Below, piece after piece: positions 1 through 63,719 of a stretch of DNA of 63,719 nt. The notes below the pieces were generated by a model. That model was not told where the DNA came from. It searched no databases and saw nothing but the letters and a program-made list of their open reading frames with translations. The DNA lies in the NCBI RefSeq assembly GCF_016862995.1, contig NZ_BOOA01000052.1, positions 1-63,719 of the forward strand. The letters run 5' to 3'. Position 1 is the stretch's first letter; each line of letters begins with the position of its first letter. Origin of the DNA: Acrocarpospora phusangensis (lineage in GTDB: Bacteria; Actinomycetota; Actinomycetes; Streptosporangiales; Streptosporangiaceae). The position numbers and the translations under genes are program-made.

Positions 1-202
1 GGGGGGTGAGCCCGACGTCGTCGATTCCGGCCGAGGCGTCGGTCATCACCGCCTCCGTGGTCAGCGGCACGATCTCCGACACCGCTCCCACGAAAGTCGT
101 CTTTCCAACCCCGAAGCCGCCCGCAACGACGATCTTCGTTGAGGTGAGGCCCCGGCCGGCGCCCGCGGCGCCTGCCCCGGGATCAAAGCCGTCGAAGTCC
201 AC
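1..202 (-). CDS. cvnD: Conservon GTPase (CvnD type), partial
   Basis: Only the first 67 codons are present; the C-terminal part lies beyond the window edge. The product is a small MglA/Rab-like GTPase that acts in a membrane-associated conservon signalling complex. A P-loop GGFGVGKT is visible at residues 28-35, followed by a switch region rich in Thr and Asp. The start is GTG at 202, which overlaps the end of the preceding DUF742 gene by 20 nt, exactly as in the second conservon at 7.7 kb. The N-terminus has a Gly/Ala-rich stretch of about 10 residues that its paralogue lacks. Confidence 0.9.
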   Translation of the reverse strand, partial: MDFDGFDPGAGAAGAGRGLTSTKIVVAGGFGVGKTTFVGAVSEIVPLTTEAVMTDASAGIDDVGLTP

Positions 203-554
203 TGAGCACCCTTTCCAACAAGCCCAAGTCCGGCTTACCCGCGTCCAGCTGCGGCTGGTGCACGTGCACCAGCCCCTCGGCCGCCATGTCGGCGATGACG
301 ATCCGGGCCACCCCGAGCGGCATCCTCAGCATCGCCGAGATCTCCGCCACCGAGCGCACCTGCCGGCACAGCGAACTGATCGCCTGACGCTCCGGGGTCA
401 ACGCCGAGAGGTCGATGTGCCCCGCCGTCGCCGAGGAGACCAGCGCCTCCATGGCGAGTTGCATCCGCGGCGCCGTCCGGCCACCGGTTACCGCGTACGG
501 CCGCACCAGCGAGCTGGTTTCCGCCGGGGGCTCGCCTGTCCAGCCGCCTGCCAC
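183..554 (-). CDS. cvnC: DUF742 protein of conservon 1 (CvnC type)
   Basis: A 123-residue DUF742 protein, the usual length for the family. It begins with the family hallmark LVRPYAVTGGR and has a winged-helix-like core with RSVAEISAMLRMPLGVARIVIADMA near residues 66-90, ending in LLERVLSGLRRL. In conservons this protein is thought to link the sensor and the GTPase; that role is family knowledge. The start is GTG at 554. It is the third gene of the operon cvnA-cvnB-cvnC-cvnD and its stop overlaps the GTPase start. Confidence 0.92.
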   Translation of the reverse strand: MAGGWTGEPPAETSSLVRPYAVTGGRTAPRMQLAMEALVSSATAGHIDLSALTPERQAISSLCRQVRSVAEISAMLRMPLGVARIVIADMAAEGLVHVHQPQLDAGKPDLGLLERVLSGLRRL

Positions 555-573
555 CGCGTCCTCCTAGTATCGA

Positions 574-996
574 TCAACGGGGATGCGAGGACTGGAGCTC
601 CGCCCGAACCGCCGGCGTGAGCACCTGACCCGCACGCTCGACCAGGAGCGTCATCTGGTAGGCCACCAGGCCCATGTCGCAATCGGCGGCCGCCAGGACG
701 GCCAGACACGAACCATCGCTGATCGACATGATCAGGAGCAGCCCGCGCTGCATCTCGACCACCGTCTGCGTGACCGGTCCACCCTCGAACACCCGGGACG
801 CGCCCTGCGTCAGGCTGATCAGACCGGCGGCCACCGCGGCCAGCTGGTCGGCCCGGTCCTTGGGGAATCCCTCGGAGAACGCCAAGGGCAACCCGTCGGC
901 CGAGACCACCACCGTGTGGGCCACACCTGGGACGTTGTTAACAAAATCTGTGATCAGCCAATTGACGCCGCGAGCGGCCTGGCTCATTTCCCTCAT
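574..996 (-). CDS. cvnB: Roadblock/LC7 domain protein of conservon 1 (CvnB type)
   Basis: A 140-residue Roadblock/LC7 protein, a likely regulatory partner or GTPase-activating-like subunit for the conservon GTPase. The sequence runs LITDFVNNVPGVAHTVVVSADGLPLA, then the [13 protein letters not shown] helix and a TQTVVEMQRGLLLIMSISDG strand pair, all typical of the longin-like fold. The ATG at 996 overlaps the sensor stop codon by 4 nt (ATGA), which supports this start and translational coupling; a second ATG lies 9 nt downstream. It is about 70 percent similar by eye to the second conservon copy at 8.1 kb. Confidence 0.92.
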   Translation of the reverse strand: MREMSQAARGVNWLITDFVNNVPGVAHTVVVSADGLPLAFSEGFPKDRADQLAAVAAGLISLTQGASRVFEGGPVTQTVVEMQRGLLLIMSISDGSCLAVLAAADCDMGLVAYQMTLLVERAGQVLTPAVRAELQSSHPR

Positions 997-3900
997 GCCT
1001 CATCCTTATCGCTCTCAGGACCGCTGTGGACGGCCCCCGGCCATCCTTGCTCCTCGCTGATGTCACCCCTGGCCACCGCACGGCCTTGGCGTACGCCCTG
1101 CTGGAAACTCGACAGGCGGTTACGCACCCGATCGGGGGAGACCCCGGGCATCGGGCCGGGCGGTGCGGCGGGAAGTGCGGCGGACGCGGGGGCGGCGGAG
1201 GCCGCCGCGACCGGCGAGGACGGCTTGGTCTCCGCGGAACCGGGGACCAAGTTGGCCTTGGGCACCCGTTTCGGCAGACCGGAAGAGGTCACCCCGCCCA
1301 GGGCGGGCTCGGCGGCGGCCTTCGCGGCCTGCCAGCCCGCGTCGGCCGGAGACGACCAGACCCTGCTTTCGGCCTGCCCGCCCTCGGCGTCGCCGTCGGG
1401 CTCCTCCGCGCTCGGCGTGGACCGGCGGAACCAGTCCGACTCCACCGCCGCGAAGATCGGCAGGAATTCGTCGATCTCCTCCAGCGGCGAACTGCGGACC
1501 ACCGGCAGCGGGCCGGTGTTGTCCACGTCCGGCTCGAACGGGCCGCGCGTCGGCCGGCCGGGCCAGCCGTTGGCCTGCTCGCCCGGCGCGCCGCCCGGCC
1601 AGGACGGGCCGCCCGGGGTGGACGGCTGTCCGGGCCAGGGCGTGCCGCCCGTGGTCGCGCCGTTGTCGAAGGATCGGGGGGAATTGAAGGACCCGGAGGC
1701 GAAGGCGCCGGAGTCGAACGGGTTCTGCCCTGTCGGACCGCCCGCGCGGAAGCCACCGGAGGTGCTGGGATCGAACGGGTTCTGGTTCGGCCCCGTGGCG
1801 TTGCCGAAGCCGCCGGAGGTGCTCGGGTCGAACGGGTTCGGGCCGGTCGTGTTGCCCGCGCCGAAGGCGCCCGACTCGAACGGGCTGCGCCCGCCCGGGT
1901 CGAACGGGTTGCGGTGCGGACCGGTGTCGAACGGATTCGCCGCCGGCGGTTCGAAGGGGCTGCGCGTACCGAACGGGTTGGTGTTGGGGCCGGTGTCGAA
2001 GGGACCGCGCTCCAGCGCCGGCTGGGAGCGGTCGAGACCGCCGCCCTGCTGGTTCCGGTCGAAGTTCTCGAAGCGGCCGCGGCGCCACGGTTCGGGCGCG
2101 CCCACGCCGGGGGCGTCCGCGCCGAAGACGGGCGGGCGGTTCATCGTCTCGAACGAGGTCGGGCTGGCCAGCGCGGGCTGCCCGTAGGCGGGCGCGGGCG
2201 GCTGGCCGTACTGGGACTGCGGGCCGCCGGGGAGCGCGGCCGGCTGCTGGGGCATGCCGGGGAACGCGGCGGGCTGGGAGAGCAGCGACTCGGGCAGCAG
2301 CACCATGGCGGTCAGGCCGCCCATGTCCTGCTGGCGCAACTGCACCCGGATGCCGTGGCGCAGCGCCAGGCGGCCGACCACGAACAGGCCCATGCGGCGG
2401 GACACCGACACGTCCACGACGGGCGGGTTGGCCAGCCGCCAGTTGGCGGCGGCGAGCTCCTCGCCGGTCATGCCGATGCCGACATCGCTGACGGAGATCA
2501 TCAGACCGCCGCCGTCGATCCGGCTGCTGGACACCGCGACCTTGGTCTCCCGCGGGGAGAAGGAGATCGCGTTCTCGACCAGCTCGGCGACCAGGTGCAC
2601 GACGTCGTTGACCGACTGGCCGAGGACCGCCACGCCCGGCTGGATCTGGATGTTGACCCGCTCGTAGTTCTCGACCTCCGACAGGGAGGCGCGGACCACG
2701 TCGACCACGGGGACCGGCTGGCCCCACCGGCGCGCGGGCTCCTGGCCGGCGAGGACCAGGAGGTTCTCACTGTTACGGCGCATGCGGGTGGCCAGGTGGT
2801 CCAGCTTGAACAGGTTGCCGAGCCGCTGCTCGTCCTGCTCGCCCTGCTCCAGGCCCTCGATGAGGGACAGCTGCCGTTCCACCAGCGTCTGCGTACGGCG
2901 GGACAGGTTGACGAACATCGAGTTGACGTTGCTTCGCAGCTTGGCCTCGTCGCCGGCCAGCCGGACCGCCTCGCGGTGGACCTCGTCGAAGGCCCGGGCC
3001 ACTTCCCCGATCTCGTCGCTGGTGGTGACCCCGATCGGGAACACCTCGGGGGCCTCCGCGGACTCGCCCGACTCGCGCAGCCGCTGGACGGTGTCCGGCA
3101 GCCGGGAACCGGCGATCTCCAGGGCCTCCCGGCGCAGGCGGCGCAGCGGGCGGGTCAGCGAACTCGCGACCAGGGCGGTGATGGCCAGGACCACGGCCAG
3201 CAGGACCAGGATCAGGACGCCGGAGATGATGGCGCTGCGCTGCTCGCTGTCCTGCAGGGTCTGGCTGTGCGCGACCACCTTCGCGCCGAGCGCCTTCTCG
3301 ACCTGGCGGAGCAGGTCGATGTTGGTGGAAAGGTTGGTGTCCCAGGTGGGCACGTCGTTGACCCGGAACGGGTCGAGGTCGCCGACCTGCTGCGTCTCGC
3401 GCACCTGGGCGAGCGCGAGGGCGCGCATCGAGTGCGAACGTTCGACCTGCGGTCCGCGCACCGTCTTCTTGTAGAGGGCGGCGATGTCCGGCGAGGCTTC
3501 CTTCTGGAAGATCACCAGGTCGGCGTCGTGGTTGCGGCCGGCGGTGAGGAAGTCGGACAGGTCGTCGTAGTCCAGCTTGCCCTTGGCGATGAGGGCGACG
3601 ATCAGGATGCCGCGGCTTCTGGACAGGTTCTCCTTGGCCCGGCTGAGCGCGCTCAGGGCGAGGCTGTCGCCGAACAGCTGCTCGTCGGCGCCGCTGCGGC
3701 CCAGGTCCTCGTGGAGCACGCTGATGTCGGCCATCATGCGGGTGTACATGCCGATGGCGCCTCGCGGCGGCACCTGGCTCTTGATCAGGCCCTCGCGATG
3801 GCTCTCCAGGCCCTGGAGCCAGCCGGTGATGCGCTTGGCCTGGTTGAGCACGCGTACGGGCTGGGACTCGTCCAGCGTCTGGAGCGCCTCGATCACCCGG

Positions 3901-4277
3901 CCGCGGAGGCCGTCGACCTTGCCCTGCTGGTTGAGCACCTGGTTCTTGCGGGCGTTCCGCCAGCCCTCGGCGCTGTACCAGGCCATCAGGTCGCGTTCTC
4001 TGGCCAGTTCGTGGTTGAGCTCGTCGAGCTGGACCACGAGTTCGGCGACCTGGGTGAGCCGCCGGTACTCGGCCGACGTGTTGATCGCCGCGGTGAGCTG
4101 CACACCGGCGAACAACACGCCGACCACCGTCGGCAGGAGGATCAGCGCGACCAGGCGGGAGCGCACCCGCCAGTTGCCCAGCCGCATAAACGCAGCGCGG
4201 GAGCCGGAGGAACCCGGAGCGCTCGACTCCGGTCCGTTCCTCGTCGCTCGGCCACCTCGCGGGTCGTGCGTTGTCAC
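993..4277 (-). CDS. cvnA: Nitrate/nitrite-sensor-like histidine kinase of conservon 1 (CvnA type)
   Basis: A 1094-residue membrane sensor. A first TM segment is near residues 42-62, followed by a NIT-type helical sensor region to about 345, a second TM near 350-375, HAMP, a dimerisation helix containing LFKLDHLATRMRRNSENLL and an HATPase domain (VAELVENAISFSPRE, SVSDVGIGM, MGLFVVGRLALRHGI). The last roughly 400 residues look disordered and contain repeated NPF(D) motifs, then three short blocks (FLPIFAAVESDWFRR, a GVTSSGLPKR block, and RLSSFQQGVRQGR) that are shared with the second sensor. The start is GTG at 4277. A classical phosphoacceptor site is uncertain, so signalling may not be by ordinary phosphotransfer. 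Confidence 0.9.
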   Translation of the reverse strand: MTTHDPRGGRATRNGPESSAPGSSGSRAAFMRLGNWRVRSRLVALILLPTVVGVLFAGVQLTAAINTSAEYRRLTQVAELVVQLDELNHELARERDLMAWYSAEGWRNARKNQVLNQQGKVDGLRGRVIEALQTLDESQPVRVLNQAKRITGWLQGLESHREGLIKSQVPPRGAIGMYTRMMADISVLHEDLGRSGADEQLFGDSLALSALSRAKENLSRSRGILIVALIAKGKLDYDDLSDFLTAGRNHDADLVIFQKEASPDIAALYKKTVRGPQVERSHSMRALALAQVRETQQVGDLDPFRVNDVPTWDTNLSTNIDLLRQVEKALGAKVVAHSQTLQDSEQRSAIISGVLILVLLAVVLAITALVASSLTRPLRRLRREALEIAGSRLPDTVQRLRESGESAEAPEVFPIGVTTSDEIGEVARAFDEVHREAVRLAGDEAKLRSNVNSMFVNLSRRTQTLVERQLSLIEGLEQGEQDEQRLGNLFKLDHLATRMRRNSENLLVLAGQEPARRWGQPVPVVDVVRASLSEVENYERVNIQIQPGVAVLGQSVNDVVHLVAELVENAISFSPRETKVAVSSSRIDGGGLMISVSDVGIGMTGEELAAANWRLANPPVVDVSVSRRMGLFVVGRLALRHGIRVQLRQQDMGGLTAMVLLPESLLSQPAAFPGMPQQPAALPGGPQSQYGQPPAPAYGQPALASPTSFETMNRPPVFGADAPGVGAPEPWRRGRFENFDRNQQGGGLDRSQPALERGPFDTGPNTNPFGTRSPFEPPAANPFDTGPHRNPFDPGGRSPFESGAFGAGNTTGPNPFDPSTSGGFGNATGPNQNPFDPSTSGGFRAGGPTGQNPFDSGAFASGSFNSPRSFDNGATTGGTPWPGQPSTPGGPSWPGGAPGEQANGWPGRPTRGPFEPDVDNTGPLPVVRSSPLEEIDEFLPIFAAVESDWFRRSTPSAEEPDGDAEGGQAESRVWSSPADAGWQAAKAAAEPALGGVTSSGLPKRVPKANLVPGSAETKPSSPVAAASAAPASAALPAAPPGPMPGVSPDRVRNRLSSFQQGVRQGRAVARGDISEEQGWPGAVHSGPESDKDEA

Positions 4278-4396
4278 TGGCTTCTAAACCTCTCGCCTGT
4301 CACGCGTGTGCCTTCTGTGGCATCAGAAATTGGAACACACCATTACCAGATCGGCGAATCACACATGATGCACCAATTCGGACGTACGGCATGTTA

Positions 4397-5677
4397 TTAC
4401 TTGGCGGCGACCTTCTCGATGACATCTGCGGCAACGCGCAGCCCGTCCCGGCGGCGGATCTCGGCCCCGGCCACGGCCAGTCGCTCGCGCAGCTCGGTGT
4501 CGCCGAGCAGCCGGTCGAGCGCCGCGTACAGTTCCTCGTCGGTGAACTTGTAGGTGTCCAGCCGGACGCCGTAGCCGGTCTCGTGCACCCGCTGGGCGTT
4601 GTCGTACTGGTCCCAGAACAGCGGCAGCACGATCATGGGCTTGCCGAAGTGCAGCGCCTCGGTGGTGGTGTTGTTGCCGCCGTGCGTGATGACCAGGTCC
4701 ACCAACGGGATGATCTTAGTCTGCGGGACGAACTCCGCACCCCACATGTTGGGTGCCAATTCGATCTCCTCGTGCAGCGGGCCCTTGGAGACGATGTACT
4801 TGTGCGGCGTACGGCCCAGCGCGTCGATCACCCGCCGCATCAGCTCCACGTCGGCGGAGCCGAGCGACCCGAGCGAGAAGTAGATCAGCGCCTCGTCCCC
4901 GCGCTCGAAGGGAAGCGTGAACGCCTCGTCGGTCTCGCGGACCGAGGAGTCCAGCCGCGTCCACGACGGGCCCAGCGGGCGCTCGGCGGTGTAGTCGATG
5001 ATCTCGGGGAAGACGTACAGGTTGGCGTCGCCCTCGTGGATGAAGTCCAGATCCGGCAGCGGCGGGGCGCCCTGCTCGACCACCCAGGTGTTGAAGGCGG
5101 TCCAGATCTCCCGGTGGGTGCGGTCGTACTCGGCGCGGAACTCGTCCCAGCCGGTGCCGTCCGCGGGCAGGCCGGAGAAGACCGGGGCCACGCCGTCGCC
5201 GCGTACCTCCAGCGGGTTGCAGGACATGATCCGGACGAACGGCACGCCCGCGGTCACCAGCGCCGGGAAGGCGATGACGTTGTCCTCGACGATGACGTCC
5301 GGCCTGACCCTGGCGATGATGTCCTTCAGCTGGGGCTCGCAGTACTTGGCGCCGTCGATCAGGGCGTCCCAGATCGGCTTGGTGACCGTCTCCAGCTGCA
5401 CCTGGGTGGACTTGCGGTACTCCGGCGCGGTGTCCCGGATGAAGTCCTTCCAGAACTGGCCGGCGTCCTGCTCCTCGGCGTCGGCGGCGGGCTCGGCCAG
5501 GTCGACCAGGTCCTCCTCGAAGCCGAGCGCGACCAGCTTGCCCTTCCAGGACGCCTCCGCGGCGAAGACCACCCGGTGCCCGCGGCGGCGCAGCACGTCG
5601 CCGATGCCGATGCAGTTGTTGGTCGGCCCGTAGGCGCTCTCCGGCATGAAGAGCACCGTCAGCGGCTGCTCAACCAT
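4397..5677 (-). CDS. MGT-family UDP-sugar glycosyltransferase (GT1)
   Basis: A 426-residue GT-B glycosyltransferase of the macrolide/flavonoid GT1 type that transfers a sugar from an NDP-sugar to a small hydrophobic acceptor. The N-terminal acceptor domain begins VLFMPESAYGPTNNCIGIGDVLRRRGHRV. The C-terminal donor site has LIYFSLGSLGS near residue 265 and the signature ITHGGNNTTTEALHFGKPMIVLPLFWDQYDNAQR near 340-373. I start it at ATG 5677, which follows a GGGAG ribosome site; the longer reading frame upstream would read through a strong hairpin. It lies 88 nt downstream of a binding-protein gene and its acceptor is unknown. It could inactivate or decorate an antibiotic-like molecule; that is inference. 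Confidence 0.85.
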   Translation of the reverse strand: MVEQPLTVLFMPESAYGPTNNCIGIGDVLRRRGHRVVFAAEASWKGKLVALGFEEDLVDLAEPAADAEEQDAGQFWKDFIRDTAPEYRKSTQVQLETVTKPIWDALIDGAKYCEPQLKDIIARVRPDVIVEDNVIAFPALVTAGVPFVRIMSCNPLEVRGDGVAPVFSGLPADGTGWDEFRAEYDRTHREIWTAFNTWVVEQGAPPLPDLDFIHEGDANLYVFPEIIDYTAERPLGPSWTRLDSSVRETDEAFTLPFERGDEALIYFSLGSLGSADVELMRRVIDALGRTPHKYIVSKGPLHEEIELAPNMWGAEFVPQTKIIPLVDLVITHGGNNTTTEALHFGKPMIVLPLFWDQYDNAQRVHETGYGVRLDTYKFTDEELYAALDRLLGDTELRERLAVAGAEIRRRDGLRVAADVIEKVAAK

Positions 5678-5721
5678 TTCGTCTGTCTCCCGATCAAGAA
5701 AATCAATGTCCGGCTGGGGAC

Positions 5722-5759
5722 GGTGCGGCGGCGGGCGCCGTGGCGCCCGCCGCCGCACC
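5722..5759 (-). terminator. Perfect 18-bp-arm hairpin between binding-protein and glycosyltransferase genes
   Basis: The left arm 5722-5739 and right arm 5742-5759 are perfect reverse complements (GGTGCGGCGGCGGGCGCC) around a 2-nt centre. It begins 7 nt after the stop of the binding-protein gene and has no U tract. It may end most transcripts, or protect the upstream mRNA, before the glycosyltransferase. Confidence 0.7.
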
Positions 5760-5765
5760 CACGCG

Positions 5766-6896
5766 TTACTGGGCCGCCTGGATCTCGGAGGACAGGCGGG
5801 TGTACTTCACCGAGTCCTGGCCGAGGTCGATGATCGACTCACCCTGCAGCAGCTCGGCCGGCGTCATGGTGAGCGCCGGGTAGGTCTTCATCAGCGAGGG
5901 GTCGACCTGGTCCATCGCGGCCTTGTTGGGGACCTTGTAGAGGATGTTCGCGGCCACCCAGCCGTGGACCTTCGGGTCGAGGATGTAGTTGATGAAGGCG
6001 TGCGCCGCCTCCTTGTTCTTGGAGGACTTCATGATGACCATGGTGTCCGCCCAGAGGTCGCTGCCCTCGGACGGGATCTTGAACTTGATCTTCGGGTCAT
6101 CCGTCGGGCACCAGCCGTCCCAGGCCACGGCCATGGCCGCCTGGCCGGCCTTCAGCTTGTCGCCGAAGGTGACGTCGTCGAAGGCGAGCATGGTCGACTT
6201 GGCCTTGAGGAGGAGGTCCTTGGCGGCGGCCAGGTCGGCGTCGGCGCTGGTGTTGATGGACTTCTTGAGCGCCTTCAGCGCGGGCAGCGCGAGCCAGCGC
6301 TCGGTGGTCATCATGAGGACCTTGCCGCGGGCCTTGCCCGTCGGAGCGAGGATGTCGTTCCAGCTGGTCGGCTCGGCGTCCACCATGTCGGTGCGGTAGC
6401 AGATGCCCGTGGTGCCCCAGGTGTAGGGCACCGAGAACGCGTTGCCCTTGTCGTAGGACAGGTTGGCGGCCTCGGGGTAGAGGTTGGCCAGGTTCGGGAT
6501 CAGCTCGGGGTGGAGGGGCTCGAGCAGACCGGCCTCGTTGAGGGCCTGCGCGTACTGACCGGAGACGAACACCAGGTCGAAGTTGGTGGCGCCCGCGGTG
6601 AGCTTGGCCATGATCTCTTCGTTGGTGGCGTGCGGGGCGATCTTCAGGTCGAACTTCAGGTTCTCCTTGACCCGCTGCGGCAGGTCCGGCGGGCTGTAGC
6701 CCTCCCAGATCGACATGGAGAGGCTCTGCTTGCTGAGATCGGCGTTGGGGTCGAGCTGAACCGTCGTGGCGCTCGGCGCCGCGGCCGCGGTGGAGTCAGG
6801 CGAGGTGCTCGATCCACCACACGCGGCCAGCGCGAGGACAAGTCCGGCAGCGGTGAAAGCAGCCGGAAGATGACGGGTGTACCGGATACGGGACAC
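5766..6896 (-). CDS. Extracellular solute-binding lipoprotein, spermidine/putrescine (PotD) type
   Basis: A 376-residue secreted binding lipoprotein. The N-terminus has a twin basic start (SRIRYTRHL), a hydrophobic core and the lipobox LALAACGG, so Cys is lipidated at about residue 25. The mature part resembles PotD/PotF proteins (SMSIWEGYSPPDLPQ, FDLVFVSGQYAQALNEAGLLEPL, VPYTWGTTGICYRTD, LYKVPNKAA). I chose the GTG at 6896 because AAGGAG lies 8 nt upstream and the signal peptide is then of normal length; the open frame extends to 6971. No permease or ATPase gene is adjacent, so it is an orphan here. The substrate may be a polyamine, but this is inference from the family. Confidence 0.85.
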   Translation of the reverse strand: MSRIRYTRHLPAAFTAAGLVLALAACGGSSTSPDSTAAAAPSATTVQLDPNADLSKQSLSMSIWEGYSPPDLPQRVKENLKFDLKIAPHATNEEIMAKLTAGATNFDLVFVSGQYAQALNEAGLLEPLHPELIPNLANLYPEAANLSYDKGNAFSVPYTWGTTGICYRTDMVDAEPTSWNDILAPTGKARGKVLMMTTERWLALPALKALKKSINTSADADLAAAKDLLLKAKSTMLAFDDVTFGDKLKAGQAAMAVAWDGWCPTDDPKIKFKIPSEGSDLWADTMVIMKSSKNKEAAHAFINYILDPKVHGWVAANILYKVPNKAAMDQVDPSLMKTYPALTMTPAELLQGESIIDLGQDSVKYTRLSSEIQAAQ

Positions 6897-7023
6897 GACC
6901 GCTACTCCTTCATAGGTGCGTAGATGCCTGCGAGCAGCAGACCAAAGAGGGAGTGTTGCAGCCCGTATCAAGATAGATCAAGACTTTTCGGGACATTGTT
7001 AGCTGGACGTTCACCATCTGATT

Positions 7024-7037
7024 TGAATCCGGATTCA
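7024..7037. promoter_or_regulatory. Perfect 14-bp palindrome upstream of the binding-protein gene
   Basis: TGAATCCGGATTCA is a perfect palindrome about 130 nt upstream of the lipoprotein start, in an AT-rich stretch (6950-7110) unlike the surrounding DNA, where the promoter must lie. It is a candidate operator; the regulator is not in this neighbourhood. Confidence 0.45.
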
Positions 7038-7118
7038 GTTCACATCTGGGTCCAGTTTGCAAACTCGGACAAATAGCCACAAATCACCATTTATCGATCT
7101 ATATCCAGGCAAAGCGAA

Positions 7119-7148
7119 GGGCCATGTGCCGGGTCCGGCACATGGCCC
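7119..7148 (-). terminator. Terminator-like hairpin after conservon 2
   Basis: Arms 7119-7132 and 7135-7148 pair perfectly (GGGCCATGTGCCGG and its complement) around a 2-nt centre, 18 nt past the end of the conservon 2 GTPase gene. On the minus strand it is followed by a weakly T-rich stretch. It is the likely end of the conservon 2 transcript. Confidence 0.7.
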
Positions 7149-7166
7149 GCGGCGACCCTGTTCCGC

Positions 7167-7751
7167 CTAGTACGGTCTCCCGTACGCCGACCGCACCGTC
7201 AGCACGTACTCCACCAGGGTGATCAGCGTCGACTTGACCGCCTCCCGGGAGCGCGCGTCGGTACGGATGACCGGAATGGTGGCGGCGAGCGACAGAGCCT
7301 CCCGCACCTCCTCCTCGGCGTGCAGGAACTGCCCGTCCCACCCGTTCATGGCCACCACGAAGGGCAGCTGCGCCTCTTCGAAGTAGTCGATGGCCGGGAA
7401 GCTGTCGGCCAGGCGGCGGCTGTCCACCAGCACCACCGCGCCGATGGCGCCCCGCACCAGGTCATCCCACATGAACCAGAAACGGTGCTGACCGGGCGTG
7501 CCGAACAGGTAGAGGATCAGATCCTGGTCGAGGGAGAGCCGGCCGAAGTCCATGGCCACCGTGGTGGTGGTCTTGTTCGGCGTCAGCCCGAGGTCGTCGA
7601 TGCCGGCACTGGCATCGGTCATCACCGCTTCGGTCGTCAGCGGAAGGATCTCCGAGACGGCACCGACGAAGGTCGTCTTGCCCACGCCGAACCCGCCCGC
7701 CACGACGATCTTCGTCGAGGTCAGGCCGCGACTAGAGCCTGCGAAGTCCAC
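7167..7751 (-). CDS. cvnD: Conservon GTPase (CvnD type)
   Basis: A complete 194-residue MglA/Rab-like small GTPase. The P-loop GGFGVGKT is at residues 19-26, the switch-2 region reads LYLFGTPGQHRFWFMWDDLVRGAIGAVVLVDSRRL, and the base-recognition loop reads FVVAMNGWDG in place of the common NKxD. The start is GTG at 7751 and overlaps the DUF742 gene by 20 nt. It is the last gene of conservon 2 and the terminal output component of that complex by analogy to Streptomyces conservons. It gives a full-length model for the truncated copy at the window start. Confidence 0.93.
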   Translation of the reverse strand: MDFAGSSRGLTSTKIVVAGGFGVGKTTFVGAVSEILPLTTEAVMTDASAGIDDLGLTPNKTTTTVAMDFGRLSLDQDLILYLFGTPGQHRFWFMWDDLVRGAIGAVVLVDSRRLADSFPAIDYFEEAQLPFVVAMNGWDGQFLHAEEEVREALSLAATIPVIRTDARSREAVKSTLITLVEYVLTVRSAYGRPY

Positions 7752-8094
7752 TGAGCACCCTTTCGAGCAAATTGTGGTCTGGTTGTCCCTGGTTGAGCTG
7801 CGGCATGTGCAGGCGGACCAGACCCTCGTCGGCCAGGTCGGCGATCAGCACCCGCGCCACGCCGAGGGGGACCCGGAGCAGCGCGGAGATCTCCGCGACC
7901 GAACGCACGGAACGGCAGAGCGTCATGATCGCTTCCTGCTCGGGGGAGAGCATCGAGTAGTCATCGCTCATGAACGTCACTGTGGAGACCAACGTCTCCA
8001 TCGCCAGATGGTAACGCGGTTCCGCACGTCCTCCGGTGACAGCGTAAGGACGGAAGAGCGGCTCGTCCTCGGTCCCGTCAGGCCCACGCATCAC
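7732..8094 (-). CDS. cvnC: DUF742 protein of conservon 2 (CvnC type)
   Basis: A 120-residue DUF742 protein with the family start LFRPYAVTGGR, the core RSVAEISALLRVPLGVARVLIADLA and the C-terminus LLERVLSGLRRL, identical at its end to the copy in conservon 1. The first codons are GTG (8094) and ATG (8091); either is possible, only 6 nt after the roadblock gene stop. It is a cytoplasmic adaptor between sensor and GTPase by family analogy. Confidence 0.92.
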   Translation of the reverse strand: MMRGPDGTEDEPLFRPYAVTGGRAEPRYHLAMETLVSTVTFMSDDYSMLSPEQEAIMTLCRSVRSVAEISALLRVPLGVARVLIADLADEGLVRLHMPQLNQGQPDHNLLERVLSGLRRL

Positions 8095-8100
8095 CGGACA

Positions 8101-8520
8101 TCACCGACGCGTGGTCTGCAACTCGGCGCGCAACGCCGGTGTGAGCGTCTGACCTGCGCGCTCGACCAGCAGCGTCATCTGGTACGCCACCAGCCCCATG
8201 TCGCAGTCGGGCGCCGCCAGCACGGTGAGACAGGAGCCGTCGCTGATGGCCATCACCAGCACCAGACCGCGCTGCATCTCCACCACGGTCTGGGTGACCG
8301 CGCCGCCCTCGAACACCCGGGAGGCTCCCGACGTCAGGCTGAGCAGCCCGGCGGCCACCGCGGCCAGCTGGTCGGCCCGGTCTGGCGGGAAGCCGTCCGA
8401 GTTCGCCAGGCGCAGGCCGTCTGCGGAGACCACCACGGCGTGCGCGACCCCGGGGGTGCTGCCCACGAACTCGGTGATCAGCCAGTCGAACTTGCGCGCC
8501 TCGGCGCTCAGCTCTGTCAC
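8101..8520 (-). CDS. cvnB: Roadblock/LC7 domain protein of conservon 2 (CvnB type)
   Basis: A 139-residue Roadblock/LC7 protein with the same block order as its paralogue: [67 protein letters not shown] and CDMGLVAYQMTLLVERAGQ. The GTG start at 8520 overlaps the sensor stop by 4 nt, which indicates translational coupling within the operon. Confidence 0.93.
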   Translation of the reverse strand: MTELSAEARKFDWLITEFVGSTPGVAHAVVVSADGLRLANSDGFPPDRADQLAAVAAGLLSLTSGASRVFEGGAVTQTVVEMQRGLVLVMAISDGSCLTVLAAPDCDMGLVAYQMTLLVERAGQTLTPALRAELQTTRR

Positions 8521-11426
8521 GAGCCCTCCTCGTCGTTAACCGGCCCCTCGGCCGGTTCCCCGGCGGCCTCCGCACGGCCCCGCCGTACGCCCCGCTGGAA
8601 GCTGGAGAAACGATCCCGCACCGCCTCCGGGGAGACCGGCCCGGCCGCGGCGGGCGGGAAGCTCGCGGAGCTCACCGAGCCCGGCACCAGGTTCGCCCGG
8701 GGCGTACGCCGGGGCAGGCCCGCCGACGTCACCCCGCCGGCGGCCGGCTCGCTGGCCGCGGCGGCCGCCTGGAAGCCGGTGTCCGCGCTGGACCGCCAGG
8801 CGCTCTGCGGCGGCACCGCCGGCGACTGCGGCGGACTCTGCTGCGGCGGCACTGACTGCGGCCCGGTCTGCGACGCGCTCTGTGGCCAGTTGTGCGGCCC
8901 GGTCTGTGACCCTGTCGGTGGCATCGGCTGTGGCATCGGCTGTGGCCCGGTCTGGGATCCGAACTGGGGTGGTCCTGCCTGCGGCGGCACGGCAGGCAGG
9001 GTGTCGGGGCGGCGGAACCAGGCCGACTCCACCGACGCGAAGATCGGCAGGAACTCGTCGCCGCGTTCCAACGGCTGCTCGGGCACCCGCGGCAACGGCT
9101 GCGACTCGTACGAGGGCGCCCCCAGCACCGGGAACGCTCCCGAGTGCTCGGTGAACGCGGGGAACACGGCGGTGGACTCCCCCGCGGGCTCCGGACGGCC
9201 CTGCCACTCCTGACGTTCCTGGCGTTCCTGACGTTCCTGCCGGGGCGGCGCCCCGAACGCGGACCACCCGTTGTTGGAGGAGGGGGCCGGCTCGCGGGGC
9301 GCGGCGGGCTTGCGCACCGGCAGGCCGCTGGTGGTCGACGAGGGCATCGCGGGGAAGGAACCCGAGGACTCGATCGCGGCGGGCGGCTGCCAGGCGGGCA
9401 TCTCGCCGAAGCCGGAGCTGACGGGCTTGGCGTCCGGGTTGCTGATCAGTTCGGCCGGGAAGAGCACCATCGCGATCAGGCCGCTCACGTCGCCAGGCCG
9501 TAACTGCACCCGGATGCCGTGGCGCTGCGCCAGCCGGCCGACGACGAACAGGCCCATGCGCCGGGACACCGACACGTCCACGGTGGGCGGCTCGGCCAGC
9601 CGCCGGTTGATCTCCATGATCTCTTCCGGGGTCAGCCCGATGCCGGTGTCGCTCACCGCGAGCAGGACCGCGCCGCCCTCTATCGGGCTGCTGGAGACGA
9701 TCACCTTGGTGTCCCGGGGCGAGAACACGACGGCGTTCTCCACCAGTTCGGCCACCAGGTGCACGACATCGTTCGCCGCGTGCCCGGCCACGGCCGCGGA
9801 ACGGTGCACCCGTACGGTGACCCGCTCGTAGCCCTCCACCTCGGACAGGGACGCCCGGACCACGTCCACCAGGCGGGCCGGCTGGCTGCGCTTGCGGGCC
9901 GGCTCGTGCCCGGCCAGGACCAGCAGGTTCTCACTGTTGCGGCGCATGCGGGTGGCCAGGTGGTCCAGCTTGAACAGGTCGGCCAGGCGGGTGCCGTCCT
10001 GCTCGCCGCGCTCCAGGCCGTCGATGAGCGAGATCTGCCGCTCCACCAGCGTCTGCGTACGCCGGGAGAGGTTCACGAACATCGCGTTGACGTTGTTACG
10101 CAGCTGCGACTCCTCGGCCGCCAGCCGGACCGCCTGCTGGTGCACCTCGTCGAAGGCCTGCGCCACCTCGCCGATCTCGTCGGCGCTGTCGACGGTGACC
10201 GACTCGGTCTCCGGCGCCTGCTGGGCCTCGTTGGACTCGCGCATGCGCCGGACCACCTCGGGCAGCCGGATGCCGGCGATGTCCAGGGCCTCGGCGCGCA
10301 GCCGGCGCAGCGGGCGGACCATGGAGCGGGCGATCAGCACGGTGGTGGCCAGCACCAGCAGGATCAGGGCGAGGATGAGGCCGCCGGCCAGCAGCGCGGA
10401 GCGCAGCTCCGCGGACTGGAGCGCCTCGGCGCGGTTCAGCACCGCGCGGTCGACCTGCTGCTCGACGGGGTCGAGCGCCTCCAGGGCGGCGGTGTTGTCC
10501 TTGAACCACTCCTGCGCGGTGATGACCCGGCCGGGGATCGGCCGCAGCGCGTGGTTGCGGGAGCCGAGCGCGACCGCCCACGCCTTGGTCATCTCCACGT
10601 CCCGGGCCGCGGGCACGCCGCGGGCGTTGTGGAACGCGGTGAACGCGGCGGTGTCGGCCTCGGCGTTGAACGCGGTCGAGTAGGTGGTCTGCCGCGACCA
10701 GGAGCCGAGGAAGCGCTGCAGGTCGTCCGGGGTGAACGCCTGGCGGGGTTCGAGCAGTTCGGTGATGAGCACCGCGCGCTGCTGGGAGGCCTCGTCCTTG
10801 GCGTGGGCCAGCGCGCTGAGCGCGCGGGAGGCGGAGACCACCCGCGGGTCGTCGCTGATCTCACCGAGGGAGTCGTGCAGGCGCAGGATGGTGGCGATGG
10901 CCTGGCCGTAGTCGAAGAAGATCGAGGTGGCCGCGTCCTTGTCGCGTTCCGCCGCGTGGCTGTCGGTGATGACCTCCAGGCGGCTGAGCGTCTGGGTGGC
11001 CTCCTCGGCGGCGCGCTCGCCGTACGACTCGTCGATCAGCCTGACGTCGGCGATCGAGGCGGCCAGGAGCCGGTCCACGACGGCCTTCTGCTGGTTGAGG
11101 TCGTACTCCTGCTGCTGCAGGATGCGGCCCGGGTCGCGGAGCGAGGAGCGCACCCCGGCCAGGCCGGCCAGCCAGGCCGTACGGTCCCGCTCGTTGCCGA
11201 GTTGCTCGCTCAGGTCGCGCAGCCGCCCGGCGTACTCGGCCGCGGCCAGGGTGCGCTCGTTGGCGGCGATGCTGTCGATCGAATCCGTGACCCGGATGCC
11301 GGCCAGGATCACCGCGATCAGGGTGGGCGCGAGGATCAAGGCGGTCAGCCGGGTTGGCACGCGCCAGTTTCGCAAGGCGAAACGATTGGTGCGTTCCCGA
11401 TCCCCCGTCGGTCTTTCCGTACTCAC
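8517..11426 (-). CDS. cvnA: Nitrate/nitrite-sensor-like histidine kinase of conservon 2 (CvnA type)
   Basis: A sensor of about 969 residues built like the conservon 1 sensor: TM1 (LTALILAPTLIAVILAG), a NIT-like helical sensor region, TM2 (LLAGGLILALILLVLATTVLI), HAMP, a helix with LFKLDHLATRMRRNSENLL, and an HATPase domain (VAELVENAVVFSPRD, VSDTGIGLTPEE). The disordered C-terminus lacks the NPF repeats of copy 1 but keeps EFLPIFASVESAWFRR, GVTSAGLPRRTPRANLVPG and RDRFSSFQRGVRRGR. I place the start at GTG 11426, where similarity to copy 1 begins; the open frame runs to 11534 but that part looks like promoter DNA. Confidence 0.88.
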   Translation of the reverse strand: MSTERPTGDRERTNRFALRNWRVPTRLTALILAPTLIAVILAGIRVTDSIDSIAANERTLAAAEYAGRLRDLSEQLGNERDRTAWLAGLAGVRSSLRDPGRILQQQEYDLNQQKAVVDRLLAASIADVRLIDESYGERAAEEATQTLSRLEVITDSHAAERDKDAATSIFFDYGQAIATILRLHDSLGEISDDPRVVSASRALSALAHAKDEASQQRAVLITELLEPRQAFTPDDLQRFLGSWSRQTTYSTAFNAEADTAAFTAFHNARGVPAARDVEMTKAWAVALGSRNHALRPIPGRVITAQEWFKDNTAALEALDPVEQQVDRAVLNRAEALQSAELRSALLAGGLILALILLVLATTVLIARSMVRPLRRLRAEALDIAGIRLPEVVRRMRESNEAQQAPETESVTVDSADEIGEVAQAFDEVHQQAVRLAAEESQLRNNVNAMFVNLSRRTQTLVERQISLIDGLERGEQDGTRLADLFKLDHLATRMRRNSENLLVLAGHEPARKRSQPARLVDVVRASLSEVEGYERVTVRVHRSAAVAGHAANDVVHLVAELVENAVVFSPRDTKVIVSSSPIEGGAVLLAVSDTGIGLTPEEIMEINRRLAEPPTVDVSVSRRMGLFVVGRLAQRHGIRVQLRPGDVSGLIAMVLFPAELISNPDAKPVSSGFGEMPAWQPPAAIESSGSFPAMPSSTTSGLPVRKPAAPREPAPSSNNGWSAFGAPPRQERQERQERQEWQGRPEPAGESTAVFPAFTEHSGAFPVLGAPSYESQPLPRVPEQPLERGDEFLPIFASVESAWFRRPDTLPAVPPQAGPPQFGSQTGPQPMPQPMPPTGSQTGPHNWPQSASQTGPQSVPPQQSPPQSPAVPPQSAWRSSADTGFQAAAAASEPAAGGVTSAGLPRRTPRANLVPGSVSSASFPPAAAGPVSPEAVRDRFSSFQRGVRRGRAEAAGEPAEGPVNDEEGS

Positions 11427-11492
11427 CGGCCCCCGCAAACATGAAGTGCCATTGCTACTCAAGCGCGGACAATTCGACCACAAGGTCACGAT

Positions 11493-11541
11493 GGTAAGAG
11501 GGTTTACCGATACAAGGGACGCAATCGTTACCAAGTGGTAA
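11493..11541. promoter_or_regulatory. Two GGTAA/TTACC inverted repeats upstream of conservon 2
   Basis: GGTAA-N6-TTACC (11493-11508) and TTACC-N4-GGTAA (11528-11541) lie in the likely promoter region of the sensor gene, 70-115 nt before its start. The arms are only 5 bp and the spacers differ, so regulator binding is speculative. The stretch 11427-11586 holds no gene. Confidence 0.3.
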
Positions 11542-11586
11542 GAGGAATGATCCCAAAGGACAGGCCGGACAGAAGATCACTGAAGG

Positions 11587-13875
11587 TCACCTAAGTGCGA
11601 TAAGCACTTGTTCCCGCACTTGGAGGCGCTGCTGCTCGTCCAGGATCGGGCGGCCGGCGCGATCCACCACGTAGAAGACGTCGACCGCCTCCGCGCCCAG
11701 CGTCTCCACCCGGGCCGCGCGCACGTCCAGGCCGCAGTCGCCGAACGCGCGGCCGATCTTCCACAGCAGGCCGGGCCGGTCGTGGGCGCGCACCTCGACC
11801 ACGGTGGCCGTGCTGGACGCGTCGTCCACCAGCGTGACGCGCGGCGGCGCCACCGGCACGCGCGGCGGGCGCAGCGAGCGGGTCCTGCGGGCCAGCCGCT
11901 GCTCGATGTCCAGGCGGCCGGCCAGCACCAGGCGCAGGTCCGCCTCCAGGGTGGCCGGGTCGGGGGGCGAGCCGTACTCGGGGACGACGGCGAACTCGAT
12001 CACGGCGGTGGAGCCGGCCGACGCGGCGGAGGCCGAGCGCACCACCATCCGGTGCGCGGCCAGCACCCCGGCCGCCCGCCAGAGCAGCCCCGGACGGTCC
12101 GGCGCGACGACGGTCACCGCGCCGCCGTTCACCCGGATCGCGCCGCCGCCGTGCCGGGCCAGCGACGCCTGCTCGGGCGACAGGCTCGGCGCGGGCGCCG
12201 GGACGCTGCCGGACAGCGCCGACCTGACCCGGCGCACCAGGTCGGAGACCAGGGACGCCTTCCAGCTGTTCCAGGCGGCCGGCCCGGTGGCCTGGCCGTC
12301 GGCCACCGCCAGCGCGGCCAGCAGCTCCAGCACCTCGCGGCTGCCCACCGCCTCGGCCACCCGGGAGATCGTCACCGGGTCGTCCAGGTCGCGGCGGGTC
12401 GCGGTCTCCGGCAGCAGCAGGTGGTGGCGGACCATGGTGGCCAGCACGTCCACATCGGCCGGGGGCAGGCCCATCCGGGCGGCGATGTCGCGGACCACCA
12501 CCTCGCCGGTGGTGGAGTGGTCGCCCGGCCAGCCCTTGCCGATGTCGTGCAGGAGCGCGCCGATCAGCAGCAGGTCGGGGCGGGACACCTCGCGGGTGAA
12601 CGCGGCGGCGCCGGCGGCCGTCTCGATCAGGTGCCGGTCCACCGTGTAGGTGTGGATGGGGTTCCGCTGCGGGCGGTGCCGTACCCGCTCCCAGTCCGGG
12701 ATCAGCCGGACCAGCACTCCGGCTTGGTCCAGTTCCTCCCACACCGGTACGGCGGCACGCCCCGCGCCGAGCAGCCCCACCAGCGCGTCCCTGGCCTCGT
12801 CCGGCCAGGGCACCGGCAACGGGGGCGACTGCGCGGCCAGCATGCTCACGGTGGCCGGGGCCAGCGGCAGCCCGGCCTCGGCGGCGGCCGCGGCGGCGCG
12901 CAGCACCAGCACCGGGTCGTTGCGCGGGCTGACCCCGCGGGCCAGCACCACCTCCCCGCCGTGCTCCACCACACCGTCGGCGAGCGGGCGGCGACCCCGC
13001 GGCGCGGGCCCGGACAGCAGCCGGTCCACGGTCCGCCAGGTGGCGTCGAAGGAGTGCGCGATCGTGCGCCCGGCCTCGGCCAGGCGGCGCATCAGCGCCT
13101 CCGCGTCCAGCATGCCCAGCGTGCCGGCCACCGCGTCCTGCTCCTGGAGCACCAGCCGGTCGGTGCCGCGCGCGGTGACCAGGTGCAGTCCGTGCCGGAT
13201 GTCCAGCAGCAGCTCGTACGCCTCCCGCACCCGCGGCCCCGGGGCGGACGCCACCCAGGCGGCGGCCACGGCCTGCATCGCCTGCACGTCACGGATGCCG
13301 CCGCGCGCGTCCTTCAGGTCGGGTTCGAGCAGGAAGGCCAGTTCCCCGCCGGCGTCGGCCCGTTTGTCCGCGGCCTCCCGCAGCTCGCCGAGGCGCCGCC
13401 GCGAGTCGGCGCGCCACTCCACCAGCACGGCCTCGCGGGCCGCCCGGGTGAGCTCGGGGTCGCCGCTGATGTGCCGGGCCTGGATCAGGCCGAGCACGGC
13501 CTTCAGATCCTCCCTGGCGACCTTCGCGGCCTCGTCCACGGTACGGACGGAATGGTCCAGGCCGATCCCGGAATCCCAGATGGGATACCAGATCCGGTCG
13601 GCGATCTGGGCGACGTCGTCCCGGCCGTTGTGCAGCAATACCAGGTCCAGGTCGCTGCCGGGCGCGAGTTCCCCCCGGCCCAGGCTGCCGACGGCGACGA
13701 GCGCGACCCCGCTCCCTGCGGTGGCGCGCTCGCCGCCTCTCTCGATCTCGGGGAGCCCGCTCTTCCCGTTCCGCTGGCTGATGGCCGTACGGAACAGATC
13801 GGTGAGCCAGCGGTCGATGTCCGCGGCCCGCTCCTTGCGGGCCGCGGCGAACGAGCGAGCTTCCCCTCTCATCAT
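11587..13875 (-). CDS. glnD: [Protein-PII] uridylyltransferase / uridylyl-removing enzyme
   Basis: A 762-residue GlnD-type enzyme that modifies and demodifies the PII protein encoded just upstream, in response to nitrogen status (adenylylation in some actinobacteria). The N-terminal nucleotidyltransferase motif is VALVAVGSLGRGELAPGSDLDLVL with the metal-binding SDLD, a central HD domain reads LLLIGALLHDIGKGWPGDHST, and two C-terminal ACT domains begin VTVVAPDRPGLLWRAAG and VEVRAHDRPGLLWKIGRA. The start is ATG 13875 (or ATG 13872), 4 nt after the PII gene stop, with GGAGG about 12 nt upstream. It is the third gene of the amtB-glnK-glnD operon. The organisation is typical of actinobacteria. Confidence 0.95.
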   Translation of the reverse strand: MMRGEARSFAAARKERAADIDRWLTDLFRTAISQRNGKSGLPEIERGGERATAGSGVALVAVGSLGRGELAPGSDLDLVLLHNGRDDVAQIADRIWYPIWDSGIGLDHSVRTVDEAAKVAREDLKAVLGLIQARHISGDPELTRAAREAVLVEWRADSRRRLGELREAADKRADAGGELAFLLEPDLKDARGGIRDVQAMQAVAAAWVASAPGPRVREAYELLLDIRHGLHLVTARGTDRLVLQEQDAVAGTLGMLDAEALMRRLAEAGRTIAHSFDATWRTVDRLLSGPAPRGRRPLADGVVEHGGEVVLARGVSPRNDPVLVLRAAAAAAEAGLPLAPATVSMLAAQSPPLPVPWPDEARDALVGLLGAGRAAVPVWEELDQAGVLVRLIPDWERVRHRPQRNPIHTYTVDRHLIETAAGAAAFTREVSRPDLLLIGALLHDIGKGWPGDHSTTGEVVVRDIAARMGLPPADVDVLATMVRHHLLLPETATRRDLDDPVTISRVAEAVGSREVLELLAALAVADGQATGPAAWNSWKASLVSDLVRRVRSALSGSVPAPAPSLSPEQASLARHGGGAIRVNGGAVTVVAPDRPGLLWRAAGVLAAHRMVVRSASAASAGSTAVIEFAVVPEYGSPPDPATLEADLRLVLAGRLDIEQRLARRTRSLRPPRVPVAPPRVTLVDDASSTATVVEVRAHDRPGLLWKIGRAFGDCGLDVRAARVETLGAEAVDVFYVVDRAGRPILDEQQRLQVREQVLIALR

Positions 13876-13879
13876 TCGG

Positions 13880-15549
<1,670 letters not shown>

Positions 15550-15747
15550 CGACGCGGCCCTCCCTTCCATTGGCGTGTGGCCGGTTTTTCACGTGCGCAG
15601 TGGGCTGCACCCAGGCTTCATCGACCGGCTGGCGCACTGACGTATTCGGACGAAGCAGCCTCTACCGCCTGCGTGTCGCCGACGGCTCGGGTTCTCTTCC
15701 GTGGGCGCCAGCGTGTTCTTCCGCCGTTTCAGGTCGCGACGTGGTGT

Positions 15748-15765
15748 GTTTCACATCTGTGAAAC
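15748..15765. promoter_or_regulatory. GlnR-like palindrome upstream of amtB
   Basis: GTTTCACA-TC-TGTGAAAC is a perfect 8-bp inverted repeat. Read on the minus strand it gives TTCAC-N6-GAAAC, close to the actinobacterial GlnR box GTNAC-N6-GAAAC, and a further GAAAC half-site lies about 27 nt upstream. It is the only such site in the region 15550-15855, which otherwise holds no gene. Confidence 0.6.
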
Positions 15766-15811
15766 TCGTTTGTGGGATGTTTCGGCCAGGTTTCGGAGCG
15801 TCCGGGCATGC

Positions 15812-15840
15812 AAAAACGCGCACCCCCTAAGGGGTGCGCG
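15812..15840 (-). terminator. Rho-independent terminator of the sigma factor gene
   Basis: A perfect 10-bp stem (CGCGCACCCC and complement, 15817-15840) with a 4-nt loop is followed on the minus strand by TTTTT. It begins 16 nt past the sigma-factor stop. Confidence 0.92.
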
Positions 15841-15855
15841 CGAGTAAAACTTCGA

Positions 15856-16785
15856 TCAAGCCGCGGCGTGCGCCATCTTCCGCAGCCGGGCCAGCGCGTC
15901 GCGCTCCACCCGGCGGGCCCGGTCGCGGCCGATTCCGTAACGTTCGCCCACCTCGGTGAGGGTGTGCTCACGCCCGTCCACCAGGCCGTAACGCCAGCGC
16001 AGCATCTCCCTGGCCTGCCCCTCCAGGCCGGTCAGCCACTGCTCCAGGCGCTCCTTCTCCAGGGTAGCCATGGCCTGCTGCTCGGGGTCCGCCCAGGTGT
16101 CGTCGGCGATCATGTCGCCCAGTTCGGTCTCGTCCTCGTCGCCCACGCCGAGCTGGAGCGAGACCGGGTCGGAGGCCCAGCGGCGCAGCTCCCTGACCCG
16201 CTCGATCGGCAGGTCCAGCACCTCGGCCAGATCCACGTCGGTGGGCTCGGTGTCGAACTCGGCGAGCATGTCGCGGCGCACCCGCATCAGCCGGGTCATC
16301 TGCTCACCGGCGTGCGTCGGCAGCCGGACCGGCCTGGCCTGCTCATGGATGGCGCGCCCCACCGACTGCCTGATCCACCATGTCGCATATGTCGAGAATT
16401 TGTAGCCACGCCGATAGTCGAATTTCTCCACCGCGCGCACCAGGCCGAGATTTCCCTCCTGCACCAGGTCGATCAGCGGCATGCCCCGCCCCGAGTATTT
16501 CCGGGCCACCGCCACGACCAGCCGGAGGTTGGCCTGAATGAACTCGTCCTTGGCACGCTGGCCGGAGATCGCGATGCGCTCCAGCTCCTCGTCCAGCGCG
16601 TCGCCCACCTTGGGTTCGGCGTCACCGGAGTCGAGCAGCTGCTCGGCGAACAGGCCGGCCTCGATGCGCTTGGCGAGCTCCACCTCCTCCTCGGCGGTCA
16701 ACAGCGGCACACGCCCGATCTCGGCCAGATAGGTTCCCAGCAGGTCGCGGTCCGCTACCTCAGCTGTGCGATTCCCCGTCGCCAT
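15856..16785 (-). CDS. RNA polymerase sigma factor, sigma-70 group 2 type
   Basis: A 309-residue sigma factor that directs RNA polymerase to promoters. Region 1.2 (DRDLLGTYLAEIGRVPLLTAEEEVELAKRIE) opens the protein; region 2 is nearly canonical (LRLVVAVARKYSGRGMPLIDLVQEGNLGLVRAVEKFDYRRGYKFSTYATWWIRQ); region 3 and region 4 follow, the last reading LTEVGERYGIGRDRARRVERDALARLRK. Region 4.2 departs from the usual TRERIRQIE, so its -35 preference may differ. It lacks the acidic region 1.1 of the primary factor. The start ATG 16785 has GAGGTG 9 nt upstream; the frame is open to 16878. It is transcribed alone. Confidence 0.92.
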   Translation of the reverse strand: MATGNRTAEVADRDLLGTYLAEIGRVPLLTAEEEVELAKRIEAGLFAEQLLDSGDAEPKVGDALDEELERIAISGQRAKDEFIQANLRLVVAVARKYSGRGMPLIDLVQEGNLGLVRAVEKFDYRRGYKFSTYATWWIRQSVGRAIHEQARPVRLPTHAGEQMTRLMRVRRDMLAEFDTEPTDVDLAEVLDLPIERVRELRRWASDPVSLQLGVGDEDETELGDMIADDTWADPEQQAMATLEKERLEQWLTGLEGQAREMLRWRYGLVDGREHTLTEVGERYGIGRDRARRVERDALARLRKMAHAAA

Positions 16786-16961
16786 TCGATGGCACCTCGT
16801 TCCGCCGCGGCATGATTCATCAACAGCTTCGTCCTGCAACGACCAACGGATCGGCCAGGGCAAAGATTCCCCTAACAAATACGACCGGAGAACGGTTTTG
16901 GTTTCCTCCTATGGGAGGATGCGCGCCCGGTAATTTCCGCGTCTGCCCTTGGAAACGGGAT

Positions 16962-18122
16962 TCAAACGACGCGCCGCCCCGCCTGCCACACCTGCGCCAC
17001 CAGCGGAACCCCCGGCCGGTAGGCCAGGTGCACGTACGACGGAGCGTCCAGGATCACCAGATCCGCCCGCGCTCCCGGCCGCAGCACGCCGACGTCGCCG
17101 CGCCGCAGCGCCGCGGCCCCGCCCCGCGTCGCGGCCCGCACCGCCTCCAACGGCGTCATGCCCATCTCCCGTACGGCCAGCGCCACGCAGAACGGCATCG
17201 ACGAGGTGAACGAGGACCCCGGATTGCAGTCCGTCGCCAGCGCCACCGTCACCCCCGCGTCCAGCAGCCGCCGCGCGTCCGGGTACGGCGAGCGCGTCGA
17301 GAACTCCGCACCCGGCAGCAGCGTGGCCACCACGCCGCTGGTAGCCAGCAGGTCCACGTCCCGGTCGCTCAAGTGGGTGCAGTGGTCGGCCGAGGCCGCC
17401 CCCAGCTCGCAGGCCACCCGTACGCCGGGCCCCTCCCCCAGCTGGCCGGCGTGCACCCGGGCGCGCAGCCCGGCCTTGATCCCGGCGGCCAGGATCTCCC
17501 TGGTCTGGTCCTCGTCGAACGCGCCGCGCTCGCAGAACACGTCCACCCATCTGGCGTGCGGCGCGCAGGCCTCCAGCATCGGGCCGGCGGCCAGGCGCAC
17601 GTACGCGTCGGGGTCGCCGTCGGGGACGACGTGCGCGCCCAGGTAGGTGGTCTCGGGGGTGAAGGCGGAGGCGATCTCCAGGGATCTGCGCTCGTCCTCG
17701 ACGGTCAGGCCGTACCCGCTCTTGATCTCCATGGTGGTGGTGCCCTGGGCGATCATCTCGGCGACCAGCGCGGCCGTGTTCGCGGCCAGGGCGGGGGTGG
17801 TGGCGGCGCGGGTGGCGGCCACGGTGGTGCGGATCCCGCCCGCCGAGTACGGCCGGCCGGCCATCCGGGCCGCGAACTCCTCGGTGCGGTCCCCCGCGAA
17901 CACCAGGTGGGCGTGGCTGTCCACGAAGCCGGGCAGAACCGCCCGGCCCGCCGCGTCCACGGCACGGTCGGCCGTGGGGGCGTCGGCGCGCTCGCCCGCC
18001 CAGACCACGGTGTCGCCCTCGACGACCAGCGCGCCGTCGGCGATCTCCTCGCGTTCGGGGTCGCCGGTGTAGAGCACGCCGATGCCGTGGAAGAGCGTCG
18101 ACTTCTTGGAGGTCTCCGTCAT
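16962..18122 (-). CDS. hutI: Imidazolonepropionase
   Basis: A 386-residue amidohydrolase that converts 4-imidazolone-5-propanoate to N-formimidoyl-L-glutamate in histidine degradation. Metal and substrate motifs visible are [15 protein letters not shown] near residue 65-79, [28 protein letters not shown] and [10 protein letters not shown]. The length fits the family. The gene starts 16 nt after hutF ends, as the last gene of the M20-hutF-hutI operon. The stretch 16786-16961 upstream of its end contains no gene. Confidence 0.95.
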
Positions 18123-18138
18123 CGTCCCATCCCGCCCG

Positions 18139-19479
18139 TCAGCCGCGGACCGCGTCGATGGCGTCCCGGAGCAGCGGGCCCGCCTCGCCCAGCGTGTGCC
18201 TGCCGTCCTCGACGATCCGCCGGCCGCCCGAGACCACCGAGGTGACGTCCGCCGCGGTCGCCGCGAATATCACCGACTCCACCGCGGAACCTGCGGTGGC
18301 TCCGGCCGTACGGACCGAGTCGAGGCGGACCGTGACCAGGTCGGCGTGCGCGCCCGGGAGCAGGAAACCGGCGTCGGGGAAGCCGATCGAGGCGTGCCCG
18401 GCGGCGGAGGCGGCGTTGAGCAGTTCGGCGGCCGTCCAGTGGCCGCGCGTCTCGGTGGCGAGCCGCTCGTCCAGTTCGACGGCGCGCGCCTCCTCGAACA
18501 GGTCGATCACCGCGTGGCTGTCGGAGCCGAGCGTGATCGGGCAGCCCGCCTCGAACAGGCGGCGGGCCGGGCCGACGCCGTCGGCCAGGTCGCGTTCGGT
18601 GGTCGGGCACATGCAGACGTGCGTGCCGGAACCGGAGAGCAGGGCCACGTCCTCATCCGACACGTGGGTGGCGTGCACGGCCGTCGAGCGCGGGCCGAGC
18701 ACGCCGTGCTCGTGCAGCACCCGGACCGGGGAGGCGGCGTACGCGGCCACGCAGGCGTCGTTCTCCGCGCGCTGCTCGGAGACGTGCGCGTGCAGCGGGC
18801 CCGCCTGCCGGTGCGCGAACTCCACGACCACGGGCATCTGCTCCGGCGGGACCGCGCGCACCGAGTGGATGGCCGCGCCGATCTCCACGTCCTCCTCGCC
18901 GTGGTAGACGGCCGCCAGCTCCTCCGCCCGCTCGGCCCAGCGCTGCGCGTCGCCGTCCCCGAACCGCACCTGCGGCCCTTGCAGCGCGGCCCCGATGCCG
19001 CCGGTCAGGTAGCAGGTGTCCAGCAGGGCGATGCGCAGCCCCGCCGCCCGCGCCGCCTGCACCAGCGCGTGCCCCATCTCGTTCCCGTCCTTGTACGGCG
19101 TGCCGTCCGGACCGTGGTGCACATAGTGGAACTCGGCCACGGAGGTGATCCCGGCCAGGGCCATCTCCGCGTACACGGCCTTGGCCAGGGTGTAGTAGTT
19201 GTCCGGGTCCAGGCGGGCGGCCACCGCGTACATCTGCTCGCGCCAGGTCCAGAACGAGCCGCGTTCCGCCTCGGTGTGGCCGCGCAGCGCGCGGTGGAAG
19301 GCGTGCGAGTGGGTGTTGGCGAGGCCGGGAATGGTGAACCCCGCCAGCCGTACGGCGGCGGGCGGGGGGGCGGTGTGGCGTTCGACGTCGGCGATCCAGC
19401 GGCCGTGCACCGTGATGAGCACGCCCGAGATGACCTCTCCCGGAGGGAGCCAGGCGAGTTCGCACCAGTACCTGGTCAT
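18139..19479 (-). CDS. hutF: Formimidoylglutamate deiminase
   Basis: A 446-residue amidohydrolase that deaminates N-formimidoyl-glutamate to N-formyl-glutamate, the route used when HutG-type direct hydrolysis is absent. The motifs [19 protein letters not shown] near residue 52-70, [39 protein letters not shown] and [23 protein letters not shown] are those of HutF. Its ATG overlaps the stop of the M20 hydrolase by 4 nt and hutI follows, which fixes the pathway assignment. Confidence 0.95.
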
Positions 19480-20723
19480 GCGGCGTCACCACAGAGGTCG
19501 GCGAGGACCGCGGCGAGGGCGGTGACCCCGGCCGCGCAGTCCGCCGGTTCGGCGAACTCCGCGGGCGAGTGCGAGACGCCGGTGGGATTACGGACGAACA
19601 GCATGGCGCTGGGGACTCCGGCGGAGGCGAGGATGCCGGCGTCGTGGCCGGCTCCGGTGGGCAGGATCGGGGCGGCGTCTCCGGCGTCTCCGGCGTCGCC
19701 CGCGGCTCCCGCAGCTCCGGTGGGCAGGATCGGGGCGGCGTCTCCGGCGGCTCCCGCGGCTCCGGCGGCTCCGGCGATCGCGGCCAGGCGGTCGCGCAGG
19801 AGTGCCGGGAAGGCGACCTCGGGGGTCCACGACTCGCAGACCACCTCCTGGCCTTCGGAGAGGGCGGCGACCAGGTGGCGCACGGTCTGCTCGTCGGCGC
19901 CGCGGGCGTCCAGCCAGGCCGACACCAGGGACGGGATGGCGTTGGCGTTGTTCGGGGTGACCTGGACCTTGCCGAAGGTGGCCACCACGCCGAGGCGTTC
20001 GGCTTCCTGCCTGGCGGCCAGGACGGCTTGGGCATAACGCAGCATGGGGTCGTCGCGGTCGGCGAGGGCGGTGGTGCCGGCGTGGTCGGCGGTGCCGCGG
20101 AAGTCGAACCGCCAGCGGCCGTGCGGCCAGATCGCGGCGGCCACCCCGACCGGCTTGGTGAGCGCCCGGCCCTGCTCGATGTGGAGTTCCACGAAGACGC
20201 CGATCCGCTTGAGGGTCTCCTCGTCCTGGCCGAGGCCCGCGGGGTCCCGGCCGTTGGCGCGCAGGACCTCGGCGAGCGTACGCCCGTCGTCGCCGGTCAG
20301 CCCTCGTGCGCGTTCCGCTGGCAGGATTCCCGTCAGCAACCTCGACCCGACGCAGGGCACCCCGAACCTGGCGCCCTCCTCGTCGCTGAAACTGACGATC
20401 CCCAGCGGGCGGTCGGGCCTGAACCCTCGGCCTCTCAGCGCGTCCACGGCCTGGAACGCCGACACGACCCCCAGCGGCCCGTCGAAGGCGCCGCCCTCAC
20501 GCACCGAATCAAGATGACTCCCGGTGACCACGCCCGGCGCGCTGTCCGGATCCCCCCACCAGGCCCACAGATTCCCGTTGCGATCCTCGTGCCGATCCAG
20601 GCCGCGCGCGTCGGCCTCCTGCCGGAACCACTCCCGAAGCTCCAGCTCAGCCCCCGACCAGGCGTCCCGCCGATACCCCCCGGTCCGCCCGCTCCGGCCA
20701 ACTCCCGCTAGTACTTCAAGCAT
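19476..20723 (-). CDS. M20-family amidohydrolase (allantoate amidohydrolase / N-carbamoyl amino acid hydrolase type) in hut operon
   Basis: A 415-residue dinuclear metal hydrolase. Metal-site motifs are TGSHLDSVREGGAFDGPLG, SFSDEEGARFGVPCVGS, ELHIEQG and GAGHDAGILA with the final HSPAEF. Its place before hutF and hutI suggests it removes the formyl group from N-formyl-glutamate, although the family is named for allantoate; this substrate is inference. Just before the catalytic GAGHDAG block there is a 21-residue in-frame duplication (DAAPILPTG twice). I use ATG 20723; a TTG at 20753 is also in frame, but the operator palindrome 13 nt upstream of 20723 argues for the shorter form. Confidence 0.87.
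   Translation of the reverse strand: MLEVLAGVGRSGRTGGYRRDAWSGAELELREWFRQEADARGLDRHEDRNGNLWAWWGDPDSAPGVVTGSHLDSVREGGAFDGPLGVVSAFQAVDALRGRGFRPDRPLGIVSFSDEEGARFGVPCVGSRLLTGILPAERARGLTGDDGRTLAEVLRANGRDPAGLGQDEETLKRIGVFVELHIEQGRALTKPVGVAAAIWPHGRWRFDFRGTADHAGTTALADRDDPMLRYAQAVLAARQEAERLGVVATFGKVQVTPNNANAIPSLVSAWLDARGADEQTVRHLVAALSEGQEVVCESWTPEVAFPALLRDRLAAIAGAAGAAGAAGDAAPILPTGAAGAAGDAGDAGDAAPILPTGAGHDAGILASAGVPSAMLFVRNPTGVSHSPAEFAEPADCAAGVTALAAVLADLCGDAA
19651..19776 (-). repeat. 63-bp tandem duplication inside the M20 hydrolase gene
   Basis: The segment starting GCTCCGGTGGGCAGGATCGG at 19651 recurs at 19714, a shift of exactly 63 bp, and the copies are nearly identical for the first 30 bp. Surrounding Gly-Asp-Ala triplets extend the low complexity. 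Frame is kept. Confidence 0.85.
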
Positions 20724-20736
20724 CCTCCCAGCGTAC

Positions 20737-20752
20737 TGAATGACTCCATTCA
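20737..20752. promoter_or_regulatory. Predicted hut operator, M20-hutF-hutI promoter
   Basis: TGAATG-ACTC-CATTCA, a perfect 6-bp inverted repeat with a 4-bp spacer, ends 13 nt upstream of the M20 start codon. The same arms and spacing occur upstream of hutU (26825-26840). This position overlaps or follows the transcript start, as expected for a repressor. Confidence 0.75.
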
Positions 20753-20815
20753 ACGTGTAGGACCGGGCTTAGCCGAACATACGACTAATGGCACGGCGCT
20801 TGCCAACGGAGGGCT

Positions 20816-21070
20816 GAGCGTCAGCCCGAAGCCGGACGGACCCGAGCGTCAGCCCGAAGCCGGACGGACCCGAGCGTCAGCCCGAAAAGGGTGGGTGGGT
20901 GGGAGAACCACCGCAGGCGATGCCGGGCGTGCCAGCGAACGCCCGAAGAGGAAGTACCAGCCCGACAAAGGGCGGATAGATGGGAGAACCACCGCGGGCT
21001 ATGCCAGGCATGCCGGCGAGCGCCGGAAGAGGGGCAGAGCGCCAGCTCAACAAAGGGTGGGTGGGTGGGG
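20816..21070. repeat. Two families of intergenic tandem repeats
   Basis: The 359-nt gap 20754-21112 has no supported gene. It holds a 28-bp unit (starting GAGCGTCAGCCCGAAGCCGG) repeated exactly twice plus half a copy at 20816-20885. A degenerate unit of 81-85 bp then follows, with landmark GGGAGAACCACCGC, in about 2.2 copies to 21070. The repeats follow the SDR gene stop on the minus strand. Confidence 0.8.
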
Positions 21071-21112
21071 AAATCCCGGCAAACAAGGATGCCGGGATTC
21101 TCCAGGGCAGGG

Positions 21113-21802
21113 TCAGTTCACCGGGCCGGCCGAGGGGCGGACGGTTATTTCGGTGATGTGAGCGTCGGCGGAAGCCGTGACGGCGGCTAGGACGGCCCGG
21201 GCTACGGAGTCGGGTTTCAGGTAGCGGTCGGGGTCGTAGGCGCCACCTTCTTCTTCGCGTACCTGGCGTTGCATGTCGGTGGCGATACGGCCGGGGTAGA
21301 CACTCGTGACGCGTACGCCATGGGGCTCTTCCTCCTGGCGGAGCACGTCGGCGAAGGCCCGGAGGGCGAACTTGCTGGCGGCGTAGGAGGCCCAGCCCGG
21401 ATGGGCGCGCAGGCCGGCACCCGAGTTGATGAGGACGACGTGGCCTTTGGCGGCGCGGAGTTCGGGCAGCAGCAGCCGCGTGAGTTCGGCGACCGCGACG
21501 ACGTTGAGTTCGTAGGTCCTGCGCCACACCTCGGCGGGCGTGTCCTCGATGCTCCCGACGCGCACCATGCCCGCACTGTGCACCAGAAGATCCACCCGCC
21601 CCACTCCGGCGACATCGAAGGGGCTGAGCTCCGCGAGATCAACCGGAAGCGCCCGCGCGCCGAGCTCGGAGCAGATCGCGTCGAGGGCCGCACCGCCGCG
21701 CCCGCCGAGGACGAGGTCGTAATCCGGCGCCAAAGCGCGGGCGATGGCGGCCCCGAGACCGCGGGACGCCCCGGTGACCAGGGCGGTTGGACGTTCGCTC
21801 AT
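21113..21802 (-). CDS. Short-chain dehydrogenase/reductase
   Basis: A 229-residue classical SDR oxidoreductase. The NAD(P)-binding motif TGASRGLGAAIARAL is at residues 10-24, HSAGM stands for the NAG motif, and the active-site set is SGAGLRAHPGWASYAASKFALRAF with YxxxK. The substrate is unknown. It is divergent from the PadR regulator at 21858, with only 55 nt between the starts, and a palindrome there may control both. It lies inside the split hut region but has no obvious role in histidine degradation. Confidence 0.9.
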   Translation of the reverse strand: MSERPTALVTGASRGLGAAIARALAPDYDLVLGGRGGAALDAICSELGARALPVDLAELSPFDVAGVGRVDLLVHSAGMVRVGSIEDTPAEVWRRTYELNVVAVAELTRLLLPELRAAKGHVVLINSGAGLRAHPGWASYAASKFALRAFADVLRQEEEPHGVRVTSVYPGRIATDMQRQVREEEGGAYDPDRYLKPDSVARAVLAAVTASADAHITEITVRPSAGPVN

Positions 21803-21820
21803 GGCATTCAGTCTAAGCCG

Positions 21821-21857
21821 TTGAGTTGATCATACAAATTTGTATATAAATTTGAGC
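21821..21857 (+). promoter_or_regulatory. padR promoter with perfect 14-bp palindrome, leaderless start
   Basis: A -35 like TTGAGT (21821) and a -10 TATAAA (21845-21850) are separated by 18 bp, with the ATG at 21858 only 7 nt past the -10. ATACAAATTTGTAT (21832-21845) is a perfect palindrome filling the spacer. The DNA is strikingly AT-rich for this genome. It sits between two divergent genes. Confidence 0.7.
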
Positions 21858-22388
21858 ATGTCCTCGACGCGCATCCTGATCCTCGGCACCCTCCTCGACG
21901 GCCCCCTCCACGGCTACGAGGTCCGCCGCCGCCTCGAACTCTGGGGCGCGAGCACGTGGGCCAACGTGGCCTTCGGCTCGATCTACCACGGCCTGGCCAA
22001 GATGGCGGACGAGGGCCTGCTGACCGTGGCCGAGCAGGGCAGGGGCGGCAAGACCGTCTACGAACTGACCGACGACGGACGGATGGAGTTCCAGCGCCAG
22101 CTGGTCGCCTACTGGTGGGAGATCCATCCCATCGTGGACCCCTTCCAGGTCGCGCTCACCTTCATGAACCGCCTCGCCCCCGCCGATCTGGTGGCCGCCA
22201 TGAAGGCCAGAGACGAGCAGCTGACGGCGGCGATCTCGATGACCGAACGGGCGCTCGGCGGCAAGCAGGCGTTCGGCGCTCCCCGGCACGTGGACGAGTG
22301 CCTGCGCCTCAACGCGGCTCAGCTCACCGCCCAGCTCACCTGGCTGCGCGAGGCCGTCGGCCGGGTGCGGAACGGCGAGCTGCCCTGA
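21858..22388 (+). CDS. PadR-family transcriptional regulator
   Basis: A 176-residue winged-helix repressor. The N-terminal PadR domain reads RILILGTLLDGPLHGYEVRRRLELW and FGSIYHGLAKMADEGLLTVAEQG, followed by a helical C-terminal dimerisation domain, so it is of the larger PadR/Vir subclass. The ATG at 21858 fits a leaderless mRNA; TTG 21840 upstream is in frame but inside the promoter. It is followed by an ABC exporter pair on the same strand, the typical target of such multidrug-responsive regulators. Confidence 0.93.
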   Translation: MSSTRILILGTLLDGPLHGYEVRRRLELWGASTWANVAFGSIYHGLAKMADEGLLTVAEQGRGGKTVYELTDDGRMEFQRQLVAYWWEIHPIVDPFQVALTFMNRLAPADLVAAMKARDEQLTAAISMTERALGGKQAFGAPRHVDECLRLNAAQLTAQLTWLREAVGRVRNGELP

Positions 22389-22530
22389 CCCGGAAACCGA
22401 CCCCGGAAACCGACCCCGGAAACTGTCGGTGGCACCGGGCAGACTGGGCGCGCTCAGCTGTCGGGAAAACCGCTTGACCCTCGCGCCGGGTCACCCTCCA
22501 TGCTGACTATCCCCTGAATCCGGAGAAATC

Positions 22531-23490
22531 ATGATCATCGAAGCGCATGATCTGCGTAAGACCTTCATCGCCAAACGTGGCCGCGGCAAGACCGAGGAGG
22601 TCCAGGCCGTCCAGGGCATCGACCTGAGCGTCGAGGCCGGTGAGATCTTCGCGGCGCTCGGCCCCAACGGCGCCGGGAAGACCACGACCGTCCGCATGCT
22701 GGCCACTTTCACCGCCCCCACCTCCGGCACGGCCAGGGTGGCCGGGTTCGACGTGGTGAAGGACGCCGCCAAGGTGCGCGAGAACATCGGCTACGTCAGC
22801 CAGGCGGGCGGCGTGGACGACAACTCCCCGGGCCTGGACAGCCTCATGCTGGCGGCCAGGCTCAGCGGCATGTCCCGTAAACAGGCCAGGACGCGCGCCG
22901 ACGAGCTGCTTGAGGCCTTCAGCCTGACCGAGATCGCCAACCGCCCGGCCAAGACCCTGTCCGGCGGGCAGAAGCGCCGGTTCGCGCTGGCCATCGGCCT
23001 GGTGACCAAGCCTCCGCTGGTCTTCCTGGACGAGCCCACCACCGGTCTGGACCCGCAGAACCGGGCCAACCTGTGGGACGAGGTGCGCGACCTGCGCGCC
23101 CAGGGCACCAGCGTCCTGCTGACCACCCACTACCTGGACGAGGCGGACGCGCTCTGCGACCGGCTGGTCATCATCGACCACGGCAAGATCGTCGCCGAGG
23201 GCACGCCCACCGAGCTCAAGAAGGAAGTGGCGGGCGACGTCGTCACGCTGAAGCTCAAGGGCGTCGCCGAGGCGAAGGAACTGCTGGCCGCGCAGGACTA
23301 CATCAAGGAGGTCCGCGCGGAGGAGGACACGCTGCGCGCCTACCTGGACGACGGGGAGCACGGGCTGCCGCACCTGCTGCGGGCCCTGGAGGAGCGCAAC
23401 CTCACCCTGGACTCGATCTCGCTGGATCGGGCCACGCTCGACGACGTCTTCCTCCGCCACACCGGCCGCTCGCTGCGCGACGCCGCCTGA
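22531..23490 (+). CDS. ABC transporter ATP-binding protein, DrrA-type drug exporter
   Basis: A 319-residue ATPase of the daunorubicin-resistance DrrA family that powers export with the permease encoded next. Walker A is GPNGAGKTTTVRML near residue 47, the signature is LSGGQKRRFALAIGL, Walker B is LVFLDEPTTGLDP, with the H-loop LTTHYLDEADALCDR. The C-terminal DUF4162-like region is present. The start ATG follows GGAG by about 8 nt. The 142-nt gap from padR holds short direct repeats (CCCCGGAAACCGA) but no gene. Confidence 0.95.
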   Translation: MIIEAHDLRKTFIAKRGRGKTEEVQAVQGIDLSVEAGEIFAALGPNGAGKTTTVRMLATFTAPTSGTARVAGFDVVKDAAKVRENIGYVSQAGGVDDNSPGLDSLMLAARLSGMSRKQARTRADELLEAFSLTEIANRPAKTLSGGQKRRFALAIGLVTKPPLVFLDEPTTGLDPQNRANLWDEVRDLRAQGTSVLLTTHYLDEADALCDRLVIIDHGKIVAEGTPTELKKEVAGDVVTLKLKGVAEAKELLAAQDYIKEVRAEEDTLRAYLDDGEHGLPHLLRALEERNLTLDSISLDRATLDDVFLRHTGRSLRDAA

Positions 23491-23517
23491 CCCCCACATC
23501 TCCTAAGGATTCCCCCC

Positions 23518-24267
23518 ATGCTTCGCCATACCGCGCTCTTCCTGGGCTACGAGCTCAGGTTCCTGCTCCGCAATCCGATCTGGCCGGTGTTCGGCATCCT
23601 GCAGCCGGTCATGTACCTGATCTTCTTCGCGCCGCTGCTGGGCAGCACCACCCCGAGCGGGTCGATGCCCGAGGTGCTGGCCATGTTCACGCCCGGCTCG
23701 ATGATGATGATCGCCCTGTTCGGCTCGCTGTTCGCCGGGTTCGGGCTGATCAACGAGACCCGCAACGGCGTGCTGGAGCGGCTGGCGGTCAGCCCCGCCT
23801 GGCCGCCGGCCATCATCCTCGGCCGGGTGGCCAAGGACATGCTGGTCCTGGTGCTCCAGGCGATCCTGGTGATGGGCGTGGCCGTGCTGATGGGCCTGCG
23901 GATCGGGCTGGTCTCCTTCCTGATCATGCTCGCCCTGATGGCCATGACCGGCCTGTTCGCCGCCAGCCTCTCCTACGGCCTGGCCCTGGCCCTGCGGGAC
24001 GAGAACGGCATGTCGCAGATCGTGCAGTTCTTCGCCATGCCGCTGACCCTGATCGCCGGCCTGTTCCTGCCGGTCTCCCTCGGCCCCGAATGGCTCCAGA
24101 CGGCGGCCAAGTTCAACCCGCTCTACTACGGCGTCGAGGCCGGCCGGGCGCTCTTCCGCGACGACCTCTCCGACAGCACCATCCCCACCGCGTTCGGCCT
24201 GCTCGCCGTCCTCGCGGTGATCACCCTGGTCTGGTCGATGCGGTCGCTCCGCAAGATGGCGGGTTGA
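23518..24267 (+). CDS. ABC-2 type permease, DrrB type
   Basis: A 249-residue membrane protein with six predicted segments (such as PVFGILQPVMYLIFFAPLL, MMIALFGSLFAGFGLI and LAVLAVITLVWSM). The ABC-2 signature region FFAMPLTLIAGLFLPVSLGPEWLQTAAKFNPLYYGVEAGR is near residues 180-212. It forms the exporter channel with the ATPase 27 nt upstream. Its stop is 1 nt from the convergent RpiR gene. Confidence 0.94.
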   Translation: MLRHTALFLGYELRFLLRNPIWPVFGILQPVMYLIFFAPLLGSTTPSGSMPEVLAMFTPGSMMMIALFGSLFAGFGLINETRNGVLERLAVSPAWPPAIILGRVAKDMLVLVLQAILVMGVAVLMGLRIGLVSFLIMLALMAMTGLFAASLSYGLALALRDENGMSQIVQFFAMPLTLIAGLFLPVSLGPEWLQTAAKFNPLYYGVEAGRALFRDDLSDSTIPTAFGLLAVLAVITLVWSMRSLRKMAG

Positions 24268-24268
24268 T

Positions 24269-25138
24269 CTAGAGGACGGACGGATCCTCCCGAACCGGCG
24301 GGTCCACGAAGACCCCGCGCTGTTCGGTCATCCGCTCGTACTCCTCCAGGCGCGCCTGGGTTCGCAGCGGCGCCGCGTCGGCCATGGCCTCCACCAGCAG
24401 CATGGCCAGGGCCAGCGGCGCCGCGTGCGAATCGAAGACCAGCCGCTCCCCCACGGGCGCGTCCAGCACCACGTCCGCGGGGAACGGCACCACGCTCCTG
24501 TCGGTGATCACCGCCACCCGCAGCCCCAGCTCCTTGGCCGACTCCAGCGCCTCCACGGCCTCCGCCGGGTACCTGGGCAGCACCACGGCCAGCACCCAGG
24601 CCGCGCCCGCCCGGCGCGCGCTGTGCAGGCCGTCGGCCAGTTCCGAACCGCCGTGGGTGAGCAGCCGCACGTCCGGATGGATCCGCCGCGCGTAGTACGC
24701 GAAGGTCGTGGCCAGGCCACTGGACACCCGTACGCCGACGACGAGCAGGGGCTCCGAGGCCGCCAGGGCGACTCCCAGCTCCGCGATCAGCGCCAGGAAC
24801 TCGCCGCGGTCGCGCAGGGCGGCGAGGTTGCGGATCTCCGCGTCCAGGGCGTTCCGCAGCAGCGCCCGCTCACCCGGGATGTCCGGTTTCCCGTCGCCGC
24901 CCACGCCGAGCACCAGGGGCCGCAGCGCCTGCCGCAGCTCCGGATAGCCGGCGAACCCCAGCGCCGCCGCGAAGCGGGTGACCGACGGCTGGCTCACGCC
25001 CGCCCGCTCGGCCAGCTCGACGCTGGACAGGAAGATCGCCTCGGACAGGTGCTCGCCCAGGTAGTGGGCGATCCGGCGCTGCACCGGGGAGAGCCGCCTG
25101 CCCGCCAGGAGCTCATCGATCCCGTCGCCCACAGCCAC
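24269..25138 (-). CDS. MurR/RpiR-family regulator, predicted hut repressor
   Basis: A 289-residue RpiR-type regulator. An N-terminal HTH (LSSVELAERAGVSQPSVTRFAAALGFAGYPELRQAL, residues about 37-72) is followed by a SIS domain (LLVVGVRVSSGLATTFAYYARRIHPDVRLL to FDSHAAPLALAMLLVEAM) that in this family senses a pathway intermediate. It starts 27 nt downstream of hutU and is therefore probably co-transcribed with it. That makes it the best candidate to bind the TGAATG-N4-CATTCA sites before hutU and before the M20-hutF-hutI operon; this is inference. The effector could be urocanate or a later intermediate. Confidence 0.92.
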   Translation of the reverse strand: MAVGDGIDELLAGRRLSPVQRRIAHYLGEHLSEAIFLSSVELAERAGVSQPSVTRFAAALGFAGYPELRQALRPLVLGVGGDGKPDIPGERALLRNALDAEIRNLAALRDRGEFLALIAELGVALAASEPLLVVGVRVSSGLATTFAYYARRIHPDVRLLTHGGSELADGLHSARRAGAAWVLAVVLPRYPAEAVEALESAKELGLRVAVITDRSVVPFPADVVLDAPVGERLVFDSHAAPLALAMLLVEAMADAAPLRTQARLEEYERMTEQRGVFVDPPVREDPSVL

Positions 25139-25165
25139 CTCACAAATCCACGCGAACCCGGCGGA

Positions 25166-26812
25166 TCAACTCTCCCGCATCGGGACGCGTACGCCACGGG
25201 CGTCGGCGACTTCGGTGGCCTCGTCGTAGCCGGCGTCCACGTGGCGGATCACGCCCATGCCCGGGTCGTTGGTGAGCACCCGGTTGAGCTTCTCGGCGGC
25301 GAGGGCGGTGCCGTCCGCCACGGAGACCTGGCCGGCGTGGATGGAGCGGCCGATGCCGACGCCGCCGCCGTGGTGGATGGAGACCCAGGAGGCGCCGGAG
25401 GCGACGTTGACCATGGCGTTGAGCAGCGGCCAGTCGGCGATGGCGTCGGAGCCGTCGGCCATGGCCTCGGTCTCGCGGTAGGGGGAGGCGACGCTGCCGC
25501 AGTCCAGGTGGTCGCGGCCGATGACCACGGGCGCGCTCAGGGTGCCGTCGGCGACCATGGCGTTGAAGCGTTCGCCGGCGCGGTCGCGCTCGCCGTACCC
25601 GAGCCAGCAGATGCGGGCGGGCAGGCCCTGGAAGTGCACACGCTCGCCGGCCATCCGGATCCAGCGGGCCAGCTGCTCGTTCTCGGGGAACAGGTCCAGG
25701 ATGGCCTGGTCGGTGGCGTGGATGTCGCGCGGGTCGCCGCTGAGGGCCGCCCACCGGAACGGACCCTTGCCCTCGCAGAACAGCGGGCGGATGTAGGCGG
25801 GCACGAAGCCGGGGAAGGCGAACGCGCGGGCGTACCCGGCCAGCTGGGCCTCGCCGCGGATGGAGTTGCCGTAGTCGAAGACCTCGGCGCCCGCGTCCTG
25901 GAAGCCGACCATGGCCTCCACGTGCCTGGCCATGGACTCCCTGGCCCGGGTGGTGAACCCGGCCGGGTCCTTCTCCCTGGCCTCCGCCATGTCCTCGAAC
26001 GCCACCCCGACCGGCAGGTACATGAGCGGGTCGTGCGCCGAGGTCTGGTCGGTGACCACGTCGATCTCCGCGCCCCGGCGCAGCAACTCCGGCAGGGCCT
26101 CGGCCGCGTTGGCCTCCACCCCGATGCTGAGCGGGCGGCGCGCGTCCCGAGCCTCGTAGGCCAGGCGCAGCGCCTCGTCCAGGTCGGCGGCGCGGACGTC
26201 CAGGTACCGGTGCTCGATCCGGCGCTCGATGCTGCGCGGGTCGCAGTCCACGCAGATGGCCACGCCGCCGTTCATGGTGACCGCGAGCGGCTGCGCCCCG
26301 CCCATGCCGCCGAGCCCGGCGGTGAGCGTGATCGTGCCGGCCAGCGAGCCGCCGAACCGCTTGGCGGCCACGGCCGCGAAGGTCTCGTACGTGCCCTGCA
26401 GGATGCCCTGGGTCCCGATGTAGATCCAGGAACCCGCCGTCATCTGGCCGTACATGGTGAGGCCGGCCGCCTCGAGCCGCCGGAACTCCTCCCAGTTCGC
26501 CCAGTCGGGCACCAGGTTGGAGTTGGCGATCAGCACCCGGGGCGCCCACTCGTGCGTGCGCATCACCCCGACCGGGCGGCCGGACTGCACCAGCAGGGTC
26601 TCGTCCCCGGCCAGCGTGGTCAGGGTACGGATGATCGCCTGGAAGGACGGCCAGTCCCGGGCGGCCTTGCCCGAGCCGCCGTACACGACGAGCTGTTCCG
26701 GATGTTCGGCGACCTCGGGGTCGAGGTTGTTCTGAAGCATCCGGAGGGCGGCCTCCTGCGGCCAGTCTCGCGCGGTGAGTGCGGTGCCGCGCGGCGCCCG
26801 AACGGTAGGCAT
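25166..26812 (-). CDS. hutU: Urocanate hydratase
   Basis: A 548-residue urocanase that hydrates urocanate to imidazolonepropionate using tightly bound NAD. Visible family blocks are [63 protein letters not shown] and [16 protein letters not shown] with the conserved catalytic-region Cys. ATG 26812 has AGGAGG 7 nt upstream; the open frame extends 59 codons further but through the operator. No hutH (histidine ammonia-lyase) is in the window. It is the first gene of a hutU-rpiR unit. Confidence 0.96.
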
Positions 26813-26824
26813 GTGCCGTCCTCC

Positions 26825-26860
26825 TGAATGAAAGCATTCACATCGGTCACCCGAAGGATA
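26825..26860 (-). promoter_or_regulatory. hutU promoter and predicted hut operator
   Basis: TGAATG-AAAG-CATTCA (26825-26840) abuts the ribosome site, 12 nt upstream of the hutU ATG. A plausible -10 (TATCCT, 26855-26860) lies just upstream, so a repressor bound here would block early elongation or initiation. Confidence 0.75.
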
Positions 26861-26878
26861 CGGCGCGGAAGGCGCATA

Positions 26879-26912
26879 GGGCACCCCGGTGTCCTGTGGT
26901 CCCGGGGTGCCC
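26879..26912 (-). terminator. Hairpin between ABC exporter and hutU
   Basis: An 11-bp perfect stem (GGGCACCCCGG, 26879-26889, with 26902-26912) and a 12-nt loop lie between the end of the ABC exporter gene and the hutU promoter. There is no U tract. It likely ends the exporter transcript. Confidence 0.6.
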
Positions 26913-27060
26913 CCACGCACTGTCCCGGGCGCGCACCGCACGTACGCGTGATCCCCGGGAGCGGGCTTGGCGAAGGAGAGGCTCCGCACTCACGGAAGTG
27001 CCCCTCATTCCGGCGGCTGATCGTCAGCGCACGGCAAACGTTCGATCATTTGGGTGGCGG

Positions 27061-28887
27061 TCAGGAGACCGCCGTGGCCAGGAACTGGGTGGTGGCCAGC
27101 TCGCGGTAGAGCTCGTCGCCGTCCAGCAGTTCCGCGTGGGTGCCGGCGGCGCGGACCCTGCCCGCCTCCATCACGATGATCCGGTCCGCTCCGGTGACCG
27201 TGGACAGCCGGTGGGCGATCACCAGGACCGTGGTGTCCCTGGCCACCTCGGCGATGACCTCGCGCAGCCGCAGCTCGTTGACCGCGTCCAGCTGGGAGGT
27301 GGCCTCGTCCAGCAGGAGCAGCCGGGGCCGCCGCAGTAGCGCCCTGGCGATGGCCACCCGCTGCCGTTCCCCGCCCGACAGCAGCACGCCGCGATGCCCG
27401 ACCTGCGTCTCCAGTCCCTCGGGCAGCCGGTCGACCAGGTCGTCCAGTTTGGTACGGACGAGCGCGTGCCGTACCTCCGCCTCGGTGGCGTCCGGGGCGG
27501 CGAAGGTCAGGTTCTCGCGGAGGGTGCCGTCCAGAACGGGAGCGTCCTGCTCCACGTAGCCGACGGCGGCCCGGAGTTCGGCCAGGTCCCAGTCCCGGAT
27601 GTCCCGCCCCGCCATCGTGATATTTCCGGACTGGGGGGAGTAGAAGCGCTCCAGCAGGGCGAACACCGTGGACTTCCCGGCCCCGGACGGCCCGACCAGC
27701 GCCGACAGCCCACCGGCCCGCACCTCGAAGTCCACCCCGTCGTGCACGATCGGCCGGTCCTCCCCGTAACGGAAGACGACGCCGGAGAAGGTGACCCCGA
27801 CCGGCGCGCCCTCGGCGCGCAGCGGGGCGACGGCCGGTTCCGCGGGCAGTTCCTCGATCTCCCGGATGCGGGTGATGGCGGCCAGCCCGTTCTGCAGCTG
27901 GGTGAAACTCTGCACCAGCTGCCCGATCGGGGCGACCAGGTAGAACAGGTACAGCAGGAACGCGATCAGCGCCGCGATCTGCATCGATCCGTCGGCCACC
28001 CGGGCTCCGCCCACGCCGAGCACGGCCAGGAACGCCAGCTGCACCGACAGCCACGCGCTCACGCCGGCCGCCGACTGCCAGGCCGACGCGGTGACGCCCC
28101 GGTCCCTGGCCTGCCGCGCCGCCGCGGCCACCACCTCGATCTCCCGGTGCTCCGCCCCGCTGGCCTTCACCGTACGGAACGCTTGCAGGGCCCGGTCCAG
28201 CGCGGAACCCATCTCGCCCAGCGCCACCTGCGCCAGCGTGGACGCCTTGCGGATCCTCGGCAGGATGACCGCGTTGACCAGTCCGACGGCCGCCACCACG
28301 CCCAGCGTGACCAGCAGCAGCACCAGGTCCATGATCGCCATCATGATCGCGGCCCCGGCGAACATGAACACCGAGCCGACGGCGGTGACCAGCGCGTCCG
28401 TACAGACCGCGCGGAGCAGCGTGGTGTCGGCGGTGACCCGGGACAGCAGGTCGCCGGGCTTGAGCCGGTCCACCTCGGCCACCCGCAGCCGCAGGATGCG
28501 GTCCACCAGCCGGATCCGCGCCCTGAACACGATGCCCTCGCCCATGCGCTCCAGCACGAAGCTGCCCGCCGCCGAGATCAGCGACCCGGCCAGTACGGCC
28601 CCGCAGAGCAGGAGCACCGGGCCGACCAGGGCCTGGCCGGTGCCGAAGGTCTCGATCACGCTCTTGGCCAGCAACGGCATGGCCAGGCCGGCTACGCTCC
28701 CGACCAGGGCGAGCACCGCCCCGAGCGCCAGCGTGCCGCGGTGCGGCCGCAGGTAGTCCAGGAGCAACCGCCAGGACGCCCGCTCGGCGAGCGCGTTCAG
28801 TCCTCGTTCCGGAACAGCCGGCCCCCGCCGAACTTCTTGTGCACGGCCTGCTTGCTGACCCCCAGGGCCATCGCTATCTGCACCCAC
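27061..28887 (-). CDS. ABC transporter, fused membrane and ATP-binding domains (exporter half-transporter)
   Basis: An exporter of up to 608 residues, with a six-TM domain (LALGAVLALVGSVAGLAMPLLAKSVIETF onward) then an ATPase domain: Walker A GPSGAGKSTVFALL, Q-loop YVEQDAPVLDG, signature LLSGGERQRVAIARALL, Walker B LLLLDEATSQLD. It probably works as a homodimer. The only standard start is GTG 28887, which overlaps the HTH gene upstream by 91 nt. The conserved part begins near LNALAERASWRLLLDYL, whose first codon is a CTG at 28797 overlapping the HTH stop, so the true start is uncertain. It is controlled with the HTH gene by the triple operator. Confidence 0.9.
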   Translation of the reverse strand: MGADSDGPGGQQAGRAQEVRRGPAVPERGLNALAERASWRLLLDYLRPHRGTLALGAVLALVGSVAGLAMPLLAKSVIETFGTGQALVGPVLLLCGAVLAGSLISAAGSFVLERMGEGIVFRARIRLVDRILRLRVAEVDRLKPGDLLSRVTADTTLLRAVCTDALVTAVGSVFMFAGAAIMMAIMDLVLLLVTLGVVAAVGLVNAVILPRIRKASTLAQVALGEMGSALDRALQAFRTVKASGAEHREIEVVAAAARQARDRGVTASAWQSAAGVSAWLSVQLAFLAVLGVGGARVADGSMQIAALIAFLLYLFYLVAPIGQLVQSFTQLQNGLAAITRIREIEELPAEPAVAPLRAEGAPVGVTFSGVVFRYGEDRPIVHDGVDFEVRAGGLSALVGPSGAGKSTVFALLERFYSPQSGNITMAGRDIRDWDLAELRAAVGYVEQDAPVLDGTLRENLTFAAPDATEAEVRHALVRTKLDDLVDRLPEGLETQVGHRGVLLSGGERQRVAIARALLRRPRLLLLDEATSQLDAVNELRLREVIAEVARDTTVLVIAHRLSTVTGADRIIVMEAGRVRAAGTHAELLDGDELYRELATTQFLATAVS

Positions 28888-29030
28888 GAAATCCCCTGTA
28901 CGCGGGCCCGGCGCACCTGTACGGCGGCCAGCCGGTCGGCCTGCCGCCGCAGTTCGGCCGCCGCGACGAGCCCGCGCATGGGGTCGTCCCCTTCGGCCGT
29001 GGTCACGAGAGCCACGAGTTCTCCGCTCAT
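28797..29030 (-). CDS. Small HTH protein, predicted autorepressor
   Basis: A 77-residue protein whose C-terminal half has a helix-turn-helix (GISWVQIAMALGVSKQAVHKKF, residues about 47-68). It resembles short actinobacterial HTH proteins that sit before ABC exporters or Clp-like genes; the exact family is not clear to me. I choose ATG 29030 because a promoter with its -10 7 nt upstream makes it leaderless; a TTG at 29066 is inside an operator. Three matching palindromes lie directly upstream, so it probably represses itself and the exporter that follows. Confidence 0.82.
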   Translation of the reverse strand: MSGELVALVTTAEGDDPMRGLVAAAELRRQADRLAAVQVRRARVQGISWVQIAMALGVSKQAVHKKFGGGRLFRNED

Positions 29031-29033
29031 AAG

Positions 29034-29106
29034 GGTCAACCTATGTTGACCACCCGACTCGGTCAATTTAGGTTGACCCGCCGGGCGGGGTCAACCCTGG
29101 TTGACC
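29034..29106 (-). promoter_or_regulatory. Three tandem operators GGTCAA-N6-TTGACC over the HTH-exporter promoter
   Basis: Perfect 6-bp inverted repeats with 6-bp spacers are at 29034-29051, 29061-29078 and 29089-29106, centre spacing 27 and 28 bp. On the minus strand the middle site supplies a -35 (TTGACC, 29061-29066), 17 bp from a -10 TAGGTT (29038-29043) inside the first site, and the ATG of the HTH gene is 7 nt further. Binding would block the promoter outright. Confidence 0.85.
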
Positions 29107-29273
29107 CGATTCGGGCGCATTCCGCTCTGCGCGTAGCCGACGATCACCGCCGGGAAAGTGAATCTTTCATCGGTTTGCCCCGGACATTTCCCCATATCCG
29201 GCGCGGATGGCGGCCGATCCCCGCGGTCAGCTTTCCGCAACATCCTGTACACACCTGCGAAATCCCCCGAGTC

Positions 29274-29287
29274 TGGGAGCGCGCCGG
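29274..29287. promoter_or_regulatory. CebR-like box, weak
   Basis: TGGGAGCGCGCCGG matches 11 of 14 positions of the cellulose/cellobiose operator TGGGAGCGCTCCCA, 118 nt before the mannanase-like gene. The match is asymmetric. The gap 29107-29404 holds no gene. Confidence 0.35.
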
Positions 29288-29365
29288 GCCGCCCCAGGAA
29301 GACCGGTTCACCCGACCAACCGACCCTGCGGTGACGCCGCCGGGGGCCGATCTCCGGCCGTTTGC

Positions 29366-29377
29366 TTAACCGGTTAA
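29366..29377. promoter_or_regulatory. LacI-type palindrome before the GH5 gene
   Basis: TTAACCGGTTAA is a perfect 12-bp palindrome with the central CG pair typical of LacI-family operators, 28 nt upstream of the GH5 start codon. No LacI gene is in the window. Confidence 0.55.
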
Positions 29378-29404
29378 TGCAGAGTCCATGCAGAAAGGCA
29401 GACC

Positions 29405-31318
29405 ATGAGAAAACGCATCGCGCTATCCGGCGCGACCGTCCTCGCCCTGCTCGTGTCCCTGTTCGTCACCGCGCTGCCCGCCGAGGCCGCGGTCGGCCTG
29501 CGCATCAGCGGCCGGAACATCGTGGAGGCCAACGGCAACAACTTCATCATCCGCGGCACCAGCCACGCGCACGTCTGGTACCCGAGCCAGACCAGCTCCA
29601 TCGCCAACATCAAGGCCAAGGGCGCCAACGCCGTCCGGGTCGTGCTCAGCGGCGGCCGGTGGACGCCGGCCAACAACGCCTCCGACGTGGCGAACATCGT
29701 CTCGCTGTGCCGTACCAACCGGCTGGTCTGCATCCTGGAGAACCACGACACGACCGGGTTCGGGGAGCAGAGCGGAGCCGTCAGCCTGGACGCGGCGGTC
29801 AACTACTGGATCAGCATCCAGAGCGCGCTGACCGGCCAGGAGAACACGGTCATCATCAACATCGGCAACGAGCCTATCGGCAACAACGCCGTCACCCCCG
29901 GGTGGACCCAGGCCACCAGTTCGGCCATCACCCGGATGCGCAACGCCGGCTTCCAGCACCTGCTGATGGTGGACGCGCCCAACTGGGGCCAGGACTGGCA
30001 GTTCACCATGCGCGACAACGCGGCCACCGTGGCCGCCGCCGACTCGCAGAACAACACCGTCTTCTCGGTCCACATGTACGGCGTCTTCGACACGGCGGCG
30101 GAGATCAACGCGTACCTGAACGCCTTCCAGACCGCGAACCTGCCGCTGGTGATCGGCGAGTTCGGCTTCAACCACTCGGACGGCAACCCCGACGAGGACA
30201 CGATCATGGCCCAGGCGCAGAGCCGGGGCATCGGCTATCTCGGCTGGTCGTGGAGCGGCAACGGCGGCGGCGTCGAGTACCTCGACCAGGTCACCAACTT
30301 CAACCCGAACCAGATGACCTCCTGGGGCACCCGCCTGTTCACCGGCGCCAACGGCATCGCCTCCACCGCCGTGCAGTGCTCCCTCTGCGGCGGCGGCACG
30401 CCCACCGACACCACCCCTCCGAGCACACCGGGCACCCCGACCGCGTCCGGCGTGACCTCCTCGGGCGCGACCCTGACCTGGACCGCGTCCACCGACTCCG
30501 GCGGCTCCGGCCTGGCCGGTTACAACGTCTACCGCGAGCAGGGCATCACCGACCCGCAGCTGGGCACGACCTCCACCAACTCGATCACCCTGACCGGGCT
30601 GTCGGCCAACACCCAGTACCAGGTCTACGTCCGGGCCCGCGACGGCGCCGGAAACCTGTCCGGCAACTCGTCCCTGGTGACCTTCACCACGAGCGGCGGC
30701 ACCACGGACACGACTCCACCCACCACCCCCGGTACGCCTACCGCGAGCAACGTCACCTCCTCGGGCGCGACGCTGACCTGGACGGCCTCCACCGACAGCG
30801 GCGGCTCCGGCCTGGCGGGCTACAACGTCTACCGCGAGCAGGGCACCACCGACCCCTTGCTCGGTTCCCCGACCACCAACTCGATCACCCTCACCGGCCT
30901 GACCGCCAACACCCAGTACCAGGTCTACGTCCGGGCCCGCGACGGCGCCGGGAACCTGTCCGGCAATTCCTCGCTGGTGACCTTCACCACCACGGGCGGC
31001 GGCACCGGCGGGGGCTGCACCGTGGTCGCGACCACCCAGAGCACCTGGGGCAACGGGTACGTGATCCAGCCGGTCACCGTGACGGCGGGCAGCTCCGCGA
31101 TCACGTCGTGGACCGTCACGTTCACGCTCCCGGCCGGCCACACCATCACCGGTTCCTGGAACACCCAGTTGACCGTCAGCGGCCAGACCGTGACCGCCCG
31201 CAACGTCGGGCACAACGGCAACCTGGGCGCGGGCCAGAGCGGCAACTTCGGCTTCCAGGGCAGCCGTCCCAACGGCAACACCGCGGTGCCGACCGGCTAT
31301 ACCTGCAGCACTCCATAG
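29405..31318 (+). CDS. Secreted GH5 glycoside hydrolase (beta-mannanase-like) with two FN3 and a CBM2
   Basis: A 637-residue secreted enzyme. The signal peptide MRKRIALSGATVLALLVSLF ends near AEAAVG. The catalytic domain (residues about 30-325) resembles GH5 subfamily 8 mannanases (ANGNNFIIRGTSHAHVWYPSQ); IGNEP carries the acid/base Glu and VIGEFGF the nucleophile Glu. Two fibronectin-III modules follow, nearly identical to each other (GVTSSGATLTWTASTDSGGSGLAG in one), then a C-terminal CBM2 (STWGNGYVIQPVTVTAG, NTQLTVSGQTVTARN) that binds cellulose or chitin. It probably degrades mannan in plant material; cellulase activity is the alternative. Confidence 0.92.
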   Translation: MRKRIALSGATVLALLVSLFVTALPAEAAVGLRISGRNIVEANGNNFIIRGTSHAHVWYPSQTSSIANIKAKGANAVRVVLSGGRWTPANNASDVANIVSLCRTNRLVCILENHDTTGFGEQSGAVSLDAAVNYWISIQSALTGQENTVIINIGNEPIGNNAVTPGWTQATSSAITRMRNAGFQHLLMVDAPNWGQDWQFTMRDNAATVAAADSQNNTVFSVHMYGVFDTAAEINAYLNAFQTANLPLVIGEFGFNHSDGNPDEDTIMAQAQSRGIGYLGWSWSGNGGGVEYLDQVTNFNPNQMTSWGTRLFTGANGIASTAVQCSLCGGGTPTDTTPPSTPGTPTASGVTSSGATLTWTASTDSGGSGLAGYNVYREQGITDPQLGTTSTNSITLTGLSANTQYQVYVRARDGAGNLSGNSSLVTFTTSGGTTDTTPPTTPGTPTASNVTSSGATLTWTASTDSGGSGLAGYNVYREQGTTDPLLGSPTTNSITLTGLTANTQYQVYVRARDGAGNLSGNSSLVTFTTTGGGTGGGCTVVATTQSTWGNGYVIQPVTVTAGSSAITSWTVTFTLPAGHTITGSWNTQLTVSGQTVTARNVGHNGNLGAGQSGNFGFQGSRPNGNTAVPTGYTCSTP

Positions 31319-31334
31319 CCTGACCAGCGGAAAC

Positions 31335-31365
31335 GTGGCCCCGGGAGACCGGGGCCACATTTTTT
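31335..31365 (+). terminator. Rho-independent terminator of the GH5 gene
   Basis: A 10-bp perfect stem (GTGGCCCCGG, loop GAGA) is followed by ATTTTTT, 16 nt after the stop codon. The following stretch to 31476 holds no gene, though TGAAAATCAT at 31365-31374 resembles half of a Zur box. Confidence 0.93.
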
Positions 31366-31476
31366 GAAAATCATCCAATCCGCGAGCCTCCATGGGGCGA
31401 ATAGGCGGTCGAGGACTCCGGCCGGACAACTCACCTGACCTAAAGACTCCCTACCGTCCTGAGAGGACCGATCGAC

Positions 31477-32868
31477 ATGGAGCTCCGGATCAACCGGCGA
31501 TCCCTGATCGCCATTGGTGTCGCGGGGGCGCTGGCCGCCTCCTCGATCGCCCTTCTTCGCCCGGCCGCCCCGAGTGCCTCCTCCCACCGCGAGGCCCCGC
31601 TCATCTCCGGCGACCCGCGCAACGACAACACCGACGTGTACGCCTTCGTCAGCCCCGACAAGTCCGACACCGTCACCTTGCTGGCCAACTGGATCCCGTT
31701 CGAGGAGCCCAACGGCGGCCCGAACTTCTACTTCTTCGACACCAACTCCCGCTACAACATCAAGATCGACAACGACGGCGACGCCAAGCCCGACGTCACC
31801 TACCAGTGGACCTTCACCAACGTCGACAAGCGCGGCAACGGCACGTTCCTCTACAACAACGGCCCGGTCACCTCGCTGAAGGACAAGAACCTGCTGTTCA
31901 AGCAGAAGTACACGCTCAAGCGCATCACCGAGAAGGGCACCACCACCATCGGCACCGGCACCGTCGCGCCCAGCAACACCGGGCCCGCCTCAATGCCCGA
32001 CTACGCCAAGCTGCGCGCCGAGGCCGTGGACGGCATCAAGGGCGGCGGCAAGCAGTTCGCCGGCCAGTCCGACGAGGCCTTCTTCCTCGACCTGCGCGTC
32101 TTCGACCTGCTCTACGGCGGCAACCTGTCCGAGGTCGGGCAGGACACCACCCGCGGCTACAACGTGCACACGCTGGCCGTGCAGGTGCCCAAGAAGGAGG
32201 TCGCGCTCAAGGGCGACGTCAAGCGCAACCCGGTCGTCGGCATCTGGTCGACCACCGACAAGTGGAGCCCGAGAGGCTACGTGCAGGTCTCCCGGCTGGG
32301 CCAGCCGCTGGTCAACGAGGTCGTCGTCCCGGCCGCGCTGAAGGACGCCTTCAACTCCCTCAGCCCCGACAAGGACGCCGGCATCCCGGCCGTGGTCAAG
32401 AAGGTCACCCACCCCGAGGTGCCGATGCTGCTGGAGGGCATCTACGGCCTGAAGGCTCCCAAGACCCCGCGTAACGACCTGGTCGAGATCTTCCTGACCG
32501 GCATCGCCAAGCAGAACGGCCCGATCAAGGCCGACCTCAACTCGCAGGTCCTGAACAAGGACGCGGGCAAGCTGCGCCCGTCCGAGATGCTGCGCCTCAA
32601 CCTGTCCATCCCGGTGACCGCCAGCCCGAACCGGCTCGGCGTGCTCGCCGGCGACCTGCAGGGCTTCCCGAACGGCCGGCGCCTCGGCGACGACGTGGTG
32701 GACATCGCCCTCCAGGCCATGGCGGGCGCCGCCCAGACCGGCCAGCTGGTCCCGGCCCTGGCCGCGGGCGACAAGGTGGACCGCAACGACGTGCCGTTCC
32801 TGTCGACCTTCCCGTACATCCCCGGCCCCAGCAACGTGGCCGTCAACCAGGCCCTCAACGGTTCCTGA
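31477..32868 (+). CDS. Secreted DUF4331 protein
   Basis: A 463-residue exported protein with an N-terminal signal (RRSLIAIGVAGALAASSIALL) and the DUF4331 hallmark SHREAPLISGDPRNDNTDVYAF at residues about 36-57. A DNDGDAKPD motif near residue 92 looks like a calcium-binding loop. The family function is not established. It starts an operon with a TPR protein and a NicO-type metal transporter, which suggests an extracytoplasmic role in metal handling or in assembling the transporter complex; this is inference. The ATG has GAGAGGA 9 nt upstream. Confidence 0.9.
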   Translation: MELRINRRSLIAIGVAGALAASSIALLRPAAPSASSHREAPLISGDPRNDNTDVYAFVSPDKSDTVTLLANWIPFEEPNGGPNFYFFDTNSRYNIKIDNDGDAKPDVTYQWTFTNVDKRGNGTFLYNNGPVTSLKDKNLLFKQKYTLKRITEKGTTTIGTGTVAPSNTGPASMPDYAKLRAEAVDGIKGGGKQFAGQSDEAFFLDLRVFDLLYGGNLSEVGQDTTRGYNVHTLAVQVPKKEVALKGDVKRNPVVGIWSTTDKWSPRGYVQVSRLGQPLVNEVVVPAALKDAFNSLSPDKDAGIPAVVKKVTHPEVPMLLEGIYGLKAPKTPRNDLVEIFLTGIAKQNGPIKADLNSQVLNKDAGKLRPSEMLRLNLSIPVTASPNRLGVLAGDLQGFPNGRRLGDDVVDIALQAMAGAAQTGQLVPALAAGDKVDRNDVPFLSTFPYIPGPSNVAVNQALNGS

Positions 32869-32881
32869 CCCATCCCGACCC

Positions 32882-32909
32882 CCGCCGCCGCCGGACTCGG
32901 CGGCGGCGG
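32882..32909 (+). other. Intercistronic hairpin between DUF4331 and TPR genes
   Basis: A 12-bp perfect GC stem (CCGCCGCCGCCG and complement) with loop GACT sits in the 69-nt gap, without a U tract. It may weaken expression of the downstream genes or stabilise the DUF4331 message. Confidence 0.6.
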
Positions 32910-32937
32910 TCCTACCCATGCCGAGGAGGTCCCCGAA

Positions 32938-34211
32938 ATGCCATCCAAGAAGCGCACCGTGGGCGTCATCGCGGGGACCGTCCTCGCGGCCGTCGCCCTC
33001 ACCGCCGGTGCGGCCCTCATCCCCGGATCCGAAAGCTCCCCCGCCCCCATGGCGCCCGCCGTGGCCGTCGGCGCCAACGGATCGGCGCCCGGCTCGATCC
33101 CGGCGCTCCAGGTCCGCCTGAAGCGGCTGCCGAAGGACGACGGCGCGTGGGCCGCGCTCGGCGCCGCCTACGTCCAGCAGGCCAGGGTCACCGGAGACCC
33201 GTCGTTCTACCCCAAAGCCGAACAGGCCGTCGCCCGGTCGCTCGCGCTCAAGCCCGGCAACTTCGCCGGTCTCACCGGCCAGGCCGCGCTCGCCGCCGGC
33301 CGCCACGACTTCACCGCCGCCGTACGCCTCGCCGGTCAGGCAATCGAGGCCAACCCCTACGGGCCCGTCGCGTACGGCGTGCTCGCCGACGCCCACACCC
33401 AGCTCGGCGCGTACGACCAGGCCACGAAGGCCATCGCCAGGATGATGGAGTTGGCCCCCGGCGTCTCCTCCTTCACCCGGGCCTCCTACGACGCCGAACT
33501 GCACGGGGACCAGGCGACCGCGCGCCGCATGCTGGAGTACGCGCTCCGCGACGCCTACCTCCCCGGCGACGTGGCCTTCTGCCGGCAGTACCTCGGCGAG
33601 CTGGCCCTGCACTCGGGCGACCTCGACGAGGCCCGCGACCACTACGAGGCCGCCCTGGCCGCCGACCCGCAGTTCGTGCCCGCGCAGGCCGGGCTGGCCC
33701 GGGTGGCCGCGCTCGGCGGCGACCTGGCCGGGGCCGCCGACCGCTACGCCGCCGTCACCGGCCGCCTGCCGCTTCCCCAGTACCTGGTCGAGTACGGCGA
33801 GGTCCTGGAGAAACTGGACCGCGACCCTTCCGCGCAGTGGCGGCTCCTCACCGCGCAGCGCGACCTCATGCGCGCCAACGGCGTTCACGACGACATCACC
33901 TGGGCCGAGTTCGAAGCCGACCACGGCGACCCGGCGACCGCCGTCACCTACGCCCGCGCCGAGTACGCCCGCAACCCCAACGTGATCGCCGCCGACGCGC
34001 TCGCCTGGGCGCTGCACCGCGACGGCCGGTCCCGCGAGGCCCTGCCGTACGCGAAGGAGGCGACCGCCACCGGCTGGCGCAACGCCCTCTTCGCCCACCA
34101 CCGCGCCGAGATCGAACGCGCCCTGGACCTTCCGGCGGGCAAGTCCGCAGCCCTGGTCAAGACCTACAACCCGCGCTTCGACCCGAAGCTCCCAGCCCTC
34201 CAGAGGTTTTC

Positions 34212-34215
<4 letters not shown>
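32938..34215 (+). CDS. Exported or membrane-anchored TPR protein
   Basis: A 425-residue protein with a single N-terminal membrane segment (TVGVIAGTVLAAVALTAGAALI) and about nine tetratricopeptide-like helical repeats, for instance GAWAALGAAYVQQARVTGD, GPVAYGVLADAHTQLGAYDQATKAIARMMELAPG and EARDHYEAALAADPQFVPAQAGLARVAALGGDLAGAADRY. TPR proteins are scaffolds, so it may bridge the DUF4331 protein and the transporter at the outer face of the membrane. Its stop overlaps the transporter start by 4 nt (ATGA). Confidence 0.88.
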
Positions 34216-36351
<2,136 letters not shown>

Positions 36352-36356
<5 letters not shown>

Positions 36357-36503
36357 CCGAGGCAGCCCTGACCGAGGCAGCCCTGACCGAGGCAGCCCTG
36401 ACCGAGGCAGCCCTGACCGGGAAAGCCTGATCCGGGAAAGCCTGATCCGGGAAAGCCTGATCCGGGAAGCGTGATTCGGGAAGCGTGATTCGGGAAGCCT
36501 GCC
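36352..36503 (+). repeat. 15-bp tandem repeats after the transporter gene
   Basis: CTGACCGAGGCAGCC occurs about four times beginning at the transporter stop codon, passes into about three copies of CTGATCCGGGAAAGC, then into 14-bp GTGATTCGGGAAGC copies. The gap 36357-36569 has no gene. Confidence 0.9.
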
Positions 36504-36569
36504 GGGTCGGGCCGACTGGATACTGCCTGAATAGGGCGGGCATACTGCGATCATGACGATTCGAGCGCG

Positions 36570-37247
36570 GTGATGCGGCTCACGGACTTCTACGAGCGGG
36601 TTCTCGACGCGGTGGTCGAGGTGGACCCGGCCTACGGCCTGCGCCTGACCGGGGCGTACGCCCTGCGCGCGCACGGCCTGGTGGAGCGGCCGAGCCGGGG
36701 TCTGGACTTCGTCACGGTCAGCGAACTGCCGCTCGTCGACATCGCCGACCACGTGGCCGACGCGCTGCGGGAGAAGGCGCTGGCCGTGAAGCAGCGACCG
36801 GGCAACCCGCTGCAGGCCAGGATGGTGGTCTCGGACCCGGTCGTGCCCGAGCAGTCCTGCCCGGTCAACATCCTGAAGGCGCCGCTACAACGGCCGCCCG
36901 TGCTGATCGGCGACCGTCCGGTGGCGGATCTGGACGACGTCGCGGGCATGAAGGTCGGCGCGGTGCTGAACCGGGCGCTCCCCCGTGATCTCATCGACGC
37001 GGCCGCCCTCAACGAGCGCTACTCCTTCGACGACCTGGAGCGCCTGGGCGCGCACTTCGAGGAGGGCTTCACCGAGCAGGCCCTCGCCTTCGAGCTGGAG
37101 ACCGCGCTCGTCTACGACGAGGAGGCCTACGCCGAGTACGGCCTCACCCCCGAGCAGATCGCCCGCGTCCAGCGATTCGCCCTGGCCTGGTACGAAGACC
37201 TGACGATGCGCATCGCCGAAGAAGCCGACATCGACCCCTTCGAATAA
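36570..37247 (+). CDS. Nucleotidyltransferase-fold protein, AbiEii/AbiGii-like
   Basis: A 225-residue protein with traces of the AbiEii-type nucleotidyltransferase fold: GAYALRAHGLVERPSRGLDFVTVSE near residue 28-52 corresponds to the G-x-AL...R-x-S-x-D-x-D region, though one acidic residue of the usual pair is missing, and MKVGAVLNRALPRDLIDAAAL matches the later helix. Activity is therefore doubtful. No AbiEi antitoxin gene is adjacent; the neighbours are a repeat array and a small CsbD-like gene. Starts are GTG 36570 or ATG 36573, without a clear ribosome site. Confidence 0.72.
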   Translation: MMRLTDFYERVLDAVVEVDPAYGLRLTGAYALRAHGLVERPSRGLDFVTVSELPLVDIADHVADALREKALAVKQRPGNPLQARMVVSDPVVPEQSCPVNILKAPLQRPPVLIGDRPVADLDDVAGMKVGAVLNRALPRDLIDAAALNERYSFDDLERLGAHFEEGFTEQALAFELETALVYDEEAYAEYGLTPEQIARVQRFALAWYEDLTMRIAEEADIDPFE

Positions 37248-37261
37248 CCCCCAGCTGACCG

Positions 37262-37450
37262 TCAGCCGTGCGAGCGGAGTTCCCGCCGGATCCGGCGCGC
37301 CGTCGACTTGATCTTGTCTCGCGTCTTGAGCAGGCGGGCCTCAGCCGTCTCGGTACGGCCTTCGGCCTCCATCCGCCGGTTGCCCGTCCGGGCCCCCAGC
37401 CGCGCCTTCATCCGAGCCTTCATTTCCCGAAATTTCGTGATGAGTTCCAT
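37262..37450 (-). CDS. Small basic protein, CsbD-like
   Basis: A 62-residue highly charged, Arg/Lys-rich helical protein. The segment GARTGNRRMEAEGRTETAEARL resembles the G-x-x-x-G-x-x-x-x-E-x-x-G-x-x-x-x-x-x-G core of CsbD-type general stress proteins, but the match is partial. It is convergent with the nucleotidyltransferase-like gene and lies 42 nt downstream of a membrane protein gene on the same strand. Confidence 0.6.
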   Translation of the reverse strand: MELITKFREMKARMKARLGARTGNRRMEAEGRTETAEARLLKTRDKIKSTARRIRRELRSHG

Positions 37451-37492
37451 AAGGGTGACCTGCCCGTCACAGCCCGCCCCTAACGCGGGCCC

Positions 37493-38263
37493 CTACCGCC
37501 GGGCCTCCCGCGGAAGATCACGCGAACGGTCCCGCGGCAGGTCGTGCCGCCCCGACACGAACTCCTGGACGGCGATCTTCCCCCGGATCACCGGCCGCCG
37601 CCAGCGCTCCTCCCGCCGCACCGCCCGCGCCATCTTGCGCTTGTTGCCGGTGTAGAACCAGTGCGCCCACGGCGACCCGGGACGCGCCAGCCGTACCGCG
37701 CCGACGTAGCCGAAGACGGGCACGAACAGGCCCAGCAGGCCGCTCCAGATTTTACCTTTGAGCAGGGTGACCACGGCGAAGACCAGGTTCAGGACGAGGA
37801 AGCCCGCGCCCGACCAGATCCCCTCCGATTCGGTCCAGTCGAGCGGGCGGCGGCCCAGCAGGAGCAGCCCGGTGACCGCGACGGCGACGAACACGGCGTC
37901 CACCGAGGTGCGGCCCTCCTCCGCCCAGTAGACGTCCCGCAGGTGCAGGATCAGCGCGAACTCGTCCAGCACCAGCGCCGACCCCACCCCGAAGACCGCA
38001 GCGGTGAAGGAGTGCCAGCCGACCGACAGGCCGGAGACGACCAGGCTGGCCACCCCGCCGAGCAGCATCAGCACCACCCCGAACACCACGTGGTGGATGT
38101 GCATGTCGCCGACGTTGACGTTCTTGAACCACCACCGCGTCTCCGCGCGGATCAGCCGCACGTTGATCCGGGTGAACACGAACGCCACGATCAACGCCAC
38201 GAAGAACGCGAACAGCGGCAGGCGCTGCGTGTCCACGATGCCGCGCTGGAAGAGTTCGCTCAT
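37493..38263 (-). CDS. Integral membrane protein, actinobacterial conserved
   Basis: A 256-residue protein with about six membrane segments (LPLFAFFVALIVAFVFTRI, VVFGVVLMLLGGVASLVVSGL, FTAAVFGVGSALVLDEFALIL, AVFVAVAVTGLLLLG, LVLNLVFAVVTLL, GLLGLFVPVFGYVGAV). A conserved GDMHIHHVVFG block after the first segment could bind metal. The C-terminus is long, basic and cytoplasmic. I do not recognise a function. Confidence 0.8.
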   Translation of the reverse strand: MSELFQRGIVDTQRLPLFAFFVALIVAFVFTRINVRLIRAETRWWFKNVNVGDMHIHHVVFGVVLMLLGGVASLVVSGLSVGWHSFTAAVFGVGSALVLDEFALILHLRDVYWAEEGRTSVDAVFVAVAVTGLLLLGRRPLDWTESEGIWSGAGFLVLNLVFAVVTLLKGKIWSGLLGLFVPVFGYVGAVRLARPGSPWAHWFYTGNKRKMARAVRREERWRRPVIRGKIAVQEFVSGRHDLPRDRSRDLPREARR

Positions 38264-38281
38264 GACAGGAGTCGATGCTAC

Positions 38282-39007
38282 CTACGCGAGGAACCCGCGG
38301 AGCAGAGCCGCGGTGCCCTCCAGGTGTTCGGCCACGGCCTGGCGGGCGCGATCGGGGTCGCGGTCCAGGATGGCCTCGACGATCGCGGCGTGCTGGAGGG
38401 CCGAGTGCTGGATGTTGAAGCTCAGGATGGGGATCGCGTTGAGCAGGTCGGTGACGCGTAATCGGGCGTCCGCGCAGGCGGCGGCGAGCAGCGGGGAGCC
38501 GGTGAGCTCGGCGATGCACAGGTGGAAGGCGGTGTCCAGGCGGCGATAGTCAGAGGGGCCCGCCCTGTTGACGTCGGCCAGGCGGCGGCGCAGGAGGGTG
38601 ATCTGGGCGGGCGTGAGGGCCCGTTCGGCGAGGACCTGGGCGGCCCCGCACTCGACGGCCATCCGGAAGGTGAGGGCGTCGTCGAGTTCGCCGGGGCCCA
38701 TGGCGTTGAGGGCCCTGCGCAGGTCGCCGTGGCCCGGGTCGGGCGGCTCGTAGACGACGAAGGCGCCGCCGTAACGCCCCCGGCGCACCTCCAGGTAGCC
38801 GGACTCCTGGAGGGCGCGGATGGCCTCGCGCAGGGTGACCCTGCTGATGCCGAGCTGGGCGGCGAGCTCCCGTTCCGGGGGCATCTTGGCGCCGTGGGCG
38901 ACGACGCCGAGCTTGATCGCCTGGAGCAGCCGCTCGACGGTCTCCTCGAACGCGTTGCCCGATCGGACCGGGCGGAGCAACGACACAAGCGGGGAATCCG
39001 TCATCAC
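38282..39007 (-). CDS. GntR/FadR-family transcriptional regulator
   Basis: A 241-residue FadR-subfamily regulator. The winged HTH reads MPPERELAAQLGISRVTLREAIRALQESGYLEVRRGRYGG at residues about 41-80, and the FCD effector domain has the helical metal/ligand-binding set ending HAAIVEAILDRDPDRARQAVAEHLEG. It is divergent from the amine-utilisation operon at 39122, the layout of the S. coelicolor glnA4 neighbourhood, and so is the likely local regulator. The start is GTG 39007 or ATG 39004, with AAGGG upstream. Confidence 0.93.
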   Translation of the reverse strand: MMTDSPLVSLLRPVRSGNAFEETVERLLQAIKLGVVAHGAKMPPERELAAQLGISRVTLREAIRALQESGYLEVRRGRYGGAFVVYEPPDPGHGDLRRALNAMGPGELDDALTFRMAVECGAAQVLAERALTPAQITLLRRRLADVNRAGPSDYRRLDTAFHLCIAELTGSPLLAAACADARLRVTDLLNAIPILSFNIQHSALQHAAIVEAILDRDPDRARQAVAEHLEGTAALLRGFLA

Positions 39008-39088
39008 GCACCGCCCTTCAAATGGCCCAAGATTAGCTCAATCCGATGTTGACGAGCTGACAGGCCGGGTGCTTGCATGCCTCCATTG

Positions 39089-39102
39089 GTCTGTTTCCAG
39101 AC
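39089..39102. promoter_or_regulatory. Candidate operator in the FadR / GS-like divergent promoter
   Basis: GTCTG-TTTC-CAGAC is a perfect 5-bp inverted repeat, 19 nt upstream of the GS-like start codon. It is a plausible site for the divergent FadR-type regulator, but the arms are short. Confidence 0.45.
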
Positions 39103-39121
39103 TTTTAGAAGGGACTCGCGC

Positions 39122-40468
39122 GTGCTGACTGTGGAGCAGCTTCGAGCCGACGCCGAGACCGGCAAGATCGACACGGTACTGCTGGGCTTCACCGACATGC
39201 AGGGCCGGCTGCAGGGCAAACGCCTGTCGGCGCGCTACTTCCTGGAGGAGGTGCTGGGCCACGCGGCCGAGGGCTGCAACTACCTGCTCGCGGTGGACGT
39301 GGAGATGAACACCGTCGGCGGCTACGCGATGTCCTCCTGGGACCGCGGCTACGGCGACTTCGTCTTCAAGCCCGACCTGGCCACGCTGCGCCGGGTCCCC
39401 TGGCAGGACGGCACGGCGATGCTCCTGGCGGACCTGGTCTGGGAGGACGGCTCCGACGTGGTGGCCTCGCCCCGGCAGATCCTCCGCCGCCAGCTGGCCC
39501 GCCTGGGCGAGCGCGGCTGGGGGGCGTACGTGGGGACCGAGCTGGAGTTCTGCGTGTACGCCGACAGTTACGAGCAGGCGTGGCGGAACGCGTACCGGGA
39601 TCTGACGCCGACGAATCTCTACAACGTGGACTACTCGCTGCTCGGGACCGCCCGGGTGGAGCCGCTGCTGCGCCGGATCAGGCTCGGCATGGAGGGCGCG
39701 GGGCTGTACGTGGAGTCCGCCAAGGGCGAGTGCAACCTGGGCCAGCACGAGATCGCCTTCCGGTACACCGACGCGCTGGCCACCTGCGACAACCACACGA
39801 TCTACAAGAACGGCGCCAAGGAGATCGCGGCCCAGGAGGGCATGTCGCTGACCTTCATGGCCAAGCCGAACCAGCGTGAGGGCAACTCCTGCCACATCCA
39901 CATCTCGCTGCGGGACGAGAACGGCACCCCGGTGATGGCCGGCTCCGAGCCGTACGGGCTGTCGAAGGCCGGGCAGCACTTCATCGCCGGCCAGCTGGCT
40001 GCCATGCGCGAGCTGACCCTGCTCTACGCCCCCAACATCAACTCCTACAAGCGGTACGTCCCCGGCTCCTTCGCCCCCACCGCCGTCAAGTGGGGCATCG
40101 ACAACCGCACCTGCTCGCTCCGCCTGGTCGGCCACGGCCCCTCCCTGCGGGTGGAGAACCGGGTGCCCGGCGGCGACGTCAACCCCTACCTGGCGGTCTC
40201 GGCCCTGATCGCCGCCGGCCTGTACGGCATCGAGCACGAACTCCCCCTGGAGGACCCGTACGAGGGCAACGCGTACGTCTCCGGCGCGGACACCGTCCCG
40301 GCGACGTTACGCGACGCGCTGGACCTGTTCACGGGCTCCGAACTCGCCGTGACGGCCTTCGGCCAGGACGTGGTCGACCATTACGCCAACTACGCCAGGG
40401 TGGAGCTGGCCGCCTTCGAGGCCGCCGTCACCGACTGGGAGATGTTCCGGGGGTTCGAGCGCCTGTGA
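39122..40468 (+). CDS. Glutamine synthetase-like gamma-glutamylamide synthetase (GlnA4/PuuA type)
   Basis: A 448-residue glutamine-synthetase-fold ligase that probably joins glutamate to an amine such as ethanolamine or a polyamine, with ATP. Visible motifs are GTELEFCVY, ESAKGECNLGQHEIAF, NGAKEIAAQEGMSLTFMAKPNQREGNSCHIHIS and NINSYKRYVPGSFAPTAVKWGIDNRT. The neighbours (aldehyde dehydrogenase, SDR, gamma-glutamyl-GABA hydrolase) make a biosynthetic GlnA role unlikely. The start is GTG 39122 with AAGGGA 10 nt upstream; an ATG 45 nt further up lies in the promoter. The exact amine is not readable. Confidence 0.9.
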   Translation: MLTVEQLRADAETGKIDTVLLGFTDMQGRLQGKRLSARYFLEEVLGHAAEGCNYLLAVDVEMNTVGGYAMSSWDRGYGDFVFKPDLATLRRVPWQDGTAMLLADLVWEDGSDVVASPRQILRRQLARLGERGWGAYVGTELEFCVYADSYEQAWRNAYRDLTPTNLYNVDYSLLGTARVEPLLRRIRLGMEGAGLYVESAKGECNLGQHEIAFRYTDALATCDNHTIYKNGAKEIAAQEGMSLTFMAKPNQREGNSCHIHISLRDENGTPVMAGSEPYGLSKAGQHFIAGQLAAMRELTLLYAPNINSYKRYVPGSFAPTAVKWGIDNRTCSLRLVGHGPSLRVENRVPGGDVNPYLAVSALIAAGLYGIEHELPLEDPYEGNAYVSGADTVPATLRDALDLFTGSELAVTAFGQDVVDHYANYARVELAAFEAAVTDWEMFRGFERL

Positions 40469-41802
40469 AGATCATCAACCCGGCGACCGAGGAGGTCGTC
40501 GCGGAGGTCGAGCTCGCCGACGCCGCCGAGGTGGACCGCGCGGTGGAGCGGGCCCGGGGGGCGTACCGGACCTGGCGCGAGGTGTCCCCCGGGGATCGGG
40601 CGCGGCTGCTGCGGGCCTTCGCCCGCCAGGTCGAGGAGCACGCCGAGGAACTCGCCCAGCTGGAGATCACGAACTCCGGCCACACCGTCGGCAACGCCCG
40701 GTGGGAGGCCGGGAACGTCCGGGACGTCCTGCACTTCTACGCGGGCGCGCCCGAGCGCAACCACGGCAGGCAGATCCCGGTGCCCGGCGGGATCGACGTC
40801 ACCTTCCAGGAGCCGCTGGGCGTCGTCGGGATCATCGTGCCGTGGAACTTCCCCATGGTGATCATGATGTGGGGGGTCGCCCCCGCCCTCGCCGCGGGCA
40901 ACACGGTGATCGTGAAACCGGCCGAGTGGACGCCGCTGACCGCGCTGCGCCTGGCCGAGCTGGCCCTGGCGGCGGGCATCCCCGAAGGGGTGCTCCAGGT
41001 CCTGCCGGGCGCGGGCGAGGTCGCCGGAGCCCGGCTGGTGGAGCATCCGGACGTCGCGAAGATCGTCTTCACCGGCTCCACCGAGGTCGGCAAGCAGATC
41101 GCCGCCAAGGCCGCCGGGCAGGTGAAGCGGGTCACGCTCGAACTGGGCGGCAAGAGCGCCAACATCGTCTTCGCCGACTCCGACCTGGCCAGGGCGGCGG
41201 CCTCCGCGCCGATGGCGGTGTTCGACAACTCCGGGCAGGACTGCTGTGCCCGGTCGCGGATCCTGGTGGAGCGTTCCGTCCACGACGAATTCCTGGAGCG
41301 GCTGCGGGTAGCCGTACAGGAGCTGAAGGTCGGGGATCCGCGGGATCCGGAGACCTCGCTCGGGCCGTTGATCAGCGCCGAGCACCGGGAGCGGGTGGCC
41401 TCGTTCGTGGCGGAGCCGTACTTCCAGGGTTCCTGCCCGGCGGGGCCGGGATTCTGGTTCCCGGCCACGGTGCTGACCGGGGACCGGGACCGGGCCTTCC
41501 GGGAGGAGGTGTTCGGGCCGGTCGTGTCCGTCGTGCCGTTCGAGGACGAGGCGGACGCGATCAGGATCGCCAACGACACGCCGTACGGGCTGTCGGGGTC
41601 GATCTGGACCAGGGACGTCGGGCGCGCGCTGCGGGTGGCGCGGGCCGTCGAGGCGGGGAACCTCTCCGTCAACTCGCATTCCAGCGTCCGCTACTGGACG
41701 CCGTTCGGCGGCTTCAAGCAGTCCGGCCTCGGCCGGGAACTCGGCCCGGACGCGCTCGCCGCGTTCACCGAGACCAAGAACGTCTTCATCGCATCGGAGT
41801 GA
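40465..41802 (+). CDS. Aldehyde dehydrogenase of the amine-utilisation operon
   Basis: A 445-residue NAD(P)-dependent aldehyde dehydrogenase. The cofactor region IVPWNFPMVIMMWGVAPALAAGNTVIVKPAEWTPLT, the VFTGSTEVGKQI loop, the catalytic Glu in TLELGGKSANIVF and the catalytic Cys in NSGQDCCARSR are all present. It is shorter than most homologues because the segment after HRERV is contracted. It would oxidise the gamma-glutamyl aldehyde formed from the glutamylated amine. The GTG overlaps the upstream stop by 4 nt. Confidence 0.94.
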   Translation: MKIINPATEEVVAEVELADAAEVDRAVERARGAYRTWREVSPGDRARLLRAFARQVEEHAEELAQLEITNSGHTVGNARWEAGNVRDVLHFYAGAPERNHGRQIPVPGGIDVTFQEPLGVVGIIVPWNFPMVIMMWGVAPALAAGNTVIVKPAEWTPLTALRLAELALAAGIPEGVLQVLPGAGEVAGARLVEHPDVAKIVFTGSTEVGKQIAAKAAGQVKRVTLELGGKSANIVFADSDLARAAASAPMAVFDNSGQDCCARSRILVERSVHDEFLERLRVAVQELKVGDPRDPETSLGPLISAEHRERVASFVAEPYFQGSCPAGPGFWFPATVLTGDRDRAFREEVFGPVVSVVPFEDEADAIRIANDTPYGLSGSIWTRDVGRALRVARAVEAGNLSVNSHSSVRYWTPFGGFKQSGLGRELGPDALAAFTETKNVFIASE

Positions 41803-41810
41803 GTGCATAT

Positions 41811-42575
41811 ATGCAACGACTGCGGGACCGGGTGGCGGTCATCACCGGCGGCGCCGGGGGGATCGGGCTGGCCACGGCCAGGCGGTTCGCCGAGGAGGGG
41901 GCCAAGCTGGTCCTGGTCGACCTGGACGAGAACGTCGGCGGCAAGCTCGCCGAGGAGGTCGGGGGCGTCTTCGTCCGGGCCGACGTGACCGACGAGGACG
42001 ACGTCGCCCGGATGTTCCAGGTGGCCTACGACACCTACGGCAGCGTGGACATCGCGTTCAACAACGCCGGCATCTCGCCCACCGACGACGACTCCATCCT
42101 GACCACCGGCATCGACGTCTGGCGCAAGGTGCAGGAGGTCAACCTGACCAGCGTCTACCTGTGCTGCAAGCACGTGCTGCCGTACATGCGGCGGCAGGGC
42201 AAGGGGTCGATCATCAACACGGCCTCGTTCGTGGCGGTGATGGGGTCGGCCACGTCGCAGGTGTCGTACACCGCCTCCAAGGGCGGGGTGCTGGCGATGA
42301 GCAGGGAGCTGGGGGTGCAGTTCGCGCGGGAGGGCATCCGGGTGAACGCGCTCTGCCCGGGGCCGGTGGACACGCCGCTGCTGCGGGAGCTGTTCGCGAA
42401 GGACCCGGAGCGGGCGCAGCGGCGGCTGGTGCACGTGCCGATGGGCCGGTTCGCGCGGGCCGAGGAGATCGCGGCCGCGGTGGCGTTCCTGGCCTCCGAC
42501 GACGCCTCGTTCATCACCGGCGCGGAGTTCCTGGTGGACGGCGGCATCTCCGGCGCGTACGTGACGCCGCTATGA
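41811..42575 (+). CDS. SDR-family oxidoreductase of the amine-utilisation operon
   Basis: A 254-residue classical SDR. TGGAGGIGLATARRF binds the cofactor, NNAGI is intact, and the active site is NTASFVAVMGSATSQVSYTASKGGV with Ser, Tyr and Lys. Its role in the amine pathway is not clear; it may oxidise an alcohol or amine-derived intermediate. It lies 8 nt after the aldehyde dehydrogenase and overlaps the hydrolase start by 4 nt, so it is in the same operon. Confidence 0.93.
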   Translation: MQRLRDRVAVITGGAGGIGLATARRFAEEGAKLVLVDLDENVGGKLAEEVGGVFVRADVTDEDDVARMFQVAYDTYGSVDIAFNNAGISPTDDDSILTTGIDVWRKVQEVNLTSVYLCCKHVLPYMRRQGKGSIINTASFVAVMGSATSQVSYTASKGGVLAMSRELGVQFAREGIRVNALCPGPVDTPLLRELFAKDPERAQRRLVHVPMGRFARAEEIAAAVAFLASDDASFITGAEFLVDGGISGAYVTPL

Positions 42576-43267
42576 GGCCGGTCATCGGGATCACCTGTTA
42601 CGTGGAGCCCGCCGCGTACACGGTGTGGGAGACGCCGGCGGCGCTGCTGCCCTACGACTACGTCCGGCAGGTCGAGCGGGCCGGCGGGCAGCCGGTCATC
42701 CTGCCGCCCGCCGGGGATCCCGTCTCCGTGATCGGGCGGCTGGACGGGTTGATCCTGGCCGGCGGCGGCGACGTCGACCCCGGCCGGTACGCCGCCGACC
42801 CCCACCCCAACACCTCCTACATCCGGAAATTTCGGGATGAGGCGGAGTTCAGGCTGGTACGGGCGGCGCTGGCGGCGGGGATGCCGCTGCTCGGCATCTG
42901 CCGGGGCATGCAGGTCCTCAACGTGGCCCTCGGCGGAACGCTCCACCAGCACGTGCCGGACGTGGTCGGCCACACCGGCCACTCCCCGGCCCCGGGCTCC
43001 TACGGCCGCCTCCCCGTACGGCTCGCGCCCGAACTGGCCAAGATCTACGACGCCGAGGAGATCACGCCCGCCCACTACCACCACCAGTCGATCGAGCGCC
43101 TGGCCGACGGCCTGGTCGTGACCGGGACCGCCGAGGACGGCACCATCGAGGCCGTCGACCTGAACGAGCACGTGCGTGCCGTGCAGTGGCACCCGGAGGT
43201 GGACGAGGACGGTCCACTCTTCGACGACTTCGTGGCCAGGTTCCGCTCCGCCCGTCGCGGCGGCTAG
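42572..43267 (+). CDS. puuD: Gamma-glutamyl-gamma-aminobutyrate hydrolase-type amidotransferase
   Basis: A 231-residue class I glutamine amidotransferase-fold hydrolase of the PuuD type, which releases glutamate from the oxidised gamma-glutamyl amine. The nucleophile elbow is LLGICRGMQVLNVALGG near residue 110 and the catalytic His-Glu are in VQWHPEVDEDG. It closes the GS-ALDH-SDR-hydrolase operon, which spells out a complete glutamylate, oxidise and release route. Confidence 0.93.
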   Translation: MRPVIGITCYVEPAAYTVWETPAALLPYDYVRQVERAGGQPVILPPAGDPVSVIGRLDGLILAGGGDVDPGRYAADPHPNTSYIRKFRDEAEFRLVRAALAAGMPLLGICRGMQVLNVALGGTLHQHVPDVVGHTGHSPAPGSYGRLPVRLAPELAKIYDAEEITPAHYHHQSIERLADGLVVTGTAEDGTIEAVDLNEHVRAVQWHPEVDEDGPLFDDFVARFRSARRGG

Positions 43268-43279
43268 GCTGGCCGGACA

Positions 43280-43480
43280 CCGGTGATCCCGCGCGGGAGA
43301 GCGGCCTGGCAGCCGGCCAGGTCCCCTGAAGGAGCAAGCCCTCCCCGCGAACCTCTCAAGGCAAAGGACCGTGCGGGTCAGGTGTCCTCTGGAAAGCAGG
43401 CTGCGCCTCGCCGAAGGTGAAAGTCCGGGCAAAATCCGGGCGAAGCTCTCAGGCACCGATGACAGAGGGGGAGGATGCAG
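43280..43480 (+). ncRNA. Tandem glycine riboswitch
   Basis: Two consecutive glycine aptamers precede gcvT. The first has GCGGGAGAG, a GAAGGAGCAAG core and ACCTCTCAAGGCAAAGGAC; the second has CTCTGGAAAGC, CGAAGGTGAAAG and GCTCTCAGGCACCGATGACAGAGG. In this class glycine binding turns on the glycine cleavage genes. Confidence 0.93.
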
Positions 43481-43509
43481 AACATCCGACCCTGTCTGAG
43501 GTGCGCCCT

Positions 43510-44586
43510 ATGCCACGATCGACGCCGCTGACCGAGGTTCACGAGAACCTCGGCGCGACCCTCACCGACTTCGCCGGCTGGCTGATGCCACTGCGGTACG
43601 GCAGCGAGTCCGCCGAGCACAACACCGTCCGCACGGCCGCCGGTCTCTTCGACCTCTCCCACATGGGCGAGATCTTCGTGACCGGGCCGCAGGCGGGCGA
43701 GGCGCTCGACCACGCCTTCACCGGCCAGCTGAGCACGCTCGTGCCCGGCAGGGCCCGCTACACGGTCATCTGCGCCCCCGACGGCGGCGTGCTGGACGAC
43801 GTGATCGTCTACCGGCTGGCCGACGAGGAGTTCATGGTCTGCGCGAACGCCTCCAACTACCCGCGGGTGGCCGCCGAGCTCACCGCGCGGTCCGAGCGCT
43901 TCGAGGCCAAGGTCGCCGACCGCTCCGAGGAGTACGCGCTGATCGCCGTCCAGGGCCCCCGCGCGCAGGAAATCCTGGCCACCCTCACCGACGCCGACCT
44001 GGACGGCCTGAAGTACTACGCGGGTCTGCCCGGGGTCGTGGCGGGCGTGGAGGCGCTGATCGCCCGTACCGGTTACACCGGGGAGGATGGATTCGAGCTG
44101 TTCATCGCGAACGCGGACGCCGTACCGCTCTGGCGGGCGCTGTCCGAGGCGGGCGCGGTGCCCGCGGGCCTGTCCGCCCGCGACACCCTCCGGCTGGAGG
44201 CCGGCATGGCCCTGTACGGCAATGAGCTGACCGCTGACATCACCCCGTTCGACGCCGGGCTCGGCCGGGTAGTGAAGTTCGACAAACCCGGCGATTTCAT
44301 CGGACGCGCCGCGCTGGAGAAGAGAACGGAGCCGAGCCGCCGCCTGGTCGGCCTGGTCGCCCGCGGGCGGCGGGTCCCCCGGCACGGCTACCCGGTGGTG
44401 GACGCCGCCGGCGAGGTCGTCGGCGAGGTCACCAGCGGCGCGCCGTCGCAGTCGCTGGGCAAGCCCATCGCGATGGCGTACGTACGTCCGGAAGTGTCGG
44501 AAAATGACGATCTAGCCGTGGACATCCGCGGCACGCGCGAACCGGTCGACGTCGTTGACCTGCCTTTCTACAGGAGGAAGAAGTGA
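43510..44586 (+). CDS. gcvT: Glycine cleavage system T protein (aminomethyltransferase)
   Basis: A 358-residue T protein that transfers the aminomethyl group to tetrahydrofolate, releasing ammonia. Diagnostic segments are [52 protein letters not shown] and [17 protein letters not shown] start at ATG 43510, 8 nt after GAGGTG; the open frame upstream runs into the riboswitch. It is under the glycine riboswitch and 4 nt overlap couples it to gcvH. Confidence 0.96.
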
Positions 44587-44969
44587 GCACCATCCCCAAC
44601 GAGCTGAGCTACACCAAGGAGCACGAATGGGTGGCCGGCGTCGATGACGGGCTGACGGTCACGGTCGGCATCACCGAGTACGCCGCCGAGGCTCTCGGCG
44701 ACGTGGTGTACGTGCAGGTCCCCGAGGTGGGCGGCACGGTCGCGGCCGGGGACGCGGTGGGCGAGGTGGAGTCCACCAAGTCGGTCAGCGACATCTACTC
44801 CCCCGTCAGCGGCGAGGTGGTCGAGACCAACCAGGCCGTCGTGGACGACCCCTCCCTGGTCAACTCCGACCCGTACGGCGAGGGCTGGCTGTTCCGCGTC
44901 CGCATGGACGGCGACCCGTCCGACCTGCTCACCGCCGAAGAATACGGCGCACTCACCGCGGGCGAATAA
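44583..44969 (+). CDS. gcvH: Glycine cleavage system H protein
   Basis: A 128-residue lipoyl carrier. The lipoylation site is the Lys in [21 protein letters not shown] near residue 63, and the start SYTKEHEWV is typical. It shuttles the methylamine group between the P and T proteins. The GTG start overlaps the gcvT stop. The P protein (gcvP) is not in the window. Confidence 0.97.
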
Positions 44970-44996
44970 CGCCCTCATGACGTAAGGCACGGATCA

Positions 44997-46418
44997 ATGG
45001 CGATCAGCGTCTTCGACCTGTTCAAGGTCGGCATCGGGCCGTCCAGCTCGCACACGGGCGGCCCGATGGCGGCCGCCCATCGTTTCGCCCGGGGCCTCAG
45101 CCGGGACGGTCTTCTGGAGAAGACCACCCGCGTCGGGGTCATCCTGTACGGCTCGCTCGGCCTGACCGGCAAAGGCCACGGCAGCGACAAAGCGGTCCTG
45201 CTGGGCCTGTCGGGCGAGAAGCCGGAGACCGTCGACGTGGACGCGGTCGAACCCCGCCTGGCCGAGATGCGCTCGGCGGGGACGATCCGGCTGTTCGGCG
45301 GTCCCGAGATCCCGTTCGTGGTCGGCGAGGACCTGGTCTTCGAGCGCAAGATCTCCCTGCCGCACCACCCCAACGGCATGCGCTTCACCGCGTACGGCGC
45401 GGAGGGCGACGCGTTACGGGAGCGGGTCTACTACTCGGTCGGCGGCGGTTTCGTGGTGGACGAGAACGCCACCGGCGCGGACCGCATCAAACCCGACGAC
45501 ACCGTGCTCCCGCACCCGTTCACCACGGCCGCGGAACTGCTCGCCCACTGCGCCGAGACCGGACTGTCCATCTCCGGCCTGATGCTCGCCAACGAGCGCG
45601 CCTTCGGCCGTACGGAGGAGCAGATCAAGTCCGAGCTGCTGCGGCTCTGGCAGGTCATGGCGGAGTCCGTACGGCGGGGTTCCTCGCGGGAGGGCGTGCT
45701 GCCGGGCGGCCTCAAGGTGAAGCGGCGGGCGCACCAGCTCCAGCGCCGCCTGCAGAGCGAGTCCGCCGAGCGTGACCCGCTCCAGGCCATGGACTGGGTC
45801 ACCCTCTTCGCGCTGGCCGTGAACGAGGAGAACGCGGCGGGCGGCCGCATCGTGACCGCGCCCACCAACGGCGCGGCCGGGATCGTGCCCGCCGTCCTGT
45901 CCTACTACTCCAGGTTCATCCCCGGGGCCGACGACGAGGGCGTCGTGCGGTTCCTGCTCACGGCCGGGGCGGTGGGCGTGCTGTTCAAGGAGAACGCCTC
46001 CATCTCGGGCGCCGAGGTCGGCTGCCAGGGCGAGGTCGGCTCGGCCTGCTCGATGGCCGCCGCCGGGCTGACCGAGGTGCTCGGCGGGACCCCGGAGCAG
46101 GTGGAGAACGCCGCCGAGATCGGCATCGAGCACAATCTGGGCCTGACCTGCGACCCGATCGGCGGTCTGGTGCAGATCCCGTGCATCGAGCGGAACGCGG
46201 TGGCCTCCGTCAAGGCCATCGCCGCCGCGAGGATGGCGCTGCGCGGCGACGGGCGGCACTTCGTCTCGCTGGACAAGGCCATCCGCACCGTCCGCACCAC
46301 CGGCCGGGACATGTCCACCAAGTACAAGGAGACCAGCCGGGGCGGCCTGGCGGTCAACGTCATCGAGGCGGAGGCCGAGTCGGAGGCGCACGTGGGCGTC
46401 AACATCGTGGAGTGCTGA
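44997..46418 (+). CDS. sdaA: L-serine ammonia-lyase, iron-sulfur
   Basis: A 473-residue single-chain serine dehydratase that converts L-serine to pyruvate and ammonia using a [4Fe-4S] cluster. The beta domain starts [21 protein letters not shown]; in the alpha domain [50 protein letters not shown] carry the cluster Cys residues. It follows gcvH by 27 nt, so glycine-triggered transcription would also raise serine breakdown. The glyA gene that often sits nearby is absent. Confidence 0.95.
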
Positions 46419-46464
46419 CGATTCTGGCGGCAGTATTCTGGCCACCCTGATGAGGAGGCCAGTG

Positions 46465-47862
46465 ATGATCCGCTCGCGGTGGAGTGCCCACCTGTGGTTC
46501 GGGGGGTTGCTTCTCGCGGGTGTCGTCGTGCGGGGGCTGGCGGTGCTCGGGTATCGGCCGGTTCTGTGGTTCTGGGCGGATTCGTTCGCGTACCTGAGCT
46601 CGGCCATCGACCTGCGCCCGCTGCCGTCCCGGCCGTCCGGGTACTCGCTGTTCCTCTGGTTCTTCGACAGCGTGCAGGCCGTGGTGGTCGTGCAGCACCT
46701 GATGGGGATCGCGATGGCCGTCGCGATCTACGCGCTGCTGCTGCGGGCCGGGCTGGCCGCCTGGGGGGCCGCGCTGGCCTCCGCGCCGGTGCTGCTGGAC
46801 GTGCATCAGGTGCAGCTGGAGCACCTGATGATGGCCGATCTGCTGTTCACCTTCCTGGTGGTGGCGGCGGTCGCGCTGCTGGTGTGGCGGCCCGGGGCCT
46901 GGGCGGTGGTGGCGGGTCTCGCGCTGCTCGGCGCGGCCACGGTCACCCGGACGCTCGGGCTGCCGCTGGTCGTGGTGGCGGTGGTCTGGCTGCTGCTGCG
47001 CCGGGCGAACTGGCGGGCGGTCGGGGCGGGCGTGCTCGCCGCCGCGGTCGTGGTCGGCGGGTACGCGACCTGGTTCGCGACCGTGCACGGCTCGTTCGGC
47101 CTGGGCGGCAGCAACGTCTGGATGTGGTCCCGCACGATGACGTTCGCGAACTGCCGCGTCATGGACCCGCGCCCGGAGCTGGCGGTGCTCTGCCCGGAGG
47201 CGGGCCCCCGGCTGGCGGCGCCCGCCTACATCTGGGACCCGTCCTCCCCGCTCGTGCGCAGCGGCGCCGCCAAGGAGGAGCTGACCGGCGAGTTCACCTC
47301 CCTGGCCATCCGCAGCCAGCCGGTCGACTTCCTGCTGGCCGGGCTCGGCGACGCCCTCTGGGCCTTCGAATGGAACCGCCGGATCTATCCGTCGCCGGGC
47401 CCCCAGAGCGCCTACGTCTTCCCCGATTCGGTACGGCCGTTCAGCGACAAGGTGGCTTCGGCCGGGCGGACCGCCACCCAGCTGACCGTCCAGTACCAGG
47501 GCTCCAGCGGCGAGACCGCCGTGGTCGAACCGTACGCGGGGTGGCTGCGGGCCTATCAGGAGCAGGGGTACCTGCGGGGGCCCTTCCTGGCGGCGATCCT
47601 GCTCGCGGCGCTGGGCGGCATGGCCGTCCGGCTGGTGCGCGGCCGGTTCGCGGACGCGCTGCCCGCGCTGCTGCCCTGGGCCGCCGCGATGACCCTGGCC
47701 TTCCTGCCGCCGCTGGTCGCCGCGTTCGACCACCGGTATGTGGTGCCCGTCGTCCCGCTCGCCTGCCTGGCCGCCGGGCTGGCCCTGGCGCCGCGCCCGG
47801 CCGGTGGCCGGCCGGCGCGCGTGGCCGTCACCGGCCGGGCCGAGCAGGCGGCGCACGCCTGA
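46465..47862 (+). CDS. Multi-spanning membrane protein, GT-C glycosyltransferase-like
   Basis: A 465-residue protein with about ten membrane segments and an extracytoplasmic loop after the first, carrying [10 protein letters not shown], the kind of acidic motif found in GT-C enzymes that use polyprenyl-phosphate sugars. The C-terminal half has a large exported domain with Cys pairs and a final [12 protein letters not shown] segment. The acceptor is unknown. I start at ATG 46465, 6 nt after AGGAGG; ATG 46450 lies before that ribosome site. Confidence 0.75.
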
Positions 47863-48330
47863 CTAGAGCCGGGTGACGTGCAGCCGGATCACGACCGGCA
47901 GGTCGGCGCTGGGGCCGAGCACGCCGCGCACCCGGGCGATCGCCTGCTGGTCCAGGCGGCGGGTCAGGTCGCCCAGCGGGGTGGCCGGGCGGCAGCGGAT
48001 GTTGATCCTCGTCCGCTCGTACGGGACCACCCGCACGGACAGCTTGTCGATGCCGTACAGGCCCTGGAGGGCGACGCCGAGGGTGGCGGTGGCGGTGCCG
48101 TGACGGGTGCCGTACCGGCGGCGGGCCAACGTGGCGACGAGCCAGCGGGTGGCGACGAGGGCGACCACGGTGACCAGGGTGGTGGTGAGCACGCAGGCCC
48201 AGACGTGGGCGGCCAGGAACTCCAGGTCCAGGATGGCGTGGCCGGGGCGGGCGTCGCGGGCCCACAGGGCGTACAGGCCGGTGAAGACGGCGCAGGCGCC
48301 GACCAGGGCGATGGCGAGGCGGTTGCCCAT
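47863..48330 (-). CDS. Small membrane protein, AmaP-like
   Basis: A 155-residue protein with two N-terminal membrane segments (LAIALVGACAVFTGLYALW and VWACVLTTTLVTVVALVATRWLVATLA) and a soluble C-terminal part (KLSVRVVPYERTRINIRCRP to PVVIRLHVTRL) that resembles the alkaline-shock membrane anchor AmaP. Partner Asp23 proteins are not next to it. Its ATG overlaps the stop of the DUF6286 gene by 1 nt. Confidence 0.78.
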   Translation of the reverse strand: MGNRLAIALVGACAVFTGLYALWARDARPGHAILDLEFLAAHVWACVLTTTLVTVVALVATRWLVATLARRRYGTRHGTATATLGVALQGLYGIDKLSVRVVPYERTRINIRCRPATPLGDLTRRLDQQAIARVRGVLGPSADLPVVIRLHVTRL

Positions 48331-48929
48331 CAGATCCTCCTGCGGCGCAGGCGCACCACGACCTCGTGGCGGCCGTGCAGCGCCAGGCACTGGAGGCGGT
48401 CCCCGACGGCCGCGCCCACCTCGCGCAGCAGATCGCCGGTGCGCGAGGCGTCGGTGACCACGGTGACCTCGATCTGACCGTGCAGCAGCCGGACCCGCGC
48501 CACGTCCACGCCGTCCACGGTGAGCGCCGCGGCGGCCAGGGTACGGCGCAGCCCCGGCCGGGTCAGCCCCATGGTCACGTTCTCGCCGCTGGTCTCCAGG
48601 GCCACCAGCTTGGCCCGGCCCGGGAGCACCGCCAGCGCGATCAGGCCCGCGCCGATCAGGATGGCCACCAGGGCGAGGCCGGGGACGAGCGGATCCTGCC
48701 AGGTCACGCCCAGCATGACCGCCAGCCGGGTCCACGCCGCCGGCGCGCCGAGCCAGGCGCCCACCATCGCCGCGATGATCCCCCACGCGGCCGCCGCCAG
48801 GGCCGTCGCCACCGCCGTGGCCACCGCGGAACGGCCGGGGTTCAGCGTCCTGGTGGCCTGCCTGGCGATCGTCCGGCGCCGGGCGCGCTTGGCCGGCGCG
48901 GCGGCCAAGATCTCCTCAACCGTGCTCAT
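48330..48929 (-). CDS. DUF6286-like membrane protein
   Basis: A 199-residue protein with a basic N-terminus, two membrane segments (AVATALAAAAWGIIAAMVGAWLG and LALVAILIGAGLIALAVLPG) and a C-terminal alpha/beta domain (LRRTLAAAALTVDGVDVARVRLLHGQIEVTVVTDASR). This arrangement is common in actinobacterial envelope-stress clusters together with Asp23/AmaP genes. ATG 48929 begins at STVEEIL; the open frame upstream to 49073 lacks support. Confidence 0.8.
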   Translation of the reverse strand: MSTVEEILAAAPAKRARRRTIARQATRTLNPGRSAVATAVATALAAAAWGIIAAMVGAWLGAPAAWTRLAVMLGVTWQDPLVPGLALVAILIGAGLIALAVLPGRAKLVALETSGENVTMGLTRPGLRRTLAAAALTVDGVDVARVRLLHGQIEVTVVTDASRTGDLLREVGAAVGDRLQCLALHGRHEVVVRLRRRRI

Positions 48930-49145
48930 GGTCACCCAGGGATACACGCCGGAACCGCCCCAGGTGCGCCGCACTCGCCTCTTTGCCCGATCGGGCGGCG
49001 GACGGGCGGAAATATTTGCCCCGCCGCCGGTTAACTCCGGAAACGACCCCTGGACGGCTCGGCCGGTTAACATGAACCAGGCTCATGTACGCTGGCGCGA
49101 GTTAAGCTGCCCGCATGGACATCGACCGCGATGCCTGGAGATTTC

Positions 49146-50327
49146 ATGACATCTGCTGAGGGTTCGGCAGCCCGTTATGACCGGGCCACCGCGGCGCTGG
49201 AACCTCCGTTCGCCGTGGTGGACCTGGACGCGCTCCGCGCCAACGCCGCCGACCTGGTGCGCCGCGCGGGCGGCAAGCCGATCAGGGTGGCCAGCAAGTC
49301 CGTGCGGTGCCGCGCGATCCTGGAGCGGGTGCTGGCCATGGACGGGTTCGCCGGGATCATGGCGTACACGCTGGATGAGGCGCTCTGGCTGGTGTCCTGC
49401 GGGTTCACCGACATCCTGGTGGCCTATCCGACGACCGACAGGACCGCCATCGCGGCCCTCGGCGCCGATCCGCGGGCGGCCCGCGAGATCACCCTCACGA
49501 TCGACTCCTCGGACCACCTCGACCTCCTGGAGGGCCAACCCCACGAGATCCGGATATGTCTGGATATCGATGCGGGCTTCGTGGCCATGGCCGGGAAGTT
49601 CCGCGCCGGCGCGCTCCGCTCCCCCGTCCGGGAGCCCGGCCAGGCCGCCGAACTCGCCGCCCACATCGCCAAACGCCCCGGCCTGCGCCTGACCGGGCTG
49701 CTCTCGTACGAGTCCCAGATCGCCGGCGTCGGCGACAAGATCCCCGGCCTGTACGGCAGAGCCGTCCGCCTCATGCAGGCCATGTCCCGCCGCGAGCTCA
49801 TCGTCCGCCGCGGCCGGATCGTCCACGCCGTACGGCAGGTGGCCGACCTGGAGTTCGTCAACGGCGGCGGCACCGGCTGCCTGGAGCGCACCGTCCGCGA
49901 GAAGGCGGTCACCGAGGTCGCCGCCGGCTCCGGCCTCTACCACCCGCGCCTGTTCGACTTCTACCGCGACTTCACCGGCGTCCCGGCCGCCCTCTTCGCC
50001 CTCCCCGTGGTCCGCAAGCCCTCACCGGGCGTGGCCACCGTGCTGGGCGGCGGCTACCACGCCTCAGGCCCTCCCGGGCCGACCCGGCTGCCGCAGCCGT
50101 ACCTGCCCGCCGGCCTGCGCTACCACCCCGACGAGGGCGCCGGCGAAGTCCAGACGCCCCTGCTCGGGGAGGCCGCCCACGACCTGCGCGTCGGCGACCG
50201 CGTCTGGTTCCGCCACGCCAAGGCCGGCGAACTCTGCGAACACTTCCCCGCCCTCCATCTCCTGGAGAACGACACCGTCACCGAGCGGGTCCCCACGTAC
50301 CGCGGCGAGGGCAAGTTCTTCCTCTGA
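49146..50327 (+). CDS. Amino acid deaminase/aldolase family, alanine-racemase-fold PLP enzyme
   Basis: A 393-residue fold-type III PLP enzyme of the D-threonine aldolase/D-serine dehydratase-like group. The PLP Lys is in PIRVASKSVRC near residue 45, with the barrel continuing through YTLDEALWLVSCGF, ICLDIDAGFVAMAGKFRAGALRSPV and GGGTGCLERTV; a C-terminal domain has WFRHAKAGELCEHFP with metal-like His and Cys ligands. The substrate is probably a D-hydroxy-amino acid. ATG 49146 has GGAG 6 nt upstream. Confidence 0.87.
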   Translation: MTSAEGSAARYDRATAALEPPFAVVDLDALRANAADLVRRAGGKPIRVASKSVRCRAILERVLAMDGFAGIMAYTLDEALWLVSCGFTDILVAYPTTDRTAIAALGADPRAAREITLTIDSSDHLDLLEGQPHEIRICLDIDAGFVAMAGKFRAGALRSPVREPGQAAELAAHIAKRPGLRLTGLLSYESQIAGVGDKIPGLYGRAVRLMQAMSRRELIVRRGRIVHAVRQVADLEFVNGGGTGCLERTVREKAVTEVAAGSGLYHPRLFDFYRDFTGVPAALFALPVVRKPSPGVATVLGGGYHASGPPGPTRLPQPYLPAGLRYHPDEGAGEVQTPLLGEAAHDLRVGDRVWFRHAKAGELCEHFPALHLLENDTVTERVPTYRGEGKFFL

Positions 50328-50417
50328 CCCTCGGAGCGGCACCCGGCGCGTTCCCGCCGATCGACGGCCCCGAGCGGCGTTGGCCCTCTGGCGGCACGGT
50401 TTCCCGTGGGCATTCTG

Positions 50418-50472
50418 GGCGCCGGTGCGGCGAGAAGCCGAACCGGCGTGAACGGCGCCGGATAACGGCGAG
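50418..50472. repeat. Dispersed 55-bp repeat, copy A
   Basis: A 55-bp segment beginning GGCGCCGGTGCGGCG shares 40 positions with 52390-52444 in gapless alignment: 15, 4, 14 and 7 identical bases in blocks, one variable 13-base core and two single mismatches. It lies after the amino acid deaminase gene. Confidence 0.75.
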
Positions 50473-50480
50473 AAGCGGGC

Positions 50481-50876
50481 TTATCGACGGCGGCGGCGGC
50501 GCATGATGAGGATCGCGGCGCCGACGGCGACGAGCACGCCCACGCCGATGAGGACGGGGGCGAGGTTGGGGGCCGGGTAGTCGTCCTCCCAGGTCTCGGT
50601 CTCGCCGGGCGCGGCGCCGTTGGCCGAGGAAGGAGCGGCGCCGTTCGCGAGCGGAGCGGTCGCGCCGAACCCGCGCGAGGACCCGTTCGGCCGCGCGCCC
50701 ACGAAGTCGCCGATCGACGTCACCACCTGCTCGGCCTGCGCCTTCACCTTGGCCACGTTGCGCCCGGCCACCCGCTTGGGGCTGACCCGGTCCGCGATGG
50801 CGTCGACCGTGCGCGCCAGCTCCGTCCGGGTGCGCTCGATCTTCCGCTCCAGCGCCTCGGGATCGGTGTCCGCCAT
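50481..50876 (-). CDS. DUF3618 protein
   Basis: A 131-residue protein with the DUF3618 helix ALERKIERTRTELARTVDAIADRVSPKRVAGRNVAKV at residues about 8-44, a low-complexity Gly/Ala/Pro linker, and one C-terminal membrane segment (APVLIGVGVLVAVGAAILIM) ending in six Arg. It is a tail-anchored protein of unknown function found in actinobacteria. It stands divergent from bcp with about 140 nt between them. Confidence 0.88.
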   Translation of the reverse strand: MADTDPEALERKIERTRTELARTVDAIADRVSPKRVAGRNVAKVKAQAEQVVTSIGDFVGARPNGSSRGFGATAPLANGAAPSSANGAAPGETETWEDDYPAPNLAPVLIGVGVLVAVGAAILIMRRRRRR

Positions 50877-51018
50877 GACGATCCCCTCCTGTTGTCTCGT
50901 CTGTGATCAGTGTGCCAGGCCGGGTACGGCCCCCGGACGCCGCCCGACCCGGTAGTTTGTTGCCGTCGCGACCCGGTCGCTGCCCGAGATGTCCCAGAAC
51001 ACGCCACCCGGAGGCGAA

Positions 51019-51492
51019 GTGAGCCAGTCCAAGCTCGAACCCGGCGACGTCGCGCCGGACTTCATCCTGCCCGACGCCAACGGGGAACACGTCACGCTGA
51101 AGGCGTTCCGCGGCAAACGCGTCATCCTGTACTTCTACCCCGCCGCGATGACCCCCGGGTGCACCAAGCAGGCCTGCGACTTCCGCGACAACCTCAACGC
51201 GCTCACCGGCCACGGTCTCGCCGTCCTCGGCGTGTCCAAGGACAAGCCCGCCAAGCTCGCGCAGTTCGTCGAACGCGACAGCCTCACCTTCCCGCTGCTC
51301 TCCGACCCCGACCTCGAGGTCCACAAGGCGTACGGCGCGTACGGCGAGAAGCAGAACTACGGCAGGACCATCACCGGCGTCCTGCGCTCCACCTTCGTCA
51401 TCGACGCCGAGGGCAAAATCGAAAAGTCCCTCTACAACGTGAAAGCCACCGGCCACGTCGCCCGCCTGCTAAAGGAGCTGGGCATTTCCTGA
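51019..51492 (+). CDS. bcp: Thioredoxin-dependent thiol peroxidase
   Basis: A 157-residue peroxiredoxin of the Bcp/PrxQ class that reduces hydroperoxides in the cytoplasm. The peroxidatic Cys is in AMTPGCTKQACDFRD, with the resolving Cys five residues later, as in the atypical two-Cys type. The start is GTG 51019, 4 nt after GGAGG; an ATG at 50989 is possible but lacks a ribosome site. The region between bcp and the tRNA gene is short and holds no gene. Confidence 0.95.
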   Translation: MSQSKLEPGDVAPDFILPDANGEHVTLKAFRGKRVILYFYPAAMTPGCTKQACDFRDNLNALTGHGLAVLGVSKDKPAKLAQFVERDSLTFPLLSDPDLEVHKAYGAYGEKQNYGRTITGVLRSTFVIDAEGKIEKSLYNVKATGHVARLLKELGIS

Positions 51493-51588
51493 CCCCCGGG
51501 AAACGGGTGTCTCCCACCACCCCGTACCCGGTAGGATGGCGGCACCCGGAAAGTTCCGCGAAAACGAATTTTCTGATAATTGAACAAT

Positions 51589-51662
51589 GGGGTTGTGGCC
51601 CAATTGGCAGAGGCACATGACTTAGGATCATGCCGGTGCGGGTTCGAGTCCCGCCAGCCCCA
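51589..51662 (+). tRNA. tRNA-like gene, anticodon UAG, class I shape
   Basis: Full cloverleaf: 7-bp acceptor GGGGTTG/CAGCCCC, a D arm with AATTGGCAGA, an anticodon stem CATGA/TCATG with loop CTTAGGA, a 5-nt variable loop CCGGT and T arm GCGGG-TTCGAGT-CCCGC, discriminator A, no encoded CCA. The anticodon reads UAG (Leu CUA), but leucine tRNAs have a long variable arm, which is absent here. Annotation software would probably call it tRNA-Leu. Confidence 0.85.
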
Positions 51663-51692
51663 CGAGTGACTGGGACCTGCTGGTCGCAAGAT

Positions 51693-51789
51693 CCCCCCTT
51701 CGGGGGGCTTGCTCCCCGCCGGTCCCTTCGTCGTTTACACGGGGGGACGACCCCCCGAGCCCCCCGGTGTGGGGGGCCGAGCCCCCCAC
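51693..51789. repeat. Cluster of G-run/C-run hairpins after the tRNA
   Basis: Three strong hairpins occur in a row: CCCCCC-TTC-GGGGGG (51693-51707), GGGGGG-ACGA-CCCCCC (near 51741-51756) and GTGGGGGGC-CGA-GCCCCCCAC (51769-51789). The first may end the tRNA transcript. No gene is supported in 51663-51933. Confidence 0.7.
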
Positions 51790-51933
51790 GCCCCCGAGCT
51801 AGCGCGTTGCCCTTTGGGGCGCGGAGTGTTCGGTGACCTTGGCATAAAGTGGGTGCCAAGTTGGCCTCCAGGTAGATCCAAGTGCTGTTCGGCAAGGTTT
51901 GTGGTGACGAGCCGACAGTTCTTTGGAGGGGTC

Positions 51934-52323
51934 ATGTCGAGAGGCGTTCGGGTGCTGGGGGTCCTTGCGGTCGCCGTTCTGGTTGGTGTGGGTGTTTCCG
52001 CGCCGGCGCAGGGGCGGTCGGGTGGGCTGTGGAATAGCAATGACTCCTGGTATGAGGGGTACAGCAGGATCTTCGGGGGCAGTAACGCGAATATGCCGTC
52101 CTATTATTCGGACAAGATCAGCGCTATTCGGAACTACGATTCGGTGGCGTGGGTGCTCTTCGATGACAAGTATTACGAGGATCGGCGTTTCTGCATCCGG
52201 CCCGGTGAGTCCGTGCCCGACCTCGGGGCTCCGCAGTGGAAGTTCAACGACAAGACTTCCTCCGTGCTGAGGCTGACCACCGCGAGCTGCGCCGGTTATC
52301 CGGCCTTCTACACCATCGGCTGA
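51934..52323 (+). CDS. Small secreted protein, beta/gamma-crystallin-like (inhibitor I36 type)
   Basis: A 129-residue exported protein with a signal peptide (RGVRVLGVLAVAVLVGVGVSAPAQG). The mature part has VAWVLFDDKYYEDRRFCIRPGESVPDLG and WKFNDKTSSVLRLTTASC, matching the Greek-key signature of beta/gamma-crystallins such as the Streptomyces metalloprotease inhibitor (family I36); two Cys could form a disulfide. The ATG has GGAGGGG 6 nt upstream. An inhibitor role is inference from the family. Confidence 0.82.
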   Translation: MSRGVRVLGVLAVAVLVGVGVSAPAQGRSGGLWNSNDSWYEGYSRIFGGSNANMPSYYSDKISAIRNYDSVAWVLFDDKYYEDRRFCIRPGESVPDLGAPQWKFNDKTSSVLRLTTASCAGYPAFYTIG

Positions 52324-52389
52324 TGTACGCATGGCGCAGGCTGTATTGCGCTGAGGCGATGGAATGTCTCGACAGGTCGTGCCGCTCTT

Positions 52390-52444
52390 GGCGCCGGTGC
52401 GGCGGGTCGCGTCACCTGCGTCAACGGCGCCGGATAGCGGCGAG
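52390..52444. repeat. Dispersed 55-bp repeat, copy B
   Basis: The gapless partner of 50418-50472, with the same block structure. It lies after the secreted-protein gene. The stretch 52324-52786 contains several short open frames but none has a good ribosome site or recognisable product. Confidence 0.75.
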
Positions 52445-52573
52445 GACATGGCCTCGGGCGGGGGCTCGGAGGCTATTCGTGGTGAGTTTTCGGGGGAAAT
52501 GGCCGGCGGAGTCTACTCCGGTGCCCGCAGCAGCCTCGGAGTGACTCCGCCGTGGTCTTCGGGGGGTGGAGGT

Positions 52574-52609
52574 CAGGTCGCGCGGTGTGTCCTGGCACCG
52601 CGCGACCTG
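52574..52609. terminator. Strong 14-bp hairpin in the 52.3-52.8 kb gap
   Basis: CAGGTCGCGCGGTG (52574-52587) pairs perfectly with 52596-52609 around an 8-nt loop. It has no U tract and lies 250 nt past the secreted-protein gene, so it may end that transcript. Confidence 0.5.
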
Positions 52610-52717
52610 TTCTGGCGATCCACCATCGGTTCGTATCCCTTTACCTACCCCCAAGGGGTGTTCCCGAAAATGATGATGCTGGACCGGTCGTAAGGGGGGT
52701 GTAAGGCAGGTCTGCGA

Positions 52718-52747
52718 CCTGAGTCGTACTCAGGAATCAGTCCTGAG
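52718..52747. promoter_or_regulatory. Overlapping CCTGAGT/ACTCAGG palindromes before the sensor kinase
   Basis: CCTGAGT-CGT-ACTCAGG (52718-52734) overlaps CTCAGGA-ATCAG-TCCTGAG (52729-52747), giving three half-sites 40-70 nt before the kinase start. A single CTCAGGA-GTC half-site lies before the ABC operon (54645-54651). It is a candidate site for the response regulator. Confidence 0.55.
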
Positions 52748-52786
52748 GGTGACCGGGATTGAACAGGTCATACGTATCGTGGGGAC

Positions 52787-53974
52787 ATGTTCGGCAAACT
52801 TCGGGCCTGGGGGCGGGAGCATCCGGCGGTGGTGGACCTGCTCACCATCGCGCCGCTGGTGTTCGTCGCGCTGGCGCTCGTGCCGGAGTATGTCGCCGAT
52901 CCGGTGGGGGAGAGCACGCGGTTCGGTGTGCCGGGCGTGTTGGCGCTTTCGGGTGTGCTGCTGACACCGCTGCTGTGGCGGCGGAGGTTTCCGCGCGAGA
53001 CGTTCGCGGTCGTGGCGGGGATCAGCTTCCTCCAGTGGCTGGTGGGGATCGAGCCGCTGCCGGCCAACCTCGCGGTGCTGGTCGGCATGTACGGCGTCGC
53101 CGCCCGATGCCGCCTGGAATGGGCCGTGGGCGCGGCGGCGGTCGTGGAGTTCGGGACGTTCCTGGCGTTGCGCTCCTGGAACGACCTGTCGCTGGAGGTC
53201 TTCATCAACGCGTCGGTGTTCATGCTGGCCGTCTGGTTCGCCGGCATCTACGCCAACATGCGGCGGCGCTACGTCCAGGGCCTGGAGGAACGCGCGGAAC
53301 GGGCCGAACGGGAGCGGGACCAGCAGGCGCTGATCGCCACCGCCGCCGAGCGGGCCAGGATCGCGCGGGAGCTGCATGACGTGGTGGCCCACAACGTGAG
53401 CGTGATCGTCGTGCAGGCCGACGGCGCCGGCTTCGCGATCGACTCCGACCCGGAGCAGGCGCGCAGGGCCGTACAGGCCATATCGGCGACCGGGCGGCAG
53501 GCGCTGACCGAGATGCGGCGGCTGGTGGGGGTGCTGCGGGACGACGCGGCGAGCGCGGAGGACTATCAGCCGCAGCCGGGCCTGGCGCAGCTGGAGGAAC
53601 TCGTCCGGCAGGTACGGGAGTCGGGGCTGCCGGTGGAGATGACCATCGACGGCGACCTGTCCGGACTGCCGGAGGGTGAGCAGCTGGTGATCTACCGGAT
53701 CGTCCAGGAGGCGCTCACCAACTCGCTCAAACATGGCGGGCCCGGCGCGCGGGCCGAGGTCCAGGTGGAATCCGGCGGACGGGAGATCGTGGTCAGAGTG
53801 GTCGACGACGGGCGCGGCGCGGCCGCCCGGGTCAGCGAAGGCGGGCACGGCCTGATCGGCATGCGGGAACGCGTCACCATGTACGGCGGCACGATGGACG
53901 CCGCCCCCCGCATCGGCGGCGGCTTCCTCGTGGTGGCCCGCCTCCCCGCGGTCGTCCGCGAGGGGGCGGCGTGA
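52787..53974 (+). CDS. Sensor histidine kinase, NarL/LiaS type
   Basis: A 395-residue membrane kinase with about five N-terminal membrane segments, a short coiled linker (GLEERAERAERERDQQALIATA), a HisKA_3 dimerisation domain whose phosphoacceptor His is in ARIARELHDVVAHNVSVIVVQ, and an HATPase domain (IVQEALTNSLKHG, VVDDGRGAA, GHGLIGMRERVTMYGG). It overlaps the response regulator by 4 nt and together they probably control the ABC transporter downstream. The signal is unknown. Confidence 0.94.
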   Translation: MFGKLRAWGREHPAVVDLLTIAPLVFVALALVPEYVADPVGESTRFGVPGVLALSGVLLTPLLWRRRFPRETFAVVAGISFLQWLVGIEPLPANLAVLVGMYGVAARCRLEWAVGAAAVVEFGTFLALRSWNDLSLEVFINASVFMLAVWFAGIYANMRRRYVQGLEERAERAERERDQQALIATAAERARIARELHDVVAHNVSVIVVQADGAGFAIDSDPEQARRAVQAISATGRQALTEMRRLVGVLRDDAASAEDYQPQPGLAQLEELVRQVRESGLPVEMTIDGDLSGLPEGEQLVIYRIVQEALTNSLKHGGPGARAEVQVESGGREIVVRVVDDGRGAAARVSEGGHGLIGMRERVTMYGGTMDAAPRIGGGFLVVARLPAVVREGAA

Positions 53975-54633
53975 TCCGGGTCGCGCTGGTCGACGACCAG
54001 CAGTTGGTCAGGGCCGGGTTCCGGATGGTGCTGAGCGCCCAGCCGGACATCGAGATCGTCGCCGAGGCCGCGGACGGCGCGGCCGCCGTGGCGGCGCTGC
54101 GCGAGACCCGCGCGGACGTCGTGCTGATGGACGTGCGCATGCCCAGGATGGACGGCGTCGAGGCCACCCGGCTCATCCTCGCCCAGCCCGACGCCCCGAA
54201 GGTCCTCATCCTCACCACCTTCGACCTGGACGAGTACGCCTTCGCGGCGATCCGGGCGGGCGCGTCCGGGTTCCTGCTGAAGGACGTGCCGCCCGCCGAC
54301 CTGCTGAGCGCGATCCGGTCCGTGCACGTGGGCGACGCCGTGGTGGCGCCCAGCACGACGCGGCGGCTGCTCGATCTCGTCGCCGCGTACCTGCCGGGGG
54401 AGGCCAGGCCGTCGCGGGACCTGGAGGTGCTGACGGCGCGGGAGCGTGAGGTGCTGCTGCACGTGGCGCGCGGGCTGTCGAACCTGGAGATCGCCGGGCA
54501 GCTCCAGCTGGCCGAGGCCACGGTGAAGACGCATCTCGGCAGGATTCTGGCCAAACTGGAGCTGCGGGACCGGGCCCAGGCCGTCGTGTACGCGTACGAG
54601 AGCGGCCTGGTGGCGAGTCGGCCGAAAGGCTGA
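53971..54633 (+). CDS. LuxR/NarL-family response regulator
   Basis: A 220-residue regulator. The receiver has VALVDDQQLVRAGFRMVL, the phosphorylated Asp in VVLMDVRMPRMDG near residue 53, and LTTFDLDEYAF with FLLKDVPP. The C-terminal LuxR HTH reads LTAREREVLLHVARGLSNLEIAGQLQLAEATVKTHLGRILAKL. The cognate kinase overlaps it upstream, and the ABC genes start 114 nt downstream. Confidence 0.95.
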   Translation: MIRVALVDDQQLVRAGFRMVLSAQPDIEIVAEAADGAAAVAALRETRADVVLMDVRMPRMDGVEATRLILAQPDAPKVLILTTFDLDEYAFAAIRAGASGFLLKDVPPADLLSAIRSVHVGDAVVAPSTTRRLLDLVAAYLPGEARPSRDLEVLTAREREVLLHVARGLSNLEIAGQLQLAEATVKTHLGRILAKLELRDRAQAVVYAYESGLVASRPKG

Positions 54634-54644
54634 CCCCCGGCTAC

Positions 54645-54740
54645 CTCAGGAGTCGCACCGGGCCCGGCCGGGAGCCCCCGCAGGAGCAGACGGAGTCCGT
54701 TCCGAGGGCCGAGGATCGGGACCGCCGGCCGCCCTAGCGT
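54645..54740 (+). promoter_or_regulatory. Promoter region of the ABC transporter genes
   Basis: A CTCAGGA half-site is at 54645-54651 and a -10 like TAGCGT at 54735-54740, exactly 7 nt before the ATG. This points to a leaderless mRNA under the upstream response regulator. Confidence 0.5.
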
Positions 54741-54747
54741 TGACCCC

Positions 54748-55491
54748 ATGACCATTACCACCGATGTCCGGCACGCCGTCGTCGCCAAGGGACTCGCCAA
54801 GATATACGGCCAGGGCGACGCGGCGGTGCACGCGCTGCGCGGGGTCGACGTGAGCTTCGCCACGGGGGCGTTCACGGCGATCATGGGGCCGTCCGGCTCC
54901 GGGAAGTCCACGCTCATGCACTGCCTGGCCGGGCTCGACACCGTGACCGAGGGCAGCGTGGCCATCGGCGACGTCGAGATCACCCGGCTGTCGGACAAGC
55001 AGCTGACGCTGCTGCGCCGGGAGCGGGTCGGCTTCGTGTTCCAGGCGTTCAACCTGCTGCCGACGCTCACCGCCGAGCAGAACATCCGGCTGCCGCTGGA
55101 GATCGCCGGACGCCAGGCCGACCAGGTGCTGTTCGACCGGGTGATCGACACGGTGGGGCTGCGCGACCGGCTCTCGCACAAGCCGAGCGAGCTGTCCGGC
55201 GGGCAGCAGCAGCGGGTCGCCGTGGCCCGCGCGCTGATCAGCAAGCCGAACGTGATCTTCGCGGACGAGCCGACCGGCAACCTCGACTCGCGCAGCGGCG
55301 CCGAGGTGCTGGCCTTCCTGCGCAGGTCGGTACGCGAACTGGGGCAGACCATCGTCATGGTGACCCACGACCCGGGCGCGGCCTCGTACGCCGACCGGGT
55401 CGTGTTCCTGAGGGACGGCCTGCTGGTCACCGAGCTGACCGACCCGACGCCGCAGAGCGTGCTCGACACGCTGCTGAAGCTGGAGGCGTAG
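54748..55491 (+). CDS. ABC transporter ATP-binding protein, MacB/LolD type
   Basis: A 247-residue ATPase. Walker A is GPSGSGKSTLMHCLAGL, the Q-loop is FVFQAFNLLPTLTAEQN, the signature LSGGQQQRVAVARAL, Walker B VIFADEPTGNLDS, and MVTHDPGAASYADRVVFLRDG ends the domain. It energises the FtsX-type permease encoded 3 nt downstream, probably for export or extraction of a lipid, peptide or drug at the membrane. Confidence 0.96.
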   Translation: MTITTDVRHAVVAKGLAKIYGQGDAAVHALRGVDVSFATGAFTAIMGPSGSGKSTLMHCLAGLDTVTEGSVAIGDVEITRLSDKQLTLLRRERVGFVFQAFNLLPTLTAEQNIRLPLEIAGRQADQVLFDRVIDTVGLRDRLSHKPSELSGGQQQRVAVARALISKPNVIFADEPTGNLDSRSGAEVLAFLRRSVRELGQTIVMVTHDPGAASYADRVVFLRDGLLVTELTDPTPQSVLDTLLKLEA

Positions 55492-55494
55492 GCG

Positions 55495-58014
55495 GTGCTC
55501 AGAACCACGCTGGCCGGCCTGCGCGCGCACAAGCTCAGGCTGCTGCTCACCTCCCTGGCCATCGCCCTCGGCGTCGGCTTCATCGCCGGCACCTTCGTGC
55601 TCACCGACACGATCGAGGTCGGGTTCCGGCAGAAGTTCACCGCCGACGCCGCCAAGATCGACGTCGCGGTCCGGCCCGCGGACGACCCGGCGATCTCCGC
55701 CGAGGTCCTGGCGAAGATCCGGAAGGTCCCCGGCGTCGTGGAAGCCCAGGGCATGCTCAGCGGCCCGGCCCCGCTGCTCGGCCGGGACGGCAAGGCGGCG
55801 GGCAACTACCCGACGACGGGCATCTCCGTCATGACCGGGCAGCTCAACCGCCTCACGCTGACCGGTGGAGTCGCGCCGGCCAAACCGGACGAGGCGATCC
55901 TGGACGACAACACGGCCAAGACCCGGCAGTTCGCCGTCGGCGACACCATCACCGTGCTGGACCAGAAGAACGTCAAGCACGAGTTCACCCTGGTCGGACT
56001 CTTCGACACCGGCGTGGACCAGCAGCTCGCCTCCAGCGGGGCGGTCGGCTTCACCACCGAGACGGCGCGGCTCATGACCGGCGCCAAGGGTTTCGACCGG
56101 GTCGACGTCGTGGGCACCGAGGACCCCGCGCGGCTGCGGGACGCGGTGGCCTCGGCCCTCGGAGCCGGCTTCCAGGTCAAGACGGGCGACCAGCTCGCGG
56201 ACGAACTGGCCGCCCAGAGCAAGGTCGAGATCGGCTACCTCACCCTGTTGCTGCTGCTGTTCGGCCTGGTCGCCATGTTCGTGTCGGCCCTGGTCATCTA
56301 CAACACGTTCAACATCCTGGTCGCGCAGCGCACCCGGGAGATGGCGCTGCTGCGCTGCATCGGCGCGACCCGTACCCAGATCTTCGGGTCGATCCTGCTC
56401 GAATCCGCCGTCGTGGGCGTGCTCTCCTCCGGCATCGGGCTGCTGCTCGGCCTCGGCCTGGGCGCGGGCGCGATGGCCGTCATGGAGGCGCTGGACGGGC
56501 CGGTCCCGGCCGGCGCGGCGATCGCGCTCACCCCCAGGACGATCGTCTTCTCGGTGCTGATCGGCCTGCTCGTCACCATCGGCGCCGCCCTCCTGCCGGC
56601 CCGCGCCGCCACCCGGGTGGCTCCCGTCGCGGCCCTGCGCTCCCAGGTCGAGGAGCAGTCCTTCAAGACCGGAGTGGTACGGATCGTCTTCGCCGGCCTG
56701 TTCCTCCTCGCGGGGGCGGGCCTCACCACGGCCGGCATCACCTCGATCGAAGGCGACCTGGCGCTGATCGTCCTGATGGGCGGCGGCGGGGTCTTCTTCC
56801 TGGGCGTGCTCATCATCAGCCCGGTGATCATGCGGCCGCTGGCGGCGTTCGTGGGCTGGCTGCCCCGGCGGCTGTTCGGCGTGCCCGGCAAGCTGGCCGT
56901 CGACAACGCCCGCCGCAACCCCAGGCGGGCGGCGACCACGACCGTGGCGCTGACCATCGGGGTCGCCCTGATGACGCTCATCTCCGTGATCACGGCCACC
57001 ACCCGGGCCACCGTCAAGACGCAGCTGGACGAGCAGTTCCCGGTCGACTACATGATCTCCGACCAGCGCGGATCCGAGGCCGGCGTCCCGCGCGCCGTGG
57101 CCGACGCCCTGCGCCAGAGCCCCGAGATCGGCTCCGTCATGCAGATGCGGGTGACCAATGCCCCCGTCGCCGCGTCCGACCCCGGCACCGACCCCGGCAC
57201 CGGCGAGGCCACCGTCGGGAACATCCCCTCCGTGCCGGACTTCCGGCCGAAGGCCGCCTCCGGCTCGTTCGACCGGCTCGAACCCGGCACGGTCGCCCTG
57301 GTCGACTACCTGGCCCGCGAGTGGAACCGCAAGGTGGGCGACACGATCCAGGTGAAGACCACCGAGGCCGGCACGGTCACGCTGACGATCGTGGCCACCT
57401 TCGACGGGCGGACCAGCGACCAGGCGCCCGTCTCCGTCCCCGAGAAGGAGTTCGACCGCTACTTCGGCCCGCTGGACGACACCCGCGTCTTCGTGAACGC
57501 CAAGGACGGCGTCGCCCCCGAGGTGGCGCGGCGGGCGGTGGAGGCGGTGGCGCAGCCGTACCCGACCGCGCTGGTGATGAGCTCGACGGAGTTGCGCGGG
57601 GAGTTCGACGACGCGCTCGACATGATGCTCATGATCTTCGGCGGTCTGCTGGGCCTGGCCATCCTCATCTCCATCCTGGGGATCGCCAACACGCTCTCCC
57701 TCTCGGTGCACGAGCGCACCCACGAGTCCGCCCTGCTGCGCGCCCTCGGCCTGACCCGGCCCCAACTGCGCCGCATGCTCTCCCTGGAGGCGCTGCTGCT
57801 GGGCCTGATCGGCGCCCTGGTCGGCATCTGCCTCGGCACGGTGTACGGCTGGGCCGCCATGCAGACCTTCCCCTTCGAGATCCAGTTCCGCGCCCCCGTC
57901 GGCCAGATCCTCTCCTTCCTGGCCCTGTCCGGCCTGGCCGGCGTGCTGGCCGCCCTGCTCCCCGCCCGCCGCGCCTCCCGCGCGTCGATCGTCGGCGCCC
58001 TCGCCAGCGTATGA
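55495..58014 (+). CDS. FtsX/MacB-type ABC permease
   Basis: An 839-residue permease with the duplicated FtsX layout: an N-terminal membrane segment ([25 protein letters not shown]), a large extracytoplasmic MacB-like domain, three segments (residues about 245-370), a middle segment pair, a second extracytoplasmic domain and three C-terminal segments ([73 protein letters not shown]). The GTG start follows GGAGG by about 7 nt. It forms the transporter with the ATPase upstream. Confidence 0.95.
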
Positions 58015-58018
58015 CCCT

Positions 58019-58058
58019 CGCGGAAGGGCCCGGCCTCGCGGGGCCGGGCCCTTCCGCG
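58019..58058 (+). terminator. 17-bp GC hairpin after the permease gene
   Basis: 58019-58035 pairs perfectly with 58042-58058 (CGCGGAAGGGCCCGGCC and complement), loop TCGCGG, starting 5 nt after the stop. It lacks a U tract, as is common in actinomycetes. Confidence 0.8.
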
Positions 58059-58205
58059 TGCTTGCCACAAGCCGTCAATTGAGTGGGTTTGTCAGGCGTG
58101 ACGATTGTTGTCTGTGCAGCAGGACGGACCACGACGGCAGACATCCGCTGTTCTGAGGATTCTTACCGGGAGTGAGTGGGGGGTGGTCCCTTAACCTTGG
58201 GAAGC

Positions 58206-59045
58206 ATGTTGGACGGGAGCATTGGGATCTTCGACAGCGGTGTCGGCGGGCTCACCGTGGCGCGGGCGATCATCGATCAGCTGCCTCACGAGTCGATCCT
58301 GTACGTGGCGGACACCGCGCGGCAGCCGTACGGGCCCAAGCGCATCGCGGAGGTCAGGGGCTACGCGCTGGAGGTGATGGACCACCTGGTGGCACATGAC
58401 GTGAAGATGCTGGTCATCGCCTGCAACAGCGCCAGCGCGGCCGTGCTGCGGGACGCGCGGGAGCGATACGACGTGCCTGTCGTGGAGGTGATCCAGCCGG
58501 CCACCCGCCGGGCCGTGCGCGCCACCAGGAACGGCAGAGTGGGCGTGATCGGGACCAGGGCCACCATCGAGTCGATGGCCTACCAGGACGCGTTCGCGGC
58601 GGCGCCGGACGTGGAACTGGTCGGGGTGGCCGCGCCGCGGCTGGTGGAATTCGTGGAGCGGGGGGAGACCGACAGCGCCGAACTCATCGAAGTGGTGCGG
58701 GAGTACCTCGCGCCCATCCTGGCGGCGCAGTGCGACACGCTGATCCTCGGCTGCACGCACTACCCGCTGCTCACCGGAGCGATCTCCTATGTCGTGGGGG
58801 ACGGCGTGACGCTCGTGTCGAGCGCCGAGGAGACCGCGAAGGACGTCTACCGCGTGTTGCACGACCGGGGGCTCAGCCGATCGGCGGCGGTGCCCAGGCA
58901 CCGATTCCGCGCGACCGGTGATCCGGCTCCGTTCGCCCTGCTCGGACGGAGGTTCCTGGGGCCGGAGATCCAGGCAGTCGAAATGGCGGCGGTCGGCGAC
59001 GTCCCGGAAAGCGTGGACGCCGCCGGAAATGGGAGGCCTCTGTGA
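58206..59045 (+). CDS. murI: Glutamate racemase
   Basis: A 279-residue cofactor-independent racemase supplying D-glutamate for peptidoglycan. The catalytic Cys pair is in [16 protein letters not shown] and [30 protein letters not shown] opens the protein. ATG 58206 follows GGGAAG by 3 nt; the frame is open to 58176. It is followed by rph and rdgB in the conserved actinobacterial order murI-MBL-rph-rdgB. Confidence 0.96.
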
Positions 59046-59794
59046 AGCTCACGATCGTCGGTTGCTCGGGCAGTTTCCCGGGGCCGGACAGCCCGTCGTC
59101 GTGCTACCTGTTCGAGGCGGAGGGGTTCCGCCTGGTGGTCGACTTCGGCAACGGCGCGCTCGGCACGCTCCAGCGCCACGTCGGACTGCGGGAGGTGGAC
59201 GCGATCTGCCTGTCCCACCTGCACGCCGACCACTGCCTCGACCTCTGCCCGTACCACGTCGTGCGCACCTACTCCCCCGACGGCCCGTACTCCCCCATCC
59301 CCGTGTACGCCCCCGCCGATGCCCCCCACCGCCTCAATCGCGCGTACGGCATGCCGGAGGAGCCCACCCTCGAAACGGCCTTCGACTTTCACGCCCTCAC
59401 CGCGGAACGCCGCCAGATCGGCCCCTTCGAGGTGACCACGGCGCCGATGAACCATCCCGTGGAGACGTACGGGTTCCGCATCTCGTACGGGGGGCGGTCG
59501 GTGGCGTACTCGGGCGACACCGGCGAGAGCGCCGACCTGGTGCGCCTGGCCAAGGACGCCGACATCCTGCTCTGCGAGGCGTCCTTCCTCGACGTCCCCG
59601 ATCTGCCCCCTGACCTGCACCTCAACGGCCGGCAGGCGGCCGAGCACGCGGCCAAGGCCGAGGTGGACCGCCTGATCCTGACCCACCTGGTCCCCTGGTA
59701 CGACCGGGACCGCATCCTGGCCGACGCGTCGTCGGCGGGCTTCACCGGGCGCATGGAGTTGGCCAGAAGCGGTGCGGTCTATGACCTAGGGTGA
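59042..59794 (+). CDS. Metallo-beta-lactamase-fold hydrolase, RNase Z/phosphodiesterase-like
   Basis: A 250-residue MBL-fold protein. The metal motif is [15 protein letters not shown] near residue 57, GDTGESADL supplies the bridging Asp and [11 protein letters not shown] the last His. Homologues stand between murI and rph in mycobacteria and streptomycetes; cyclic nucleotide phosphodiesterase activity is known in some, tRNA processing is the alternative. The GTG start overlaps the murI stop by 4 nt. Confidence 0.92.
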
Positions 59795-59799
59795 AGGTC

Positions 59800-60516
59800 A
59801 TGGCTCGCTCTGATGGACGTTCTCCCGACCAGCTCCGCCCCGTCACCATCACCCGGAACTGGCTCGCCCACGCCGAGGGCTCGGTCCTCGTCGAGTTCGG
59901 CGGCACGAAAGTGCTCTGCGCCGCCACCGTGGAGAGCGGGGTGCCGCGCTGGCGCAAGGGCAGCGGCCTCGGCTGGGTGACGGCGGAGTACGCGATGTTG
60001 CCCCGCGCCACCAACACGCGCGGCGACCGCGAGTCCGTGCGCGGCAAGATCGGCGGCAGGACGCACGAGATCTCCCGCCTGATCGGGCGTTCGCTGCGCG
60101 CGTGCGTGGACTACAAGGCGCTCGGCGAGAACTCGATCATCCTGGACTGCGACGTGCTCCAGGCCGACGGCGGCACCCGTACCGCCGCGATCACGGGGGC
60201 GTACGTGGCGCTCGCGGACGCGGTCGCGTGGATGCGGAAGAAGCGCATGTGCCCCGGCGACCCGCTGGTCGACTCGGTCGCGGCGGTCTCGGTGGGGATC
60301 GTGGGGAACACGCCGCTGCTGGACCTCTGCTACGTCGAGGACGTGAAGGCGGAGACCGACATGAACGTGGTGATGACCGGCAAGGGCGCGTTCGTCGAGG
60401 TGCAGGGCACCGCGGAGGGCACGCCCTTCGACCGCGACGTGCTGGACGATCTGCTCGACCTGGCCGCGTCCGGGTGCGCCCAGCTGACCGAACTCCAGAA
60501 AACCGTTTTGGCCTGA
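59800..60516 (+). CDS. rph: Ribonuclease PH
   Basis: A 238-residue phosphorolytic exoribonuclease that trims tRNA 3-prime ends. [71 protein letters not shown] and [20 protein letters not shown] are typical. I use ATG 59800 because AAGG is just upstream; a GTG at 59791 overlapping the previous stop is also in frame. Confidence 0.96.
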
Positions 60517-60576
60517 GCCGGGGCACGGCCGACCATTGAGGTCGCCGTAGGGAAACGCGCTTTTTTAGGAGATGCG

Positions 60577-61179
60577 ATGACACGTCTGTTGCTGGCGACC
60601 CGCAACGCGGGCAAGATCGTTGAGTTCCGCCGGATTCTGGAGCAGGCACAGGTGCCGATCGACCTGGTCGGCCTTGAGGCGTTCCCCGAGATCGGCGAGG
60701 TGGCCGAGACCGGTCTCACGTTCGCGGAGAACGCCCTGCTCAAGGCGCACACCGTGGCCAAGGAGAGCGGCCTGCCGGCCATCGCCGACGACTCCGGCCT
60801 CTGCGTGGACGCCCTCAACGGCATGCCGGGCATCTTCTCGGCCCGCTGGTCGGGTTCACACGGCGACGACAAGGCCAACCTGGACCTCCTGCTCGCCCAG
60901 CTCTCCGACGTCCCCGACGACCGGCGCCAGGCCCACTTCACCTGTACGGCGGCGCTCGCGTTGCCGTCCGGGGAGGAGCGGGTGGTGGAGGGCGTCATGC
61001 GCGGAACCATCATTCGGGAGCCGCGCGGCACGAACGGCTTCGGCTATGACCCGATCTTCGTGGCGGACGGCGAGACGCTGACCACAGGTGAGATGTCGGC
61101 CGCGGCCAAGGACGCCATCAGCCACCGGGGGAAGTCGTTCCGGGCCATGATCCCCATCATCGTCGAGGTGCTGGGCTGA
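60577..61179 (+). CDS. rdgB: XTP/dITP diphosphohydrolase
   Basis: A 200-residue Ham1/RdgB-type pyrophosphatase that removes non-canonical purine triphosphates. The start RLLLATRNAGKIVEFRRIL, the acidic block GLPAIADDSGLCVDALNGMPGIFSARWSG, and TNGFGYDPIFV are diagnostic. The ATG is preceded by AGGAG at 7 nt. It ends the murI-rph cluster; a large palindrome lies 15 nt past the stop. Confidence 0.96.
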   Translation: MTRLLLATRNAGKIVEFRRILEQAQVPIDLVGLEAFPEIGEVAETGLTFAENALLKAHTVAKESGLPAIADDSGLCVDALNGMPGIFSARWSGSHGDDKANLDLLLAQLSDVPDDRRQAHFTCTAALALPSGEERVVEGVMRGTIIREPRGTNGFGYDPIFVADGETLTTGEMSAAAKDAISHRGKSFRAMIPIIVEVLG

Positions 61180-61193
61180 GCCCTTCTTGCAAA

Positions 61194-61247
61194 CTTTCAG
61201 GGATTTGCGCAAAGTTCTCTAGAGAACTTTGCGCTTTCCTCTGAAAG
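61194..61247. repeat. 54-bp imperfect palindrome with perfect 28-bp core
   Basis: CTTTCAG (61194-61200) pairs with CTGAAAG (61241-61247); inside lies a perfect 28-bp palindrome at 61207-61234 with arms GCGCAAAGTTCTCT. A 6 by 6 internal loop separates the two stems. The DNA is far more AT-rich than its surroundings. It may be a bidirectional terminator, since it follows rdgB by 14 nt, but there is no U tract. The rest of 61180-61441 holds no gene. Confidence 0.75.
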
Positions 61248-61428
61248 GGTTTCGCGGGGATTCGGCCGGCTCAACCGCCCATGGGACGGGAATCTCAGAC
61301 CATCGGACAAGAAATTTAACACAAAGTCAATTGTTGCGTCAACCCCTCTTGACGTGGGCTGATCGGGTTCGTTGGCGTCTCCATCACGTCGTAACCCGGC
61401 CGTAAGATCTTCTGTCGCCGGGCAGGCG

Positions 61429-61441
61429 TAGCGTCATCCCT
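61429..61441 (+). promoter_or_regulatory. Leaderless -10 of the sulfite-oxidase-family gene
   Basis: TAGCGT at 61429-61434 is followed by 7 nt and then the GTG start codon, the same geometry and sequence as before the ABC ATPase at 54748. There is no Shine-Dalgarno sequence. Confidence 0.5.
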
Positions 61442-63517
61442 GTGGAACCTCGCACTCGGCTGCCCGTGTGGGCGGCAGCTCTGGTCGGCGTGACGGCCGG
61501 TGCCGTCGCGCTCGGCATCTCCCAGCTCGTCGCCGGCGTGTTCGGCGGAACGTCGCCGGTCATCGCGGTCGGAAACTCCGCCGTCGACCTCAGCCCGCTC
61601 TGGCTGAAGGAGTGGGCGATCCGCACCTTCGGCGAAAACGACAAGAACGTCCTCGTCAGCGGCATCCTCGTCGTCATCGCCCTCATCGCCGCCGGCCTCG
61701 GCATCCTCTCCCGCCGCCGAGTCGCCTTCGGCACCACCGGCCTCTACCTCTTCGGCGCCGTCGGCATGCTCTCCGTCCTCACCAGCACCGACTCCAGCCC
61801 TTTCGCCATCTTCCCACCCCTGATCGGCGCGGCCGCCGGCGCGATGACCCTGTCCTCACTGTTCCGCCGCCTCGAACCCCCGCCTTGGGCCGAATCCCAA
61901 CGCGCCGAGGCCCTGGCGACCGCAGAACGCGAGGCGTCCGGTGGGCGGACGGCCGAAGGTCTGGCCGCTGCGGAGAGGGAGGCGTCGCGCGGGCGGACGG
62001 CCGGGACCTTGGCCACCGTGGAGCGGGAGGCGTCAAGCGGCGCACGGACAGTTCCCGGGGCCGAGGACGCGGACAGAGGGGACGCGCCCTCATACGTCGG
62101 AGCTGGGGACGCAGACAGCGGGATCACACACCCAGATGCCACAGGTGCGGACTCGGGCGAGGGGCGGTCAGACGCCGGGGCCGAGGACGCGGACAGTGAG
62201 GGCCCGCATTCAACCACCGGGAGCGTGGACTCGGGCCAGAGGCGGACAAACGCCGGGACCGACGAGGCGGACAGCCGGGGCGCGTATTCGGACGCCGGGG
62301 GCGCGGACTCCAGCCGAGGGCGGACAAGCGCCGGGGCCGAGGGTGCGGACAGCGGGGGCGCGCATTCAGGCGTGGCCTCCGGCGGCGAGTCCGCTGGGGC
62401 GGGCAGGGTGGAGCGGCCGGCCGTCATGCGGGCTGGGCCCGACCTGTATGCCTTCAATCGGCGGAAGTTGCTGACCGGGGTCGGTGTGGGGCTGGGCGTG
62501 GCCGGGGTCTCGGGGGTCGCGGGTCAGTGGTTGTCGGGCCGCAACGACGTCTCCGGGGCGCGGACCGCTGTGGCCAAGGCGCTGCCGACTCCTGCGACGC
62601 CGCTGCCGCCGCTCCCGCCGGGAGTGGACTTCAAGCTGCCCAACCTGTCCCCGTTCACCACCCCGAACCACGACTTCTACCGCGTGGACACCGCGCTCGT
62701 GGTGCCCTCGGTAGACCCCAAGTCCTGGACCCTGAAGATCCACGGCATGGTCGACAAACCCATCGAGATCACCTTCGACGATCTCATCCGGCGTCCCCTG
62801 ATGGAGGCCGACGTCACCCTCACCTGCGTCTCCAACGAGGTCAACGGCCCCTACGTGGGCAACGCCCGCTGGCTCGGCGTACGCATGGCCGACATCCTTC
62901 GCGAAGCGGGCCTGCAGGCCGACGCCGACATGCTGCTCAGCACCTCCACCGACGGCTGGACCTGCGGCACCCCCATCGACGTCGTCATGGACGGCCGAGA
63001 CGCCCTCTTCGCCATCGCGATGAACGGCGAAGTCCTCCCCGTCTCCCACGGCTTCCCCGTCCGCCAGGTCGTCCCCGGCCTGTACGGCTACGTCTCCGCC
63101 ACCAAATGGGTAACCGACATCAAGGTCACCCGCTACGACCTCGACGAGGCGTACTGGACCCCCCGCGGCTGGTCCGCCAAGGGCCCGATCAAAACCGGCT
63201 CCCGCATCGACGTCCCCCGCAACAAGGTCAAACCCGGCCGCAACACGATCGCCGGAGTCGCCTGGGCCCAGCACCGCGGCATCGAAAAAGTCGAAGTCAA
63301 AGTAGACGAAAGCGATTGGCAGATCGCCCGCCTGGCCGAAGTCCCCGGCCTCGACACCTGGCGCCAATGGTCGCTCGACTGGGACTTCACCCCCGGCCTC
63401 CACACCATCCGCTGCCGCGCCACCGACGGCACCGGCGAAACCCAAACCGCCAACGGCGCCCCACCCGCCCCCGACGGCGCCACCGGCTACCCCACAATCC
63501 TCATGGAAGCCGTCTAA
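61442..63517 (+). CDS. Membrane-anchored sulfite oxidase-family molybdopterin oxidoreductase
   Basis: A 691-residue protein. Four N-terminal membrane segments (residues about 8-140) are followed by a 180-residue hydrophilic repeat linker, a further hydrophobic segment (KLLTGVGVGLGVAGVSGVAGQWL), and an extracytoplasmic SUOX-type domain: FYRVDTALVVPSVDPKSWTLKIHGMV, the Mo-ligand Cys in VTLTCVSNEVNG, RWLGVRMADIL, and a C-terminal dimerisation domain (GVAWAQHRGIEKVEVKVDESDWQIA). It may oxidise a sulfoxide, sulfite or other small molecule outside the membrane. The gap to the window end (63518-63719) holds nothing I can support. Confidence 0.9.
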   Translation: MEPRTRLPVWAAALVGVTAGAVALGISQLVAGVFGGTSPVIAVGNSAVDLSPLWLKEWAIRTFGENDKNVLVSGILVVIALIAAGLGILSRRRVAFGTTGLYLFGAVGMLSVLTSTDSSPFAIFPPLIGAAAGAMTLSSLFRRLEPPPWAESQRAEALATAEREASGGRTAEGLAAAEREASRGRTAGTLATVEREASSGARTVPGAEDADRGDAPSYVGAGDADSGITHPDATGADSGEGRSDAGAEDADSEGPHSTTGSVDSGQRRTNAGTDEADSRGAYSDAGGADSSRGRTSAGAEGADSGGAHSGVASGGESAGAGRVERPAVMRAGPDLYAFNRRKLLTGVGVGLGVAGVSGVAGQWLSGRNDVSGARTAVAKALPTPATPLPPLPPGVDFKLPNLSPFTTPNHDFYRVDTALVVPSVDPKSWTLKIHGMVDKPIEITFDDLIRRPLMEADVTLTCVSNEVNGPYVGNARWLGVRMADILREAGLQADADMLLSTSTDGWTCGTPIDVVMDGRDALFAIAMNGEVLPVSHGFPVRQVVPGLYGYVSATKWVTDIKVTRYDLDEAYWTPRGWSAKGPIKTGSRIDVPRNKVKPGRNTIAGVAWAQHRGIEKVEVKVDESDWQIARLAEVPGLDTWRQWSLDWDFTPGLHTIRCRATDGTGETQTANGAPPAPDGATGYPTILMEAV
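61900..62390 (+). repeat. Repeat linker in the oxidoreductase gene
   Basis: Three 18-residue units (EREASxGRTAxxLA) are followed by about 3.5 units of roughly 26 residues, each made of a GAxDADSxGxxS part and a GxxDSGxxRxxA part. The DNA period is about 78 bp. Frame is kept throughout. Confidence 0.85.
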
Positions 63518-63719
63518 CCTCCCCGGCCTCCCCATGACGCCAGAACTGGAACGGAAGCGCCACACGCAAGCACAAAGCGAGCGAGCGAGCCAACCCCACA
63601 ACCCCCACCGCGCAGCACCCAACCGACCGGGACCGTTCGCGCCATGTTGCGACTTGGCGGTGACGGGTATTCCCAGCCCCTCCTTCTCTGTCGCCGCGCA
63701 TCGGGTTTGCCGTGGAACT

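Follow-up and report, generated by a model that had tools for sequence, protein, structure and literature searches.

Two operators of identical design precede the units hutU-rpiR and M20-hutF-hutI of Acrocarpospora phusangensis, and comparative analysis makes it highly probable that the RpiR-type regulator encoded in the first unit binds and controls both of them. The region analysed, here called the window, was the whole stretch of 63,719 nt of NZ_BOOA01000052.1 (GCF_016862995.1), which belongs to a genome of 9.1 Mb.

Two perfect palindromes at the promoters of the hut units

An earlier note on this DNA had described two perfect palindromes with the same arms and spacer length, located 12-13 nt before the first gene of each unit, and this description was confirmed. 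Both sites, TGAATGACTCCATTCA and TGAATGAAAGCATTCA, matched TGAATG-N4-CATTCA without a mismatch, and the distances to the start codons were 13 nt for M20 (ATG at 20723, minus strand) and 12 nt for hutU (ATG at 26812, minus strand). When up to two mismatches were allowed, three matches were observed in the window against 0.44 expected, the third one (62197) carrying two mismatches. Throughout the genome, the perfect motif was found only at 20737 and 26825, with about 0.031 copies expected from the base composition of the window; the rpiR unit and its proposed target unit thus have in common an operator of which no other perfect copy exists in the genome. Four one-mismatch sites were detected genome-wide, and further operator targets in this genome were rejected as all four were situated inside ORFs.

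Table 1. Features of the two hut units and their promoters in the window
Feature	Position	Strand	Remark
Operator 1, TGAATG-N4-CATTCA	20737..20752	.	no mismatch; promoter of M20-hutF-hutI
Predicted -10 box TACGCT of the M20 unit	20730..20735	-	1 nt past operator 1, 6 nt ahead of ATG
M20-family amidohydrolase (allantoate amidohydrolase by name)	19476..20723	-	NF006770; profile match and position in hut unit
hutF, formimidoylglutamate deiminase	18139..19479	-	NF006681, TIGR02022
hutI, imidazolonepropionase	16962..18122	-	TIGR01224
PadR-type gene	21840..22388		between the two units
Operator 2, TGAATG-N4-CATTCA	26825..26840	.	no mismatch; promoter or leader of hutU-rpiR
Possible -10 box TATCCT of hutU-rpiR	26855..26860	-	TANNNT at same distance in related hutU promoters
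Shine-Dalgarno GGAGG of hutU	26820..26824	-	adjoins operator 2
hutU, urocanate hydratase	25166..26812	-	TIGR01228
rpiR, proposed repressor	24269..25138	-	PF01418; HTH_6 and SIS-type domain

The rpiR gene starts 27 nt past the end of hutU. A search for HutG that covered the FGase family (PF05013) gave no match in the genome; because of this result and its position in the hut unit, the M20 protein probably performs the HutG step, N-formylglutamate deformylation.

The short distance between the predicted -10 box of the M20 unit and the ATG predicts a leaderless mRNA for M20-hutF-hutI. A -10-like box immediately past the operator was present in 63/63 related M20 promoters, and TANNNT at the corresponding distance in 37/64 related hutU promoters, both box forms having been defined post hoc, with the sequences already inspected; GGAG or GAGG immediately followed the operator in 35/64 related hutU leaders. 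Such positions beside or past promoter elements fit with repression. The action of the hutU operator is less certain, because it is possibly located inside the transcribed leader.

Conservation of the operators among relatives

In a family survey of 80 named loci (1.32 Mb in total), 141 sites were detected within one mismatch of the motif (118 perfect and 23 with one mismatch), and all of them preceded hutU (64), M20 (63), hutF (5) or rpiR (9), with none elsewhere in these loci. Eight control patterns gave no match in the same loci, though few were expected. The motif was not common in unrelated promoters, whose frequent occurrence there the earlier note had named as fatal to its reading, and the possibility that the palindromes are chance repeats, which we regard as practically nil, was refuted by the genome and family-locus counts.

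The operator was present ahead of hutU in 64/65 loci and ahead of M20 in 63/64. Among 11 loci without M20, five had it ahead of hutF and six lacked a site with at most one mismatch at that gene; where hutU was not beside rpiR, nine of 15 loci had it ahead of rpiR itself and the remaining six had none at this threshold. The arms TGAAT and ATTCA were intact in 126 of the 127 hutU and M20 sites, and the spacer was variable. The operator was also kept where the M20 unit was separated from the regulator gene, by 19 kb in Nonomuraea glycinis and on a different contig in N. corallina; in Sinosporangium siamense an ABC gene lies between rpiR and M20. Loci without hutU were not attributable to masking, as no N run of 20 or longer was present in the 18 loci examined, and hutU was found elsewhere in the genome in all 15 genomes in which it was not beside rpiR.

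There were exceptions. Spongiactinospora rosea (L172) possesses the genes and no site with at most two mismatches at hutU or M20. In L047, which is related at the level of order, rpiR and hut genes are present with no site within two mismatches; its sister (L048) has one one-mismatch and one two-mismatch site. In a separate comparison of 41 genomes, RpiR was encoded at 63% identity or more in 11, and perfect sites were found in 10 of these 11 versus one of the 30 others (Fisher p ~1e-7, uncorrected for kinship). One genome (G017) contained a stray perfect site, with no hut gene in the locus.

In other families, related rpiR genes were found beside hut genes together with TGAAT-type half-sites, including at hutU. 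For related rpiR genes of a genus that is presumably Streptomyces, the distances were 1.1 to 6.6 kb.

hutH lies outside the proposed regulon

The earlier note had also spoken of a complete hut regulon and expected hutH as a third match in a genome scan. This part of the claim did not stand. No operator was found at hutH in any of the 15 loci checked (own genome and 14 of relatives), the best match having four mismatches, and hutH was thus rejected as a third target. The contig of the own genome ends 86 nt upstream of hutH; the unseen part is small, because tRNA genes begin ~90 nt (L069, L071) or ~130 nt (L074, L075) upstream of hutH in the four relatives scanned. hutH has a conserved upstream stretch of its own, common to seven genera. 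The proposed regulon here therefore comprises hutU-rpiR and M20-hutF-hutI. Co-control of both units and autoregulation, the other part of the RpiR interpretation, gained strong support from comparative genomics, in which both units and the nine solo rpiR genes mentioned above carried the operator.

The RpiR protein and its putative inducer

The N-terminal HTH_6 domain of RpiR was recognised clearly (PF01418, 52.7 bits; cut-off 28.3), and the Pfam SIS score was 19.4 bits, below the cut-off of 25. The predicted structure (pLDDT 82.6, pTM 0.62) nevertheless indicates a C-terminal SIS fold, the model matching the SIS structure 3sho of the RpiR family with TM 0.77-0.80 by target length. NanR (E 2.5e-12), RccR (E 3.2e-12) and MurR were among the closest solved structures, and HexR, RccR, MurR and NanR share the HTH_6 and SIS architecture.

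These regulators bind sugar phosphates (according to titles of the solved structures and to PMC5489143), whereas the clade of the window RpiR differs from them in its neighbourhood of amino-acid catabolism and in the phosphosugar loop. The SxSGxT-type loop is replaced by VLPRYP in the window protein and is missing in 131/131 relatives, and for this reason an inducer from the histidine pathway is expected. Loss of the loop alone is no proof of a new ligand, because it is also missing in 3/9 outgroup proteins and in 3sho; the other 6/9 keep it as S-(T/S)G-T. R137 and R189 of the window protein were each conserved in 130/131 relatives, whereas 9/9 outgroup proteins have Gly or Ala at position 137. 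The recognition helix was VSQPSVTRF in 125/131 relatives.

Proposed control circuit and alternative explanations

RpiR, encoded behind hutU, would repress histidine breakdown locally, with TGAATG-N4-CATTCA recognised by a dimer or a pair of dimers via the VSQPSVTRF helix. At M20-hutF-hutI, RpiR bound directly ahead of the -10 box would obstruct RNA polymerase; at hutU-rpiR, binding at or just past the transcription start, next to the Shine-Dalgarno sequence, would control hutU and rpiR itself. The inducer would be an intermediate that arises ahead of the M20 step, with urocanate as the likeliest candidate and imidazolonepropionate or formimidoylglutamate as others; it may bind the SIS-type domain and so release RpiR from the operators. 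hutH would remain outside this circuit.

It could be argued that another transcription factor, such as the PadR-type protein encoded within the region, binds the sites and that RpiR is a mere passenger. Co-occurrence of RpiR with the sites cannot alone name the binding protein, because rpiR and the hut genes are usually linked. In Sinosporangium album (L042, L118), however, the gap of ~140 nt between rpiR and M20 leaves no space for padR and both operators are retained; the operators ahead of solo rpiR genes and the related half-sites that accompany related RpiR proteins at hutU elsewhere also argue against PadR, and we consider this explanation improbable. Even less credence can be given to RNA hairpins acting in attenuation or translational control: the hutU site does adjoin the Shine-Dalgarno sequence, but the M20 site precedes the predicted -10 box and would hence lie outside the transcript, and the arm sequence itself, beyond its pairing, is identical at both places.

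A somewhat more serious, though still unlikely, alternative is that RpiR binds and activates, or that it answers a sugar phosphate as a signal of carbon status. Among full-length solved structures the closest were those of NanR and RccR, several of which contain bound sugar phosphates, and KDPG is sensed by HexR and RccR (PMC5489143). Against activation stand the operator positions, which suit repression, and against a sugar phosphate stands the uniform replacement of the NanR-type loop in the relatives set against its retention in most outgroup proteins.

Beyond the repressor circuit itself, we lean slightly towards a broader view, in which the sugar-phosphate SIS domain of this actinomycete RpiR clade has come to sense an intermediate of histidine breakdown, with R137 and R189, in the former phosphosugar loops, reading a carboxylate, and in which hut control within one family has changed hands repeatedly among an IclR-like system and two or more RpiR lineages, each with its own operator. 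The family would then provide a series of natural experiments in which the regulator of a single pathway was exchanged, making operator-regulator co-evolution directly testable. Should a histidine intermediate prove to be the inducer, the ligands of the RpiR family would no longer be limited to sugar phosphates, as they are in the members studied so far.

Relation to known hut regulators

A regulator and an operator are proposed for hut control in a large family of actinomycetes that live in soil; judging by related genes, the situation may be similar in the genus that is presumably Streptomyces. A paper linking RpiR to hut control was not found in the open-access papers searched, and an earlier description elsewhere is possible; where 'RpiR' and 'hutU' stood in one and the same paper, the passages with these words dealt with unrelated matters.

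In Proteobacteria, the GntR-type repressor HutC has a core regulon that includes all known histidine catabolic enzymes, according to PMC5343134. RpiR resembles HutC as a proposed repressor of hut genes and differs from it in protein family and in leaving hutH outside its regulon. The regulator encoded in the hutU unit here is of RpiR type and not of the GntR family.

HutR of Corynebacterium resistens is an IclR-type regulator of the hut cluster with the site GTCTGWWATWCCAGAC (PMC8222616). RpiR is similar to it as a proposed regulator of an actinobacterial hut cluster with a palindromic operator, and differs in protein family and operator. No GTCTGWWATWCCAGAC site was found at the hut promoters of the window; a single three-mismatch site at 61285, distant from the hut genes, was at chance level, and IclR-type control of these genes was rejected. 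In some further hut clusters among the relatives, HutR-like sites were seen at hutU or hutH (L180, and by eye L079, L081 and L082).

Occurrence of the motif in the window and across genomes

The window was scanned for TGAATG-N4-CATTCA, and both palindromes claimed in the earlier note were recovered without a single mismatch, one before each hut unit (see the table below). It was clear from the scan of the whole 9.1-Mb genome that these were its only perfect sites, about 0.031 being expected from base composition; four further sites with one mismatch each lay within an ORF. When the comparison was extended to 41 genomes (own plus 40 relatives), perfect sites were present in 11. An RpiR of the window's type (at least 63% identity) was encoded in 11 genomes, ten of which carried perfect sites, and the eleventh (G004) had two sites with the same single change in both. 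Among the 30 genomes without this RpiR, one perfect site was found in one genome, with no hut gene in its locus (Fisher p ~1e-7 for the association, uncorrected for relatedness). With two perfect sites in the own genome and perfect sites in 11 of 41 genomes, the motif is thus not common in unrelated promoters.

Sequence features associated with the hut genes
Feature	Position	Location	Basis
Operator 1	20737-20752	13 nt upstream of the ATG of the M20 amidohydrolase gene (minus strand)	motif scan
Operator 2	26825-26840	12 nt upstream of the hutU ATG (minus strand)	motif scan
Predicted -10 box TACGCT	20735-20730	minus strand, M20 promoter of the window	
hutH upstream stretch	loci L068-L078; own genome G000:C40:1-120		sequence comparison

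The NCBIfam cut-offs were passed by the products of hutU, hutF and hutI and by the M20 protein, whose assigned name is allantoate amidohydrolase; the gene that follows hutU encodes a product with an RpiR-type HTH_6 domain. Since no FGase-type HutG was found in the own genome, the M20 enzyme, judged from its position beside hutF, may perform the last step of the pathway. The M20 protein (window 19476-20723) also contains a repetitive stretch rich in Gly and Ala, in which GDAAPILPTG recurs, and a tandem-like repeat, gagcgtcagcccgaagccggacggaccc, lies in the interval from the SDR gene to operator 1 (about 20815-20890).

Conservation of the proposed operators in relatives

In ten relatives from seven genera (the window's genus included), the region around rpiR contained two sites, and no others, with zero or one mismatch. 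An RpiR-alignment scan of the named genome collection gave 572 confirmed loci, of which the best 80 were used; several of these come from the same genomes as the ten relatives, and their genera belong to the Streptosporangiaceae. These best 80 of 572 loci (1,320,932 bases) held 118 perfect and 23 one-mismatch sites. A site with at most one mismatch stood before hutU in 64 of the 65 loci having this gene, before M20 in 63 of 64, before hutF in five of the 11 loci with hutF and no M20, and before rpiR in nine of the 15 loci lacking hutU; these add up to 141, so none lay elsewhere. Eight control patterns, for which few matches were expected, gave no site with zero or one mismatch in the same loci. 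Both misses, at hutU and at M20, belonged to a single genome, Spongiactinospora rosea (L172). Of the 127 sites at hutU or M20, 126 had both arms, TGAAT and ATTCA, unbroken, with variation in the four bases of the spacer, as would be expected of a protein-binding site.

In 15 of the best 80 loci hutU did not adjoin rpiR, and in all 15 it was found elsewhere in the genome. When 1.5-kb flanks of these displaced genes were inspected, seven adjoined a further RpiR gene, which shares 46-48% identity with that of the window, and had a site within two mismatches of the motif (L173-L179), four were beside another RpiR lineage with no such site, one (L180) was near a site like the IclR HutR consensus, and three had no recognised regulator within the flanks. 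In Nonomuraea glycinis, 19 kb separate M20-hutF-hutI from hutU-rpiR and the M20 unit retains its operator; in N. corallina, M20-hutF is on a separate contig, still with a one-mismatch operator. As the operator is kept at nine of the 15 solo rpiR genes and at these separated hut units, it is tied to rpiR and the hut units and not to their neighbourhood. Nor is the PadR gene that lies between the two units required, because Sinosporangium album retains both operators with only about 140 nt between rpiR and M20.

Second, diverged RpiR genes were seen by complete or partial hut clusters (L047, L048, L049, L173-L179, L246, L247), which suggests exchange of hut clusters along with their regulators. 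Palindromes like the IclR HutR site GTCTGWWATWCCAGAC occurred in other hut clusters, near hutU in L180 (3235-3250) and upstream of hutH in L079, L081 and L082; different kinds of hut control therefore coexist in these relatives.

Extent of the proposed regulon and predicted promoter layout

The earlier note had predicted a complete hut regulon, with hutH as a possible third match. The hutU-rpiR and M20-hutF-hutI units indeed carry the motif, but hutH falls outside: in the own genome it is on another contig than both units, and no match closer than four mismatches was found among 15 hutH upstream regions. The predicted regulon thus comprises these two units and does not cover the whole pathway. 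A conserved stretch of its own, GTAAGGNNCT-N16-GTNAC, precedes hutH in 11 of 11 genomes (seven genera) with this RpiR and could serve as a promoter or be bound by a different regulator.

Among the best 80 of 572 loci, each of the 63 M20 promoters carrying a site had a -10-like box after the operator, either TANNNT one base past it (49) or CATAAT or GATAAT directly past it (14), and the start codon 12-14 nt past it. The two box forms were picked after inspecting the sequences, and none of the other offsets between 0 and 13 showed TANNNT. A leaderless mRNA is predicted for the M20 unit, whose promoter the operator would block. At hutU, the operator probably coincides with the transcription start or closely follows it, because GGAG or GAGG abuts it in 35 of 64 promoters and in 37 of 64 a TANNNT box precedes it by 20 nt (same loci). 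Each layout would suit a repressor, and RpiR would repress its own gene, since rpiR begins 27 nt past hutU.

The RpiR protein and its probable inducer

The recognition helix VSQPSVTRF was present in 125 of 131 related proteins, the other six differing by one change. The predicted RpiR structure (pLDDT 82.6, pTM 0.62) matched RpiR structures including NanR and RccR, the best by target length being the SIS domain 3sho. The SxSGxT loop seen in NanR was replaced in all 131 related proteins, mostly by LPRYP, LPRHP or MPRHA, and R137 and R189 were each kept in 130; judging by these residues, a sugar phosphate is unlikely to be the inducer. The inference favours urocanate or one of the intermediates after it. 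Loss of the loop is not unique to the hut-type proteins, as the S-(T/S)G-T loop was kept in six of nine outgroup RpiR proteins and is missing from the other three and from 3sho.

Known hut regulators include GntR HutC (PMC5343134) and IclR HutR (PMC8222616), whereas the proposed regulator here is from the RpiR family; known RpiR regulators are linked to sugar phosphates (PMC5489143), whereas the window's RpiR sits with hut genes. No paper on RpiR control of hut was found in the open-access literature searched, and papers with both 'RpiR' and 'hutU' used these terms in unrelated contexts. We rate the type of the proposed circuit, a self-regulating catabolic repressor, as ordinary and the regulator family as unexpected.

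Wider distribution

In a class-wide draw, 40 of 296 genomes gave a match with an E value no higher than 1e-40. Ten loci came from one genus with large genomes, presumably Streptomyces; in nine a related RpiR gene was 1.1 to 6.6 kb from hutU, the tenth having no hutU within the fetched stretch, and all nine hutU promoters contained TGACT-N5-TATTCA. Two genomes of another family had rpiR, hutU, M20, hutF, hutI and hutH consecutively on one strand. Two order-level relatives had rpiR beside hutU, L048 with one one-mismatch and one two-mismatch site and L047 with no site within two mismatches. In a tree of 62 proteins, made by a quick method with long branches flagged, the window's RpiR group formed a clade (100% SH-aLRT), and a starred branch set the hut-type proteins apart from those of the outgroup. 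The presumed Streptomyces loci L211-L230 contained another RpiR relative (49-55% identical) lacking any hut gene within 1.5 kb, and in ten of these 20 a two-mismatch site lay just beyond its 3' end.
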